From Achromobacter ruhlandii (GTDB taxonomy: Bacteria > Pseudomonadota > Gammaproteobacteria > Burkholderiales > Burkholderiaceae_B): DNA of 64,000 nucleotides. The position numbers were made by a program, and so were the translations under genes. Under the pieces are notes generated by a model. It saw only the letters and a list, made by a program, of their open reading frames with translations. It had not been told where the DNA came from and made no database searches. The stretch lies in assembly GCF_902859695.1 (NCBI RefSeq), contig NZ_CADIJL010000004.1, positions 248,001 through 312,000 on the forward strand, given 5' to 3'. This document shows positions 1 through 64,000 of this stretch, piece after piece (within the stretch, counting starts at the first letter, position 1; each line of letters begins with the position of its first letter).

Positions 1-90
1 GAAGACAAGCTCGACCGCTCGCTGCACAACCAGCCCGCGCTGGTGCGGCTGGATGGCGACACCCTGCGCATCGAGGCCCTGAAAGCCTGA
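1..90 (+). CDS. minC: MinC C-terminus (partial), septum-site determining protein
   Basis: Only the last 29 codons are inside the window, ending in TGA at 88-90. The encoded tail (reading ...NQPALVRLDGDTLRIEAL..) is hydrophilic and alone would not identify the protein. The call rests mainly on position: it lies directly upstream of minD and minE, the invariant minCDE order. MinC is the division inhibitor that MinD carries to the membrane and that blocks FtsZ assembly near the poles. The 188 bp gap to minD is longer than the usual tight spacing and contains hairpins. Confidence 0.75.
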   Translation, partial: EDKLDRSLHNQPALVRLDGDTLRIEALKA

Positions 91-179
91 GATGCCCTGC
101 CCCGGATCCAGGCCGGCCGGACGGGCGCGAGACCGCGCCAACGCGGAAGGGTCCTGCAACGCAATACTCTGTCAGTCCC

Positions 180-234
180 GAACGGGCCGTGCCCGTTCAA
201 CACATTCTGTAAGAAGCCTTACACGGGCTTTTTG
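180..234 (+). other. Hairpins between minC and minD
   Basis: Two inverted repeats occupy the minC-minD gap. The first is a perfect 8 bp stem with a 3 nt loop (GAACGGGC-CGT-GCCCGTTC, 180-198). The second is a shorter stem, AAGCC/GGCTT (214-230), followed by a T-run, so it resembles a weak intrinsic terminator. They may set the minC to minDE transcript ratio; that is inference. Confidence 0.35.
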
Positions 235-278
235 CTTTACGATAACGCGATTTATTCGAACATAAGGGTTTGATCGTC

Positions 279-1094
279 ATGACACGCATTGTTGTGGTGA
301 CTTCCGGCAAAGGCGGCGTGGGCAAAACCACGACGAGCGCCAGTTTTTCCGCGGGCCTCGCGATGCGGGGCCACAAGACCGCTGTCATCGACTTCGACGT
401 CGGCCTGCGCAACCTCGACCTCATCATGGGCTGCGAGCGTCGCGTGGTGTATGACTTCGTCAATGTGATCCAGGGCGAAGCCACGCTCAACCAGGCGCTG
501 ATCAAGGACAAGCAGCTTGAAAACCTGTTCATCCTGCCCGCCTCGCAGACGCGCGACAAGGATGCGCTGACGCAGGAAGGCGTGGAAAAGGTCATCAACG
601 ACCTGAAGGAAATGGGCTTCGACTACATCGTCTGCGACTCGCCCGCCGGCATCGAGACGGGCGCGCTCATGGCGGCCTACTTCGCCGACGACGCGCTGGT
701 CGTGACCAACCCCGAAGTGTCGTCGGTGCGCGACTCCGACCGCATCCTGGGCATCCTGGCGGCCAAGTCCAAGCGCGCCGTCGAGGGCGACGAGCCGGTC
801 AAGGAATTCCTGCTGCTGACGCGCTACAACCCCAAGCGCGTGGTCGACGGCGAAATGCTGTCGCTGGGCGACATCGAGGACATCCTGCGCATCAAGCTGA
901 TCGGCGTCATTCCCGAATCCGAAGCCGTGCTGCAGGCCTCGAACCAGGGCCTGCCCGCCATCCACCTGAAAGATACCGACGTCTCCGAGGCCTACAAGGA
1001 CGTCGTGGCCCGCTACCTGGGCGAAGACAAGGCCCTGCGCTTTACCGACTACGAAAAGCCGGGTTTCCTGAAACGCCTGTTCGGAGGCAAGTAA
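279..1094 (+). CDS. minD: Septum site-determining ATPase MinD
   Basis: MinD is a ParA/MinD-type ATPase that binds the inner membrane as an ATP dimer, recruits MinC, and is released by MinE, which restricts the Z-ring to midcell. The 271-residue product has the deviant Walker A motif GKGGVGKTT near residues 10-18, with both lysines (K11 and K16). It also has the switch I/II region around VIDFDVGLRN, and a basic, aromatic C-terminal tail (KPGFLKRLFGGK) that fits the amphipathic membrane-targeting helix. The ATG at 279 is chosen over an in-frame TTG at 270 because it gives the family's usual start (MTRIVVVTSGKGG). minE starts 3 nt downstream, so the two are co-transcribed. Confidence 0.97.
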   Translation: MTRIVVVTSGKGGVGKTTTSASFSAGLAMRGHKTAVIDFDVGLRNLDLIMGCERRVVYDFVNVIQGEATLNQALIKDKQLENLFILPASQTRDKDALTQEGVEKVINDLKEMGFDYIVCDSPAGIETGALMAAYFADDALVVTNPEVSSVRDSDRILGILAAKSKRAVEGDEPVKEFLLLTRYNPKRVVDGEMLSLGDIEDILRIKLIGVIPESEAVLQASNQGLPAIHLKDTDVSEAYKDVVARYLGEDKALRFTDYEKPGFLKRLFGGK

Positions 1095-1097
1095 GCA

Positions 1098-1355
1098 ATG
1101 TCCTTCCTGTCGTTTCTGCTTGGTCAAAAGAAAACCTCCGCATCCGTCGCCAAGGAACGGTTGCAGATCATCCTGGCCCACGAGCGGGGCCGTGGCGATT
1201 CGCCCGACTACCTGCCGCAGTTGCAGCAGGAATTGATCGCGGTGATCTCCAAGTACGTCAAGATCAACCCCGAGGACATCAAGGTGCACCTGGAACGCCA
1301 GGACACCCTCGAAGTGCTCGAGGTCAAGATCGAGATGCCGCAAAGCGAGACCTGA
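1098..1355 (+). CDS. minE: Cell division topological specificity factor MinE
   Basis: MinE stimulates the MinD ATPase and drives the pole-to-pole oscillation that keeps MinC away from midcell. The 85-residue length is normal for the family. The N-terminal part ([12 protein letters not shown]...[16 protein letters not shown]) carries the membrane-contacting and MinD-contacting segment, and the second half is the dimerising topological domain ([10 protein letters not shown]). The gene begins 3 nt after the minD stop and is followed by a clear intrinsic terminator, so it closes the minCDE operon. Confidence 0.97.
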
Positions 1356-1401
1356 CGCGTTCCGCGCGCCGCTGGCCGGCGCCGGATCCGCATGCGATGC
1401 G

Positions 1402-1439
1402 CGCAAAAAAACGCCCGGCAATGCCGGGCGTTTTTGCGT
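1402..1439. terminator. Bidirectional intrinsic terminator, minE / lipoprotein gene
   Basis: A GC-rich stem (ACGCCCGGCA...TGCCGGGCGT) is flanked by an A-run on the left and a T-run on the right. It can therefore end transcripts from both sides. It sits between the convergent minE (plus) and the lipoprotein gene (minus). Confidence 0.85.
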
Positions 1440-1485
1440 TCGGCGCGGTACGCCAGCGTGCGCTGGCGCCCGCCCGGTCCAGGGC

Positions 1486-1710
1486 TCAGTGCTTGCCCAC
1501 CTGATCGCCGATGACACCGCCGATGGCCGCGCCCCCCACCGTGCCAAGAATGCCGCCGTTGGTGATGACCGCGCCCGCCACACCGCCGAGCGCCGCACCG
1601 CCCACCGTGCTTTTCTGACGATGGCTCATGCTGTCCCACGACGAGCAACCCGCCATGGTGGCGGCCATGGCGACAGCGACACAGATTTTGGAAAGAGATG
1701 CGATTTTCAT
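1486..1710 (-). CDS. Small glycine-zipper lipoprotein (OsmB-like)
   Basis: The 74-residue product starts with a lipoprotein signal peptide: basic start, hydrophobic stretch, and a lipobox ending MAGC, with Cys22 as the predicted lipidated residue. The rest is a glycine-rich segment with repeated GGAALGG, GGAAIGG and GxxxG spacing, typical of the glycine-zipper 2TM/OsmB-like lipoproteins of the cell envelope. A role in envelope stress or membrane packing is known for relatives but cannot be read here. An RBS-like GGAG lies just upstream of the ATG, and the gene shares a bidirectional terminator with minE. Confidence 0.8.
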   Translation of the reverse strand: MKIASLSKICVAVAMAATMAGCSSWDSMSHRQKSTVGGAALGGVAGAVITNGGILGTVGGAAIGGVIGDQVGKH

Positions 1711-1900
1711 GATGAGGCTCCTATTCTTGTACCCGGGGCCGCTCCTGGGTCCAGACGCGAGCGCACGACACCCCTTATGGGTTTAGAACCTTCAGGATCG
1801 CAAAATATCCCGCGCGGCGGTGTGAGGTTTGCCCAGGAATTGTGTCAAACGGCGAGGGAATCTTTGCGACTCCCCGGGACAATGTTGCAGCCAGGCCCGG

Positions 1901-2434
1901 CTATTTGACCAGACGTAACACGTCGCGGAAACGGGCGTGCTCGCAAGTTTCCATCCACTCGAAAATGGCCATTTCCGTGGTGACGATCTCGGCCCCGTGG
2001 GCGCGCGCGCGGCGCAGCGCGGCATGGTGGTCGGACGATTTGCGCGAACCGGCCGCATCGGCCACCAGCACCGCCTTGTAACCCAGCTCAATCAAACCGA
2101 TAACGGTCTGCAACACGCAGATGTGGGCCTCGCAGCCAGTCACCAGCACGGTCTTGCGCGCCGCCGGCAGCCAGGCGTCGAAGCCGCGTTCGCGCGCGGC
2201 CGAGAAGTGCATCTTCTGGAAAGTGGATTGCACCCATTCGGCGAGCGGCGCCACGGTGACGCCCAGCATCTTGCTGTGGTGCTCGGTGGCGACCACGGGT
2301 ACGTCGAGCAGCCGCGCCGCCTGCGCCAACTTGGCGTTGGCCGCCACCACCGCGTCGCCGTCGTGGATCACGGGCATCAGGCGGCCCTGCATGTCGACGA
2401 TGAGCAGCGTGGAATCGGAGGCTTGCAGCAGCAT
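1901..2434 (-). CDS. Isochorismatase-family cysteine hydrolase
   Basis: The 177-residue protein is a compact cysteine hydrolase of the isochorismatase superfamily (YcaC/nicotinamidase-like fold). The catalytic triad positions are visible: Asp14 in TLLIVDMQ, Lys74 in TFQKMHFS, and Cys106 in the GCEAHICVLQT block, which is typical of the family. Relatives hydrolyse amides or vinyl ethers, and the substrate cannot be inferred here. It is a single gene, divergent from nothing obvious. The gap to the vapC gene holds only a short A/T-rich stretch. Confidence 0.85.
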   Translation of the reverse strand: MLLQASDSTLLIVDMQGRLMPVIHDGDAVVAANAKLAQAARLLDVPVVATEHHSKMLGVTVAPLAEWVQSTFQKMHFSAARERGFDAWLPAARKTVLVTGCEAHICVLQTVIGLIELGYKAVLVADAAGSRKSSDHHAALRRARAHGAEIVTTEMAIFEWMETCEHARFRDVLRLVK

Positions 2435-2501
2435 GGGAGGTCTCCTGGGGTTGAAGGCGGTATCGACGATACGGTATGACCATCACGCCAAACCGCTTCA
2501 T

Positions 2502-2879
2502 TCAATGATATCTCGGGGGATCAACCGCCAGGCTCAAGGTGTTGGCGAGTGCCCGCAGCCGTTTGTCCCGGGTCCATAGCGCAGCGCCAGGTGTCAGTCG
2601 CGTGGACGCCAACAAGTGTAAATCCACATAGCCGATGCCCTTTCCAAACAATTTCTCGCTTTGAAGAAAGTGCATGACTTCGTCATGACTCGCACGCACG
2701 ACTTGAGGCAATAGCGACATCGCGCCCAATACGACATCACGTCGGCCCAACGAACCCAGCGCCAATTCACCCGCGATGAACGGGTGCATCAATACACTTT
2801 CTTCCTCCAGCAAGCGCACCAGATATGGCTCGCCGTCGGATAAATGGTCTATCCAGATGGAAGTGTCAACCAGGATCAT
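2502..2879 (-). CDS. vapC: VapC-type PIN-domain ribonuclease toxin
   Basis: VapC toxins are Mg-dependent RNases that cleave tRNA or rRNA and are held inactive by a partner VapB. The 125-residue product is a complete PIN domain. Acidic metal ligands are visible at Asp5 (MILVDTSIWIDHL), Glu38 (AGELALG), Asp86 (GYVDLHLLA) and Asp105 (LWTRDKRL). The start overlaps the end of the upstream antitoxin gene by 14 bp, the usual antitoxin-first, translationally coupled order. The local sequence looks somewhat less GC-rich than its neighbours, which would fit acquisition by transfer. Confidence 0.9.
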   Translation of the reverse strand: MILVDTSIWIDHLSDGEPYLVRLLEEESVLMHPFIAGELALGSLGRRDVVLGAMSLLPQVVRASHDEVMHFLQSEKLFGKGIGYVDLHLLASTRLTPGAALWTRDKRLRALANTLSLAVDPPRYH

Positions 2880-3072
2880 TGCGTTCCGTCTGCCGCCGCG
2901 GGATAGGCTTCAACTTGGGCGAACTGCCACCAAGCTTGGCCAACCGCTTCGCGGCCTCTTTCTGCACGAGCTGGGTCAACGCTCGCGTTACGAGCGCCGA
3001 TGTCTCCTGGACGCCGGTATAGGTACGGGCCAATTCGAGCAGGTCGTCATCGAGCGTCACAGTCGTACGCAC
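2866..3072 (-). CDS. vapB: VapB-type antitoxin
   Basis: A 68-residue protein directly upstream of vapC. The start chosen is GTG at 3072, giving (M)RTTVTLDDDLLELARTYTG, the usual ribbon-helix-helix beginning of this VapB family. It lies 5 nt behind a strong AGGAGG ribosome-binding site; an ATG further upstream (3138) has none. The N-terminal part should bind the operator DNA, and the basic C-terminal tail (SPKLKPIPRRQTER) should wrap the toxin. VapB-VapC complexes normally repress their own promoter, which would lie in the 3073-3140 interval. Confidence 0.85.
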   Translation of the reverse strand: MRTTVTLDDDLLELARTYTGVQETSALVTRALTQLVQKEAAKRLAKLGGSSPKLKPIPRRQTERNDPG

Positions 3073-3141
3073 ACTGGCCTCCTTGCAATGATTGGAGCAA
3101 AAATTCGCATCAGATGATGAACTTTTTGATTCTATCATCCG

Positions 3142-3176
3142 AAAAAAAAATCCCGGCGCGCAATGGCCGGGATTTT
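3142..3176 (-). terminator. Intrinsic terminator of ettA
   Basis: The inverted repeat AATCCCGGC...GGCCGGGATT is followed, on the minus strand, by a run of nine T. It lies 22 nt downstream of the ettA stop codon. It also shields the vapBC promoter from ettA transcription. Confidence 0.85.
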
Positions 3177-3197
3177 CGGACCGCCTGACAGGCCGGC

Positions 3198-4871
3198 TTA
3201 CTTCAGCGCCTTGTAGCGCAGGCGCTTGGGCTTGGCGCCCTCTTCGCCCAGGCGGCGCTTCTTGTCGGCTTCGTACTCCTGGTAGTTGCCGTCGAAGAAC
3301 ACCACTTGCGAATCGCCCTCGAAAGCCAGGATGTGCGTGGCGATACGGTCCAGGAACCAGCGATCGTGGCTGATGACCATGACGCTGCCGGGGAACTCCA
3401 GCAGCGCGTCTTCCAGCGCGCGCAGCGTTTCGACGTCGAGGTCGTTGGACGGTTCGTCCAGCAGCAGCACGTTGCCGCCGGCGATCAGCGTCTTGGCCAT
3501 GTGCAGGCGGCCGCGTTCACCGCCCGACAGCTGGCCGACAACCTTGTTCTGGTCGCCGCCCTTGAAGTTGAAGCGGCCCAGGTAGGCGCGCGAGGACATC
3601 TCGAACTTGCCCACGGTGATCAGGTCGGCGCCGTCGGCGACCGCGTCGAACACGGTCTTCTTGTCTTCGAGCGCGTCGCGCGACTGGTCGACGTAGGCCA
3701 GCTTGACGGTCTGGCCGATCTTCACTTCGCCCGAATCCGGTTGCTCGCGGCCCGCGATCATGCGGAACAGCGTCGATTTACCGGCGCCGTTGGCGCCGAT
3801 GATGCCGACGATGGCGCCAGCCGGAATCTTGAAGCTGAGGTTGTCGATCAGCAGGCGGTCGCCGTAGGCCTTGCTGACGTTGTTGAATTCGATGACCTCG
3901 TTGCCCAGGCGCTCACCCACCGGAATGAAGATTTCCTGGGTCTCGTTGCGCTTCTGGTATTCGTAGGACGACAGTTCCTCGAAGCGGGCCAGGCGCGCCT
4001 TGGCCTTGGCCTGGCGCCCCTTCGGGTTCTGGCGCACCCACTCCAGTTCCTTCTTGATGGTCTTCTGGCGGGCCGATTCGGAAGCCTCTTCCTGCTTGAG
4101 GCGGTCTTCCTTCTGCTCCAGCCACGAGCTGTAGTTGCCCTTCCAGGGAATGCCGTAGCCGCGGTCCAGTTCGAGGATCCATTCGGCGGCGTTGTCCAGG
4201 AAGTAGCGATCGTGGGTCACGCCCACGACGGTGCCCGGGAACTTGTGCAGGAACTGTTCCAGCCACTCGACGCTTTCGGCATCCAGGTGGTTGGTGGGTT
4301 CGTCCAGCAGCAGCATGTCGGGCTTGGACAGCAGCAGGCGGCACAGCGCCACGCGGCGCTTTTCACCGCCGGACAGGTTGCCGACGATGGCATCCCAGGG
4401 CGGCAGGCGCAGCGCGTCGGCGGCGATTTCCATCTGGTGTTCGATGTCGTCGGCGCCGCTGGAGGCGGCGGCCGCGATGATGGCTTCCAGCTCGGCCTGT
4501 TCGGCGGCCAGCGCGTCGAAGTCGGCATCGGGCTCGGCGTAGGCCGCGTAGACCTCGTCCAGGCGCTTCTTGGCGGTGACCACCGCGCCCAGGCCTTCCT
4601 CAACCGCCTGGCGCACCGTGTGCTCGGGGTTGAGCTGCGGCTCCTGCGGCAGGTAGCCGATGTTCAGGCCCGGCATGGGGATGGCTTCGCCTTCGATCTC
4701 GCGATCCACGCCCGCCATGATCTTCAGCAGCGTCGACTTGCCCGAGCCGTTCAGGCCCAGCACGCCGATCTTGGCGCCAGGAAAAAACGAAAGCGAGATG
4801 TCACGCAGGATCTGCCGCTTGGGCGGCACGATCTTGCCGACGCGGTTCATGGTGTAGACGTATTGGGCCAT
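3198..4871 (-). CDS. ettA: Energy-dependent translational throttle protein EttA (ABC-F)
   Basis: EttA is a cytosolic ABC-F ATPase that binds the ribosomal E site and gates entry into elongation according to the ADP/ATP ratio. The 557-residue length matches the family. Two ATP-binding cassettes are visible: Walker A GLNGSGKS (about 39-46) with signature [11 protein letters not shown], and Walker [10 protein letters not shown] (about 360) with signature [13 protein letters not shown]. Each cassette has a [16 protein letters not shown] Walker B. The basic linker between them ([12 protein letters not shown]...) is the P-site tRNA interaction motif, and no transmembrane domain is present. The gene is monocistronic with its own terminator. 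Confidence 0.95.
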
Positions 4872-5022
4872 GGGCTCGTATAGGGAAAGAAAGCTGATGA
4901 ATCGCTGATTGTAGGCCGGAACCCGGACAGGCGCGCGGGCGGGGTCCGCGCGCGGGTGACAAGGCTATATTTACGGCTTGTGTCCGTTCCATGACGCCTT
5001 TCGCGGCGCCCTGCCCACCCCG

Positions 5023-5841
5023 ATGACCGAAGCCGACCTGCTGGCCCGCACCCCGTTTCCCGCCACCCGCGACAGCCTCGCGGCGCAATTGCGCGAGGGC
5101 GGCCTGCGCCCCGGCGACACGGTGCTCGTGCACACCTCGCTGCGCGCCCTGGGCTGGATCGCGGGCGGTCCCGTGGCGCTGATCCACGCCTTGCTCGATT
5201 GCGTCGGTTCCGACGGCCTGGTGGCGATGCCGGCGCACTCCTCCGACCTGACCGATCCCGCGCAATGGCAGGCGCCGCCGGTGCCGGCCGCCTGGCTGGA
5301 CACCCTGTGCGAGCACATGCCGGCCTACGATCCCGCCATCACGCCCACGCGTGGCATGGGCGCGGTGGCCGAACTGTTCCGCACCTGGCCCGGCGCCGTG
5401 CGCAGCCTGCATCCCACCTGCTCGTTCGCGGCCGTCGGCGCCGGCGCCGACGCGCTGACCGCCAACCACCGGCTGGACGACCCGCTGGGCGAAACCTCGC
5501 CGCTGGCAAAGCTGCTGCGCGCCGACGCCGAGATCCTGCTGCTAGGCGTCGGCTTTGACGTCTGCACCATGCTGCACCTGGCCGAACAACGCGCGTGGCC
5601 GACGCGACCGCGCCAGCCCGAAGCCTCGCCCATCATCGAGCACGGCCGGCGTGTCTGGAAGCGTTATGACCAGCCCGCGCTGCTCGACTCCGACCATTTC
5701 CTGCCGGTCGGCCAGTCGTTGATCGACGCCGGACTGGCGCGGCGCTTCGCGCTGGGCGCGGGCCACGGCCTGCGCGTGCCGGCCAGGGTGGCGGTGGAAC
5801 ACGCCCAGCGGTACTGGCAGGGCAAGCCCGTGCCCGACTGA
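5023..5841 (+). CDS. AAC(3)/YokD-family aminoglycoside N-acetyltransferase-like protein
   Basis: The product (272 residues from the ATG at 5023) belongs to the antibiotic N-acetyltransferase family that uses acetyl-CoA. Visible family features are the VLVHTSLRALGWIAGG block near the N-terminus, the MPAHSSDLTDP segment, and the conserved region around HPTCSFAAVGAGAD with the catalytic-type His and the following NHRLDDPLGETSPL. Chromosomal members often have no measurable resistance role, so the natural substrate is open. An upstream in-frame start at 4978 would add 15 residues. The gene is divergent from ettA and convergent with the EamA gene, with only 13 nt between stops. Confidence 0.85.
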   Translation: MTEADLLARTPFPATRDSLAAQLREGGLRPGDTVLVHTSLRALGWIAGGPVALIHALLDCVGSDGLVAMPAHSSDLTDPAQWQAPPVPAAWLDTLCEHMPAYDPAITPTRGMGAVAELFRTWPGAVRSLHPTCSFAAVGAGADALTANHRLDDPLGETSPLAKLLRADAEILLLGVGFDVCTMLHLAEQRAWPTRPRQPEASPIIEHGRRVWKRYDQPALLDSDHFLPVGQSLIDAGLARRFALGAGHGLRVPARVAVEHAQRYWQGKPVPD

Positions 5842-5854
5842 GGCGCGTGGCGCC

Positions 5855-6781
5855 CTACGAGGCTGCCCGCGCGCGGCGGCCCGCGGCGAAGGGCGCCCGC
5901 ATCTGCGCCAGCATCACGCCGGCCAGCGCCATCGCGCCGCCGACAATGTGGAACAGGTGCGGTTTCTCGTCCAGGAACAGCGCCGCGATCGCCACCGTGG
6001 CCACCGGCATCAGGTTCAGGAACACGCTGGCGCGGGCCGGCCCCAGGTGGCGCACGCCCTGCATCCACAGGAACGGCGCGAACAGCGACGGGAACAGGCC
6101 GGCATACAGCACCAGCGGCAGATTATCGCCATTGAGCGGCGAGGCCGGCGCCATCAGGAAGGCGGGCAACTGGAACAGCACGCCGAACGCCACCTGCACG
6201 TACAGCGACACCCATGGCCCGGCCGGCAAACCCCAGCGCCGCAGCAGCACGCCGTACAGCGCGTAGGCCAACGCCGCCACGCCCATCAGCACATCGCCAT
6301 GGTTCGCGCCCACCGACAACAGGCGCGCCGGATCGCCTTCGCCGATCAGCAACGCCAGCCCCGCCAGCGACAGCAGGCCGCCCAGCAGCGCCATCAGGGA
6401 GGGACGCTCGCGCAACACCACGGCGCCGACCGCGATGGTCAGCAACGGAATCATCGCGGTGATGATGCCCATGTTGGTGGCGGTGGTGCTGCCGGCCGCG
6501 ACGTAGGCCAGGCCCTGGTACAACGCCATGCCCAGGCCGCCCAGCACCGCGAACTTGGGCAGGTACGGCCACAGCGCGCGCCGCTGGCGCCAGGCGGCCG
6601 GCAGCGCGAACGGCGTCAGCAGCAGCCCGGCCAGCGCCCAGCGGTAAAAGCCGATGGCGGCCGGCGCGATCACGCCGGCCGCCATCTTGGTGACGATCAT
6701 GTTGACCGACCAGATCAGCGCCGCCAGCAGCGGGAACAGCAGATAGCGGGCGGGAGTGGGCGAAACATCGGCGCGCGTCAT
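5855..6781 (-). CDS. EamA/DMT-family inner-membrane transporter
   Basis: The 308-residue product has about ten hydrophobic segments arranged as two EamA repeats of five. The first begins LLFPLLAALIWSVNMIVTK and the second lies around VLMGVAALAYALYGVLLRRWG. This is the pattern of drug/metabolite exporters related to RhaT and YdcZ. The ATG at 6781 is used because the frame upstream is not membrane-like and would run into the divergent promoter region. The gene is divergent from an AraC-type regulator, which is a likely controller. The substrate is unknown. Confidence 0.88.
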   Translation of the reverse strand: MTRADVSPTPARYLLFPLLAALIWSVNMIVTKMAAGVIAPAAIGFYRWALAGLLLTPFALPAAWRQRRALWPYLPKFAVLGGLGMALYQGLAYVAAGSTTATNMGIITAMIPLLTIAVGAVVLRERPSLMALLGGLLSLAGLALLIGEGDPARLLSVGANHGDVLMGVAALAYALYGVLLRRWGLPAGPWVSLYVQVAFGVLFQLPAFLMAPASPLNGDNLPLVLYAGLFPSLFAPFLWMQGVRHLGPARASVFLNLMPVATVAIAALFLDEKPHLFHIVGGAMALAGVMLAQMRAPFAAGRRARAAS

Positions 6782-6819
6782 GGGGATACAGCCAAAAACA
6801 GGATAACGGCCGGCCAGTG

Positions 6820-6848
6820 TAGGACCTGTCTGACTCGCTGTATATAAT
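6820..6848 (+). promoter_or_regulatory. Probable promoter of the AraC-type gene
   Basis: A perfect -10 hexamer TATAAT lies at 6843-6848, about 33 nt before the ATG at 6881. No good -35 is seen at 16-18 bp spacing, as expected for an activator-dependent or weak promoter. The 99 bp gap must also hold the promoter of the divergent EamA gene. Confidence 0.4.
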
Positions 6849-6880
6849 GAAAAACCGACAATCCCCAGCGAACTTCGGAC

Positions 6881-7669
6881 ATGGACCTCGCCGACTCCCC
6901 GCCCAGCCTTGGCCCGGGCCGCCCCTATCCGCTGGCCTGCCGCATCCTGCACTTCCTGCCGCACTCGCGCATCCAGCGCCACAGCTCGCCCTGGGGCGAA
7001 CTGAATTTCGCCCTGTCCGGCATCATGGAAATCGGCATCGAGGACAGCACCTACCTGTCGCCGCCCCACTACGCCATCTGGATACCGCCGCACGTCTCGC
7101 ACTGCTGCCAGAACCAGGGGGAAGTGCACTACGCCTGCATCGACATCCCGGCCGCCGCCTGCGCCGCCCTGCCCGCCAGGCCCTGCACGCTGGAGATCAG
7201 TCCCGTCATGCGCGCCATTCTGGGCGACTTCGAACGGCGCGGCATCGCCTATCCAGATACGCCGGAAGACCGGCGCCTGGCGCAAGTGGTCATCGACCAG
7301 ATCCGCATCGCGCCGGCCTACGCCAGCTACCTGCCGTCCGCCACCGAACCCGTTCTGGCTCCCATCCTCGCCGCCCTGCAGCGCCAGCCCGGCGACAAAC
7401 GCGGCGCCGCCTACTGGGCCGCCACCGCCGGCATCACCGAACGCACCCTCCTTCGCCACTGCCAGCAACACCTGGGCATGTCGTTCAACGAGTGGCGCCA
7501 ACGCTTGCGCGTGGTCAGCGCGCTGGAAATGCTCGACGCCGGCCAACCGGTACAGGCCGTATCGCGCGAACTCGGCTACAGCACGCCGTCCGCCTTCATC
7601 GCCATGTTCCAGCGCCTGACCGGCCAGTCACCCGACAGCGCCCGCAAGCGCGCCCCGGCGGCCGCCTGA
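6881..7669 (+). CDS. AraC-family transcriptional regulator with N-terminal cupin
   Basis: The 262-residue regulator has an N-terminal cupin-like sensor (HSSPWGELNFALSG..., then SPPHYAIWIPPHVSHCC, the usual arrangement in which the promoter-proximal AraC effector domain ends). A C-terminal double helix-turn-helix follows, with the first HTH around AATAGITERTLLRHCQ and the second around VQAVSRELGYSTPSAFIAMF. The GYSTPSAFIAMFQRLTG block is the AraC signature. It is transcribed divergently from the EamA transporter and most likely controls it and itself. The effector is unknown. Confidence 0.9.
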   Translation: MDLADSPPSLGPGRPYPLACRILHFLPHSRIQRHSSPWGELNFALSGIMEIGIEDSTYLSPPHYAIWIPPHVSHCCQNQGEVHYACIDIPAAACAALPARPCTLEISPVMRAILGDFERRGIAYPDTPEDRRLAQVVIDQIRIAPAYASYLPSATEPVLAPILAALQRQPGDKRGAAYWAATAGITERTLLRHCQQHLGMSFNEWRQRLRVVSALEMLDAGQPVQAVSRELGYSTPSAFIAMFQRLTGQSPDSARKRAPAAA

Positions 7670-7779
7670 AGGCCGCGTAATCCAAGCGCCCGATGCAAGC
7701 TGCGCGCGATCGCGAGACAATAGCGTATGCATTTTTTTCGTAACGCCGTCCCCGCGGCATCATCGCGCCAGGAACCCCC

Positions 7780-8310
7780 ATGTCCGCCTCCGCCACGCCC
7801 CCGCCTTCCCTGACCCACTTCAGCGCGACCGAGCTGGACATGCTCGCCAAGACCGCCGACGCCCTCAGCGCCTACCTGGGCAAGCCCGTCCTGGCCGAAG
7901 TGGTGCTGGGCGAAGAAGGCACCGAATGGGTCACCTATGGCGTGCCCATCGACGAAAACGCCGAGCCCGACGAAGCCCAGACCCACGTCCAGCTCGGCGG
8001 CCCCGGCGCCCGCCTGCTCGGCAACCGCGGCGGCCTGCCCCCGAGCGGCGACGACACCTACGACTGCCTCTATCTCTGGGCCATCCAGATCTCGCTGAAC
8101 GAAGGCGAACGCTTCATCAAGCTCGACCACGACGGCGAAGAGTCCGCCTGGTCCGACAACCTGGAAGACGTCCTTCCCTTCGCCCTGACCGAGGAACCCC
8201 TGCCCGATCCGGATGAGGAAGACGAAGAAGGCGACGACGAGGACGACGAGGACGAAGACGACGCCCACGACCACCCCCACGACCACAACGATCCGGGTCA
8301 TCGTCACTGA
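7780..8310 (+). CDS. Conserved-type hypothetical protein with acidic, His-rich tail
   Basis: I do not recognise the family. The 176-residue protein has no signal peptide or membrane segment. Residues 1-140 look like a compact alpha/beta domain (YLWAIQISLNEGERFIKLDHDGEESAWSD is well conserved-looking but unassigned). From about residue 143 the chain becomes almost purely Asp/Glu and then His-rich (AHDHPHDHNDPGHRH), a tail that could bind divalent metals. The gene stands alone 110 bp after the AraC gene and is followed by a hairpin. Confidence 0.65.
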   Translation: MSASATPPPSLTHFSATELDMLAKTADALSAYLGKPVLAEVVLGEEGTEWVTYGVPIDENAEPDEAQTHVQLGGPGARLLGNRGGLPPSGDDTYDCLYLWAIQISLNEGERFIKLDHDGEESAWSDNLEDVLPFALTEEPLPDPDEEDEEGDDEDDEDEDDAHDHPHDHNDPGHRH

Positions 8311-8358
8311 ACACTATGACAGACGCAGGGCACGATACCCCCACATCCGCCCGCCGAT

Positions 8359-8389
8359 AAAAAAAAGGGCTTCCAAGAAGAAGCCCTTT
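8359..8389. terminator. Intrinsic terminator-like hairpin
   Basis: A 10 bp perfect stem AAAGGGCTTC/GAAGCCCTTT with a 6 nt loop is preceded by an A-run on the plus strand, so the stronger T-tract is on the minus strand. It can end the transcript of the hypothetical gene and, from the other side, anything reading through repeat copy A from the ABC operon. Confidence 0.7.
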
Positions 8390-8394
8390 GCCAA

Positions 8395-8767
8395 ACTCAC
8401 TGCCCGAGACACCCCGCGCCGAAACCGACCACCCGGCACCGCCTCGACGCCCCACCACCCAGACGCTGCAACGGGCCGCCCGCGCGGCCCCGTTGCAGCA
8501 GCCCCGCAAGACCCTCTCCCCCCACGACAGTGCCGGCAAACACGCCAAGCACACCAGTCGCCCCAGCACCCGTCATGAGCCGCTGACGCAAGTCTGTCGC
8601 GGCGGGCGGCGGCGGGCGCGGGGCGTGTAGATGCGCCCGACGGAATCCGAAGGCAGCCGCCGCAGGCGGCAACGAGGATGAGGAAGGGGCAGTCCGGAGC
8701 GAACGCTCCGGACCGCAATCGTAGCCCCGCGCCCGCCGCCGCCCGCCGCGACAGACGCCTCAAGAAC
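8395..8767 (-). repeat. Dispersed palindromic repeat, copy A
   Basis: This fills most of the 480 bp gap between the hypothetical gene and the ABC operon. Read on the minus strand it starts with GTTCTTGAG (8767), 24 nt after the stop of the ABC ATPase gene. A 165 bp palindrome follows, with perfect 33 bp arms at 8592-8624 and 8724-8756. Inside it is a core shared with copies B and C (GGGGCTACGATTGCGGTCCG, the hairpin CCGGAGCG-AA-CGCTCCGG, and GGGCGCATCTACACGCCCC). A weaker shared extension (GTGCTTGGCGTG, CTTGCGGGG, a GC hairpin, GGTGTCT) runs to about 8395. No coding potential is evident. Confidence 0.8.
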
Positions 8768-8790
8768 TCAACAAACTGCCCACACTGGAA

Positions 8791-9786
8791 TCACCCCGCA
8801 ATCCTCCCCTCCTCCACCGCATGGCAAGCCACCACCGCCACTCCCGCCATCCGAGCCACCGGCGCCTCCGCCCTGCACCGCTCATTCGCATGCGGACACC
8901 GAGGATGAAACGTGCACCCCGACGGCGGATTCAACGGATTCGGCACTTCCCCCGCCACCGCCGTGCGCGGCTTGCCGGCCCCGTCGATATCCGGAATCGC
9001 CGCCAGCAGCATCCGCGTATACGGATGCCGCGGCCGCGCGAACAGCTCATCGCGCGGCGCCACCTCCACCATCCGCCCCAGGTACATCACCCCGACCCGA
9101 TCGGCCACGTGATGCACCACCGCCAGGTTGTGCGAGATGAACAGATAGGTCAGCCCCAGCTCGCGCTGCAGGTCCTTCATCAGGTTCAGCACCTGCGCCT
9201 GCACCGACACATCCAGCGCCGAGGTCGGCTCGTCGCACACCAGGAACTCCGGATTCACCGCCAGCGCCCGCGCGATCGAAATCCGCTGGCGCTGCCCGCC
9301 CGAGAACTGGTGCGGATAGCGGCCCTGGTCGGCCGGATCCAGCCCCACCTGACGGAGCAGCTCGCCGACCCGCGCCGTGCGCTCGGCCGGCGTCATCTTC
9401 GTGTGCGTCAGCATCGGCTCGGCGATGATGCGGCCGACGCGCCAGCGCGGATTCAGGCTCGCGTACGGATCCTGGAAAATCATCTGCAGCCGCTTGCGCA
9501 GCTCGCGCCCGCCCGGCTCCGCCATGCGCGACAGCGGCTGGCCGTCGAAACGGATATCGCCGCGCGTCAGCCCATACAGCCCCACCAGCATGCGCGCCAC
9601 CGTCGACTTGCCGCAGCCCGACTCGCCCACCAGCGCCAGGGTCTCGCCGCGATTGATCTCGAACGACACGCCGTCCACCGCGCGCAGCATCACCCGCGGC
9701 TTGCCCGCCAGCTTGCGCTCCAGCCAGGGCGGCGACACATCGAACCAGCGCGCCGCGTCCTTCACTTGCACCAACGGCGTGCTCAT
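8791..9786 (-). CDS. Peptide-type ABC transporter ATP-binding protein (DppF/OppF-like)
   Basis: One of two ATPases energising a peptide/opine/nickel-family importer at the cytoplasmic face. The 331-residue protein has Walker [11 protein letters not shown]-loop, signature [15 protein letters not shown], and Walker [13 protein letters not shown]. Its C-terminal extension carries a Cys cluster ([14 protein letters not shown]) typical of the Opp/Dpp ATPase pair. The start overlaps the end of the upstream DppD-like gene by 4 bp, so translation is coupled. It is the last gene of the minus-strand importer operon, and repeat copy A starts 24 nt after its stop. Confidence 0.92.
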
Positions 9787-10763
9787 GGCGTCACCTCGAC
9801 TTCGTTCTCATGCAACCAACAGGCCGCGCGGGAGGTTCCCGCCGGCATCAATTCAGGCCGGTCCTGGCCGCAGCGCGGCAGGCGCCGCCCGCAACGCGGA
9901 TTGAAGGCACAGCCCGGGGGAATCGCGTTCAGCCGCGGCATGCTGCCGTCGATCTGCACCAGCCGCTCGGCATGTCCTTGCAGCGACGGGATCGATCCCA
10001 TCAGCCCCATCGTGTACGGATGGCGCGGCTGATGGATGACGTCGCGCACGGGGCCGATCTCGGCCACGCGTCCCGCGTACATCACCGCCACCCGGTCCGC
10101 CGTTTCCGCGATCACGCCCATGTCGTGCGTGATCAGCATCACCGCCGTGCCCTGTTCGCGGCACAGGCGCTTGAGCAGCTCGATGATCTGCGCCTGGATC
10201 GACACGTCCAGCGCCGTGGTCGGCTCGTCCGCCACCACCAGCTTGGGCTCGGCCGCCAGCGCCAGCGCGATCACCACACGCTGGCGCATGCCGCCCGAGA
10301 ACTGGTGCGGATAGTGGTCGATGCGCTCGCGCGCCGCCGGGATGCCGGTGGCCGCCAGCAGCTCGACCGCGCGGTTGCGCGCCTGCGACCAGCTCATGTC
10401 CAGGTGCGTCACGATGGTCTCGGCCAGTTGCCGGCCCACCGTGTACAGCGGATTCAGGGAGGTCAGCGGGTCCTGGAACACCGCGCCGATCTCGCGGCCG
10501 CGCACGCGGCGCATCTGCTCGTCGGGCAGGTTGTCGATGCGCCGGCCCGCCAGCAGGATCTCGCCGCCGGCGATGCGGCCGGGCGGTTCCAGCAGGCCGA
10601 TGATCGACGCGCCGGTCAGCGACTTGCCGGCGCCCGATTCCCCCACCACGCCCAGGACTTCGCCCGCCTGGATCGAAAAGGACACGTCGTCCAGGGCCAG
10701 CAGCGTGCCGCGACGCGTGGGGAACTCCACGCGCAGGTTGCGGACTTCAAGTAATGCGCTCAT
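9783..10763 (-). CDS. Peptide-type ABC transporter ATP-binding protein (DppD/OppD-like)
   Basis: The second ATPase of the importer, 326 residues. Motifs are Walker A GESGAGKS, signature [15 protein letters not shown], and Walker [13 protein letters not shown]. The H-loop region is MLITHDMGV, and the C-terminal oligopeptide-transporter extension has Cys residues ([14 protein letters not shown]). It pairs with the downstream DppF-like subunit as a heterodimer. It is separated from the upstream permease gene by 149 bp that hold hairpin repeat D1; the other intercistronic junctions of this operon overlap or are short. Confidence 0.92.
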
Positions 10764-10827
10764 AGGTATTTCTCAAATTCGTGTTCCACGTACAGCGCCC
10801 CCGAGGCCGATGAAATGCCGACGGGGC

Positions 10828-10907
10828 CATCGGGATGCCGCGGAGCCGGCTTCGCCGGTCCGCCAGCATGCCCCCTTGAGGGGGAAGCGCGCAGCGCTTC
10901 GGGGGTG
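10828..10907 (+). repeat. Short hairpin repeat, copy D1
   Basis: This ~80 bp sequence is nearly identical to 29138-29216. It contains a stem with a TTCG loop (GCCGG-CTTCG-CCGG region), a C5/G5 hairpin (CCCCCTTGAGGGGG), and the block GCGCGCAGCGCTTCGGGGG. It lies between the DppD-like ATPase gene and the permease gene and is in inverted orientation relative to the operon. Confidence 0.8.
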
Positions 10908-10912
10908 GGCCA

Positions 10913-11827
10913 TCACCCTAAGCGCGGGTTGAGTGCGTCGCGCAGCCAGTCGCCCAGCAGGTTGACCGACAGCACCAGCAGCACCAGCGCCGCGCCCGGG
11001 AAGATGGTGATCCACCATTCGCCGGAAAACAGGAAATCGTTGCCGATGCGGATCAGCGTGCCTAGCGACGGCGCCGTCGGCGGCACCCCCACCCCAAGGA
11101 ACGACAGCGTCGCCTCGGTGATGATGGCCGTCGCCAGGTGCACGGTGGCCAGCACCAGCACCGGCCCCAGCACGTTGGGCAGCACGTGGCGGAACATGAT
11201 CACGGGCGAGGCCACGCCGATCACGCGCGCCGCCTGCACGTACTCGCGGTTCTTCTCCACCAGGGTCGAGCCGCGCACCGTGCGCGCATACTGCGGCCAG
11301 CCGGCCAGCGCGATGGCGCCGATCAGCACCGGGAACGCGATGATCTCGTGCAGCTCGCGCGGCACCGCCGCGCGCGCCACGCCGTCGATCAGCAGCGCGA
11401 TCAGGATCGCCGGGAACGACAGCTGCACGTCGGCGATGCGCATGATGAAGGCATCGATGCGCCCGCCCGCGTAGCCCGAGATCAGCCCCAGCACGATGCC
11501 GATCAGCATCGACAGCAGCACCGAGGCCAGGCCGATCAGCAGCGACACGCGAGTGCCGTACAGGATCGCCGAATACAGGTCGCGGCCCTGGCTGTCGGTG
11601 CCCAGCAGATAGGTCGACTGGCCGTTGGGCGACCAGGCCGGCGGCAGCAGCGCGTCCAGCAGCTCGACCTTGGTCAGGTCGAACGGATTGTGCGGCGCCA
11701 CCCAGCCGGCCCCGAAGGAGCCGATCAGCAACAGCGCCAGCATGACGGTGGCGACAATGGCCACGGGCGCCCGGCGCCAGGCCCAGGCAATATCGCTGTC
11801 CCACCAGCGTTTCAGAACGGCACGCAT
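10913..11827 (-). CDS. Peptide-type ABC transporter permease (DppC/OppC-like)
   Basis: An inner-membrane permease subunit of 304 residues. It has an N-terminal membrane segment (VAIVATVMLALLLIGSFGAG), the OppC-type N domain with the GTDSQGRDLYSAILYGTRVS motif, and the binding-protein-dependent permease domain. The EAA loop is visible as VRGSTLVEKNREYVQAARVIG. Its ATG overlaps the stop of the upstream permease gene (TGATG), showing coupled translation. It forms the channel with the DppB-like subunit. Confidence 0.92.
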   Translation of the reverse strand: MRAVLKRWWDSDIAWAWRRAPVAIVATVMLALLLIGSFGAGWVAPHNPFDLTKVELLDALLPPAWSPNGQSTYLLGTDSQGRDLYSAILYGTRVSLLIGLASVLLSMLIGIVLGLISGYAGGRIDAFIMRIADVQLSFPAILIALLIDGVARAAVPRELHEIIAFPVLIGAIALAGWPQYARTVRGSTLVEKNREYVQAARVIGVASPVIMFRHVLPNVLGPVLVLATVHLATAIITEATLSFLGVGVPPTAPSLGTLIRIGNDFLFSGEWWITIFPGAALVLLVLSVNLLGDWLRDALNPRLG

Positions 11828-12816
11828 CAGTGGCCACCTCCGCCGCGGGTCAGCCCGGAGCGCAGGCGCGGGTCCACGACAAAATACAGAAGATCGACGA
11901 TCAGGTTGATCACCACGAACACCAGCGCGATCAGGCACAGGTACGCGGCCATCACCGGCACGTCGGCGAATTGCACCGCCTGGATGAACAGCAGCCCCAT
12001 GCCGGGCCACTGGAACACCGTCTCGGTCACGATGGCAAAAGCAATGATGCCGCCCAGCTGCAGGCCGGTGATGGTGATGACGGGCACCATGGTGTTCTTG
12101 AGCGCGTGGCCGAAATGGATGGCGCGCCGCTTCAGGCCGCGGGCGCGCGCGAACTTGATGTAGTCCGAACGCAGCACCTCCAGCATTTCGGAGCGCACCA
12201 GCCGCAGCACCAGCGTCATCTGGAACAGCGACAGCGTGATCGACGGCAGGATCAGGTGCTTCCAGCCATTGGCGGTGAACAGGCCGGAGGTCCACCAGCC
12301 CAGCGCCACGGTATCGCCGCGGCCGTAGCTGGGCAGCCAGCCCAGTTGCACCGAGAACACCAGGATCAGCAGGATGCCGATCAGGAAGGTCGGCAACGAC
12401 ACGCCCAGCAGCGAGCCGGCCAGCAGCAGCTGCGACAGCAGGCTGTTGCGCTTGAGCGCGGTGTACACGCCCAGCGGCACGCCCACCACCAGCGCCAGCA
12501 GGGCCGCCACCAGGGACAGCTCCAGCGTGGCCGGCAGGCGCGACTTGAGCAGGCTCGAGACCGGTTCGCTCTGGCGCAGGGAAATGCCGAAATTGCCTTG
12601 CGCGGCGTTGGCCACGAAGTGGCCGAACTGGACGATGGCGGGCTCGTTCAGCCCCAGGCGCTCACGCAGCTCGATGCGCTCGGCATCGGTGGCGTCCTGC
12701 CCCAGCATGATGGTGACAGGGTCGCCGACATATTGAAAAAGCACGAAGGCCAGTAGCGCGACGGTGAGCATCACCGCTACGGCCTGCAACAGGCGACGCA
12801 GTATGAAAGCAAACAT
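11827..12816 (-). CDS. Peptide-type ABC transporter permease (DppB/OppB-like)
   Basis: The partner permease, 329 residues from the ATG at 12816. This start is preferred over an upstream TTG because it begins directly with the first membrane helix (MFAFILRRLLQAVAVMLTVALLAFVLF). About six membrane helices and the EAA motif region (RSEMLEVLRSDYIKFARARG) are visible. The gene lies 66 bp downstream of the binding-protein gene and overlaps the DppC-like start by 1 bp. With the neighbouring genes it forms a complete importer. Confidence 0.92.
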   Translation of the reverse strand: MFAFILRRLLQAVAVMLTVALLAFVLFQYVGDPVTIMLGQDATDAERIELRERLGLNEPAIVQFGHFVANAAQGNFGISLRQSEPVSSLLKSRLPATLELSLVAALLALVVGVPLGVYTALKRNSLLSQLLLAGSLLGVSLPTFLIGILLILVFSVQLGWLPSYGRGDTVALGWWTSGLFTANGWKHLILPSITLSLFQMTLVLRLVRSEMLEVLRSDYIKFARARGLKRRAIHFGHALKNTMVPVITITGLQLGGIIAFAIVTETVFQWPGMGLLFIQAVQFADVPVMAAYLCLIALVFVVINLIVDLLYFVVDPRLRSGLTRGGGGH

Positions 12817-12882
12817 AGGCGGGAAAGGCAAAACGGCGAAGCCCCGCGGGGCTTCGCTGTCTGGTTAGCCGGAAGGGCGGGG

Positions 12883-14454
12883 TCAGTCGACCTTGACCCA
12901 GTCGGCAACGAGGCGGTTGTCCGCGCGGTGGATCACCGACACGTTCTTGCGCATGGCCCAGGGAATGACCTGGTCATGCAGCGGGATGTGGCCGAATTCC
13001 TGGGCATGCACCTCCAGCACCTTGCGGATGTCGGCGTCGCGCTTGGCCACGTCGGTTTCGGTCTTGATGCGGTCGATGATCGCATCAAGGTCCTTGTTGC
13101 TGTAGTTGCCCAGGTTGTACATGCCGTCCGCGCCCTCGCCCTTGGTGCGGATCAGGTTCTGCAGCGTGTACATGGCGTCGAACGTCGGCACGCCCCAGCC
13201 GAACAGGTAGGCGCTGGTGTCGGAGTTCTGCACCTTGGGGAAGTAGGTCGAACGCGGCATGGCGTTCATGGTCGCCTTCACACCCACCTTGGCCCACATG
13301 CCGACCACGGCCTGGCAGATGGCTTCGTCGTTGATGTAGCGGTTGTTGGGACAGTCGAGCGTGAAGTTCAGCGTGCCGTCATAGCCGGCGTCCTTGAGCA
13401 GGGCACGGGCCTTCTCGGGATCGTAGGGCACGCGCTTGTGCAGCGACTCGGCCCAGCCATGGACCTGCGGCGCGATCATGGTGCCGGTGGGCGCCGACAG
13501 GCCGCGCATCACCGCGCGCTTGATGGCGTCGACGTCGATGGCGCGGTACAGCGCCTCGCGCACGCGGATGTCCTGGAACGGGTTCTTGCCCTTGATGTTG
13601 GAATACTGCAGCTCGGGACGCTTCTGGTCCAGGCCCAGGTAGATGGTGCGGTACTCGTTGCCCTCGACCACCTTGGCCGACTGGCGCAGGCGGTCCAGAT
13701 CCTGAGCGGCCGGATCGAGCACGAAGTCGATCTCGCCGGACAGCAGCGCGGCGGTGCGCGTGGCGTTCTGCTTGATCGGCGTGAACACCACTTCGGTCAC
13801 GTTGCCGACCTTGCCGGCCTTGTTCCACCAGTCCTTGTTCTCTTCGAACACGGTGCGCACGTCGACTTCGCGTGACTTCAGCTTGTACGGGCCGGTGCCG
13901 TTGGTGTTGCGCGCGCCGAAGGTCTCTTCCTTGTTGACGAAGTCCTGCGGCTTGGCGATGTTGTTCTTCTCCGACCAGGCCTTGTTCATGATGAACACGT
14001 TGGGCAGCTGGCGCAGCAGCACCGGGTTGGGCGCGGTGGTCTCGATCTCGACCGTCAGGTCGTCGATCTTGCGCGCTTCCTTGATGCCGGTGGTGTAGGC
14101 CTTGTAGTTCGAAGTGGGCGCCATGGCGCGATGCACCGAGAACACCACGTCGTCGGCCGTGAAGGCGGCGCCGTCGTGGAACTTGACGCCGGGGCGCAGC
14201 TTGAAGCGGTACAGCGTGGGCGAAACCTGGTCCCACTCGGTCGCCAGGCGCGGCACCACCTTGAAGTCCTTGTCGTAGTCCACCAGCGGTTCATAGACGT
14301 AGCTGTTGGCGGCAATCGTCATGCCTTCGTTCTGCGAGTGCGGATCAAAGGTGAGGATGTCGCCCTGGGCGGCCCAACGGAAGGTCTTGGCCTGCCCGAT
14401 CGAGGGCACGGCCACGGCGGCGGCGATCGCGATGGCAATCAAAGTGCGGCGCAT
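12883..14454 (-). CDS. Peptide-type ABC transporter substrate-binding protein (SBP family 5)
   Basis: A periplasmic receptor of 523 residues. The N-terminus is a clear signal peptide (MRRTLIAIAIAAAVAVPSIGQA, cleavage after GQA), which fixes the start at the ATG at 14454; AGGAG lies 8 nt upstream. The mature part has the family-5 hallmarks: LTFDPHSQNEG, the YRFKLRPGVKFHDGAAFTADDV block, and the later VREALYRAIDVDAIKR. The ligand (peptides, opines or other) cannot be read from sequence. It is the first gene of the operon, so the promoter should lie in 14455-14690, which is A/T-richer than its surroundings. Confidence 0.92.
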   Translation of the reverse strand: MRRTLIAIAIAAAVAVPSIGQAKTFRWAAQGDILTFDPHSQNEGMTIAANSYVYEPLVDYDKDFKVVPRLATEWDQVSPTLYRFKLRPGVKFHDGAAFTADDVVFSVHRAMAPTSNYKAYTTGIKEARKIDDLTVEIETTAPNPVLLRQLPNVFIMNKAWSEKNNIAKPQDFVNKEETFGARNTNGTGPYKLKSREVDVRTVFEENKDWWNKAGKVGNVTEVVFTPIKQNATRTAALLSGEIDFVLDPAAQDLDRLRQSAKVVEGNEYRTIYLGLDQKRPELQYSNIKGKNPFQDIRVREALYRAIDVDAIKRAVMRGLSAPTGTMIAPQVHGWAESLHKRVPYDPEKARALLKDAGYDGTLNFTLDCPNNRYINDEAICQAVVGMWAKVGVKATMNAMPRSTYFPKVQNSDTSAYLFGWGVPTFDAMYTLQNLIRTKGEGADGMYNLGNYSNKDLDAIIDRIKTETDVAKRDADIRKVLEVHAQEFGHIPLHDQVIPWAMRKNVSVIHRADNRLVADWVKVD

Positions 14455-14693
14455 AGGTTCAACTCCTGACTGTAGTCTGAATACCGGCGCGATATTGCCT
14501 AGGCCCAAGACCCGCGTCAATTAAGGGTTTATGCGTACCGGAGGGGGTTTTCAGAGGGAGAACATATTTAGGGACGTATAAAAATATGACAAAAAAATCG
14601 CTGGCCCGGTATGTAAACAGCGTTCGGTCGGCCCATCCCATCCCGGCCCCCCGGATCGGGGGCTTGTTTGCCGCCCGGCCCGCGCGCACCGCC

Positions 14694-15188
14694 CTATTCG
14701 TCGGCGTCCAGCGGCAGGTCGAGCGGCACGTGCTCGGCCATCAGGCGGCGCAGCATGTCAATCAGCAGGGCCGCCTGATCCTCGCCGAACGGCGCCAGCA
14801 CCGCCCTCTGGTGCTGCATGGCCTGCTCGCATAGCGCGGCGATCAGATGGCGGCCCTTGGTGGTGATGACCACGCGCGTCTGGCGGCGGTCGGCGCGCAC
14901 TTCGGTGCGTGTCACCAGCCCTTCGGTTTCCATGCGCTGCACCACCTTGCTCAAGGTCGGTTGCTTGGTGATCGCCAGCACCGCCAGGTCGCCGATGGTT
15001 TCGCCAGCGCTGCCTTCCAGGCTGGCCAGCACCCGCCATTCGGTGACCGACAGGCCAGCCGCTTTCACCTGCTGATGAAACTCCGCCGAGATGCGCTGGC
15101 TGGCCTGCGCCAGCAGATAGGCCAGGTAGTCATCGACGAACCGCGCACCGCCGTCCCGGGTACCGCCGCCGTGCTTGTCCGACCGCAT
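14694..15188 (-). CDS. MarR-family transcriptional regulator, probable repressor of the adjacent catabolic operon
   Basis: The 164-residue protein has the MarR winged-helix fold: a dimerisation helix (DDYLAYLLAQASQRISAEFHQQV), the recognition region (LSVTEWRVLASLE...ITKQPTLSKVVQRMETEG), and the wing (DRRQTRVVITTKGRHLI). The ATG at 15188 is used, and the upstream extension is not conserved-looking. It is divergent from the 17 kb catabolic operon. MarR proteins are known to control bacterial auxin-degradation loci by releasing DNA when the aromatic substrate binds, so this is the obvious candidate regulator. That it acts on the two palindromes at 15421 and 15481 is inference. Confidence 0.88.
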   Translation of the reverse strand: MRSDKHGGGTRDGGARFVDDYLAYLLAQASQRISAEFHQQVKAAGLSVTEWRVLASLEGSAGETIGDLAVLAITKQPTLSKVVQRMETEGLVTRTEVRADRRQTRVVITTKGRHLIAALCEQAMQHQRAVLAPFGEDQAALLIDMLRRLMAEHVPLDLPLDADE

Positions 15189-15420
15189 GTTGTTCCGCTC
15201 CCACGCATCAATATTGAATAGGCGACCCGAGGCCGGCAGGCGCATTGCACCACGATGGCGCGCGCTGGCGCCATGACGCGGCGCAATGCTGTTGCGCAGC
15301 ACAGGGTATACCCCGAATCGCAACCCGTTTTTGCACCATCAAAGCGCGTTTTCACGAGCACTCGGATAGAGAACAACCAGTATATACACCCTTGTTTTTG
15401 CGTGATATTTTTTTGATTCC

Positions 15421-15432
15421 ATGAAATTTCAT
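15421..15432. promoter_or_regulatory. Candidate operator 1 (12 bp perfect palindrome)
   Basis: ATGAAATTTCAT reads identically on both strands and ends 8 bp before the -35 box of the catabolic operon promoter. It shares the centre GAAATTTC with the palindrome at 15481-15490. It is a likely MarR-type operator. Confidence 0.55.
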
Positions 15433-15440
15433 CTTTTTTG

Positions 15441-15469
15441 TTGACAGCTAAAACGTTGACTCCTAAAGT
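15441..15469 (+). promoter_or_regulatory. Sigma-70 promoter of the catabolic operon
   Basis: A consensus -35 TTGACA (15441-15446) is separated by 17 bp from the -10-like TAAAGT (15464-15469). The start point would be near 15476, about 84 nt before the first gene. The whole 371 bp gap 15189-15559 is conspicuously A/T-rich in its right half. Apart from this promoter and the two palindromes I see no other feature in it; the marR promoter should be on the left side. Confidence 0.7.
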
Positions 15470-15480
15470 ATTTTTCAGAG

Positions 15481-15490
15481 CGAAATTTCG
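15481..15490. promoter_or_regulatory. Candidate operator 2 (10 bp perfect palindrome)
   Basis: CGAAATTTCG is a perfect palindrome just downstream of the predicted transcription start. It repeats the GAAATTTC core of operator 1 with centres 59 bp apart. Occupation of both sites by a repressor would bracket the promoter. Confidence 0.5.
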
Positions 15491-15559
15491 TGACATGGGC
15501 GTGCTGCGCAGCAGCATGGCTTCGGGACCCGGATGCCGGTCCGCGTGGAGGAGTTCGAG

Positions 15560-17785
15560 ATGGCTGAAAGGTCTTTCAAGAAAGAAGTCCAGCAGTTGCG
15601 CATCGGCGCGGGCGAGGAGTTCCGCGGCGAGGGGATTCTCGCGGTCACCAAGGCGCTGCTGCAGTCCGGCGTGGGCTATGTCGCGGGCTACCAGGGCTCG
15701 CCCATCTCGCACCTGATGGACGTGCTGGCCGACGCCAACGACATCCTGCAGGAACTCGGCGTGCACTTCGAGGCCAGCGCCTCGGAAGCCACCGCCGCCG
15801 CCACGCTGGCCGCCTCGGTCATGTACCCGATCCGCGGCGCGGTCACCTGGAAATCCACCGTCGGCACCAACGTCGCCTCCGACGCGCTGGCCAACCTGGC
15901 CTCGGGCGGCGTCACCGGCGGCTCGCTCATCATCGTCGGCGAAGACTACGGCGAAGGCTCGTCCATCATGCAGGAACGCTCGCACGCGTTCGCCATGAAA
16001 TCGCAGATCTGGCTGCTCGATCCGCGCCCTAACCTGGAAAGCATGGTCAAGGCGGTGGAAGACGGCTTCGCGCTGTCGGAGGCCAGCAAGACGCCAGTGA
16101 TGCTGCAACTGCGCATCCGCGGCTGCCACGTGCACGGTCGCTTCATTGCCAAGGACAACCAGCGGCCGGCGTTCTCGCTGGCCCAGGCGCTGGAAAGCCC
16201 GGCGCGCGACACCAGCCGCATCGTGCTGCCGCCGGCCTCGTTCCTGCACGAGCAGGAAAAGATCAAGGAACGCTGGCCCGCCGCCATCCGCTATATCAAG
16301 GAGCACAGGCTCAACGAGCACTTCGATGGCGACCAGGACGACATCGGCCTGATCTTGCAGGGCGGCCTGTACAACGGCGTGATCCGCGCCCTGCAACTGC
16401 TGGGCCTGGCCGACAACTTCGGCAACAGCCGCATCCCGCTGTATGTGATGAACGTGGCCTACCCCGTGATCGAGGACGAGGTCATCGACTTCTGCCGCGG
16501 CAAGCGCGCCGTGCTGCTGCTGGAGGAAGGCCAGCCCGACTACCTGGAACAGGCCCTGCACGCGGTGCTGCGCAAGGCCGGCGTCGATACGAAGCTGTCC
16601 GGCAAGGACGTGCTGCCGATGGCGGGCGAATACACCACCCAGGTGATGCGCGACGGCCTGCGCGAATTCCTCAAGCGCGAACGCCCCGAATCGCTGCAGA
16701 CCCATCCAGCCGTGGCCGCCGACGCCGGCGCCGCCGAGCCCGCGCTGCAGGTCACCGAGATCACCCGGCCCAAGCCCGCGCCGCGTCCGGCCGAACAGCC
16801 CATCACCTTCCACAAGCACGTCGCGGAACTGGCCGCGGTGGTGCCGCCGCGCCCGGCCGGCTTCTGTACCGGCTGTCCGGAGCGGCCGATCTTCTCGGCC
16901 CTGACGCTGGCGCAGGAAAAGCTGGGCCAGCACCATATCTCCTGCGACATCGGCTGCCACCTGTTCTCGATTCTGCCGCCGTTCAACCTGGGCGCGACCA
17001 CCATGGGCTACGGCCTGGGCGCGTCCAGCGCCGCGGCCTTCAACGTGCCGGCGGCCAAGCGGCCCATCTCGATCATGGGCGACGGCGGCTTCTGGCACAA
17101 CGGCCTGGCCTCGGGCATCGGCAACGCGGTGTTCAACAAGTACGACGGCGTCATCGTCATCGTCGACAACTTCTATGCCTCGGCCACCGGCGGGCAGGAC
17201 ATCCTGTCCTCGCGCGCCGAGAATCCGGACCGCTCCACCAACAATCCCATCGACCAGGCCGTGCGCGGCGTGGGCGTGAAGTGGGTGCGCACGCTGGACC
17301 GCACCTATGACGTGGCCAAGGTGCGCGCCACCATCGAGGAAGCGCTGACCACCGACATCAAGGGCCCCAAGGTCATCATCGCCCAGTCGGAATGCATGCT
17401 GAACAAGCAGCGCCGCATCAAGCCGCTGTTCAACCAGGCGGTCAAGGCCGGCAAGCGCGTGGTCAAGGAACGCTTCGGCGTCGACCCCGACGTCTGTACC
17501 GGCGACCATGCCTGTATCCGGCTGTCCGGCTGCCCGTCGCTGACGGTCAAGGACAGCGGCGATCCCCTCAAGGAAGATCCGGTCGCCCACGTCGAGAGCA
17601 GTTGCGTCGGCTGCGGCAACTGCGGCGAAGTGGCGCACGCCGCCGTGCTATGCCCGTCCTTCTACCGCGCCGACATCGTCCACAACCCCAGCGGCCGCGA
17701 CCGTTTCCTGGCGCGCCTGCGCCAGGGCGTGATCGGCTACCTGCAGCGCCGCCGCGAAGCGCGCCTGGCCAAATTCGCCCTGTGA
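15560..17785 (+). CDS. Indolepyruvate:ferredoxin oxidoreductase alpha-type subunit (2-oxoacid oxidoreductase)
   Basis: The 741-residue protein is an IorA-type thiamine-diphosphate 2-oxoacid:ferredoxin oxidoreductase. The N-terminal pyrimidine-binding region begins around GVGYVAGYQGSPIS. The TPP-binding part holds FCTGCPERPIFSAL, then MGDGGFWHNGLASGIGNA and VDNFYASATGGQD. The C-terminus carries ferredoxin-like cysteines (CVGCGNCGEVAHAAVLCP), with a degenerate first cluster (CTGDHACIRLSGC). The ATG at 15560 has GGAGGAG 6 nt upstream. Such enzymes oxidatively decarboxylate aryl 2-oxoacids to acyl-CoA. In this locus the attractive substrate is isatinate (2-aminophenylglyoxylate), which is inference. 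It is the first gene of the operon, and the beta subunit follows after 11 nt. Confidence 0.88.
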   Translation: MAERSFKKEVQQLRIGAGEEFRGEGILAVTKALLQSGVGYVAGYQGSPISHLMDVLADANDILQELGVHFEASASEATAAATLAASVMYPIRGAVTWKSTVGTNVASDALANLASGGVTGGSLIIVGEDYGEGSSIMQERSHAFAMKSQIWLLDPRPNLESMVKAVEDGFALSEASKTPVMLQLRIRGCHVHGRFIAKDNQRPAFSLAQALESPARDTSRIVLPPASFLHEQEKIKERWPAAIRYIKEHRLNEHFDGDQDDIGLILQGGLYNGVIRALQLLGLADNFGNSRIPLYVMNVAYPVIEDEVIDFCRGKRAVLLLEEGQPDYLEQALHAVLRKAGVDTKLSGKDVLPMAGEYTTQVMRDGLREFLKRERPESLQTHPAVAADAGAAEPALQVTEITRPKPAPRPAEQPITFHKHVAELAAVVPPRPAGFCTGCPERPIFSALTLAQEKLGQHHISCDIGCHLFSILPPFNLGATTMGYGLGASSAAAFNVPAAKRPISIMGDGGFWHNGLASGIGNAVFNKYDGVIVIVDNFYASATGGQDILSSRAENPDRSTNNPIDQAVRGVGVKWVRTLDRTYDVAKVRATIEEALTTDIKGPKVIIAQSECMLNKQRRIKPLFNQAVKAGKRVVKERFGVDPDVCTGDHACIRLSGCPSLTVKDSGDPLKEDPVAHVESSCVGCGNCGEVAHAAVLCPSFYRADIVHNPSGRDRFLARLRQGVIGYLQRRREARLAKFAL

Positions 17786-17796
17786 GGACCCGCCCC

Positions 17797-19341
17797 ATGA
17801 ACCCGGTGGCATTGCAGCAAGGCACTCCCATCAAGATCGCCATCCTGGCCATGGGCGGCCAGGGCGGCGGCGTGCTGGCCGACTGGATCGTCGACATGGC
17901 CGAGCACGCCGGCTGGTGGGCCCAGACCACTTCGGTGCCGGGCGTGGCGCAGCGCACCGGCGCCACCATCTATTACCTGGAGCTGCTGCCCGAGTCCGAC
18001 GTGGCCCGCGCCGGCCGTCCGCCCGCGCTGGCGCTGATGCCCACGCCGGGCGACGTCGATCTGGTGGTGGCGGCCGAACTGATGGAAGGCGGCCGCGCCA
18101 TCCAGCGCGGGCTGGTGACGCCCGACCGCAGCGTGCTGATCGCCTCGTCGCACCGCAGCTACGCGGTCAGCGAGAAATCGGCGCCGGGCAACGGCATCGC
18201 CGATCCCAACAAGGTGCTGGAAGCCGGCCGCGCCGCGGCCCGCCGTTTCCTCTGCTTCGACCTGCAGGACCTGGCCGACCGCGCCGGCAGCGTCATCAGC
18301 GCCAGCCTGTTCGGCGCCGTCGCCGGCAGCGGCGCGCTGCCGTTCTCGCGCGACGACTTCGAGGCCACCGTGCGCCGCGCCGGCGTCGGCGTGGACGCCA
18401 GCCTGCGCGCCTTCGCGCTCGGCTTCGAGGCCGCCGACCAGGCGCCCGCGCAGCCGGCCGCGATCGACCTGACCCGGCCACAGCCGGTCGTGCCCGAACG
18501 CGCCGCCAGCCCGGCGGCGCAAGCGCTGCTGGACCGCATCACGCGCGATTTCCCCGCCTGTGCGCAGCCGATGTTGACGGCCGGCGCGCGCCGCCAGATC
18601 GAGTTCCAGGACCTGGCCTATGCCGAGGACTACCTGGCCCGCATGGCCGCGATCCGCGAACTCGACGCGCGCCACGGCGGCGAATCGAAGCAATGGGCGC
18701 TGACCTGTGCCGCCGCGCGCTACCTGGCCACCGCCATGGCCTATGACGACGTGATCCGCGTGGCCGACCTGAAGACGCGCGGCAGCCGCTTCGAGCGGGT
18801 GCGCGCCGAGGTCGGCGCCAAGCCGGACCAGTTGGTCTACACCACCGAATTCATGCATCCGCGGCTGGAGGAAATCTGCGGCACGCTGCCGGCCGGGCTG
18901 GGCCGCTGGCTCGAACGGTCGAAGGCCTTCGGCGGTTTCGTTGAACGCCGCCTGGGCAAGGGACGCCGCATGCAGAGCGGCACGCTGGGCGGCTTCCTGA
19001 TGCTGTACACGCTGGCCGGCATGCGGCGCTTCCGCCGCCGCACGCTGCGCCACCAGATCGAATCCGAGGGTCTGACCCAATGGCTCGACCTGATCGCCAA
19101 CCTGGCGCCGCGCGACTACGACCTGGCGGTCGAGACCGTCAACTGCCGCCGCCTGGTCAAAGGCTACAGCGACACCCACGTGCGCGGCGGCGGCAAGTAC
19201 CGTCAATTGATCGCGGCCGCCGCCCAACTGGCGGGCCGGCCCGATGCCGCGGCTTCGCTGCGCGCCTTGCGCCAGGCCGCGCTGGCCGACGAGAAATGCG
19301 GCCCCATGGAACGCCAACTGGCCGAGAAACTGGCCGCCTGA
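17797..19341 (+). CDS. Indolepyruvate:ferredoxin oxidoreductase beta-type subunit with C-terminal extension
   Basis: The 514-residue protein starts with the IorB-type gamma/beta domain (IKIAILAMGGQGGGVLADWIVDMAE, then TTSVPGVAQRTGATIYYLE), which occupies about the first 200 residues. The remaining ~300 residues form an extra domain not present in archaeal IorB (about 200 aa), of the kind fused in proteobacterial indolepyruvate oxidoreductase beta subunits. It must work with the alpha subunit encoded immediately upstream, and the gap is only 11 nt. The extension's function is unknown. An electron acceptor could be a ferredoxin or the 2Fe-2S reductase encoded next. Confidence 0.87.
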   Translation: MNPVALQQGTPIKIAILAMGGQGGGVLADWIVDMAEHAGWWAQTTSVPGVAQRTGATIYYLELLPESDVARAGRPPALALMPTPGDVDLVVAAELMEGGRAIQRGLVTPDRSVLIASSHRSYAVSEKSAPGNGIADPNKVLEAGRAAARRFLCFDLQDLADRAGSVISASLFGAVAGSGALPFSRDDFEATVRRAGVGVDASLRAFALGFEAADQAPAQPAAIDLTRPQPVVPERAASPAAQALLDRITRDFPACAQPMLTAGARRQIEFQDLAYAEDYLARMAAIRELDARHGGESKQWALTCAAARYLATAMAYDDVIRVADLKTRGSRFERVRAEVGAKPDQLVYTTEFMHPRLEEICGTLPAGLGRWLERSKAFGGFVERRLGKGRRMQSGTLGGFLMLYTLAGMRRFRRRTLRHQIESEGLTQWLDLIANLAPRDYDLAVETVNCRRLVKGYSDTHVRGGGKYRQLIAAAAQLAGRPDAAASLRALRQAALADEKCGPMERQLAEKLAA

Positions 19342-19363
19342 CATCGAGATAGAGACGAACGCC

Positions 19364-20341
19364 GTGCAAACCCTGAAACTCATCGTCCGTGAAGTCCGCC
19401 AGGAATCGCCGCTGATCCGCTCGCTGCGCCTGGCGCGCGAAGACGGCGGCGCCCTGCCCGCCTTCGGCCCCGGCGCCCACCTGAAAGTCAGCGTGCCCGG
19501 CCTGCGCGAACCGCGCTGCTACTCGCTGGTGCAACTGACGCCGGAAGCCGGCCGCTTCGCCGAACCCGTCGAATACCGCCTGGGCGTGCGGCTGGAAGAA
19601 GCCAGCGCGGGCGGCTCGCGCCACATGCACGGTCTGGCGGTGGGCGACACGCTCAGCGTCGAAGGACCGAAGAACGATTTCCCGCTGCACGAGGGTCCGG
19701 CTGGCGACGAACCGGTGGTGCTGATCGCCGGCGGCATCGGCATCACGCCGGTGGCGTCGATGGCGGCGGCGCTCAAGTCCGCCGGCCGCGCCTTCGAACT
19801 GCACTACAGCGGCCGCAGCCGCGACCAGCTGGCGTTTTTGCCGGAACTCCAGGCGCTGGCTGGCGACGCGCTGGTGCCCCATGCCGACGACGACGCTTCC
19901 TGCCGCTTCGACCTGAAGGCGCTGCTGGACGCCGTCAACCCGCGCCAGCACCTGTACGTCTGCGGCCCCAAGGGCCTGATCGACGCCGTCATCCAGGAAG
20001 CGCGCGCCCGCCACTGGCCCGACGCTCACATCCATTTCGAGCTGTTCGCGACCGCCGCGCCGCAGGCGGGCGACCAGCCCTTCGAGGTCGAGCTGCGCCA
20101 GTCCGGCCGGGTGCTGACGATTCCCGCCGACAAGACCATCGTCGACGTCATGGAAGAAGAAGGCTGCGACCCGATGTACGACTGCAAGCGCGGCGAATGC
20201 GGCGTGTGCCAGGCCACCGTGCTGGAGGGCGAGCCGGACCACCGCGACTACTACCTGTCGGATACCGAGAAAGCCAGCGGCAAGATCATCCAGATCTGCA
20301 TCTCGCGCGCCAAGTCGGCGCGCCTGGTGCTGGACCTGTAG
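19364..20341 (+). CDS. Ring-hydroxylase reductase: flavin/NAD(P)H domain plus 2Fe-2S ferredoxin (PDR/VanB type)
   Basis: A 325-residue electron-transfer component. Domains in order are an FMN/FAD-binding barrel (PRCYSLVQL, the RxYS motif), an NAD(P)H-binding domain (LIAGGIGITPVASMAAAL, then YVCGPKGLIDAV), and a C-terminal plant-type 2Fe-2S domain (CKRGECGVCQATVLEG and a distal QIC). It should pass electrons from NAD(P)H to the Rieske oxygenase encoded next and corresponds to the reductase of iad-type auxin dioxygenases. A GTG start at 19364 is used because it gives the family's usual start; an upstream in-frame ATG lies inside the previous gene. Confidence 0.9.
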   Translation: MQTLKLIVREVRQESPLIRSLRLAREDGGALPAFGPGAHLKVSVPGLREPRCYSLVQLTPEAGRFAEPVEYRLGVRLEEASAGGSRHMHGLAVGDTLSVEGPKNDFPLHEGPAGDEPVVLIAGGIGITPVASMAAALKSAGRAFELHYSGRSRDQLAFLPELQALAGDALVPHADDDASCRFDLKALLDAVNPRQHLYVCGPKGLIDAVIQEARARHWPDAHIHFELFATAAPQAGDQPFEVELRQSGRVLTIPADKTIVDVMEEEGCDPMYDCKRGECGVCQATVLEGEPDHRDYYLSDTEKASGKIIQICISRAKSARLVLDL

Positions 20342-20368
20342 GGCCGGGCGCGACAAGAGGAGACTCCC

Positions 20369-21682
20369 ATGGCCAAATACCGCGACAACCCCGACGCCAT
20401 CCGCGCCCTGCTGCGCGAGACCGAGGTGCACAAGGACCTGTTCATCGACGACGAACTGTTCGACCTGGAGATGGAACGGCTGTACGCCAACACCTGGGTC
20501 TACGTCGGCCACGACAGCCAGGTGCCCAACCCCGGCGACTACATCACCACCACCGTCGGCAACCAGCCGGTGGTGATGGTGCGCCACAGCGACCGTTCGG
20601 TGCGCGTGCTGCACAACCGCTGCCCGCACAAGGGCACCATGGTGGCGGGCGACGCCTGTGGCAACACCGGCAAGTTCTTCCGCTGCCCGTACCACGCCTG
20701 GACTTTCAAGACCGACGGCAGCCTGCTGTCGATCCCGCTGAAAAAAGGCTATGAAAACACCGGCCTGGAGCAGTGCGAGGCCAGCCAGGGCATGGCGGCG
20801 GTGAAAGACGTGCGCAACCATCGCGGCTTCGTGTTCTGCCGCCTGAACCCGAACGGCCAGTCGTTCGAGGACTTCTTCGGTGACGCGCTGTCGACGCTGG
20901 ACAACATGGTCGACCGCTCGCCCGAAGGCCGGCTGGAAGTGGCCGGCGGCGTGCTGCGCTACATGCACCGCTGCAACTGGAAGATGCTGGTCGACAACCA
21001 GACCGACACCTGCCACCCTATGGTGGCGCACGAGTCGTCGGCCGGCACCGCGGTCAAGGTCTGGGAACAGGCCCCGGCCGGCACGCCCAAGCCGATGGCG
21101 GTGGAACTGTTCGCGCCATTCATCTCGCCCTACGAGTTTTTCGAGAACATGGGCATCCGCGTCTGGGAAAACGGCCACGGCCACACCGGCGTGTCCGATT
21201 CGATCCACGCCGCCTATTCGGGCATTCCGGGTTACTGGGAGTCCATGGTCGCCGCCTATGGCGAGGAGCGCGCCCGCCAGATCCTGGGCGACGTGCGCCA
21301 CAACACCGTGTACTTCCCCAACATCATGGTCAAGGGCCCGATCCAGACCCTGCGCGTGTTCAAGCCGATCGCCGCCGACCGCACCCTGGTGGAGTCGTGG
21401 ACCTTCCGCCTGGTCGGCGCGCCCGACCTGCTGCTGGAACGCACCCTCATGTACAACCGCCTGATCAACGCGCCCACTTCGGTGGTCGGCCACGACGACC
21501 TGGAGATGTACGAGCGCGCGCAGGATGGCCTGCAATCGCGCGCCCGCGACTGGGTCAACGTCGGCCGCCTGTACGACCCCGCCGAGCTCGGCCAGAAGAA
21601 CGTCACCACCAACGGCACCAACGAATGGCAGATGCGCAACCAGTACCGCGCATGGGGCCGCTACATGACGGAGCAGGCATGA
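20369..21682 (+). CDS. Rieske aromatic ring-hydroxylating oxygenase alpha subunit (iad-type indoleacetate oxygenase candidate)
   Basis: The 437-residue catalytic subunit has the Rieske 2Fe-2S ligands Cys85-x-His87 (NRCPHKGT) and Cys106-x2-His109 (RCPYHAWTF). Its mononuclear iron site is marked by DNQTDTCHPMVAHE, with His216 and His221. It oxidises an aromatic substrate with O2 and electrons from the reductase upstream. Neighbouring genes (isatin-hydrolase-like cyclase, CoA ligase, MarR, Liv-type importer) make indole-3-acetate the best-supported substrate, giving dioxindole-3-acetate; in published iad loci this position is iadD. That assignment is from context. The stop overlaps the beta-subunit start (ATGA). 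Confidence 0.9.
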   Translation: MAKYRDNPDAIRALLRETEVHKDLFIDDELFDLEMERLYANTWVYVGHDSQVPNPGDYITTTVGNQPVVMVRHSDRSVRVLHNRCPHKGTMVAGDACGNTGKFFRCPYHAWTFKTDGSLLSIPLKKGYENTGLEQCEASQGMAAVKDVRNHRGFVFCRLNPNGQSFEDFFGDALSTLDNMVDRSPEGRLEVAGGVLRYMHRCNWKMLVDNQTDTCHPMVAHESSAGTAVKVWEQAPAGTPKPMAVELFAPFISPYEFFENMGIRVWENGHGHTGVSDSIHAAYSGIPGYWESMVAAYGEERARQILGDVRHNTVYFPNIMVKGPIQTLRVFKPIAADRTLVESWTFRLVGAPDLLLERTLMYNRLINAPTSVVGHDDLEMYERAQDGLQSRARDWVNVGRLYDPAELGQKNVTTNGTNEWQMRNQYRAWGRYMTEQA

Positions 21683-22170
21683 GCTTGAGCGACCGCGACC
21701 TGATCGATTTCGTCTACGCCGAGGCGCGCCTGCTCGACGAGTTGCGCTTCGAGGACTGGCTGGAGCTGTATACCGAGGACGGCCATTACTGGATGCCGCT
21801 GGCCCACGGCCAGACCGACGCCCGCCTGCACGCCTCGCTCATGTACGAAGACAAGCTGCTGCTGCGCGTGCGCGTGGAGCGCCTGGCCGGCCAGCGCACC
21901 TTCTCGCAGCAACCCAAAAGCCGCTGCCATCATCTGCTACAGGCGCCCACGGTCGAACACGACCATCCCGATTCGGCGCCGGACCAGGGCCGCCACGTGG
22001 TGCGCACCGCCTTCCATTACGTCGAGACGCGGCAGGACGCGCAGACGCTGTACGCCGGCTGGGCCACGCATCACCTGGTCGAGCAGGACGGCGCGCTGCG
22101 TATCCGCCTCAAGCGCGTCGACCTGGTGAACTGCGACGCCGCGTTCGGCAACATCCAATTGTTCATGTAG
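21679..22170 (+). CDS. Rieske ring-hydroxylating oxygenase beta subunit
   Basis: The 163-residue small subunit has the SnoaL/NTF2-like fold that builds the (alpha-beta)3 oxygenase. The family pattern is visible in DFVYAEARLLDELRFEDWLELYTEDGHYWMPL at the start and VDLVNCDAAFGNIQLFM at the end. It has no redox centre and is structural. The start codon overlaps the alpha-subunit stop by ATGA, so the two are made in stoichiometric amounts. It is the partner corresponding to IadE in iad-type loci. Confidence 0.9.
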   Translation: MSLSDRDLIDFVYAEARLLDELRFEDWLELYTEDGHYWMPLAHGQTDARLHASLMYEDKLLLRVRVERLAGQRTFSQQPKSRCHHLLQAPTVEHDHPDSAPDQGRHVVRTAFHYVETRQDAQTLYAGWATHHLVEQDGALRIRLKRVDLVNCDAAFGNIQLFM

Positions 22171-22179
22171 GAGCGGCTT

Positions 22180-23811
22180 GTGAGCCCCACCGTCCACCAG
22201 GCTTTCCTGGACACCGCGGCCCGGCATGGCGCCCGGCCCTTCCTGTGCATCCTGCCGGAAACCGCCGACATCTACGGCATCGGCGCCGGCGAGCTGACCT
22301 ACGCCCAGGCGGCCGCCGCCATCGAGACGCTGCGCGCGGCCTACGCCCGCGCCGGCTACGGCCACGGCCACCGCGCCGGCCTGCTGCTGGAAAACCGGCC
22401 GGCCTTCTTCCTGCACTGGTTCGCGCTGAACGCGCTGGGCGTGTCGGTGGTGCCGATCAACCCCGACCTGCGCGCGGCCGAACTGGAGTACCTGACGGGC
22501 CATTCCGAGATCGCGCTGGCGGTGGCACTGCCCGAGCGCCACGCCGACCTGCTGGCCGCCGCCGAGCGCGCCGGCCGGCCGCTGCGCGTGATGGGGCCGG
22601 ACGCCGCCCCGCCCGCCGCGCCCTTCCCCGCGCCGCTGGCGGGCGCGCCCGACGAACTGACCGAATGCGCGCTGCTGTACACGTCCGGCACGACCGGCCG
22701 TCCCAAGGGCTGCATCCTGCCGAACCGCTATTTCCTGCACGCGGGCGGCTGGTACGCCCGCATCGGCGGCCTGGCCGCGCTGCGCCCCGGCGAGGAACGC
22801 ATGCTGACGCCGCTGCCGCTGGTGCACATGAACGCCATGGCCTATTCCGCCATGGCCATGGTGCTGACCGGCGGCTGCCTGATTCCGCTGGACCGCTTCC
22901 ATCCCAAGACCTGGTGGGACAGCGTGCGCGAATCCGCCGCCACCGTGCTGCACTACCTGGGCGTGATGCCGGCGTTCCTGATGAAGGCCGAGCCGTCGGC
23001 GCGGGACAGGCAACCAGCCATCCGATTCGGTTTCGGCGCGGGCGTCGACCGCAAGCTGCACCAGCCCTTCGAGGAACGCTTCGGTTTTCCGCTGCTGGAA
23101 GCCTGGGCCATGACCGAAACGGGCGCCGGGGCCGTCATCATCGCCAACCAGGAGCCGCGCCACATCGGCAGCAGCTGCTTCGGCCGCGAAGAGGATGACG
23201 TGCTGGTGCGCATCGTCGCCGATCACGGCGGCGAGGCCGCCGCCGGCGAGCCGGGCGAGCTGCTGGTGCGCCATGCCGGCGATGACCCGCGCTACGGCTT
23301 CTTCGCCGGCTACCTGAAGGACGCCGAGGCCACTTCGCAGGCCTGGGAGGACGGCTGGTTCCACACCGGCGACATCGTGCGCCGCGAGGCCGACGGCGCG
23401 CTGCGCTTCGTCGACCGCAAGAAGAACGTGATCCGCCGCAGCGGCGAGAACATCTCCGCCGTGGAAGTCGAAAGCGTGCTGCTGCAGCATCCGCTGGTCA
23501 AGGCCGTGGCGGTGGCCGCCGTGCCCGACCCGGTGCGCGGCGACGAGGTGCTGGCCTGCGTGGTGGCGGAAACCGCGCCCGCCGACGCCGCCGCCCGCGC
23601 CGACGCGGCCCGCGACATCGTGCAGTGGAGCCTGCAACAACTGGCCTATTACAAGGCGCCCGGCTACGTCGCCTTCGTCGACAGCCTGCCGCTCACCACC
23701 ACCAACAAGATCCAGCGCGGCGAAATGAAGGCGCTGGCGCCGACCCTGCCGGGCACGGCCAGCTGCGTCGACACCACCGCCATGAAGAAGCGCCAGGAGC
23801 CGGCCCGATGA
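22180..23811 (+). CDS. AMP-forming acyl-CoA synthetase/ligase
   Basis: The 543-residue enzyme belongs to the ANL superfamily and activates a carboxylate via an acyl-adenylate to its CoA thioester. The P-loop-like motif YTSGTTGRPKG is at about 167-177. The LEAWAMTETGAG core is followed by HTGDIVRREADGALRFVDRKKNVIRRSGENIS. The C-terminal catalytic Lys region is LTTTNKIQRGEMK. In this operon the substrate is expected to be the Rieske product, an aryl-acetic acid such as dioxindole-3-acetate, which is inference. A GTG start at 22180 follows GGAG; the stop overlaps the next gene (ATGA). Confidence 0.9.
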   Translation: MSPTVHQAFLDTAARHGARPFLCILPETADIYGIGAGELTYAQAAAAIETLRAAYARAGYGHGHRAGLLLENRPAFFLHWFALNALGVSVVPINPDLRAAELEYLTGHSEIALAVALPERHADLLAAAERAGRPLRVMGPDAAPPAAPFPAPLAGAPDELTECALLYTSGTTGRPKGCILPNRYFLHAGGWYARIGGLAALRPGEERMLTPLPLVHMNAMAYSAMAMVLTGGCLIPLDRFHPKTWWDSVRESAATVLHYLGVMPAFLMKAEPSARDRQPAIRFGFGAGVDRKLHQPFEERFGFPLLEAWAMTETGAGAVIIANQEPRHIGSSCFGREEDDVLVRIVADHGGEAAAGEPGELLVRHAGDDPRYGFFAGYLKDAEATSQAWEDGWFHTGDIVRREADGALRFVDRKKNVIRRSGENISAVEVESVLLQHPLVKAVAVAAVPDPVRGDEVLACVVAETAPADAAARADAARDIVQWSLQQLAYYKAPGYVAFVDSLPLTTTNKIQRGEMKALAPTLPGTASCVDTTAMKKRQEPAR

Positions 23812-24983
23812 GCCCGCCGCGCGCCCGCTACGACGGCGTGGTGGCGGCCCTGCCCGTCAGCATTCCGTATGAGCGCTATTCCACCCATGCCGCGCATTGG
23901 TGGCTCGGCCGCGCGCTGGGCGCGCTGATCCGCCAGGCCGGCATCGCCAAGACCGACGTCGACGGCCTGTGCGTGTCCAGCTTCACGCTGGCGCCGGACA
24001 CCGCCGTGGGCCTGACGCAGCACCTGGGCATGAGCCCGCGCTGGCTCGATCACATCCCCATGGGCGGCGCCAGCGGCGTGGCCGCGCTGCGCCGCGCCGC
24101 GCGCGCGGTGCAGGCGGGCGACGCCGGCATCGTCGCCTGCATCGCGGGCGATACCAACCAGGTCGACTCGTTCCGCAACACCGTCAGCCAGTTCTCGCGC
24201 TTCGCCCAGGACGCGGTCTACCCCTATGGCGCCGGCGGCCCCAACGCCAGCTTCGCGCTGCTGACCGCGCACTACATGCGCGGCACCGGCGCCACCCGCG
24301 AGGACTTCGGCAAGGTCTGCGTGGCGCAGCGCGACAACGCGCTGCGCTATCCGCACGCGCTGATGAAGAAGCCGCTGACGCTCAAGCAATACCTGGACGC
24401 GCGCGTCATCACCGACCCGATCCACCTGTTCGACTGCGTCATGCCCTGCGCTGGCGCCGACGGCTTCCTGGTGATGAGCGAAGACCGGGCGCGGGCGCTG
24501 AACCTGCCCTACGCCCGCATCCTGTCCACCATCGAGCGCCACAACGCCTGGATCGAGGACCCGATCCAGACCCGCGGCGGCTGGACCATGGACATCGACG
24601 AACTCTATGGCATGGCGGACGCGGCCCCGGCCGACATGGACTTCCTGCAGGCCTACGACGACTACCCCGTCATCAACCTGATGCAGATGGAAGACCTGGG
24701 CTTCTGCGCCAAGGGCGAGGCGCCGCAATTCGTGCGCGCCAACACCTTCACCGTCGACGGCAGCTTCCCCTTCAACACCAACGGCGGGCAGTTGTCGGTG
24801 GGCCAGGCCGGCGCCGCCGGCGGCTATCTCGGCATGGTCGAGGCGCTGCGCCAGCTGACCGGCACGGCCGGCGGCACGCAGGTGGCCAACGCGCGCCTGG
24901 GCCTGGTCAGCGGCTTCGGCATGATCAACTACGACCGCGGGCTGTGCACCGCCGCGGCCATCCTGGCCAGGAGGGACGCATGA
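23808..24983 (+). CDS. Thiolase-like (SCP-x/Ltp2 type) protein lacking Claisen residues, candidate retro-aldolase
   Basis: The 391-residue protein has the thiolase fold seen in lipid-transfer-type thiolases, with the YPYGAGGPNASFALL and ADGFLVMSEDRA blocks. The N-terminal nucleophile position reads MGGASGV (about 85-91) with no Cys. The C-terminal motif that is normally GGAIALGHP reads GGQLSVGQ, so the His is missing. True thiolases need both. Relatives such as Ltp2 in steroid side-chain degradation act with a DUF35 partner as aldolases that cut beta-hydroxyacyl-CoA esters. A DUF35 domain is encoded immediately downstream, with an ATGA overlap. The reaction suggested is dioxindole-acetyl-CoA to isatin plus acetyl-CoA. 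Confidence 0.82.
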   Translation: MSPPRARYDGVVAALPVSIPYERYSTHAAHWWLGRALGALIRQAGIAKTDVDGLCVSSFTLAPDTAVGLTQHLGMSPRWLDHIPMGGASGVAALRRAARAVQAGDAGIVACIAGDTNQVDSFRNTVSQFSRFAQDAVYPYGAGGPNASFALLTAHYMRGTGATREDFGKVCVAQRDNALRYPHALMKKPLTLKQYLDARVITDPIHLFDCVMPCAGADGFLVMSEDRARALNLPYARILSTIERHNAWIEDPIQTRGGWTMDIDELYGMADAAPADMDFLQAYDDYPVINLMQMEDLGFCAKGEAPQFVRANTFTVDGSFPFNTNGGQLSVGQAGAAGGYLGMVEALRQLTGTAGGTQVANARLGLVSGFGMINYDRGLCTAAAILARRDA

Positions 24984-26221
24984 CCGAGCCGCTAGCCAAG
25001 CCGCCGCGCAAGAATCCCGTGGCGCGCACGCGCCAGCCGACCCTGCCGCCGGGCGCCCGCAGCCGCGCCGCCCTGGGCCTGACGGCCGCGGCCGCCGAAG
25101 GCCGCTTCGAGCTGCAGACGTGCGCCGATTGCGGCGCGGTGCAGTACCCGCCGCGCGAAGTCTGCGGCCATTGCCTGTCGGAGCGCCTGCCGTGGCGGCC
25201 GGTGGATCCCAACGGCCTGCTGCTGGTCAGCACCACCCTGCACCACAGCAACGATCTCTATTTCCGTGAACGCCTGCCGTGGCGCGTGGGCACCGTGCGC
25301 ATGGACGCCGGCCCGTCAGTTGTCGCGCACGTGCACCAGGATTGCGCCGACGGCGCGCGCGTGCGGCTGGCGCTCAAGCTCGACCGCGGCGGCCAGGCCG
25401 TGATGATCGCCCTGCCCGAAAGGAATACGCCCCATATGGAAGACGACAAGACCCTGCGCGAGTCCTCGTGCGATCCGAAATTCCGCCGGGCGCTGGTCAC
25501 CGACGGCAAGTCGGCGGTGGGCCAGGCGGTGGCGCGCGCCCTGCTCGACGCCGGCTGCCCGACCGTGTTCCTGGGCGATCCGCAGGCCTGGCGCCGCGAC
25601 GCCGGCTTCGACGCGCTGGCGGCCGATCCACGGGTGCAGGCGCTGGCGCTGGACGTGACCGACAGCGACTCGGTCGAACGCGCCGCCGCATCGATCGGCG
25701 GCAAGGTCGAGATCCTGGTCAACACCGCCGACCTGGAACGCGAAGGCGGCCTGCTCGGCCGCAAGGACGTCAACACCGCGCGCGACGCCCTGGACGTCAA
25801 TGTGCTGGGCCTGATGCGGCTGGCGCAGGGTTTCGGGCCAGCGCTATGCGGCCGCGCCGCCGACGGCGTCAACAACGCCACGGCCTGGGTCAACGTGCTG
25901 TCGATCTACGCCCACGTCAACCTGCCGGCGCGCGGCATGTGGTCGGCCTCCAAGGCCGCCGCGCTGTCGCTGGCGCAATGCCTGCGCGCCGAAATGCGGC
26001 CGGCCGGCGTGCGCGTGGTGAACGTGTTCCCCGGCCCGGTCGACCACGAATGGGAGCAGCGCACGCCGCCCCCGCGCGTGGCGCCCACGGCCATCGCGAG
26101 CGCCATCGTGCGCGCGCTGAAGGATGGCGTCGAGGACGTGTACGTCGGCGACGTGGCACAGGAATTCCGCGCGCGGCTGGCGGAGAACCCCAAGGGACTG
26201 GAACGGGAACTGGGCGCCTGA
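24980..26221 (+). CDS. Fusion of DUF35 Zn-ribbon/OB-fold domain with a degenerate SDR domain
   Basis: A 413-residue two-domain protein. Residues 1-150 are a DUF35 domain: a rubredoxin-like zinc ribbon with Cys48, Cys51, Cys62 and Cys65 (CADCGAV... EVCGHC), followed by an OB-fold. Residues ~165-413 align with short-chain dehydrogenases, but the nucleotide-binding glycines read TDGKSAVG, the NAG motif is NTA, and the catalytic Tyr of YxxxK is Trp321 (WSASK325). The SDR half is therefore probably structural. DUF35 proteins normally dock on thiolase-like partners, and the gene overlaps the thiolase-like gene by 4 bp. No frameshift separates the domains. Confidence 0.82.
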   Translation: MTEPLAKPPRKNPVARTRQPTLPPGARSRAALGLTAAAAEGRFELQTCADCGAVQYPPREVCGHCLSERLPWRPVDPNGLLLVSTTLHHSNDLYFRERLPWRVGTVRMDAGPSVVAHVHQDCADGARVRLALKLDRGGQAVMIALPERNTPHMEDDKTLRESSCDPKFRRALVTDGKSAVGQAVARALLDAGCPTVFLGDPQAWRRDAGFDALAADPRVQALALDVTDSDSVERAAASIGGKVEILVNTADLEREGGLLGRKDVNTARDALDVNVLGLMRLAQGFGPALCGRAADGVNNATAWVNVLSIYAHVNLPARGMWSASKAAALSLAQCLRAEMRPAGVRVVNVFPGPVDHEWEQRTPPPRVAPTAIASAIVRALKDGVEDVYVGDVAQEFRARLAENPKGLERELGA

Positions 26222-26252
26222 CGCCCCGACACGAAAACCAAAGGAGCAACAG

Positions 26253-27038
<786 letters not shown>

Positions 27039-27076
27039 GCGGCCGTCAAGAACAACAGAACACAGGGGGATTCACC

Positions 27077-27805
27077 ATGACGCAAACCAACGTTGCCATC
27101 GTCACCGGCGGCAGCGCCGGCATCGGCGCCGAAATCTGCCGCAGCATGCTCGACGCGGGCTACGAGGTGATCTCGATGGCGCGCCGCGCCGCCGACTTCA
27201 GCCATCCGCGCCTGCACAACGTGCAGGTCGACCTGCTGGACGCCGACGCCACGGCCCAGGCCGGCGCCGAGATCGCCGCGCGCTTTCCGGTCAGCCATGT
27301 CATCCACAACGCCGGCGTCATCTGGCCCAACCTGCTGCCGCAGGTGACCCAGGAGGAACTGCACGGTCTGACCCAGATCCACCTGGGCGCGGCCATCAGC
27401 CTGGTGCAGGCGGCCCTGCCCGGCATGCAGGAGCGCCATTTCGGCCGCATCGTCATGATGTCCTCGCGCGGCGCGCTGGGCCTGCCCACCCGCACCGCTT
27501 ATTCCGCCACCAAGGCCGGCATGGTGGGCATGGCGCGCACCTGGTCGCTGGAACTGGCCCCCTTTGGCATCACCGTCAACGTGGTGGCGCCCGGCCCGAT
27601 CCAGACCGACATGTTCTACGAAGTGATCGAACCCGGCAGCGAACGCGAAAAGCAGCTGGCCAACGGCATCCCGGTCAAGCGCCTGGGACGCTCGGACGAC
27701 GTGGCGCGGGCGGTGATGTTCTTCGCCGACCCGGCCAACAGCTTCGTCACCGGCCAGACGCTGTTCGTCTGCGGCGGCGCCAGCGTCAGTTCCATCACCA
27801 TCTGA
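27077..27805 (+). CDS. Short-chain dehydrogenase/reductase (SDR), intact catalytic residues
   Basis: A 242-residue classical SDR. The NAD(P)-binding motif TGGSAGIG is at 10-17, NAG at 78-80, catalytic Ser near 130 (MMSSRGALG), and Tyr142-x3-Lys146 (YSATK). The C-terminal GQTLFVCGG is typical. Unlike the SDR half encoded two genes upstream, all catalytic positions are present, so this enzyme should be active. It may oxidise or reduce an intermediate of the pathway such as dioxindole or isatin, which is inference. It is the last enzyme gene before the importer genes. Confidence 0.88.
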   Translation: MTQTNVAIVTGGSAGIGAEICRSMLDAGYEVISMARRAADFSHPRLHNVQVDLLDADATAQAGAEIAARFPVSHVIHNAGVIWPNLLPQVTQEELHGLTQIHLGAAISLVQAALPGMQERHFGRIVMMSSRGALGLPTRTAYSATKAGMVGMARTWSLELAPFGITVNVVAPGPIQTDMFYEVIEPGSEREKQLANGIPVKRLGRSDDVARAVMFFADPANSFVTGQTLFVCGGASVSSITI

Positions 27806-27968
27806 CCGGCGTCCCACGCATCCGCTTCGGGTTTTGACGGATAGGTAAGCACGCAGACCGCGTCTACAGTGCAGTGCCAGAAAGTTGAAGCCAAAAGCAA
27901 TTTTCGCGGTATCCGTTTTCTCCGTTTTCCAGCCGCACCCACTCTGCCCCCTATCCGGAGGTTTTGCC

Positions 27969-29117
27969 ATGCTGTCGAAGAAACTCCCCCTGGCCGCCGC
28001 CGTGCTGGCCACGCTGGTCTCCCTGCCCGTCCTGGCCCAGGTCAAGGTCGGCGTGGTCACCTCGTCCACCGGCCCCACCGCGCTGGTCGGCATTCCGCAA
28101 AAGAACACCGTGCCGCTGCTGCCCAAGAAGATCGGCGACCTGACCGTGGAATACATCTCGCTGGACGACGCCAGCGATTCCACCAACTCGGTCACGGCCT
28201 TCAAGAAGCTCATCACCGAACAGAACGTGGACGCCCTGATCGGGCCGTCGGGCTCGCCCAACGCCATGGGCGTGATCCAGTTCGCCGCCGAGGCCGGCGT
28301 GCCGATGCTGGCGCCGGTGGGCACCGCCGCCGTGGTGCTGCCGATGAACGAGCAGAAGAAGTGGGTCTTCAAGACCACCCAGAACGACGACATCATCGCC
28401 CGCGCGCTGGTCGACCACATGGCCAAGACCGGCATCAAGACGGTCGGCTTCATCGGCCTGAACGATCCCTATGGCGAGAACTGGTACAAGGTGTTCTCCG
28501 GCCTGGCGGCCGAGAAGGGCATCAAGATCACCGCCAACGAACGCTACCTGCGCTTTGACAGCTCGGTCACCGGCCAGGCCCTGAAGATCCTGGCGGCCAA
28601 GCCCGACGCCGTGCTGGTGGCCGCTCCCGGCGCCGCCAGCGTGCTGCCGCAGACGACGCTGTTCGACCAGGGCTACAAGGGCAAGTTCTACCAGACCCAC
28701 GGCGCCGCGCTGCCCGACTTCCTCAAGCTCGGCGGCAAGAAGGTCGAAGGCACCGTGCTGGCCGCCAGCCTGATGCTGGTGCTGCCGGAAATGCCCGACA
28801 GCAACCCGTCCAAGAAGGTCGCCAGCGACTACATCGCCGCCTACGAAAAACTCAACGGTTCCAAGCCCGCCACCTTCGGCGCCAACGTCTACGACGCCGG
28901 CCTGCTGCTGGAAAAGGCCATCCCGCTGGCGGAGAAAGCCGGCAAGCCGGGCACCAAGGAGTTCCGCAGCGCGCTGCGCGACGCGCTGGAGCAGACCCGC
29001 GAACTGGTCGGCACCCAGGGCGTCTACAACATGAGCGCCGCCGACCACAGCGGCTTCGACGACCGCGGCCGCGAACTCATCACCGTCAAGGACGGCAACT
29101 GGACGCTAGTCAAGTAA
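27969..29117 (+). CDS. Branched-chain-amino-acid-type ABC transporter substrate-binding protein (LivJ/K family)
   Basis: A periplasmic receptor of 382 residues. The signal peptide MLSKKLPLAAAVLATLVSLPVLA is cleaved before QVKVGVV, which fixes the ATG at 27969. The mature protein has the type I fold of the Leu/Ile/Val receptor family (VGVVTSSTGPTALVG, DALIGPSGSPNA, and GLNDPYGENWYKVF). Members of this family often bind aromatic acids, and co-location with the catabolic genes suggests the pathway substrate as ligand. The 163 bp gap before it holds no confident promoter, so it may be read from the upstream promoter. Repeat D2 lies between it and the permease gene. Confidence 0.9.
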   Translation: MLSKKLPLAAAVLATLVSLPVLAQVKVGVVTSSTGPTALVGIPQKNTVPLLPKKIGDLTVEYISLDDASDSTNSVTAFKKLITEQNVDALIGPSGSPNAMGVIQFAAEAGVPMLAPVGTAAVVLPMNEQKKWVFKTTQNDDIIARALVDHMAKTGIKTVGFIGLNDPYGENWYKVFSGLAAEKGIKITANERYLRFDSSVTGQALKILAAKPDAVLVAAPGAASVLPQTTLFDQGYKGKFYQTHGAALPDFLKLGGKKVEGTVLAASLMLVLPEMPDSNPSKKVASDYIAAYEKLNGSKPATFGANVYDAGLLLEKAIPLAEKAGKPGTKEFRSALRDALEQTRELVGTQGVYNMSAADHSGFDDRGRELITVKDGNWTLVK

Positions 29118-29137
29118 CCCCCCCCTTGAACGCTGCC

Positions 29138-29216
29138 CCATCGAGATGCCGCGGAGCCGGCTTTGCCGGTCCGCAGGCATGCCCCCCGGGGGGAGGCGCG
29201 CAGCGCTTCGGGGGGA
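29138..29216 (+). repeat. Short hairpin repeat, copy D2
   Basis: Nearly identical to 10828-10907: ATGCCGCGGAGCCGGC, a stem closed by TTTG/TTCG, GGCATGCCCCCC-GGGGGG, then GCGCGCAGCGCTTCGGGGGG. It fills most of the 141 bp gap between the binding-protein gene and the first permease gene and is in the same orientation as this operon. It may attenuate transcription or protect the upstream mRNA, as REP-type hairpins do between binding-protein and permease genes. Confidence 0.8.
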
Positions 29217-29258
29217 TAAATCCGCTGCAGTGTTTTTCCGTTTTATCCGGAAGTACCG

Positions 29259-30299
29259 ATGAATGCTCAGATCGCCCTGATACTCGGGCAGGATGGCATC
29301 ACCAATGGCGCCATCTACGCGCTGCTGGCCTTGTCCATCCTGCTGGTCTTTACCGTTACCCGCGTGCTGTTCATCCCCCAGGGCGAGTTCGTCGCCTTCG
29401 GCGCGCTCACCATGGCCGCGCTGCAGGCCGGCAAGCCGGTGCTGCTGGTGTGGCTGCTGCTGGCGTTCGCGCTGGCCGAAGCCGTGGCCGACCTGATGGC
29501 GCGCGCCAGGCGGCCGGGACGCCGCGCGCCGCTGTGGCGCATCATCGCCAAGGTGGTATATCCCCTGCTGCTGGCCGCGCTGTTCTACCGCCTGCCGCTG
29601 GCGCAGCTGCCGATGGCCGTGCAGGCGCTGCTGACGCTGCTGCTGGTGGTGCCGATGGGCCCGCAGCTGTACCGCCTGTTCTACCAGCCGATCGCCTCGG
29701 CCTCGACGCTGGTGCTGCTGATCGTGTCGATCGCGGTGCACCTGGCGCTGGTCGGCCTGGGCCTGCTGGCCTTCGGCGCCGAAGGCGCGCGCACCGCGCC
29801 GTTCAGCGACGCCAGCCTGGCGCTGGGTCCGGTCAACGTCAACAGCCAGGCGCTGTGGGTGGTGGCGGTGTCGGCGCTGCTGATCGTGGTGCTGTACCAG
29901 TTCTTCGAGCGCTCGATGTACGGCAAGGCCTTGCGCGCGGCCGCCTTCAACCGGCTCGGCGCGCGCCTGATGGGCATTTCACCGGTGTTCGCCGGCAAGG
30001 CCACATTTTTCCTGGCGGCGCTGATCGGCACCGTCTCGGGCATCCTGATCGCGCCCATCACCACCATGTATTTCGATTCCGGCTTCATGGTCAGCCTGAA
30101 GGGCTTCGTCGGCGCCATCATCGGCGGCCTGGTGAGCTACCCGCTGGCCGCCGCCGGCGCCGTGCTGGTCGGCCTGATCGAGGCCTTCTCCTCGTTCTGG
30201 GCCAGCGCCTACAAGGAGATCATCGTCTTCACGCTGATCATCCCCGTGCTGCTCTGGCGTTCCCTGAAAAGCCACCACGTCGAGGAAGAAGAAGAATGA
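29259..30299 (+). CDS. Branched-chain-type ABC transporter permease (LivH-like)
   Basis: A 346-residue inner-membrane permease with about eight to nine hydrophobic segments. The LivH signature is visible at the start (GITNGAIYALLALSILLVFTVTRVLFIPQGEF) and in the cytoplasmic coupling loop (SMYGKALRAAAFNRLGARLMGI). A hydrophilic and slightly longer insertion (LMARARRPGRRAPLWR) lies after helix 3. The tail is acidic (VEEEEE), and its codons contain the ATGA overlap with the next gene. Confidence 0.88.
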   Translation: MNAQIALILGQDGITNGAIYALLALSILLVFTVTRVLFIPQGEFVAFGALTMAALQAGKPVLLVWLLLAFALAEAVADLMARARRPGRRAPLWRIIAKVVYPLLLAALFYRLPLAQLPMAVQALLTLLLVVPMGPQLYRLFYQPIASASTLVLLIVSIAVHLALVGLGLLAFGAEGARTAPFSDASLALGPVNVNSQALWVVAVSALLIVVLYQFFERSMYGKALRAAAFNRLGARLMGISPVFAGKATFFLAALIGTVSGILIAPITTMYFDSGFMVSLKGFVGAIIGGLVSYPLAAAGAVLVGLIEAFSSFWASAYKEIIVFTLIIPVLLWRSLKSHHVEEEEE

Positions 30300-32085
30300 C
30301 CCCGCGCCACCTCGTCCTCGTGTTCCTGGCGCTGCTGGCGGCCGCGCCGCTGGCGTTGCCGCCGTTCTACGTCACGCTGCTGAACTACATCGGCCTGTAC
30401 GCCATGGTGGCGCTGGGGCTGGTGCTGCTGACCGGCGTCGGCGGCCTGACCAGCTTCGGCCAGGCGGCCTTCGTCGGCGTCGGCGCCTACACCACCGCGC
30501 TGCTCACCACCCGCGCCGACGCCCTGCCCGCCTGGCTGGCGTGGCTCGGCGCCTCGCCCTGGCTGACGCTGCTGGCCGGCCTGTTGCTGACGCTGGTGGT
30601 GGCCTACCTGCTGGGCGCCATCACGCTCAAGCTGTCCGGCCACTTCCTGCCGCTGGGCACCATCGCCTGGGGCCTGTCGCTGTACTTCGCCTTCGGCTCG
30701 GTCGAGGGCCTGGGCGGCCACACCGGCATCCCCGACGTGCCGGCCATCCACCTGTTCGGCTGGGCGCTGACGCAGGGCGATGAGATCTACTACCTGATCT
30801 GGGCCTTCCTGCTGGTGGCCATGTGGTCGACCAGCAACCTGCTCGACTCGCGCGAGGGCCGCGCCATCCGCGCCCTCAAGGGCGGCCGTGTCATGGCCGA
30901 ATCGATGGGCGTGGACACGGCCCGCTCGCGCATGGTGATCTTCATCATCGCCGCGCTGCAGGCCTGCGCCTCGGGCTGGCTGTACGCGCACATGCAGCGC
31001 TTCGTCAATCCGAACCCGTTCGGCCTGCAGATGGGCATCGAGTACCTGTTCATGACCGTCATCGGCGGCGCCGGCCAGGTGTGGGGCGCGCTGGTCGGGG
31101 CGGGCGTGTTCACGGTGCTCAAGCAATGGCTGCAGGACTGGCTGCCCAAGCTGCTGGGCCAGACCGGCAACTTCGAGGTGATCGTGTTCGGCTTCGGCAT
31201 GGTGCTGCTGCTGCACCGCTTCCGCGGCGGCCTGTGGCCGGTGCTGGCGCGCTGCGTGCCGGTGCGCAGGCGCCAGCGGCAGATCGACAGCCAGGCCGAG
31301 CCGCTGCCGCGCAAGCCGATGCCGCCGCGCGGCGAGGTGGTGCTGAAGGCGGTCGACGTGACCCGCAAGTTCGGCGGCCTGGTCGCCAACAACGCCATGA
31401 ACCTGGAGATCCGCGCCGGCGAGATCCTGGCGCTGATCGGCCCCAACGGCGCCGGCAAGAGCACCATGTTCAACCAGATCTCGGGCGTGGACACGCCCAC
31501 CTCCGGCCAGGTCACGCTACTGGGCCAGCAGGTGGCCGGCGCCGGCGCGCGCCGCATCGCCCGCCTGGGCCTGTCGCGCACCTTCCAGCACGTGCGCCTG
31601 CTGGGCCGCATGAGCGTGCTGGAGAACGTCGCCATCGGCGCTCACCTGCGCGGCCATCGCGGCGTGCTGCCGGCCGCCTGGCGCCTGGACCGCGCCGAGG
31701 AGGCCCGCCTGCTGGCCGAGGCGGCGCGCCAGGTCGAGCGCGTCGGCCTGGGCAAACACCTGCACGACGAGGCCGGCTCGCTGGCGCTGGGGCAGCAGCG
31801 CATCCTGGAGATCGCGCGGGCGCTGGCGTCGGATCCCTGCATCCTGCTGCTGGACGAACCAGCCGCCGGCCTGCGCTACCAGGAAAAAGGCGAACTGGCC
31901 GAGCTGCTGAAGAAGCTGCGCGCCGAAGGCATGGCGATCCTGCTGGTCGAGCACGACATGGATTTCGTGATGGGCCTGGTCGATCGCGTGGTGGTGATGG
32001 ACTTCGGCGAGAAGATCGCCGAGGGCCTGCCGGCGGAAATCCAGCACAACCCCGCGGTGCTGGAAGCCTATCTGGGCGGAGTGGA

Positions 32086-32089
<4 letters not shown>
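30296..32089 (+). CDS. Fused LivM-type permease and LivG-type ATPase
   Basis: A 597-residue protein combining two subunits that are usually separate. Residues ~1-325 are a LivM-like permease with multiple helices ([19 protein letters not shown] and [17 protein letters not shown]). After a basic linker ([18 protein letters not shown]), residues ~345-597 are a LivG-like ATPase with Walker [10 protein letters not shown] (near 382), signature-type [15 protein letters not shown], and Walker [11 protein letters not shown]. The fusion forces 1:1 assembly. There is no stop or frameshift between the halves. Both ends overlap neighbours by ATGA, giving livH-livMG-livF. Confidence 0.9.
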
Positions 32090-32832
<743 letters not shown>

Positions 32833-32855
32833 CGAACGCCGCGGGCCGCCGCGGC

Positions 32856-33791
32856 TCAGGCCACGCCGCGGCGCCGGTCGCGGCGGTACAGCGCGTACCC
32901 GAGCGGCCACATCACGCCGACCATCAGGCGCGCCCACGGGTTCGTCAGGCGGTAGGCCTGCACCGCCGTCGGCACGCCGGAATGCTTCAGGTGCAGGCGA
33001 AAGCGGGTGTAGCGCGCGGCGGCCATGACGAATTCACGCGGCCGGAAGCGGAAGAATTCCAGGTGATGCTGCAGCATGTCCCAGGCCAGCAGGTACAGGC
33101 CCTGGGCGTTGTTGCCCACCGATACCGCGCCCTGGCTCAGGCCGCCCGGGGTGTCGTGGTAGGTGCGCACCACCTGATTGATGAAGCGGCTGAGGTAGCC
33201 GGCCCGGGCGATCGCCCACCACACCAGGCTCTCGGGGACGAAGCCGGCCACGTCCTCGGGAAAGGGAAACTTGCGCAGGATGTCCGTGCGCATACAGCCG
33301 AACTTCTCGCCCTTGATGCGATAGCGGAAATACACGTCGACCGCGGTGCTGTCGAACACGTCCTGGGGATAGCGGTCGCCCACGATGCTGCCGTCGGGAC
33401 GCGCGCAAAGACCGGTCACGGCCACGTACGAATCGCGGCGGGCCGGCGGAATCGCCTCCCAGGCGGCCTTGAAGGTGGCCAGCGATTCGGGCGGCATTTC
33501 GTCATCGCTGTCCAGGGCGACGATCAGCTCGCCGCGCGCCTCGCGCACGCCGCGGTTGAAGGCGGTTTTCTTATGCTGGTTGTTCTGCCAGAAATAGCGG
33601 ATGGGAAAATCGGCGCGCTGCTGCCAGTCGAGCACGGCCTCGTGCGTGTTGTCGGTGGAGCCATCGTCCACGATCACCCACTCGAAGTCCCGGAACGTCT
33701 GGCGGGAAAGCGATTCATACACCCGATGCAGCGTGCCCGCCCGGTTGTAGGTGGGCGTCAGAACGGTGAAGAACGTCGGCGTGTCGGTCAT
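32856..33791 (-). CDS. Glycosyltransferase family 2 protein
   Basis: A 311-residue GT-A-fold glycosyltransferase. The nucleotide-binding start (FFTVLTPTYNRAGTLHRVYESL), the WVIVDDGSTDNT motif, and the metal-binding DSD (Asp94-Asp96 in VALDSDDEMP) are all visible. The ATG at 33791 places the beta-strand at the usual position; a longer frame upstream lacks family similarity. A hydrophobic C-terminal stretch (LMVGVMWPLGYALYRRD) may associate with the membrane. It probably transfers a sugar to a surface glycan, but no other glycan genes are nearby. It appears to be a single gene convergent with the importer. Confidence 0.88.
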   Translation of the reverse strand: MTDTPTFFTVLTPTYNRAGTLHRVYESLSRQTFRDFEWVIVDDGSTDNTHEAVLDWQQRADFPIRYFWQNNQHKKTAFNRGVREARGELIVALDSDDEMPPESLATFKAAWEAIPPARRDSYVAVTGLCARPDGSIVGDRYPQDVFDSTAVDVYFRYRIKGEKFGCMRTDILRKFPFPEDVAGFVPESLVWWAIARAGYLSRFINQVVRTYHDTPGGLSQGAVSVGNNAQGLYLLAWDMLQHHLEFFRFRPREFVMAAARYTRFRLHLKHSGVPTAVQAYRLTNPWARLMVGVMWPLGYALYRRDRRRGVA

Positions 33792-34012
33792 GCGAACTGG
33801 GCCCCTTTGCGATTTCCGGATAACCGCTGCGGTCTTGGTCTGTGTTGTTTTCGCCTGAAGTGTAGGGGATATGCCCGCGCCAACTGATGCCATGGCATGC
33901 AAATTTGCAATCAAATCTGACAATCCATGGATTTCCAGACTTATCCTAGGCGGCGGTCCTGGTCATTGGGTGACTGGCCGGAGTGGCGTAAACTCGGGCG
34001 GCCCAAACCGGA

Positions 34013-34984
34013 ATGCCTATGGAAGCTTCGACCGTCCAGCTCAATGACATCGCCTTGTTCGTAGAGGTTGCCAAGCGCAAGAGCTTCAGCCTGGCCGCCC
34101 GGGCCCTGAACATGCCCACCTCGACGCTGTCACGCCGTATCAACGAGCTGGAACGGGCGATCGGGCTGCGCCTGATCAACCGCAACACCCGGCGCCTGGA
34201 CCTGACCGAGGCCGGCGCGGCCTACATGAGCCGCTGCCAGGGCCTGATCGACGAGGCGCGCCTGGCGCACGAACAGCTGCAGGCGCTGTCGGGCGGCCCG
34301 TCGGGCAATCTGCGGGTGTCGATGCCCTACAGCCTGGCGATCTGGCTGCTGCCGGAGACGATCAACGATTTCACGGATCGCTATCCGGAGGTGGAATGCG
34401 AGTTCGACCTGAGCATGATGACGGCGTCGGACGCCCAGGGCACGCCGTTCGACATCGTGCTGCGATTCGGCCGCAACAGCGACTATCCGGTTGCCAGCAT
34501 CGACAATGGCAACGGCAATGGCGGCGCGCCGGTGCCGCGCAGCGATGGCGCGGTGGTGCAGGAGCTGGTGTCGCTGGACAACTATCTTTATGCCTCGGAC
34601 CGCTATCTGGAACGCTTCGGCGAACCGAAGACGCCGTCGGACCTGACGCGGCACCAATGCCTGCGCACGACGATCGATGACGCGCATTCGCATTGGACGC
34701 TGCACAATGGGCGGGTGAGCGAGCAGGTGCCGGTGAGCGGGCATCTGGCGGCGAACAACATGAGTATCGCGGGGACGCTGGCGGGGCTGGACCTGGCGAT
34801 CACGCGGATGCCGCATTGCCAAGCGCTGGATCCGATCATCAAGCGCAATTCGTTGCGAAGGGTGTTGCCAGGCTGGTCGGTGGATCCGATTTCGATCTAC
34901 GTGGTGTATCCGTCGAGTATTCAGCCGGCCAAGACGCGGGCGTTCATGGATTTCATTCGGCCTAAGTTGGGGCCGGCTGAGTAG
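34013..34984 (+). CDS. LysR-family transcriptional regulator
   Basis: A 323-residue LysR-type regulator. The N-terminal winged helix (LNDIALFVEVAKRKSFSLAARALNMPTSTLSRRINELE) resembles the CrgA/DsdC-like branch, and the effector-binding domain follows from residue ~90 (GNLRVSMPYSLAIWLLPETI). It has an unusual Asn/Gly-rich loop near 165 (NGNGNGGAP). A second in-frame ATG two codons later (34019) is equally possible. It is divergent from the glycosyltransferase, and its target is unknown. Repeat copy B begins 24 nt after its stop. Confidence 0.9.
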   Translation: MPMEASTVQLNDIALFVEVAKRKSFSLAARALNMPTSTLSRRINELERAIGLRLINRNTRRLDLTEAGAAYMSRCQGLIDEARLAHEQLQALSGGPSGNLRVSMPYSLAIWLLPETINDFTDRYPEVECEFDLSMMTASDAQGTPFDIVLRFGRNSDYPVASIDNGNGNGGAPVPRSDGAVVQELVSLDNYLYASDRYLERFGEPKTPSDLTRHQCLRTTIDDAHSHWTLHNGRVSEQVPVSGHLAANNMSIAGTLAGLDLAITRMPHCQALDPIIKRNSLRRVLPGWSVDPISIYVVYPSSIQPAKTRAFMDFIRPKLGPAE

Positions 34985-35008
34985 TCTTTGTTTTTGGGCG
35001 ATGCGGGG

Positions 35009-35330
35009 TTCTTGAGCCGCGCGTGGCGGGATCGGCGGGGATGGCGGGGCTACGATTGCGGTCCGGAGCCTTCGCTCCGGACTGCCCCTTCCTCATCTTC
35101 GTCCAGGCCTTCGGCCTTCCCTTCAGATTCCGTCGGGCGCATCTACACGCCCCGCCATCCCCGCCGATCCCGCCACGCGCTCACGATGAGACTTAGCCTC
35201 GGGCGTTGGGGCGTTCGGCTTGCTTGGCGTGCTGGCGACTATCAGGAGTGGAGCGGAGGATCTTGCGGGGTCCGCCTCAAACCGGCCGCGCGGGCGGCCT
35301 TTTGAGGCTTACGCGGTGTCTTGCGTCGGG
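35009..35330 (+). repeat. Dispersed palindromic repeat, copy B
   Basis: Part of the 654 bp gap between the LysR gene and the small basic-protein gene. It begins GTTCTTGAG 24 nt after the LysR stop. The palindrome runs 35019-35180, with arms of about 31 bp that differ from those of copy A yet match each other perfectly. The shared core (GGGGCTACGATTGCGGTCCG, hairpin CCGGAGC-CTT-GCTCCGG region, GGGCGCATCTACACGCCCC) is inside. The extension continues with GCTTGGCGTG, GGATCTTGCGGGG, the hairpin CTCAAACCGGCC...GGCCTTTTGAG, and GGTGTCTTGCGTCGGG. From 35331 to 35470 I see nothing. Confidence 0.85.
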
Positions 35331-35477
35331 ATGATGGCGCTCTCGCGTGTGCGAAGGGGCCAATCAGCTGGCCTGTCGATGCATGTCCTGCACACGGAGC
35401 GGACCGAAAGGGGGCTTACCAAGCCAAATGCGTCCCTATTTTTTGACGCTCCCGGCTCTCCAGGCAAGCCCCCCAAA

Positions 35478-35507
35478 TTGGCGCCCTCGCCACTTTCAGG
35501 CTAGAAT
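35478..35507 (+). promoter_or_regulatory. Sigma-70 promoter of the small basic-protein gene
   Basis: A -35 TTGGCG (35478-35483) and -10 TAGAAT (35502-35507) are separated by 18 bp, giving a transcript start near 35514 and a leader of about 125 nt before the ATG at 35639. The leader contains a CCGG-TTGTG-CGGCCGG hairpin. Confidence 0.6.
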
Positions 35508-35638
35508 GCCGAGTTACCCAATTTCCCCGCCAGCCCAGTTTCCGGTTGTGCGGCCGGGTCGAAGACACCCGCAAGCCAAGCTTGAAGGCGGCTTCGCCCC
35601 GCTAATTCGATTTCCGCAAATTCAACAGGAGAATCAAC

Positions 35639-35767
35639 ATGGCTGAACGCAAACGCGTGCGTCGCAACACCCTGGAACGCCGTTGCTTGGGCAAGGCCTT
35701 CAAGCGCTTGTTCGTCAAGTCGCCCAAGGGTGTGTTCAAGATGCTGGAAAAGATCAAGCGCGTCTAA
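35639..35767 (+). CDS. Very small, highly basic protein (42 aa), unrecognised
   Basis: I do not recognise this protein. The frame ATG...TAA encodes 42 residues: 16 are Lys or Arg, only 3 are acidic, and there is one Cys (Cys16). The N-terminal half is Arg-rich (MAERKRVRRNTLERR) and the C-terminal half alternates Lys with hydrophobic residues (FKRLFVKSPKGVFKMLEKI), as an amphipathic helix would. Codon choice is that of a well-expressed gene. It has a promoter 130 nt upstream, an AGGAGA ribosome-binding site, and a strong terminator 46 nt after the stop, so it is a complete transcription unit. Binding of rRNA, DNA or membrane lipid is plausible, but none is shown. Confidence 0.75.
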   Translation: MAERKRVRRNTLERRCLGKAFKRLFVKSPKGVFKMLEKIKRV

Positions 35768-35812
35768 ATGACCCGCCCGCCGCGCCAGGTTCCTGGCATG
35801 CGGCCCGATCAA

Positions 35813-35848
35813 AAAAATCCCCGCTGGTGCGAACCGGCGGGGATTTTT
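35813..35848. terminator. Strong bidirectional intrinsic terminator
   Basis: A 16 bp stem (AAAAATCCCCGCTGGT paired with ACCGGCGGGGATTTTT, one G-T pair) closed by a GCGA tetraloop, with A-run and T-run flanks. It ends the small basic-protein transcript on the plus strand and the kdgK operon on the minus strand. Confidence 0.9.
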
Positions 35849-36008
35849 GTTTGGGCGGCGGGGCACGCCAGCGCTAGACAAACGGCCCGGAGAGGCTGTC
35901 GGGAGGGCGACCCGCGCGTTGCCGGCAGGTCATTGTCGACGGGTCGCCCATGGCGCCGGCGGTGGGTGCCGGCCCCACTCGTTGGCGCCCCCCCTTCAGC
36001 CCCAGGCC

Positions 36009-36932
36009 TCAACCCCGCAGCTTCGCCAGCACCTGCTCGGCGCGGGGCAACGGGTCGACCGCGCCATAGCCCAGCGTCGACAGCGCCGCCGCCACGTTGG
36101 CATAGCGCACCGCGTCGGCCCAGTCGTCGCCCTGGCAGCGGCGCGCCAGCAGGCTGCCGGCGAAGCAGTCGCCGGCGCCGGTGGCGTCGACCGCGTCCAC
36201 GCGCAGGGCCGCGACCGGGGTGCGGGTCTTGCCGTCGTCGATGATGGAGCCGTCCTTGCCCAGCTTCAGCACCACCACGCCGGTGGCGCCGGCGTCGCGG
36301 ATCCAGTCGAGCGTGCGTTCGGGGTCGTCGTTGCCGGTCAGGTGCTGCATGTCGTCCATGCTCGGCAGGAACAGGTCGGCGTGGCACAGCGCTTCGCGCA
36401 GCACGGCGCGGGCGCGGTCCAGCGGCCACAGGCGCAGCCGCAGGTTCGAGTCCAGGCTGACCTGCACGCCGGCCGCGCGGGCGCGGGCGATGGCGGCGAA
36501 GACCGTGTCGCAGGCGCTGGTGCTGATCGCCAGGCTGATGCCGGAGACGTGCAGGAAGCGGGCGCGTTCGATCAGGCCGCCGTCGAGGCTGGCGGGCGTC
36601 ATCAGGCTGGCGGCCGAGCCGCGGCGCAGGTAACTGAAGGCGTGGCCGTCGGGGCCGTGCTGCACGAAGTACAGGCCGGTGTGCGCAGCGGCATCGACCT
36701 CGACGCCCGAGGTGTCCACACCCTCGTCGCGCCACAAGGCCAGGAACTGCGCGCCGAAGGCGTCATCGCCGACGCGCGTCAGGTAGGCGCAGCGCGCGCC
36801 CTGGCGGGCGGCGGCGATGACGGCGTTGGAGGTGTCGCCGCCAAAGCCTTGCAGGTATTGGCGCTGGTCCTGGCTGGTCTGGTTCAGTTCGACCAGCGGT
36901 TCGCCTAGCGCGACGATATCGAAATCAGCCAT
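36009..36932 (-). CDS. kdgK: 2-keto-3-deoxygluconate kinase (PfkB family)
   Basis: The 307-residue kinase phosphorylates 2-keto-3-deoxygluconate to KDPG. PfkB family features are the N-terminal ALGEPLVELNQ, the sugar-binding QGFGGDTSNAVIAAARQG, and the C-terminal anion hole and base DATGAGDCFAGSL. The ATG at 36932 starts directly at the beta-strand (MADFDIVALGEP). It overlaps the upstream KDPG-aldolase gene by 8 bp, so the kinase product is handed to the aldolase encoded in the same operon. Other PfkB sugars are possible, but the aldolase partner supports KDG. Confidence 0.87.
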   Translation of the reverse strand: MADFDIVALGEPLVELNQTSQDQRQYLQGFGGDTSNAVIAAARQGARCAYLTRVGDDAFGAQFLALWRDEGVDTSGVEVDAAAHTGLYFVQHGPDGHAFSYLRRGSAASLMTPASLDGGLIERARFLHVSGISLAISTSACDTVFAAIARARAAGVQVSLDSNLRLRLWPLDRARAVLREALCHADLFLPSMDDMQHLTGNDDPERTLDWIRDAGATGVVVLKLGKDGSIIDDGKTRTPVAALRVDAVDATGAGDCFAGSLLARRCQGDDWADAVRYANVAAALSTLGYGAVDPLPRAEQVLAKLRG

Positions 36933-37569
36933 GGGCGGCCTCGCGGGTGCGGGTGATCTGCGCCACCAGGGCGGCCGTGTCGCGCGCGGCGAAGGCGGCC
37001 TTGTCATAGAGGTTGCTGCCGATGCCGACCAGGCCCGCGCCGGCGGCGAAATACGCGGCCATGTTCTCGGCGGTGACGCCGCCGGTGGGGCAGAACACCG
37101 TGTCCGGATACACCGAATTGAGCGCCGCCAGATGCTTGGGGCCGCCGGTGTCGGCCGGGAACACCTTGACTACATCGACGCCAGCGCGGCGCGCGGCCAG
37201 CACCTCGGTGGGCGTGAAGGCGCCCAGCAGGCAGAGGGCGTCGGCGGCATGCGCCAGGTCGACGATTTCGGTGGCCAGTGCCGGCGACACCAGGAAGTCG
37301 GCGCCGGCCACCAGGGCCTCGCGCGCCTGGGTTTCATCCAGCACCGTGCCCACGCCCAGCAGCAGCGCGGGGCCGTGCTTGTCGCGCAGCGCGCGCACCA
37401 GGTCGGTCACGCCCGGAATGGTCCAGGTCAGTTCCAGCGTGGTGCAGCCGGCGGCCACGGCCACCTCGGCGGCGTAGGCCGCGGTGGCGGCATCCTGGTA
37501 GCGCAGCACGGGCACGACCCGGGCGGCGAGCAAGGCGTCGAGTTTCGAGGCACGGGGAGCAGCGGTCAT
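36925..37569 (-). CDS. eda: KDPG/KDPGal-type aldolase
   Basis: The 214-residue class I aldolase cleaves 2-keto-3-deoxy-6-phospho sugar acids to pyruvate and glyceraldehyde 3-phosphate. The Schiff-base lysine is Lys135 in VVKVFPAD, the acid/base Glu is Glu46 in LELTWT, and the phosphate loop is CPTGGVTAENM with GIGSNLYD. The Arg of the Escherichia coli motif EVTLRT is not present (LELTWTIPGV), so a related keto-sugar phosphate may be preferred. It lies downstream of the IclR gene by 24 bp, in one operon with kdgK. Confidence 0.87.
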   Translation of the reverse strand: MTAAPRASKLDALLAARVVPVLRYQDAATAAYAAEVAVAAGCTTLELTWTIPGVTDLVRALRDKHGPALLLGVGTVLDETQAREALVAGADFLVSPALATEIVDLAHAADALCLLGAFTPTEVLAARRAGVDVVKVFPADTGGPKHLAALNSVYPDTVFCPTGGVTAENMAAYFAAGAGLVGIGSNLYDKAAFAARDTAALVAQITRTREAAHG

Positions 37570-37593
37570 GGCATTCCTTTCGGGATGGATCGT

Positions 37594-38373
37594 TCAGGCG
37601 CCGCCGGATGGCAGCACGGCGAGTTTGGCGGCGGCCGCATCGCGCAGCCGCAGCAGGGGTTCGATATAGGCCGATTGCGGATCGTCGCTGCGCCGGAACA
37701 TCAGCGTGCTGACGCTGACGCATGCGACCGGCCGGCCGCCGGCATCGCGCAGCGCCACGCCGTAGCAGACGATGCCGGGCTCGTTTTCCTCGTTGTCCAG
37801 CGCATAGCCGCGCGCCGCCGTCTCGGCCAGCGCCGCGCGCAGCGCGGGCAGGCTCGCCACGGTGCCGGGCATGCGCGATTCCAGCGGCAGGTCGCGCAGC
37901 AGGTGTTCGCGCGCCGGCTCGCCCAGCGCGGCCAGGTAGGCCTTGCCGACCGCGCTCGAATGCAGCGCCACCGCCGCGCCCACGCGCGAGGCCATGCGCA
38001 CCGGGCCGGGGCTTTCAAGCTTGTCGATATAGATCATTTCGGCGCCGGCCGGCACCGCCAGGTGCACGGTCTCGCCGGTGGCGTCGCGCAGCGCCTGCAG
38101 GTCGGCCGCCAGCGCGGCGCGCAGGTCGAACTGCGACCAGGCGCGGCTGGCCAGGGCCAGGAGGCGCGGTCCGAGGCGATAGGCGCCGTCGGCTTCGGCC
38201 ACCATGCCCTGCTCGGCCAGCGCCGCCACGATGCGGTAGACGGTCGGCCGCGGATAGCCGCTGCTGCGCGCCAGCGCCGCCGCCGTGGGCGGCCGGGGCG
38301 CGTCGGCCACCGCCTGCAACACCGTCATGAACTTGGCGAACGCGGCCGCGCCCGCCACCTTGGATTCCGACAC
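37594..38373 (-). CDS. IclR-family transcriptional regulator (KdgR-like)
   Basis: The 259-residue regulator has an N-terminal winged helix-turn-helix (AAALARSSGYPRPTVYRIVAALAEQGMV) and a C-terminal IclR effector domain (GETVHLAVPAGAEMIYIDKLESPGPVRM, then SAVGKAYLAAL). The start is taken as GTG at 38373 (VSESKVAGAAAF); a TTG at 38436 would extend it into the promoter region and cannot be excluded. As first gene of the kdgK-eda operon it probably regulates that operon in response to a keto-sugar acid. Divergent from the double-length UvrA gene. Confidence 0.85.
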   Translation of the reverse strand: MSESKVAGAAAFAKFMTVLQAVADAPRPPTAAALARSSGYPRPTVYRIVAALAEQGMVAEADGAYRLGPRLLALASRAWSQFDLRAALAADLQALRDATGETVHLAVPAGAEMIYIDKLESPGPVRMASRVGAAVALHSSAVGKAYLAALGEPAREHLLRDLPLESRMPGTVASLPALRAALAETAARGYALDNEENEPGIVCYGVALRDAGGRPVACVSVSTLMFRRSDDPQSAYIEPLLRLRDAAAAKLAVLPSGGA

Positions 38374-38464
38374 AACCGCCCCCACCTCGGGTAGATGCGC
38401 TGCGTTAACAACGCGCCGGCGGAAAGCACTCGGCAAACCGCGCTAATTTCAGACGAATCTGCGA

Positions 38465-38484
38465 TACTGTTTATTTGTACAGCT
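38465..38484. promoter_or_regulatory. LexA (SOS) box-like site
   Basis: TACTGTTTATTTGTACAGCT contains the LexA core CTGT-N8-ACAG and matches the Escherichia coli consensus TACTGTATATATATACAGTA at the outer half-sites except the last two bases. It lies 133 bp upstream of the UvrA-like gene, in the 243 bp gap shared with the IclR gene. LexA control of the UvrA gene is suggested by analogy. Confidence 0.55.
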
Positions 38485-38501
38485 TCGTCGCGCATGCTTG
38501 A

Positions 38502-38512
38502 CCACATTGTGG
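38502..38512. promoter_or_regulatory. Small inverted repeat, possible regulator site
   Basis: CCACATTGTGG is an 11 bp inverted repeat (5 bp arms with one central base) in the iclR-uvrA-like intergenic region. It could be an operator for the IclR protein, but nothing else supports it. Confidence 0.25.
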
Positions 38513-38616
38513 ACACATGCCTCACGATATAGGCAATTATTCCATATCGCCGCGCCCGGAACCAGCCATTGGCCGTCGTCCGGAGCCGCCCCCTCCCTCA
38601 GGCTACGATACCGTCC

Positions 38617-44376
<5,760 letters not shown>

Positions 44377-44384
44377 AGAGCGTC

Positions 44385-45521
44385 ATGCATTGTCGTTTTG
44401 AAGACCGGCTGGCCGGCCGCGCCCTGCGGCTGGACGGCTTCCTGGCCCGCATCGAGGCGCGCGCGGCGGCCGAGGTCGGCCCCGCGCTGGCCGCCATCGA
44501 CGCGGCACGCCGGCGCGGACATTGGGTCGCGCTGCTGCTGGACTACGAACTGGGCGAATGGCTGCTGCCCGAAGCCACCCGGCCCGCGCCCGCCGGTCCC
44601 TGGACGCCGCCGCGCGACGACGGCCGGGCGCGCCTGACGGCCCTGGTATTCGAACGCAAGATCGACGAAGCCCCGTGGGACGCGCCAGCGGCCGACAGCC
44701 CCCCGGCCGCCCTCAGCATTCCCGCGCCGCGCATGACCGAGGCCGGCTACACGCGCCAGATCGAGGCCATCCGCGCGCTGATCGGCGCCGGCGAGCTGTA
44801 CCAGGTCAACTACACCCAGCCGCTCGACGTGCAATACCAGGGCGACGCGGCCACGCTGTATCGCCGCATCGCCGCGCGCAATCCGGTGGCGCACGGCGCC
44901 TATATCGAGGACGGCGCGCGCACGGTGCTGTCGTTCTCGCCAGAGCTGTTCGTGACCCGCCGCGGCGCGCGACTGACCACCCGGCCGATGAAGGGCACCG
45001 CGCCGCGCCACCCCGATCCGGCCGAGGACCAGCGCCTGGGCCAGGCGCTGCTGGTCAGCGACAAGAACCGCGCCGAGAACCTGATGATCGTCGACCTGCT
45101 GCGCAACGACCTGGGCCGGCTGGCCGAGCCCGGCTCGGTCAAGGTCGAGGCGCTGTTCTCGCTGGAACGCTATCCCACGGTCTGGACTATGACCTCGACC
45201 GTGTCGGCGCAGGCGCCGCACGCCACGCTCGAGGACGTGCTGCGCGCGCTGTTCCCGTGCGGCTCCATCACCGGCGCGCCCAAGGTCGCCGCCATGCGCC
45301 GCATCCGGCAAATGGAGGCCGCGCCGCGCGGCCTGTATTGCGGCAGCATCGGCTGGCTGGCGCCGGACGGCGACTTCTCGCTCAACGTCGCGATCCGCAC
45401 GCTGGTGCTGGACGCGGCCGGCCATGGCGTCTACAGCGTCGGCGGCGGCATCGTGCACGACTCCGATCCGGCCGAGGAATGGCAGGAATGCCACTGGAAG
45501 GCCCGCATCCTGCGCGCCTGA
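44385..45521 (+). CDS. pabB: Aminodeoxychorismate synthase component I
   Basis: PabB converts chorismate and ammonia to 4-amino-4-deoxychorismate for folate synthesis, with ammonia supplied by a PabA-type amidotransferase. The 378-residue enzyme is short at the N-terminus. It keeps the chorismate-binding domain: TRPMKGTAPRHPDPAEDQ (PIKGT-type loop with the catalytic Lys), VDLLRNDLGRLAEPGSV, PCGSITGAPKVAAMRRI, and the end VYSVGGGIVHDSDPAEEW. It starts 8 nt after the UvrA-like gene and is followed by pabC, so folate genes form a unit. Confidence 0.93.
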   Translation: MHCRFEDRLAGRALRLDGFLARIEARAAAEVGPALAAIDAARRRGHWVALLLDYELGEWLLPEATRPAPAGPWTPPRDDGRARLTALVFERKIDEAPWDAPAADSPPAALSIPAPRMTEAGYTRQIEAIRALIGAGELYQVNYTQPLDVQYQGDAATLYRRIAARNPVAHGAYIEDGARTVLSFSPELFVTRRGARLTTRPMKGTAPRHPDPAEDQRLGQALLVSDKNRAENLMIVDLLRNDLGRLAEPGSVKVEALFSLERYPTVWTMTSTVSAQAPHATLEDVLRALFPCGSITGAPKVAAMRRIRQMEAAPRGLYCGSIGWLAPDGDFSLNVAIRTLVLDAAGHGVYSVGGGIVHDSDPAEEWQECHWKARILRA

Positions 45522-45597
45522 GTGCGCAATCCGCGTCCGCGGGGTAGGATAGATCCCGGCCCCGCCCTCCTTCGCCCGCCGTTTACCAGGAGCCCGC

Positions 45598-46230
45598 ATG
45601 CAACCCGAACTGATCGAGACCATCCTGGTCGATGCCGAGCGCCGCGTGCCCCTGCTGGCGCGCCACCTGCATCGCCTGGAGCATTCCTGCAAGGCGCTGG
45701 GCTACACCTGGGGCGGCAACGCGGTGCAAAGCGACATCATGATCGCTTCGCTCAGCCTGAACACCCCCGGCGCGCACCGCTTGCGCCTGTTGGTGGCGCG
45801 CGACGGCAGCCGCCACATCCAGACCGCCATGCTGCCACCGTTGCCGGCGGTGCAGGAAATCATGCTGGCGCCCGAGGCGCTGCGCTCGTCCGAGCCGCTG
45901 CTGCGCTACAAGACCACCTATCGGCCCTGGTACACCAAGACCATCGAGTGGCTGCCGGCCCATCCGCACATCTTCGACCTGGTCTACCTGAACGAACGCG
46001 GCGAGCTGTGCGAAGGCAGCCGCAGCAACGTCTACCTGCGCCTGGATGGCGACTGGTACACGCCGCCGGTCGACAGCGGCTGCCTGCCCGGCGTGCAGCG
46101 CGCCGAACTGCTGGACACCGGCAACGTCAGCGAACGCGTGCTGACCCTGGCCGACCTGCACGCGGCCGACGAAATCCGGCTGTCCAACGCCCTGCGCGGC
46201 TGGTTCACGGTCACCCTGCGCGAAACCTGA
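45598..46230 (+). CDS. pabC: Aminodeoxychorismate lyase (class IV aminotransferase fold), PabC-like
   Basis: PabC removes pyruvate from aminodeoxychorismate to give 4-aminobenzoate, using pyridoxal phosphate. The 210-residue protein is shorter than the usual ~270, lacking the first strands. It retains the PLP-binding Lys105 (RYKTTYRPWY), Glu139 with the SRSNVYLRLDG block, and CLPGVQRAELL near the phosphate-binding region. Position directly after pabB supports the call over a branched-chain or D-amino-acid aminotransferase. The gap is 76 bp. Confidence 0.85.
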   Translation: MQPELIETILVDAERRVPLLARHLHRLEHSCKALGYTWGGNAVQSDIMIASLSLNTPGAHRLRLLVARDGSRHIQTAMLPPLPAVQEIMLAPEALRSSEPLLRYKTTYRPWYTKTIEWLPAHPHIFDLVYLNERGELCEGSRSNVYLRLDGDWYTPPVDSGCLPGVQRAELLDTGNVSERVLTLADLHAADEIRLSNALRGWFTVTLRET

Positions 46231-46350
46231 TCCCGCCCGCCCCGGGACGACGCCGATGGCCGGACCGGCGGCCCTGCCACGCGATGACGCGCCACGCCGC
46301 CAGACCAGCGCCCGGGAGCCTGGCCGGCCGAACCGTCGCCGCGCGCCGCC

Positions 46351-47253
46351 CTAATCCGCGAACTGCTCCACCACCACCTGCCGCAGCCACTGGTTGGCCG
46401 CCTCGCGGTGATTGCGGGCGTGCCAGAACACGTTGATGACGGACTCGGGGATCTTCACCGGACAGGGCGCGGTGGCCAGGCCAAAAGGCTTGCAGGCGCA
46501 ATCGGCGAAGCGCCGCGGCACCACCGCGATCATGTCGGTGGCCTGCAGCACCGGCCCCACCGCCATGAAGTGCGGCACCGTCAGCCGCAGGCGCCGGCGG
46601 ATGCCGGCCTGCTCGATCACCTGGTCCACCACCCCGTGGCCGGTGCCCTCGGACACGATGGCGACATGCTCGGCGGCGCGGAACTGCCGCGCCGACACGC
46701 CGGTGCGCGCCAGCGGATGATCCTCGCGAAAGATGCACACATAGGGCTGGCGGAACAGCCGGCGCTGGAAGAAGCCGTGTTTCAGGCCCGGCAAAAAGCC
46801 CATCGCCAGGTCGATGCGGCCGCGCTCCATCTCGTCCTTCACATCGATCGAGGTGGTGCGCACGGTGCGGATGGTGACGCCGGGCGCGGCGTCGTCCAGC
46901 GCCCGCATCAGGCGCGGCAGGAAGTAGGTCTCGCCGACGTCGTTGACGCCGATGACGAAGGCGCGCTCGCTGCGCGCCGGATCGAAGCTGGCGCGCGCGT
47001 TGAGCGTGCCGTGCAGCGCCGCCAGCGCCTCGGCGATCGGCTGCGCCAGCGCCTCGGCATAGGGCGTGGGCACCATGCCGCGCGAGGTACGCAGGAACAG
47101 CTCGTCGCCCAGCAGCTTGCGCAGCCGCCCCAGCGCGTTGCTGACCCCCGGCTGCGAAATGCCCAGGTTCTGCGCCACCGCCGACACCCGGCCGTGCTTG
47201 CACAGCTCGTTGAACACGACCAGCAGGTTCAGGTCCATGTCTTGCAGGTTCAT
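46351..47253 (-). CDS. LysR-family regulator (NodD/NahR-like), probable activator of the adjacent Rieske operon
   Basis: A 300-residue LysR-type regulator. Its DNA-binding domain (DMDLNLLVVFNELCKHGRVSAVAQNLGISQPGVSNALGRLRKLLGDELFLRTSRGM) belongs to the NodD/NahR/LinR branch, which often answers to aromatic or flavonoid effectors. The ATG at 47253 (MNLQDMDLN) is chosen over an ATG five codons upstream. It is divergent from the Rieske oxygenase operon, with 193 bp between starts, so regulation of that operon is likely. The gap is A/T-rich on the regulator side. Confidence 0.9.
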   Translation of the reverse strand: MNLQDMDLNLLVVFNELCKHGRVSAVAQNLGISQPGVSNALGRLRKLLGDELFLRTSRGMVPTPYAEALAQPIAEALAALHGTLNARASFDPARSERAFVIGVNDVGETYFLPRLMRALDDAAPGVTIRTVRTTSIDVKDEMERGRIDLAMGFLPGLKHGFFQRRLFRQPYVCIFREDHPLARTGVSARQFRAAEHVAIVSEGTGHGVVDQVIEQAGIRRRLRLTVPHFMAVGPVLQATDMIAVVPRRFADCACKPFGLATAPCPVKIPESVINVFWHARNHREAANQWLRQVVVEQFAD

Positions 47254-47390
47254 GCTTGTCTCCACCAATATTTATTTTGGTGATTGTTGTCATCATCCAG
47301 ATTCTATTTATTTATTTCATACCCTGGCCGATGATGCAACAAACGCCTGCGCCCATGTCGCGCCGGCTCCGATGGATGAAGGAGACAACC

Positions 47391-47450
47391 ATGCGCCATC
47401 CCCCCGTCACGCCCTGTAGGCGCGGCCGCCTCGCCGGAGGCCGCCGATGA
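47391..47450 (+). CDS. Possible 19-codon leader peptide upstream of the Rieske operon
   Basis: A short frame encoding MRHPPVTPCRRGRLAGGRR starts 6 nt after a strong AAGGAG (47379-47384). Its TGA overlaps the ATG of the Rieske alpha gene (ATGA). Two features, the good RBS and the exact coupling, suggest translation. The product is Arg- and Pro-rich. It could couple or attenuate translation of the operon, or be fortuitous. Confidence 0.4.
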   Translation: MRHPPVTPCRRGRLAGGRR

Positions 47451-48781
47451 ACGCTCCCCTGGATACCGCGCCGGACGCGATCCCCGGCGCCCGCGCGAAC
47501 TCTGCCTGCCCCGCCAGCGCCGCCCCCGAACAGCCGCTGTCGTTCATGCCCCCCTGGCAGGGCGACGGCAGCCACCGCATTCCCTTCGGCGTCTACACCG
47601 ACGCCGCCCTGCACCAGCGCGAGCTGGAGCGATTTTTCTATCGCGGCCACTGGAGCTACGTCGGCCTGGAAGCGGAAATCCCCAATCCCGGCGACTTCAA
47701 GCGCACCGCCGTGGGCGAGCGCTCCGTCATCCTGCTGCGCGACAACGACGGCCAGGTGCGCGTGGTGGAAAACGTCTGCGCCCATCGCGGCGTGCAGTTC
47801 TGCCGCGAACGTTCCGGCAACCGCAGCGAGTTCGTCTGCCCCTACCACCAGTGGAACTACGACCTGCAGGGCAACCTGATCGGCGTGCCGTTCCGCCGCG
47901 GCGTCAAGCAGGACGGCCGCGTCAACGGCGGCATGCCGCCCGACTTCAAGCCGGAAGAGCACGGCCTGACCAAGCTGGCCGTGGCCTGCCGCAACGGCGT
48001 GGTGTTCGCCTCGTTCGATCACGACGTCGAGCCGCTGGAAGACTACCTGGGCCCGGACATCCTGCACTACTTCGACCGCGTCTTCGACGGCCGCCAACTG
48101 GTCATCCACGGCTACAGCCGCCAGCGCATCCCGGGCAACTGGAAGCTGATGCAGGAGAACATCAAGGACCCGTACCACCCCGGCCTGCTGCACACCTGGT
48201 TCGTCACCTTCGGCCTGTGGCGCGCCGACAACCGCTCCGAACTGAAGATGGACCGCCACTTCCGCCACGCGGCCATGATCTCGACCCGCGGCCAGGGCGG
48301 CAAGGGCAGCGTCACCAGCGGCGTGTCCAGCTTCAAGGAACAGATGACGCTGAACGACGACCGCTTTCTCGACATCGTGCCGGAACCCTGGTGGAACGGC
48401 CCCACCGCCGTGCTGATGACGCTGTTCCCCAGCGTCATCATCCAGCAGCAGGTCAACTCGCTGTCCACGCGCCACATCCAGCCGGTCGGCCACGACGCCT
48501 TCGACTTCGTCTGGACCCACTTCGGCTTCGCCGACGACTCCCCCGAGATGACACAGCGCCGCCTGCGCCAGGCCAACCTGTTCGGCCCGGCCGGCTTCGT
48601 CTCGGCGGACGATGGCGAAGTGATCGAGTTCTCGCAATCCGGCTTCGCGCAGAAGCCCTGGCACCGCAGCGTGGCCGAACTGGGCGGCAAGACCGCCGAG
48701 AACACCGACCACATGGTGACCGAAACCCTGATCCGCGGCATGTACGCCTACTGGCGCCGCGTGATGGAAGCGGAGGCGTGA
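47447..48781 (+). CDS. Rieske aromatic ring-hydroxylating oxygenase alpha subunit (second system)
   Basis: The 444-residue alpha subunit has Rieske ligands Cys111-x-His113 (NVCAHRGVQF) and Cys131-x2-His134 (CPYHQWNY), and an iron site in ENIKDPYHPGLLHT (Asp241, His244 and His249). It differs from the subunit at 20.4 kb and most resembles terephthalate, salicylate 5-hydroxylase and anthranilate (AndAc) type oxygenases, so a benzoate-like substrate is likely. Anthranilate would connect to the indoleacetate route, but this is inference. An extra Pro/Ala-rich N-terminus of ~35 residues is unusual. A beta subunit and ferredoxin follow. Confidence 0.88.
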   Translation: MNAPLDTAPDAIPGARANSACPASAAPEQPLSFMPPWQGDGSHRIPFGVYTDAALHQRELERFFYRGHWSYVGLEAEIPNPGDFKRTAVGERSVILLRDNDGQVRVVENVCAHRGVQFCRERSGNRSEFVCPYHQWNYDLQGNLIGVPFRRGVKQDGRVNGGMPPDFKPEEHGLTKLAVACRNGVVFASFDHDVEPLEDYLGPDILHYFDRVFDGRQLVIHGYSRQRIPGNWKLMQENIKDPYHPGLLHTWFVTFGLWRADNRSELKMDRHFRHAAMISTRGQGGKGSVTSGVSSFKEQMTLNDDRFLDIVPEPWWNGPTAVLMTLFPSVIIQQQVNSLSTRHIQPVGHDAFDFVWTHFGFADDSPEMTQRRLRQANLFGPAGFVSADDGEVIEFSQSGFAQKPWHRSVAELGGKTAENTDHMVTETLIRGMYAYWRRVMEAEA

Positions 48782-48783
48782 AC

Positions 48784-49257
48784 ATGCTGGACTTCCCCCT
48801 CTACTACCAGTTGACCCGGCTGTACGCCGACTACGCCGCCGCGCTCGACGCCGAACAGTGGGAACAATGGCCGGAGTTCTTCCTGGAGGACTGCGTCTAC
48901 AAGGTGCTGCCGCGCGAGAACCACGAGCGCGGCTATCCGCTGGCGACCATGTCGTTCGAGAGCCGTGGCATGCTCAAGGACCGCATCTACGGCGCCACCG
49001 ACACCATCTTCCACGACCCCTACTACCAGCGCCACGTGGTCGGCGCGCCGCGCGTGCTGTCGGTGCGGGGCGACCGCATCGAATCGGAAGCCAACTACGC
49101 GGTGTTCCGCACCAAGCCGAACCAGCTGACCACGGTCTACAACGTCGGCCGCTACCTGGACGTGATCCGGCAGACGCCCGACGGGCTGAAGTTCGAGTCG
49201 CGGCTGTGCATCTTCGACAGCGAGCTGATCCCGAATTCGCTGATCTACCCCATCTGA
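48784..49257 (+). CDS. Rieske oxygenase beta subunit (second system)
   Basis: The 157-residue small subunit has the SnoaL/NTF2-like fold that assembles with the alpha subunit. The family pattern is visible in LTRLYADYAAALDAEQWEQWPEFFLEDCVYKVL at the start and RYLDVIRQ...CIFDSELIPNSLIYPI at the end. It begins 2 nt after the alpha-subunit stop. It carries no catalytic residues. Its sequence differs from the beta subunit at 21.7 kb, so the two oxygenases are not recent duplicates. Confidence 0.88.
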   Translation: MLDFPLYYQLTRLYADYAAALDAEQWEQWPEFFLEDCVYKVLPRENHERGYPLATMSFESRGMLKDRIYGATDTIFHDPYYQRHVVGAPRVLSVRGDRIESEANYAVFRTKPNQLTTVYNVGRYLDVIRQTPDGLKFESRLCIFDSELIPNSLIYPI

Positions 49258-49272
49258 CCAGGACACCAAGAC

Positions 49273-49584
49273 ATGAGTACGAACTGGATCAAGGCCATCG
49301 CGCTGGCCGACGTGCCGGACGAAGACGTGATCGCCGTGCAGGCGGGCGACCGCGAGATCGCGCTGTACGGGGTGGAAGGCAACGTCTACGCCACCGACAA
49401 CCTCTGTACGCACGGCAATGCGCGCCTGTGCGACGGCTTCCTGACGGGCCACGAGATCGAGTGCCCGCTGCACCAGGGCCGCTTCGACGTGCGCGACGGC
49501 CGCGCGCTCTGTTCGCCGCTGCGCGACAACCTGGCGACCTACCCGGTCAGGATCGAGGACGGCGTGGTGTTCGTGGCGCTGTGA
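49273..49584 (+). CDS. Rieske-type ferredoxin component
   Basis: The 103-residue soluble ferredoxin has the complete Rieske motif: Cys45-x-His47 (NLCTHGNARL) and Cys64-x2-His67 (ECPLHQGRFDV). It should carry electrons from a reductase to the alpha subunit encoded two genes upstream. No dedicated reductase gene follows, because the next gene is on the other strand. Electrons must come from a reductase elsewhere, perhaps that at 19.4 kb. It starts 15 nt after the beta-subunit stop. Confidence 0.92.
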   Translation: MSTNWIKAIALADVPDEDVIAVQAGDREIALYGVEGNVYATDNLCTHGNARLCDGFLTGHEIECPLHQGRFDVRDGRALCSPLRDNLATYPVRIEDGVVFVAL

Positions 49585-49626
49585 CCCGGGCGCGGCGGCG
49601 TTCCGTGACGGGCCGTCGCCGCCCAG

Positions 49627-50463
49627 CTAGCCTTGCAACGCCAGCCGCAAGGCCTCGTTGGCGGCCGCCATGCCCATGGCGGCGGTCACGGTGACCACCG
49701 AGCCATAGCCGGCGCAGGACAATCCTTGCGGCGCCACGGCCTGCGCCGAGGCGCCCATATCGTCCTCGGCCTCGGCCTGCCGCGTCCATTCATCGGGCAG
49801 GATGGCGGGCTGATCGAACCACAGGGCATGAATCCCCATCTTCGGTACGCGCTTGAGCGCCTTGCCGTTCTTGTCCGATGCGCGCGGAAACCCATGCTCG
49901 CGCCGTAGCTTGTTGCGCAGCTTGGACAGCAAGGCGTCATTGACCGCGGCCGACAGGTCGCCGGCGCGCAACGCCAGCGGATCGGTCTTGCCGCCGGCGC
50001 CGCCGCACAGCAGCATCGGAATCCCCAGCGCCCGCGCATGCAGGATCATGGCGATCTTGGCCGCGGCCTGGTCGGTGCAGTCGATGATGGCGCTGTAGGG
50101 GCCGGGCAGCACTTGCGCGACGTTTTCCGGAGAAACGAAATCGTCCACACGGGTCAGGCGGCATTCGGGATTGATGGCCAGGATGCGTTCGGCCATGGCA
50201 TCCACCTTGGATTGCCCCAGGGTCTGCGTCAGGGCGTGGATCTGCCGGTTGACGTTGGATTCGGCGATGTGGTCCAGGTCGATCAGCGTCAGCGCGCCAA
50301 CGCCGCAGCGGGCCAGCGCTTCGACCGTCCACGAGCCTACGCCACCCAGGCCGGCGACGGCGATGTGGGCGTTCTGGAGGCGGGCGGGAGCCTCGGGGCC
50401 GTAGAGGCGGGACAGGCTGCCGAAGCGGCGGGCGATGTCGGCTTTTTCTTCTGGAGCGGTCAT
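49627..50463 (-). CDS. tcdA: tRNA threonylcarbamoyladenosine dehydratase (TcdA/CsdL)
   Basis: TcdA is a ubiquitin-activating E1-like enzyme that uses ATP to close N6-threonylcarbamoyladenosine at tRNA position 37 to its cyclic form. The 278-residue product has the Rossmann GLGGVGSW motif (39-45), the IDLDHIAESNVNRQ block that binds the nucleotide, and the family's VAPQGLSCAGYGSV at the C-terminal end. It lies alone, convergent with the Rieske operon. Upstream of it is repeat copy C, so its promoter must be within the 32 bp before copy C or inside the repeat. Confidence 0.93.
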   Translation of the reverse strand: MTAPEEKADIARRFGSLSRLYGPEAPARLQNAHIAVAGLGGVGSWTVEALARCGVGALTLIDLDHIAESNVNRQIHALTQTLGQSKVDAMAERILAINPECRLTRVDDFVSPENVAQVLPGPYSAIIDCTDQAAAKIAMILHARALGIPMLLCGGAGGKTDPLALRAGDLSAAVNDALLSKLRNKLRREHGFPRASDKNGKALKRVPKMGIHALWFDQPAILPDEWTRQAEAEDDMGASAQAVAPQGLSCAGYGSVVTVTAAMGMAAANEALRLALQG

Positions 50464-50494
50464 GGGGGGGTATTTTATATGGGCGCGGGGTTGG

Positions 50495-50815
50495 GTTCTT
50501 GAGCCGCGCGCTGCCGGGCAGGGGGGGGGATGGCGGGGCTACGATTGCGGTCCGGAGCGTTCGCTCCGGACTGCCCCGGCCTCAACCTCGTACGCCTTCG
50601 GCTCCCTTCGGTTTCCGGCGGGCGCATCTACACGCCCCGCCATTCCCCGCCTGCCCCGCAGCGCGCTCATGAGGAGGTTTAACCACGGTTGCCGTGGAGG
50701 GCGGAGTGCTTGGCGTGGTTGCGCACATTGGGGGGAAATGGAGGATATTGCGGGGCCCGCCTCAAGCCGGCCGCGCCGGCGGCCTTTGGAGGCTTACGTG
50801 GTGTCTTGCGTCGGG
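50495..50815 (+). repeat. Dispersed palindromic repeat, copy C
   Basis: This fills nearly the whole 383 bp gap between tcdA and the efflux outer-membrane gene, both on the minus strand. It begins GTTCTTGAG. The palindrome 50506-50666 has ~33 bp arms with a few mismatches and arm sequence different from copies A and B. The core GGGGCTACGATTGCGGTCCG, the hairpin GTCCGGAGCG-TT-CGCTCCGGAC, and GGGCGCATCTACACGCCCC are shared. The extension contains GTGCTTGGCGTG, GAGGATATTGCGGGG, CTCAAGCCGGCC...GGCGGCCTTTGGAG, and GGTGTCTTGCGTCGGG. Confidence 0.85.
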
Positions 50816-50846
50816 CGCATTCAATGGCTCCGACGTTCCAGGATAA

Positions 50847-52286
50847 TCAGCGCCCATTGGTATCGACGGAGCCGTTCATTGCCAGGACAGCATCGTCGCC
50901 GCCTAGCGCCTGGTAGACCTTTACCTGGTTGATCAGGCGGTTCAACGCGTTCTCATCCCGCGCAATCTCCGCCGTCCGCCGCTTCTCCTGGGCGTCCAGC
51001 CAGAACCTCAGCGACACCGATCCCGCTCGGTAGCGCACCTCGTACAGGCGCTCCGCCTCGCGCGCCGCCTTCAACGACGCGTCCAGCTGCTCTGCCTGCA
51101 GACGCAACTGCGTCCGGTTCGACAACGCGTTTTCCACATCCGCCATGGCCTGGTACAGCGCCTGGCGGAAGCTCACCACCCGTTCGTCGAAATCCGCGCG
51201 CGAGACCTTCAGGTTCAGGTTCAGGCGGTTGAACTGCAGGAACGGCAGCGTCAGCGCTCCCGTCAGCGTGCCCACGGGGTTCTGCAGCACATTCGACAGC
51301 GTCGGGCTGGAGCTGCCCAGCGCGCCGGTCAGGTTCAGGGTCGGATAGAAACTGGCGCGGGCCGCGTCGATGTTGGACAACGACTCCCGCAGGCGCAGTT
51401 CGGCGGCGCGCAGGTCCGGACGGCGGCCCAGCAGTTCGGCCGGCACGCCTTCGCGCGCCTGCGGCAGCGGGTACTGCGGCAGGCGTTGCGGGTCGGCCAT
51501 GGTGCGGTCGGGCGGGCCGTCGAACAGGATCGCCAGCGCGTTCACGTATTCCACCCGTTGCTGCACCAGCAGCGCGTGCGCCGCCTGCTGGCTGGCCACG
51601 GTCTGTTCGGCCTCGGCCACTTCCAGCGCCGAGGCGCCGCCGGCGGCATATTGCGCACGCACCAATTCCTGCGTCTTGCGGGCGTAGGCGATGCTCTCCA
51701 GGCTGCTGGCGATGCGCTGGTTGATGAAGGCGGTCTGCCAATACAGCGTGGCCGTGGTGCCCACCAGGGTCAACGCCGAGCTCTGGCGGTCCTGCTCGCT
51801 GGCCAACGCCTCCCACTCGGCGGCGTCGAGCTGGCGCGACAGCTTGCCCCACAGGTCGACCTCGTAGCCGATCGACAATTCGGCGCTGTTAGTGCGCGTG
51901 ATTTCGCGTTCGCCGCGCAGGTTGCGCGCGCGCGTCACGTTGCCGGTGCCGGACAGTTGCGGGATCAGCTGGTCCTGCGCCAGCCCGGCCTGCAATTGCG
52001 CGCGGCGCACGCGGATGGCGGCGGCGGCCAGGTCGTTGTTGCGCGCCAGCACGCCATCGACCAGGCCGTCCAGCACCGGGTCGTTGAAATTGCGCCACCA
52101 GGCGCCGCCAGCGGCCAGCGCGTTGGCGGGCGCGTCGGCGCCCGCGCCGTGGCGCCAGGCGGCCGGCGACTGCGTCCGCGGCGTTTCGTATTCGCTCTTG
52201 AGCAGGCCGCCGCAGCCGGCCAGGGCCAGCACCAGAGCCAGGGCGGCGGGTTTGCGGATCAGGGAAACAACTTTCATCGTTCTCAT
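50847..52286 (-). CDS. Outer-membrane efflux lipoprotein (NodT/OprM family)
   Basis: A 479-residue TolC-superfamily channel. A lipoprotein signal with Cys25 ([12 protein letters not shown]) would tether it to the outer membrane. The two OEP repeats are visible ([25 protein letters not shown]... and [32 protein letters not shown]). The start at 52286 overlaps the macB stop (ATGA); an in-frame ATG three codons later is possible. With MacA and MacB it should make a tripartite pump across the envelope. Confidence 0.9.
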
Positions 52287-54244
52287 TCCCGGGCCAGGGC
52301 CTCGACGGGATCCAGGCGCGCCGCGTTGCGCGCCGGGAGATAACCAAACAGCACACCAATCAGCGTCGAGCAGGTGAATGCCGCCACCATCGACGCGGTG
52401 GAATAGATCATGCGGAAGGACCCGCCGGTCGCTTTCGAGACCAGCACGCCCAGGCCCAGCGACAGCGCGATGCCCACGGCGCCGCCAATCAGGCAGACGA
52501 GCACGGCTTCGATCAGGAACTGCTGCATGATGTCGCTGCGACGCGCGCCCACCGCCATGCGCACGCCGATCTCGCGGGTGCGCTCGGTGACCGACACCAG
52601 CATGATGTTCATGACGCCGATGCCGCCGACCATCAGCGAGATCAGCGCGATCAGCGACACCAGCAGCGTCATGGTGGCCGTGGTGCGCTCGATAGTCTTG
52701 CGGATCGCGTCGGTGTTGAACACGAAGAAATCCTTCACCACGTGGCGCCGCAGCAGCACCTTGGTGATGGCCTGCTCGGCCGCCGCCGGCGGCGCGGCGT
52801 CGTTGACGCGCACGGTGATGCTTTTGAGATGCTGCTGCCCCAGCACGCGCGACAGCGCCGTGGTGTAGGGAATCCACACGTTCAGGGTCTCGTTGTTGCC
52901 GAACACGGTGTCGTTCTTCTTGGTGACGCCGATCACCCGCGCCGGCATCGCCCCCAGGAACACGATCTGGCCGATCGGGTCGGTGTGCGAGCCGAACAGG
53001 GTCTTGCGGGTGCTCTCGTCGATCACCACTTCCTGGGCGCGCCGCGCCACGCTGGTGGCGTCGAAGAACTTGCCCTGCGCCAGCTTGACGGCGCGCACCC
53101 GGAAATACTGCTCGCCCACGCCCTGGATCGAGCCATTCACCGCCACGTTGCGATAGCGCAGCGTGTTGCTGGTGGAGACCTCGGGCGTGACGCTGTCCAC
53201 GTAGGACTCGCGTGACAGGGCCTCGGCATCGGCCGGCACCAGGGTGCGGATGGTCAGGGCCTTTTCGTCGCCGAAGTCCTTGCCCGGGAAGACTTCGACG
53301 GTATTGGTGCCGATCTCGCTGATGTCTTCCAGGATCTTCTGGCGCGAACCCTCGCCCAGCGCCACCACCGACACCACCGCGGCGATGCCGATGATGATGC
53401 CCAGCATGGTCAGCGAGGTGCGCAGGCGGTGCGCGTTCATGGCCAGCAGCGCCATGCGCAGCGCTTCGCCGCAGCGGTCCAGGTAGGCCTGCCAGGCCGG
53501 CCGCGGCGGCAGCGGCGCCGCCTCCTCCTCGCGCTTGACCTCGATGCGCGGCGCGTCGGGGTTGCGTCGGTCCGAGACGATCTCGCCGTCGCTGATCTCG
53601 ATGATGCGCTGCGCGTGCCGCGCCACGTTCATGTCGTGGGTGACCAGGATGATGGTGTGGCCGGCGGCGTTCAGTTCCTCCAGGATGCGCAGCACTTCCT
53701 GGCCGGTGTGCGTGTCCAGCGCGCCGGTGGGCTCGTCGGCCAGGATGATGTCGCCGCCATTCATCAGCGCGCGGGCGATGCTCACGCGCTGCTGCTGACC
53801 GCCGGACAACTGGCCCGGGCGGTGGCCGGTGCGTTCGCCCAGCCCCAGGCGCTCGAGCAGGTCGGCGGCGCGTTCCAGCCGGGCCTCGCGGCGCTTGCCG
53901 GCGTAGACGGCCGGCACCTCGACGTTGCCCTGCGCCGTCAGGTCGGACAGCAGGTGATAGCGCTGGAAGATGAAGCCGAAATGCTCGCGGCGCAATTCGG
54001 CCAGTTCGTCCGGATCCAGTTCGCCCGTGCTGCGGCCGCTGACACGGTAGTCGCCGCTGGTGGCGCGGTCCAGGCAGCCCAGGATATTCATCAGGGTCGA
54101 CTTGCCCGAGCCCGACGCGCCGACGATGGCCACCATCTCCCCGGCCTCGATGGTCAGGTTGATGTCCTTGAGGACGGCGATGGTCTGCTCGCCCGCGGGG
54201 AATTCGCGCCGGACCCCGGACAGCGAAATCAACGGTTCGGCCAT
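52283..54244 (-). CDS. macB: Macrolide-type export ATPase/permease MacB
   Basis: MacB is an inner-membrane ABC transporter that powers extrusion of macrolides, peptides or other substrates by a mechanotransmission mechanism. The 653-residue protein has an N-terminal ATPase ([10 protein letters not shown], signature [26 protein letters not shown]). A first helix ([32 protein letters not shown]) and a large periplasmic domain follow, and three C-terminal helices with an FtsX-type core ([31 protein letters not shown]) complete it. It is coupled to macA (1 bp between stop and start) and to the outer-membrane gene. Confidence 0.94.
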
Positions 54245-54245
54245 G

Positions 54246-55430
54246 TCAGCGTCCCGCCGCGGCGGCCACCGGCGCGGCGTCGGCCGACACCACGCGCTCG
54301 CCCACCTCCAGGCCTTCCAGCACCTGCGCCTGCACGTTGTTATTCATGCCGATCCTGACCTGGCGGGTCTCGGTCTGGTTGTTCTTGCCGACCACCCGCA
54401 CCTCGTAGCGCCCGTCCTCGCCGCGCTTGCCCAGGGCCGAGGCCGGCACCACCACGGCGTCGCGGGCCTCGCCCAGCACGATGGAAACCTGCGCGGTCAT
54501 GGAGATGCGCAGCTTCTCGTCGGGGTTGGGCACGTCGAACAGCCCGTTGTAATAGACCGCCGCACTGGTGGAGGTGGAGCTGGAAGAGGTCAGCGATGCG
54601 GTGGCATCGTCCTTCTGGATCGAATCCGGCGCCGGCTCCACCGCGCGCAGCGTGGCGTGGTAACGCTGGTCTGGCTCGCCCAGGATGGTGAAATAGACGG
54701 GCAGGCCCGGCTTGACGCGGGTCACGTCGGCTTCCGAGATCTGCGCCTTGATGGTCATGGTGGCCACCTGGGCCACCTTGATGATGGTGGGCGCGCTCTG
54801 GATCGCGTTGACGGTCTGGCCTTCCTTGGTGACCACCGCCACCACCACGCCGTCGATGGGCGACACGATGCGGGTGTAGCCCAGGTTGACCTTGGCCTTG
54901 TCGACCTCGATCTCGGCCTGGACGATCTGGGCGTCGAGCGCGGCGATCTCCGCCCGCGTCACGCTCAGCGTGGCCTCGGCCGATTCATACGCCTCGCGCG
55001 AACTGGCGTCGGCCGCCAGCATCTGGCGCTGGCGGCGGAAAGCCAGCTCGGCCTGCTTCAGGGTGGCGACCTTGGCGGCGCGCTCGGCGCGGCGCGTCTG
55101 CAGCGCGGCCTGTGTATTACGCAATTCATTCTGCTGGGTCAGGTCGTCGATCTCGGCGACCAACTGGCCTCGGGTCACCCGATCGCCCAGCGCCACCTTG
55201 AGCGACTTCAACTGGCCGGTGGCTTGCGCGCCGACGCTGACACGCTCGATGGCATCCATCGTGCCGCTGGCCAGCACACTGTCTTCGAGATTGCCGCGGA
55301 CGACCTCGGCCACGGCGAAAGTGGGCGGCGGCGGCGACGAGAAGAAGGCGGCGCGGACGCCAAAGGCGATGATCAGGAGAAAGACGGCGATCAGGACGTA
55401 ACGCTGGACTTTGCTACGAGGCTTTTTCAT
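54246..55430 (-). CDS. macA: Membrane fusion protein MacA
   Basis: The 394-residue periplasmic adaptor joins MacB to the outer-membrane channel. It has an N-terminal membrane anchor ([20 protein letters not shown]), a lipoyl half-motif ([28 protein letters not shown]), a long coiled-coil hairpin (~100-190), the second lipoyl half ([17 protein letters not shown]), and a beta-barrel. A Ser/Thr-rich insert ([14 protein letters not shown]) is unusual. The ATG at 55430 is used because it starts directly before the anchor. It is the first gene of the efflux operon. Confidence 0.93.
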
Positions 55431-55845
55431 TGAACCAGTTCGGAGGAGGCGGCGGAGGCATCGTCCACCACTCGAATAACTCGATACGGATCGGGCCGGC
55501 TGTGCGTACCCATACTGCCCGCTCATCCTAAACGGGGGGCCGCGTCAAAGCATGGCCAATCTGTGGCGAAAGGGTGAAAAACGGTAAAGGCCCCGGCATT
55601 GGGTCCTGGGCGGGCAAAATTGTTCCGTTGCACGAACGATACATCTGTTGCGGCGCATTAGCGTTTCCATTCTACGGAACCGTGCCGCCAACATGGTGCC
55701 ATCTTGCCGCATCCCTATCCCAGATGGGCCATAGGTGGCGCCTATCTTGTCGCCACTGGCGATCGCGGAATGCGGCGGCGCAAAAAAACCACGCCTCGAC
55801 ATAGGGCGACGATAGGGACAGAATGAATGCAGTTAAGCCGTATCC
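55431..55845. other. macA-MFS intergenic region with repeated ATAGG/CCTAT motifs
   Basis: A 415 bp gap between divergent macA and MFS genes. I see no gene in it. CCTAT occurs at 55714-55718 and 55741-55745, and its complement ATAGG at 55731-55735, 55801-55805 and 55812-55816. This clustering could be regulator half-sites. ATAGG-TGGCG-CCTAT (55731-55745) is a 5 bp arm inverted repeat. Confidence 0.4.
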
Positions 55846-57054
55846 GTGTCCAATCCGCCCCCCTCCCCCTCTTCAAACAGCGCCGCCCCGGAATTTTCCG
55901 GGGCGGCGCTGTTGTGCGTGCTGGCCATGCTGAACCACGTGGCGCTGACCGGAGGGCGCATCACCGTGTCCCTGACGGCGCTGCAGATGGGCCTGTCGAC
56001 CTTCAAGGTCGGCACCCTGGTGGCCGTGTTCGCGGTGCTGCCCATGCTGTTCTCGGTGCGCGCCGGCCGCTGGGTGGACCGGGTCGGCATCGTCCGGCCG
56101 CTGGTCATCGGCACCACGCTGGTGGCGGTGGGCACGGCGCTGCCGTTCCTGTCGCAGACCCAGTTCGCGCTGCTGGTGGCGTCCTGTTGCATCGGTATCG
56201 GCTTCATGCTGCACCAGGTGGCCACGCAAGACCTGCTGGGCCATGCCGAGCCAACCCAGCGCCTGCGCAATTTCTCGCTGATGTCGCTGGCGCTGGCCGG
56301 TTCGGGTTTCTCGGGTCCGCTGATCGCCGGACTGGCGATCGACCATCTCGGCACCCGGCTGGCCTTCGGCCTGCTGACGCTGGGCCCGCTGCTGTCGGCC
56401 GCCGGCCTGTACGCGCTGCGGCACCAATTGAAGGCGGTGGATTCGCAACTGGCCGGCGCCAAGGAAGCGCAGCGCCGCCGCGTGACCGAGCTGCTGGCGG
56501 TGCCCGCGCTGCGCCGCATCCTGATGGTCAACACCATCCTGTCCGGGGCCTGGGACACCCACCTGTTCGTGGTGCCCATCTTCGGCGTCGCCATCGGCCT
56601 GTCCGCCACCACCATCGGCGTCATTCTTGCCTCCTTCGCGGCGGCAACGTTCATCATCCGCCTGGTTCTGCCCCTGATCCAGCGCCGGGTGCGTTCCTGG
56701 ACGCTGGTGCGGGTGGCGATGGCCACCGCCGCCATCGACTTCATGCTTTACCCGCTGTTCACCGACGTTGGCGTCCTGATCGTGCTGTCCTTCATCCTGG
56801 GGCTTGCGCTGGGATGCTGCCAACCGAGTATGCTTTCACTACTGCACCAGCATTCGCCGCCGGGCCGCGCCGCTGAGGCCGTGGGGCTGCGGATGGCGCT
56901 GATCAACGGTTCCCAGGTGTCCCTGCCGCTGACCTTCGGCGCGCTGGGTGCGGTCATTGGCGTCGCTCCCCTGTTCTGGGCGTATTCCGTGGCCCTGATG
57001 GCTGGGGGCTGGGCCAATCGCAACCTCCCGCTCGAGCCTGACCGGAAACCGTAG
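55846..57054 (+). CDS. Major facilitator superfamily (MFS) transporter
   Basis: A 402-residue inner-membrane transporter with about twelve hydrophobic segments. The MFS loop 2-3 motif is visible as FSVRAGRWVDRVGIVRPL, and a second-half repeat starts with LRRILMVNTILSGAWDTHLFVVPIFG. The substrate is unknown, and its divergence from macA suggests an efflux role. The start used is GTG at 55846 (VSNPPPSPSS), with a weak RBS. A later start is possible because the N-terminus is Pro/Ser-rich and contains a perfect DNA hairpin. Confidence 0.85.
   Translation: MSNPPPSPSSNSAAPEFSGAALLCVLAMLNHVALTGGRITVSLTALQMGLSTFKVGTLVAVFAVLPMLFSVRAGRWVDRVGIVRPLVIGTTLVAVGTALPFLSQTQFALLVASCCIGIGFMLHQVATQDLLGHAEPTQRLRNFSLMSLALAGSGFSGPLIAGLAIDHLGTRLAFGLLTLGPLLSAAGLYALRHQLKAVDSQLAGAKEAQRRRVTELLAVPALRRILMVNTILSGAWDTHLFVVPIFGVAIGLSATTIGVILASFAAATFIIRLVLPLIQRRVRSWTLVRVAMATAAIDFMLYPLFTDVGVLIVLSFILGLALGCCQPSMLSLLHQHSPPGRAAEAVGLRMALINGSQVSLPLTFGALGAVIGVAPLFWAYSVALMAGGWANRNLPLEPDRKP
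55879..55910. repeat. Perfect 14 bp-arm hairpin in the 5' end of the MFS gene
   Basis: AGCGCCGCCCCGGA and TCCGGGGCGGCGCT are exact complements separated by ATTT. The stem lies at codons ~12-22 of the annotated reading frame, just before the first membrane helix. In mRNA it would be a very stable hairpin close to the start codon. Confidence 0.7.
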
Positions 57055-57056
57055 TC

Positions 57057-57710
57057 GTGAACATGCAGTCCTCCCCTCCCGTGGCCGGCGCCAGCCTGCC
57101 TTTCCGCCTCTGGACCCCTGAAGAACGGCAGGCATCGTTGCAGGATGCCTTGCGCCATTGGCGCGACGGCGAGGACGTCTGGGTATATGGGTACGGATCA
57201 CTGATCTGGCGCCCCGACTTCGATTTCGAAGAGCGCCGCCTGGCCACCCTGCGCGGCCACCACCGCGCGCTGTGCCTGTGGTCGCGGGTCAACCGCGGCA
57301 CGCCGGAATGCCCCGGGCTGGTGTTCGGCCTGGATCGCGGCGGCTCCTGCCGCGGCGTGGTCTACCGCCTGGCCGGCCGCCAGGTGCCGACCTATTTCCC
57401 CGCCCTGTGGGACCGGGAAATGTCCACCGGCGCCTACCTGCCCCGCTGGATCAATTGCAGCACCGAGGCCGGCCCGGTCCGCGCCCTGGTCTTCATCATG
57501 AACCGCGACAACCCGGCCTACATCCGCGCGCTGCCCGAAGCCGAACTGCTGGCCATCGTGCGGCGGGCCGCCGGCCGCTACGGTCCCTGCACCGACTACG
57601 TGGTGCAGACCGCCCAGGCCCTGCGCGCCGCCGGCATCCACGACGCCCGCCTGGACGCCATCGCCCGGCGCCTGGAACAGGACAGCCACACCCTGCCCGA
57701 GGGCGCCTGA
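57057..57710 (+). CDS. ChaC-like gamma-glutamylcyclotransferase
   Basis: The 217-residue protein has the family's glycine-rich nucleotide-like motif YGYGSLIWRPDF (about 44-55). It also has the RRLATLRGHHRALCLWS stretch and the RGTPECPGLVFGLDRGG block typical of ChaC proteins, which degrade glutathione to 5-oxoproline and Cys-Gly. The catalytic Glu is probably in the DREMSTGAYLPRW segment. The start is GTG at 57057, with an ATG two codons later as an equal alternative. It follows the MFS gene by 2 bp and may be co-transcribed. Confidence 0.87.
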   Translation: MNMQSSPPVAGASLPFRLWTPEERQASLQDALRHWRDGEDVWVYGYGSLIWRPDFDFEERRLATLRGHHRALCLWSRVNRGTPECPGLVFGLDRGGSCRGVVYRLAGRQVPTYFPALWDREMSTGAYLPRWINCSTEAGPVRALVFIMNRDNPAYIRALPEAELLAIVRRAAGRYGPCTDYVVQTAQALRAAGIHDARLDAIARRLEQDSHTLPEGA

Positions 57711-57862
57711 AGCGAGCCCGGCGCGGGGCCGCCCGGCCTGGCCGAAAGGCGCCGGAGGCCCTCGCGGCGCAAAAACTTGCCCGGACCCTGCGCGGGGTCA
57801 ATGAGGGGAGCGTTTCTTCGGCGGTATAAACTGCTTGTTATCAACGCTGAATCAAACGTCCC

Positions 57863-58492
57863 ATGTCTGTCTCCGATCTGCGTCAAAGCTACGAAAAGAA
57901 CGTGCTGCTGGAAAGCGAGGCCGCCGCGTCCCCGTTCGAGCAGTTCACCCGCTGGTTCGACGAGGCCCTGGCCGCCAAGGTGCCCGAGCCCAACGCCATG
58001 ACCCTGGCCACCGTCGACGCCGCCGGCCAGCCCAGCGCCCGCATCGTCCTGATCAAGGGTTTCGACGAACACGGCTTCACGTTCTTCACCAACTACGAGT
58101 CGCGCAAGGGCGCCGACCTGCTGGCCGAGCCGCGCGCCTGCCTGCTGTTCTTCTGGCAGCCGCTCGAGCGCCAGGTGCGCATCGAGGGCGTGGTGGAAAA
58201 AGTGCCGGCCGAGGAATCGGACGCCTACTACCACAGCCGCCCGGCCGGTTCGCGCATCGGCGCCTGGGCCTCGCGCCAGAGCCAGCCCATCACCCGCGCC
58301 GAACTCGAAGCCCGCGAGCAGGAATTCCGCGCCCGCTACGGCGACCAGCCGCCGCGCCCGCCGCACTGGGGCGGCTACCGCCTCAAGCCCACCTCGATGG
58401 AATTCTGGCAAGGCCGGCCCTCGCGCCTGCACGACCGCCTGCGCTACGTCGCCGACGGCCAGGGCTGGAAGATCGAGCGCCTGTCGCCCTGA
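57863..58492 (+). CDS. pdxH: Pyridoxine/pyridoxamine 5'-phosphate oxidase
   Basis: PdxH oxidises pyridoxine or pyridoxamine phosphate to pyridoxal phosphate with FMN and O2. The 209-residue length matches. Family blocks are [39 protein letters not shown] (FMN/substrate), [16 protein letters not shown], and the C-terminal signature [33 protein letters not shown] at about 57825 may be the -10. The gene lies 152 bp after the ChaC-like gene. Confidence 0.96.
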
Positions 58493-58537
58493 CGCCGCCG
58501 GGCGCCGTCCCCGGCGCCCGCCCCATTTCTCAATTGC

Positions 58538-60192
<1,655 letters not shown>

Positions 60193-60195
60193 ATC

Positions 60196-61050
60196 ATGCA
60201 GCACAACGACTACATCCTGACCCTGTCCTGCCCCGACCGCACCGGCATCGTCTTCCGCGTCAGCGGCCTGTTGTTCGAATCGGGTTGCAACATCCTCGAT
60301 TCGCAGCAGTTCGGTGACGAGGAAACCGGCCGCTTTTTCCTGCGGGTGCACTTCGACCTGCCGGCCGGCGCGGCCCCGGACGCGCTGCGCGCCCGGCTGG
60401 ACGAGATGGCGGCCGAGTACGACATGGATTTGCAGCTGCATGACGCGCGCCGCAAGGAACGCCTGCTGATCATGGTCAGCAAGCAGGGCCACTGCCTGAA
60501 CGACCTGCTGTTCCGCGTGCACAGCGGCCAGCTGCATGCCGAAGTGGCGGCCATCGTCTCGAACCACAACGACTACGCCAGCCTGGCGGCGTCCTACGGC
60601 ATCCCGTTCCACCACCTGCCGGTCACGCCCGACACCAAGGCGGAACAGGAGCAACAGGTGCTGGCGCTGGTGGACCGCTACGAGATCGACCTGGTGGTGC
60701 TGGCGCGCTACATGCAGATTCTGTCGGCCGACATGTGCCGCGCGCTCAATGGCCGCGCCATCAACATCCACCACAGCTTCCTGCCCAGCTTCAAGGGCGC
60801 CCGCCCATACCACCAGGCGCATGCGCGCGGCGTCAAGATCATCGGCGCCACCGCCCACTTCGTCACCTCGGACCTGGACGAAGGCCCGATCATCGACCAG
60901 GACATCGAGCGCGTCGACCACACCATGACGGCGCAGGACCTGACCCAGGTCGGCAGCGACATCGAGTCGCTGGTGCTGTCGCGCGCCGTGCGCAGCCACG
61001 TCGAGCACCGCATCCTGCTGAACCGCAACAAGACCGTGGTGTTCCGCTAG
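60196..61050 (+). CDS. purU: Formyltetrahydrofolate deformylase
   Basis: PurU hydrolyses 10-formyl-tetrahydrofolate to formate and tetrahydrofolate, balancing one-carbon units and supplying formate to PurT. The 284-residue enzyme has an N-terminal ACT domain (LTLSCPDRTGIVFRVSGLLFESGCNILDSQQF). The C-terminal hydrolase/formyltransferase domain has the conserved LARYMQILS, INIHHSFLPSFKGARPYHQAH, and the Asp in SDLDEGPII. It is 3 nt downstream of the FAD oxidoreductase gene and ends with an intrinsic terminator. Confidence 0.95.
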   Translation: MQHNDYILTLSCPDRTGIVFRVSGLLFESGCNILDSQQFGDEETGRFFLRVHFDLPAGAAPDALRARLDEMAAEYDMDLQLHDARRKERLLIMVSKQGHCLNDLLFRVHSGQLHAEVAAIVSNHNDYASLAASYGIPFHHLPVTPDTKAEQEQQVLALVDRYEIDLVVLARYMQILSADMCRALNGRAINIHHSFLPSFKGARPYHQAHARGVKIIGATAHFVTSDLDEGPIIDQDIERVDHTMTAQDLTQVGSDIESLVLSRAVRSHVEHRILLNRNKTVVFR

Positions 61051-61093
61051 CACGGCACCGGCGCCCGCATTCCTTGGCGGGGCCCCGCCCGCC

Positions 61094-62026
61094 TCATGAA
61101 CGCCGGCCACCGTGCCGGCGTTTTGCTTGACCCGCCTCGGCCGCGGGAAACTGGCGCTCGACCAGCGCCAGCGCCTTTTCCTGCAGCGGCGAACGATCCT
61201 CGTCCGGCCAGATCACCTGGCTGACCGAGCGCGCCTCGTGCTCGAACGCGATGAACCGGGTGCCCGCCAGGCCGCTGCGCGACAGGCACGACGGCACGAT
61301 CGACACGCCCAGCCCCTGCGACACCAGCGAGGCCACGCTGAGCCAGTGGCGCACCTCGTGCCGGACCACGGGCATGAAGCCCGCCGCCACGCACAGCGAC
61401 AGCACGGTCTCGTAATAGCTGGGCGAAGCGGCGCGGGCGAAGAACACGAAATCGTCGCCGGCCAGGTCCGCCAACGCCAGCGAACGCCGCCCGGCCAGCG
61501 CATGGCTTTGCGGCAGGCACACCACGAAAGGTTCGGCCAGCAGGTCGCGCGCCGCCACGCCGGCCGGCACCGGGTTGGCGTGGATGAAGCCCAGGTCCTG
61601 CTCGCCGCGCCGCACCGCCTCGATCTGGTCGTGCGAATTCAATTCGGTCAGCACGTGTTCCACGTCCGGCAGTTCGGCCCGCATCGACGCCAGCAGCGCC
61701 GGCAGGCCGCGGTACAGCATCGAGCCCACGAAGCCGATGCGCAGCCGGCCGCGCAGGCCGGCGTCGACCCGCTGCACCAGCATGCGCACGTCCTCGGCCT
61801 GGCGCAGCAGCGTCAGGGCCTCGCGGTACAGCACCTGGCCGGCGGCGGTCAGTTCGACGTGGCGGCTGGTGCGCGCCAGCAGGCGCGCGCCGACGTTGTC
61901 CTCGAGCTGGCGGATGGCGTAGCTCAAGGGCGGCTGGGAAATGTGCAGGCGCGCGGCGGCGCGGCTGAAATGGCGCTCTTCGGCCACGGCGATGAAATAG
62001 CGCAGCAAGCGCGGATCCAGGTCCAT
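61094..62026 (-). CDS. LysR-family transcriptional regulator, divergent from the acyl-CoA dehydrogenase gene
   Basis: A 310-residue LysR-type regulator of the CbbR/CatM/BenM-like branch. The winged helix is MDLDPRLLRYFIAVAEERHFSRAAARLHISQPPLSYAIRQLEDNVGARLLARTSRHVELT, and the effector domain begins around LRGRLRIGFVGSMLYRGLP. The ATG at 62026 is chosen because it starts directly at MDLDPRLLRYF; an upstream start adds 15 residues. It is divergent from the acyl-CoA dehydrogenase gene with ~140 bp between them, so it probably regulates that gene. It is convergent with purU. Confidence 0.9.
   Translation of the reverse strand: MDLDPRLLRYFIAVAEERHFSRAAARLHISQPPLSYAIRQLEDNVGARLLARTSRHVELTAAGQVLYREALTLLRQAEDVRMLVQRVDAGLRGRLRIGFVGSMLYRGLPALLASMRAELPDVEHVLTELNSHDQIEAVRRGEQDLGFIHANPVPAGVAARDLLAEPFVVCLPQSHALAGRRSLALADLAGDDFVFFARAASPSYYETVLSLCVAAGFMPVVRHEVRHWLSVASLVSQGLGVSIVPSCLSRSGLAGTRFIAFEHEARSVSQVIWPDEDRSPLQEKALALVERQFPAAEAGQAKRRHGGRRS
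61101..61124 (+). terminator. Intrinsic terminator of purU
   Basis: A 7 bp perfect stem CGCCGGC/GCCGGCG with a 6 nt loop, followed by TTTT. It overlaps the 3' end of the convergent LysR gene, whose stop is at 61094, so the two transcripts overlap. Confidence 0.75.
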
Positions 62027-62167
62027 CGGTCTCCTCCCGGGGCGCGCCTGCCGGCGGCGCCCGAGATCCATATTTTTATTGGATAGGTCTACACCAAAAC
62101 GGTATTTGTATAGATTAATCCATCATCGCACCATGCCGGAAACTCCCCTTTTGCGCAGGATGCCGCC

Positions 62168-63877
62168 ATGGATACCCCCGCCCAGCCCCCCGTCGCCCCC
62201 GCCCACGCCGCCACGCCCGTCCCGGACGCGCGCGGCCTGAACCTGTTCCGCGCCGATCCGTACGCCGCGCCGCTGGCCCGACGCTACCTGCCGGCCGCGC
62301 TGCACGCGCACCTGCTGCCGCACCTGGACCGCCTGGGCGGACTGGCCGGCGGCCTGATGGACGAGCTGGCGGCCACCGCCGACAAGCATCCCCCCACCCT
62401 GTCGGTGCGCAGCCGCGCCGGCGCCGACGAGTCGCGCATCGACAAGCATCCGGCCTATATCGAGCTGGAGCGCCTGGCCTACAGCGAATTCGGCCTGGCG
62501 GCGCTGTCGCATCGCGGCGGCGTGCTGGGTTGGCCCGAACCGATGCCGGCCGCCGCCAAGTACGCGCTCAGCCATCTGTTCGTGCAGGCCGAGTTCGGCC
62601 TGTGCTGCCCGGTCAGCATGACCGACTCGCTGGCGCGCACGCTGCGCAAGTTCGGCGACCCGGCGCTGGTCGAGCGGGTGCTGCCGCAGGTCACCAGCCA
62701 GGACTTCGACGCCCTGCGCCAGGGCGCCATGTTCATGACCGAACAGGGCGCCGGCTCGGACGTCAGCGCCACCGAGGTCACGGCCACGCGCCAGGACGAC
62801 GGCAGCTGGCGCATCCACGGCGACAAGTGGTTCTGCTCCAATCCCGATGCCGGCTTCGCCATGGTGCTGGCGCGCAGCGAAAGCGAGCCCGGCCTGAAGG
62901 GCGTGTCGCTGTTCCTGCTGCCGCGCGACCTGGCCGACGGCACGCACAACCACTACCGCATCCTGCGCCTGAAGGACAAGCTCGGCACCCGCTCCATGGC
63001 CAGCGGCGAAATCCGGCTGGAAGGCGCGGTGGCGTGGCTGGTGGGCGAGCGCGGCAAGGGCTTCAAGCACATGGCCGACATGATCAACAACTCGCGCCTG
63101 TCCAACGGCATGCGGGCGGCCGGCCTGATGCGCCGCGCCGTCACCGAGGCCACCTACGTCTCGCAGCACCGCCGCGCGTTCGGCAAACGCCTGATCGACA
63201 TGCCGCTGATGCAGCGCCAGCTGGTGAAGATGACGGTATGGGCCGAACAGGCCCGCAGCGTCATGTTCCAGACCGCCCGCGCCCTGGCGGACGCCGACCA
63301 GGGCCAGGGCGACCCGGCGCTGGCGCGCATCCTGACGCCGCTGATCAAGTTCCGCGCCTGCCGCGATGCGCGCAAGGTCACCGGCGACGCCATGGAAGTG
63401 CGCGGCGGCTGCGGCTACATCGAGGAATGGACCGAGCCGCGCCTGGTGCGCGACGCGCACCTGGGCTCGATCTGGGAAGGCACCAGCAACATCGTGGCGC
63501 TGGACGTGCTGCGAGCCATCAAGAAGGAAAGCTCGCTGCCCGCGCTGCGCCGCCATATCGACCAGTTGCTGGCCGACGGCCTGCCCTGCCCGCCCGCGCT
63601 CGCCGCCACCCAGGCCGATGCGCTGGAGCGGACCTATGCGCTGGCCGAACATGCCGCGCAGGGCGACCACGCCGAACTGGCGCGCCAGGCCGCCTCGCTG
63701 CTGTACCACGCGGTGTCGATGGCGGCGCTGCGCTGGGAAGCCGCTGGCGAGGGCCTGGCCAGCCGCGCGCTGCTGGCCGACCAGGTGCTGCAGCACCGCC
63801 TGGCGCCGCGCGATCCCTACGCCATTCCCCCCGACGAAAGCGCCGCCTGCCGCGGCATCCTGCAACACGCGCTGTAG
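62168..63877 (+). CDS. Acyl-CoA dehydrogenase family protein (AidB-like)
   Basis: The 569-residue flavoenzyme is longer than ordinary acyl-CoA dehydrogenases (~380-400), as in the AidB/isovaleryl-like long branch. Motifs are FMTEQGAGSDVSATEV (flavin binding), CSNPDAGFAMVLARS, GTRSMASGEIRLEGAVAWLVG, and the C-terminal GGCGYIEEWTEPRLVRDAHLGSIWEGTSNI, which contains the catalytic-base region. AidB limits alkylation damage, but chemistry here may be on an acyl-CoA. It is divergent from a LysR regulator. Confidence 0.88.
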   Translation: MDTPAQPPVAPAHAATPVPDARGLNLFRADPYAAPLARRYLPAALHAHLLPHLDRLGGLAGGLMDELAATADKHPPTLSVRSRAGADESRIDKHPAYIELERLAYSEFGLAALSHRGGVLGWPEPMPAAAKYALSHLFVQAEFGLCCPVSMTDSLARTLRKFGDPALVERVLPQVTSQDFDALRQGAMFMTEQGAGSDVSATEVTATRQDDGSWRIHGDKWFCSNPDAGFAMVLARSESEPGLKGVSLFLLPRDLADGTHNHYRILRLKDKLGTRSMASGEIRLEGAVAWLVGERGKGFKHMADMINNSRLSNGMRAAGLMRRAVTEATYVSQHRRAFGKRLIDMPLMQRQLVKMTVWAEQARSVMFQTARALADADQGQGDPALARILTPLIKFRACRDARKVTGDAMEVRGGCGYIEEWTEPRLVRDAHLGSIWEGTSNIVALDVLRAIKKESSLPALRRHIDQLLADGLPCPPALAATQADALERTYALAEHAAQGDHAELARQAASLLYHAVSMAALRWEAAGEGLASRALLADQVLQHRLAPRDPYAIPPDESAACRGILQHAL

Positions 63878-63931
63878 CCTGGCGCCCCCGACGCCGGCGG
63901 CACAGCCGGCGCGCCCCCACTGGAGACAACC

Positions 63932-64000
63932 ATGAAACGCCTGTTCACCCCCCTGCTGCTGCTGGCGGCCGCCGCCATCGCCGCCGTCCCTCCCGCGCTG
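63932..64000 (+). CDS. Exported protein (partial; start only), possible Bug/TctC-type receptor
   Basis: Only 23 codons are present. They form a signal peptide (MKRLFTPLLLLAAAAIAAV...) with GGAGACAACC immediately before the ATG. The product is exported. Its proximity to an acyl-CoA dehydrogenase and LysR gene is common for Bug tripartite-tricarboxylate receptors in Alcaligenaceae, but the family cannot be told from these residues. Confidence 0.5.
   Translation, partial: MKRLFTPLLLLAAAAIAAVPPAL

Follow-up and report, generated by a model that had tools for sequence, protein, structure and literature searches.

A conserved 42-residue basic protein of Achromobacter and its relatives that may be a lineage-specific RNA-binding protein

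A frame of 42 codons in Achromobacter ruhlandii is virtually certain to be a real protein-coding gene, and its strongly basic product may be a housekeeping protein specific to some Burkholderiales lineages, one that binds RNA and is probably associated with the ribosome, a reading to which we give a probability of about 0.45 from the sequence evidence. This ribosome or RNA reading is suggested by the strict conservation of the basic residues, the retention of the gene in small genomes, codon usage like that of a well-expressed gene and the autonomy of the gene, taken together. The DNA analysed, referred to below as the window, is a stretch of 64,000 nt (contig NZ_CADIJL010000004.1, positions 248,001-312,000, forward strand).

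The small gene, its signals and its neighbours

The small gene and its surroundings in the window are as follows.

34013-34984, + strand: LysR-type gene, upstream of the small gene
35478-35507, + strand: sigma-70-type promoter TTGGCG-N18-TAGAAT from the promoter scan, followed by the discriminator GCCGAGTTA
35514-35638, + strand: 5' leader of about 125 nt, beginning at the presumed transcription start
35527-35553, + strand: GC-rich leader hairpin, near-invariant in 14 aligned Achromobacter-type leaders
35627-35632, + strand: Shine-Dalgarno sequence AGGAGA, 6 nt 5' of the ATG of the small gene
35639-35767, + strand: small basic gene, ATG to TAA, 42 codons, protein MAERKRVRRNTLERRCLGKAFKRLFVKSPKGVFKMLEKIKRV
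35813-35848, strand unspecified: intrinsic terminator hairpin, possibly bidirectional, between the small gene and the convergent kinase gene
36009-36932, - strand: PfkB-type kinase gene, convergent, downstream of the small gene

The evidence strongly favours the original prediction of a complete small gene with transcription of its own. In a consensus scan of positions 35200-36200 the promoter listed above was the sole promoter-like site, compared to a mean of 0.1 in shuffled sequence. The terminator stem (16 pairs, -28.3 kcal/mol, z -4.7) was equalled by none of 200 shuffles, and with its A run at the start and U run at the end it could also serve the convergent kinase gene. The consensus scan returned 3 terminator-like sites where 1.3 were expected. 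Two are on the + strand, one in the leader (35587-35603) and one in the gene itself (35684-35706), and the third is a - strand site inside the stem; as the stem was missing from its + strand sites, the terminator call rests on the folding energy and shuffle test together with the relatives.

Among 125 distinct upstream regions of relatives, 120 have a Shine-Dalgarno core, compared to about 15 in shuffles, and a -10/discriminator core (TANAAT with a similar discriminator), a pattern drawn up after these upstream sequences had been seen, was found in 65 of the 125, compared to 0 when they were reverse-complemented, 1 when reversed and 0.55 in mono-nucleotide shuffles. The distance from the -10 to the ATG varied widely. 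Of 126 distinct regions behind the gene, 109 have a terminator-like hairpin; after shuffling the count was 40, and in the stretch 500-630 nt downstream it was 6 of 126. Some Bordetella-type leaders have other GC-rich stems in place of the Achromobacter-type leader hairpin, which is a possible regulatory element. Two more sites of the promoter motif (with at most one mismatch) occur in the same genome, 5' of frames which we take, by recognition, to be ndk-like and purE-like, so the idea of a promoter special to the small gene was rejected and the promoter looks like an ordinary housekeeping type. A single copy of the small gene was found in its own genome, a second match there (E 0.044, inside a 634-residue frame) being taken as chance. 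The small gene is a single-copy autonomous unit with its own promoter and terminator, independent of its neighbours.

Within the family the small gene often adjoins a long uvrA and precedes ettA, and in 23 of 100 loci one of the first four called genes downstream is of the EttA cluster, on the same strand in 22 of them, some of the called "genes" in these neighbourhoods being shadow frames of GC-rich DNA. In three loci from small genomes (L227-L229) the next called gene, 16-222 nt downstream and on the same strand, belongs to the EttA cluster. NCBIfam names EttA in L229 and in L159 and, across the window and these two loci, UvrA, EttA, MinE and MinD. Ten loci read from other families have different neighbours, and the uvrA/ettA surroundings were not seen there; as this setting was seen within the family only, a function read from the neighbours was rejected. 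The UvrA-like frame of the window itself (38569-44376, + strand) codes for 1935 aa, roughly double the 924-943 positions of the UvrA models, with several stretches that match them, and in many relatives frames of 1.8-2.0 thousand residues like this long UvrA adjoin the small gene. In L227 (genome G133, 0.82 Mb) the uvrA-like gene is spread over four frames (215, 376, 405 and 308 aa), through decay or sequencing error, and the small gene is intact.

Purifying selection, codon usage and distribution

The original prediction had made the gene depend on conservation with a bias towards synonymous substitution, and when this was put to the relatives the frame proved to be conserved, with pN/pS 0.175 (pS 0.584, pN 0.102) from 4,656 pairwise comparisons among 97 distinct coding sequences of 42 codons, a ratio in which pN is lowered by the collection of members through protein similarity. 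For this set 158 of 180 loci were kept, each sequence being taken to its stop and other lengths dropped, so that all 97 frames are open by construction. Codon position 3 accounted for 65% of all differences among them, and the identical protein was encoded by 20 distinct coding sequences, among which 16 of the 42 codons vary. These comparisons demonstrate, at the level of the predicted protein, purifying selection with synonymous change dominant. One genome (G046, at loci L203, L205 and L232) has a match that changes frame near residues 24-28, a pseudogene or a sequencing error, and this was the sole broken copy noticed among the strong matches of the family.

The share of CGT among arginine codons was 36% in the small gene and 9% in uvrA, being higher in the small gene in 71 of 74 matched loci, and 35% compared to 25% in the comparison with ettA, where it was higher in 24 of 33 matched loci; the loci are related, and so these counts are not independent. 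The rpoB frame of the same genome uses CGT for 31% of its arginine codons. The arginine codon profile is thus consistent with that of a well-expressed gene.

A search of the family (E <= 0.1) gave a match in 241 of 268 genomes and in 206 of the 222 near-complete ones. Two of these matches, in genomes G143 (E 0.009) and G155 (E 0.09) of genus g22, are weak and probably chance, and the remaining 14 genomes of g22, which has 16, gave none; outside g22, by subtraction, 239 of 252 genomes match, at E 3.1e-9 or better. Genomes of the family giving no match are mostly incomplete assemblies, and from one that is 95% complete (G198) the small gene is absent, profile search included. All 43 genomes of the own genus gave a match, 39 of them identical across the 42 residues, and the small gene persists in all 8 of the 0.7-0.8 Mb genomes of genus g21, which from their size and kinship we take to be Kinetoplastibacterium-like symbionts, and in one 0.9 Mb genome of the family. 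Such amino-acid identity within the genus and retention below 1 Mb suggest that the protein probably belongs to the basic machinery of the cell.

Named carriers among the best 80 of 280 matches are Achromobacter, Bordetella, Schauerella, Advenella, Castellaniella, Alcaligenes, Pusillimonas, Pollutimonas, Paralcaligenes, Paracandidimonas, Pigmentiphaga, Pelistega and Lautropia. Burkholderiales is the order of both Achromobacter and Lautropia, and we infer that it is the one sampled in the genome search. In 250 genomes drawn evenly across the order, a profile search found 26 carriers, 25 with strong matches (E < 1e-17) and one (G590) cut by a contig end, and most of the order therefore lives without the small gene. 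By family the carriers were 7 of 8 (f1), 5 of 5 (f174), 6 of 6 (f193), 5 of 7 (f180), 2 of 7 (f191) and 1 of 6 (f214), with no strong match in the remaining families of the sample, so that five further families of the order have clear relatives, in a patchy pattern. The f191 members have diverged, and the one of the two that was read has 50 residues; a diverged 50-residue form in which a C-terminal extension replaces the usual FKMLExIKK end was seen at positions 1492-1641 of both L082 and L083.

An rpoB tree of 27 rows (30 genomes were asked for and rpoB was not found in 3, the row of G542 is partial and two g22 genomes are included) needed 7 changes of presence, 5 of them forced by well-supported branches, and 70 of 500 shuffles were as low. 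Both of the g22 genomes branch outside the clade formed by the rest of the family, and so absence in g22 need not be loss. The patchy presence and this tree suggest that loss, transfer or divergence past the point of detection has left the small gene scattered across the order. Outside the order nothing convincing was found in 274 genomes of the class, the weak matches there (best E 0.004 and 0.02; L032 and L033 were inspected) being taken as chance. Searches of 50,697 phage records and 72,556 plasmid records (BLAST, low-complexity filter on) and of viral contigs gave no match to the small protein; with no occurrence in phage, plasmid or viral records and with 0 PHROGs, a phage or plasmid protein was rejected.

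No family in Pfam (E <= 1), NCBIfam, PHROG or PADLOC (E <= 10) matched the window protein, and scans of 22 and of 65 members against family models gave stray matches, the best at E 0.055. Searched against the PDB, the single sequence gave one chance match (malate dehydrogenase, E 1.7) and the profile gave none. No paper was recognised, from titles and the openings of abstracts, as describing the small protein, and the strings RRNTLERR, NTLERRCL, ERRCLGKAF and RRNTLERRC were found in none of the papers searched. Passages of a Bordetella pertussis Tn-seq paper (PMC6531889) hold nothing on the small gene. Among Ribo-seq and comparative-genomics papers on small proteins, none was recognised as describing the protein or footprints or peptides for it. 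The earlier description of the protein as unrecognised thus stands as regards a convincing match in Pfam, NCBIfam, PHROG, PADLOC or PDB, but frames of 42 codons are within reach of common gene finders, and so the small gene may already be annotated as a hypothetical protein.

Possible function

The small protein has 42 residues, 8 Lys and 8 Arg among them, a mass of 5.1 kDa, a pI of 11.8 and a net charge of about +12.5 at pH 7. Seven residues (R6, E13, R14, C16, K19, K22 and R23) are invariant in an alignment of 65 members, which excludes distinct ones of 29, 34 and 56 residues (one frameshifted, one cut by a contig end), and 19 further positions are at least 90% conserved, the non-basic N10, T11, L36 and E37 being among these. 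The Arg-rich N-terminal segment reads RxRRNTLERRCLxKxxKRLF and the C-terminal end FKMLExIKK is predicted to be a short amphipathic helix; as a helix, segment 30-42 has an amphipathic moment matched by 20 of 2000 shuffles, whereas segment 11-26 is not amphipathic (737 of 2000 shuffles were as high). No hydrophobic segment was found in the sequence. AlphaFold2 gave low-confidence helices near residues 13-24 and 30-41 (mean pLDDT 68 and 69 for the two models), and with neither model did Foldseek retrieve a chain.

The strict, mostly basic and position-specific pattern of conservation fits what would be expected of nucleic-acid contact, and the original suggestion of nucleic-acid binding is likewise consistent with the composition and the near-invariant basic motif. 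We propose that the near-invariant basic segment would bind structured RNA, most probably rRNA, and that the small protein may be associated with the ribosome or its assembly in this lineage specifically, in the manner of bTHX, Sra and the mycobacterial bS22 and bL37. It is possible, although less likely than not, that it is a ribosomal protein not yet described, or a factor dedicated to ribosome assembly, in Achromobacter, Bordetella, Alcaligenes and some other Burkholderiales lineages, overlooked perhaps for want of high-resolution ribosomes from the lineage. It is small, basic, widespread in its lineage (the family) and written in the codons of a well-expressed gene, traits which are not exclusive to ribosomal proteins. 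Counting against a place on the ribosome are the patchy presence in the order, the lack of a convincing match to a ribosomal protein, the low-confidence models, the lack of a trade-off with bTHX (below) and the neighbours outside the family, which have no common link to translation.

The same composition, small size, autonomy and retention would also fit a nucleoid- or RNA polymerase-associated basic peptide, whose Arg-rich segment would bind DNA or the polymerase and modulate transcription genome-wide, and the chromosomal neighbours indicate no single pathway. We consider this unlikely, as no DNA-binding family was matched and a mere neutraliser of charge should vary more than the near-invariant motif does. 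A little less likely again is a regulatory or adaptor peptide for one conserved protein partner, such as a protease, a nuclease or a translation factor like EttA. That E13 and C16 are invariant and other non-basic positions highly conserved suits such a contact, as does the EttA-cluster gene close downstream in 23 of the 100 loci, but the ettA neighbourhood was not seen in the ten loci read from other families and a terminator-like hairpin usually lies 3' of the small gene.

The original prediction had offered membrane binding beside nucleic-acid binding, and through the amphipathic C-terminal helix (segment 30-42) this is possible, but the strict conservation of sequence makes it the less likely of the two. 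A cationic amphipathic peptide of the membrane-binding or antimicrobial type, for which leaderless bacteriocins and type I toxins are the comparison class, appears improbable, because segment 11-26 is not amphipathic and there is no hydrophobic segment, and because the gene is single copy, has no phage, plasmid or viral match and is kept in most of the family, small genomes included. A type I toxin or leaderless bacteriocin as such was rejected, the sequence being neither hydrophobic nor fully amphipathic and the occurrence not patchy in the family, where 241 of 268 genomes match. That the functional product is the transcript itself and not the peptide (a small RNA or leader peptide) is very improbable in spite of the near-invariant Achromobacter leader hairpin, the strong terminator and one terminator-like site in the leader, as the coding sequence changes mainly synonymously, the leader varies strongly in length and sequence between genera, a terminator-like hairpin follows the frame in 109 of 126 regions and the window has no Rfam match at the gathering score (nor a tRNA gene).

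A lineage-specific RNA-binding protein, probably on the ribosome, accordingly remains our preferred reading. A protein that matches no family in the libraries searched, in a group that includes human and animal pathogens and soil bacteria, offers a role that is directly testable, and if it does sit on the ribosome these bacteria would own a ribosome component that is missing from the standard inventory.

Comparison with known small ribosomal proteins

A known ribosomal protein was rejected for want of a convincing match in Pfam, NCBIfam or PDB chains; the comparisons here are with proteins of similar kind. Both bTHX and Sra are lineage-specific additions to the ribosome, and bTHX is basic. Like the small protein, bTHX (30S ribosomal protein Thx, TIGR04560) is very small, lineage-specific and patchy in the same order, where it was found in 31 of the 250 genomes, but its model has 26 positions and shares no sequence match with the small protein (0 NCBIfam families, E <= 10). 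The genome of the window has no TIGR04560 match at E 0.01. A trade-off between the two was rejected, since 3 of the 26 carriers (G542, G561 and G686) have both and about 3 would be expected. In family f191, bTHX alone is present in G559 and G684, the small gene alone in G646 and G750, and neither in G604, G720 and G779.

bS21 (RpsU, TIGR00030) is likewise small and basic, and AERKR occurs in the C-terminal part of many members. The homology which this shared AERKR suggested was rejected, as hhalign gave it a probability of 0.1% globally and of 0.6% locally over 4 columns, with a bS21 profile made from 20 sequences out of 25 loci. Replacement of a lost bS21 by the small gene was ruled out, because bS21 is present in 246 of the 250 genomes of the order, carriers included.

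Passages of PMC6133939 describe mycobacterial bS22 and bL37, which have been located on solved ribosomes, as proteins that only mycobacteria have or that E. coli ribosomes lack. With these the comparison is of function only, and the small protein is without a convincing match to a PDB chain. The small-protein families that have come from Ribo-seq and comparative genomics are similar in another respect, being, like the gene described here, short conserved frames outside any domain family.
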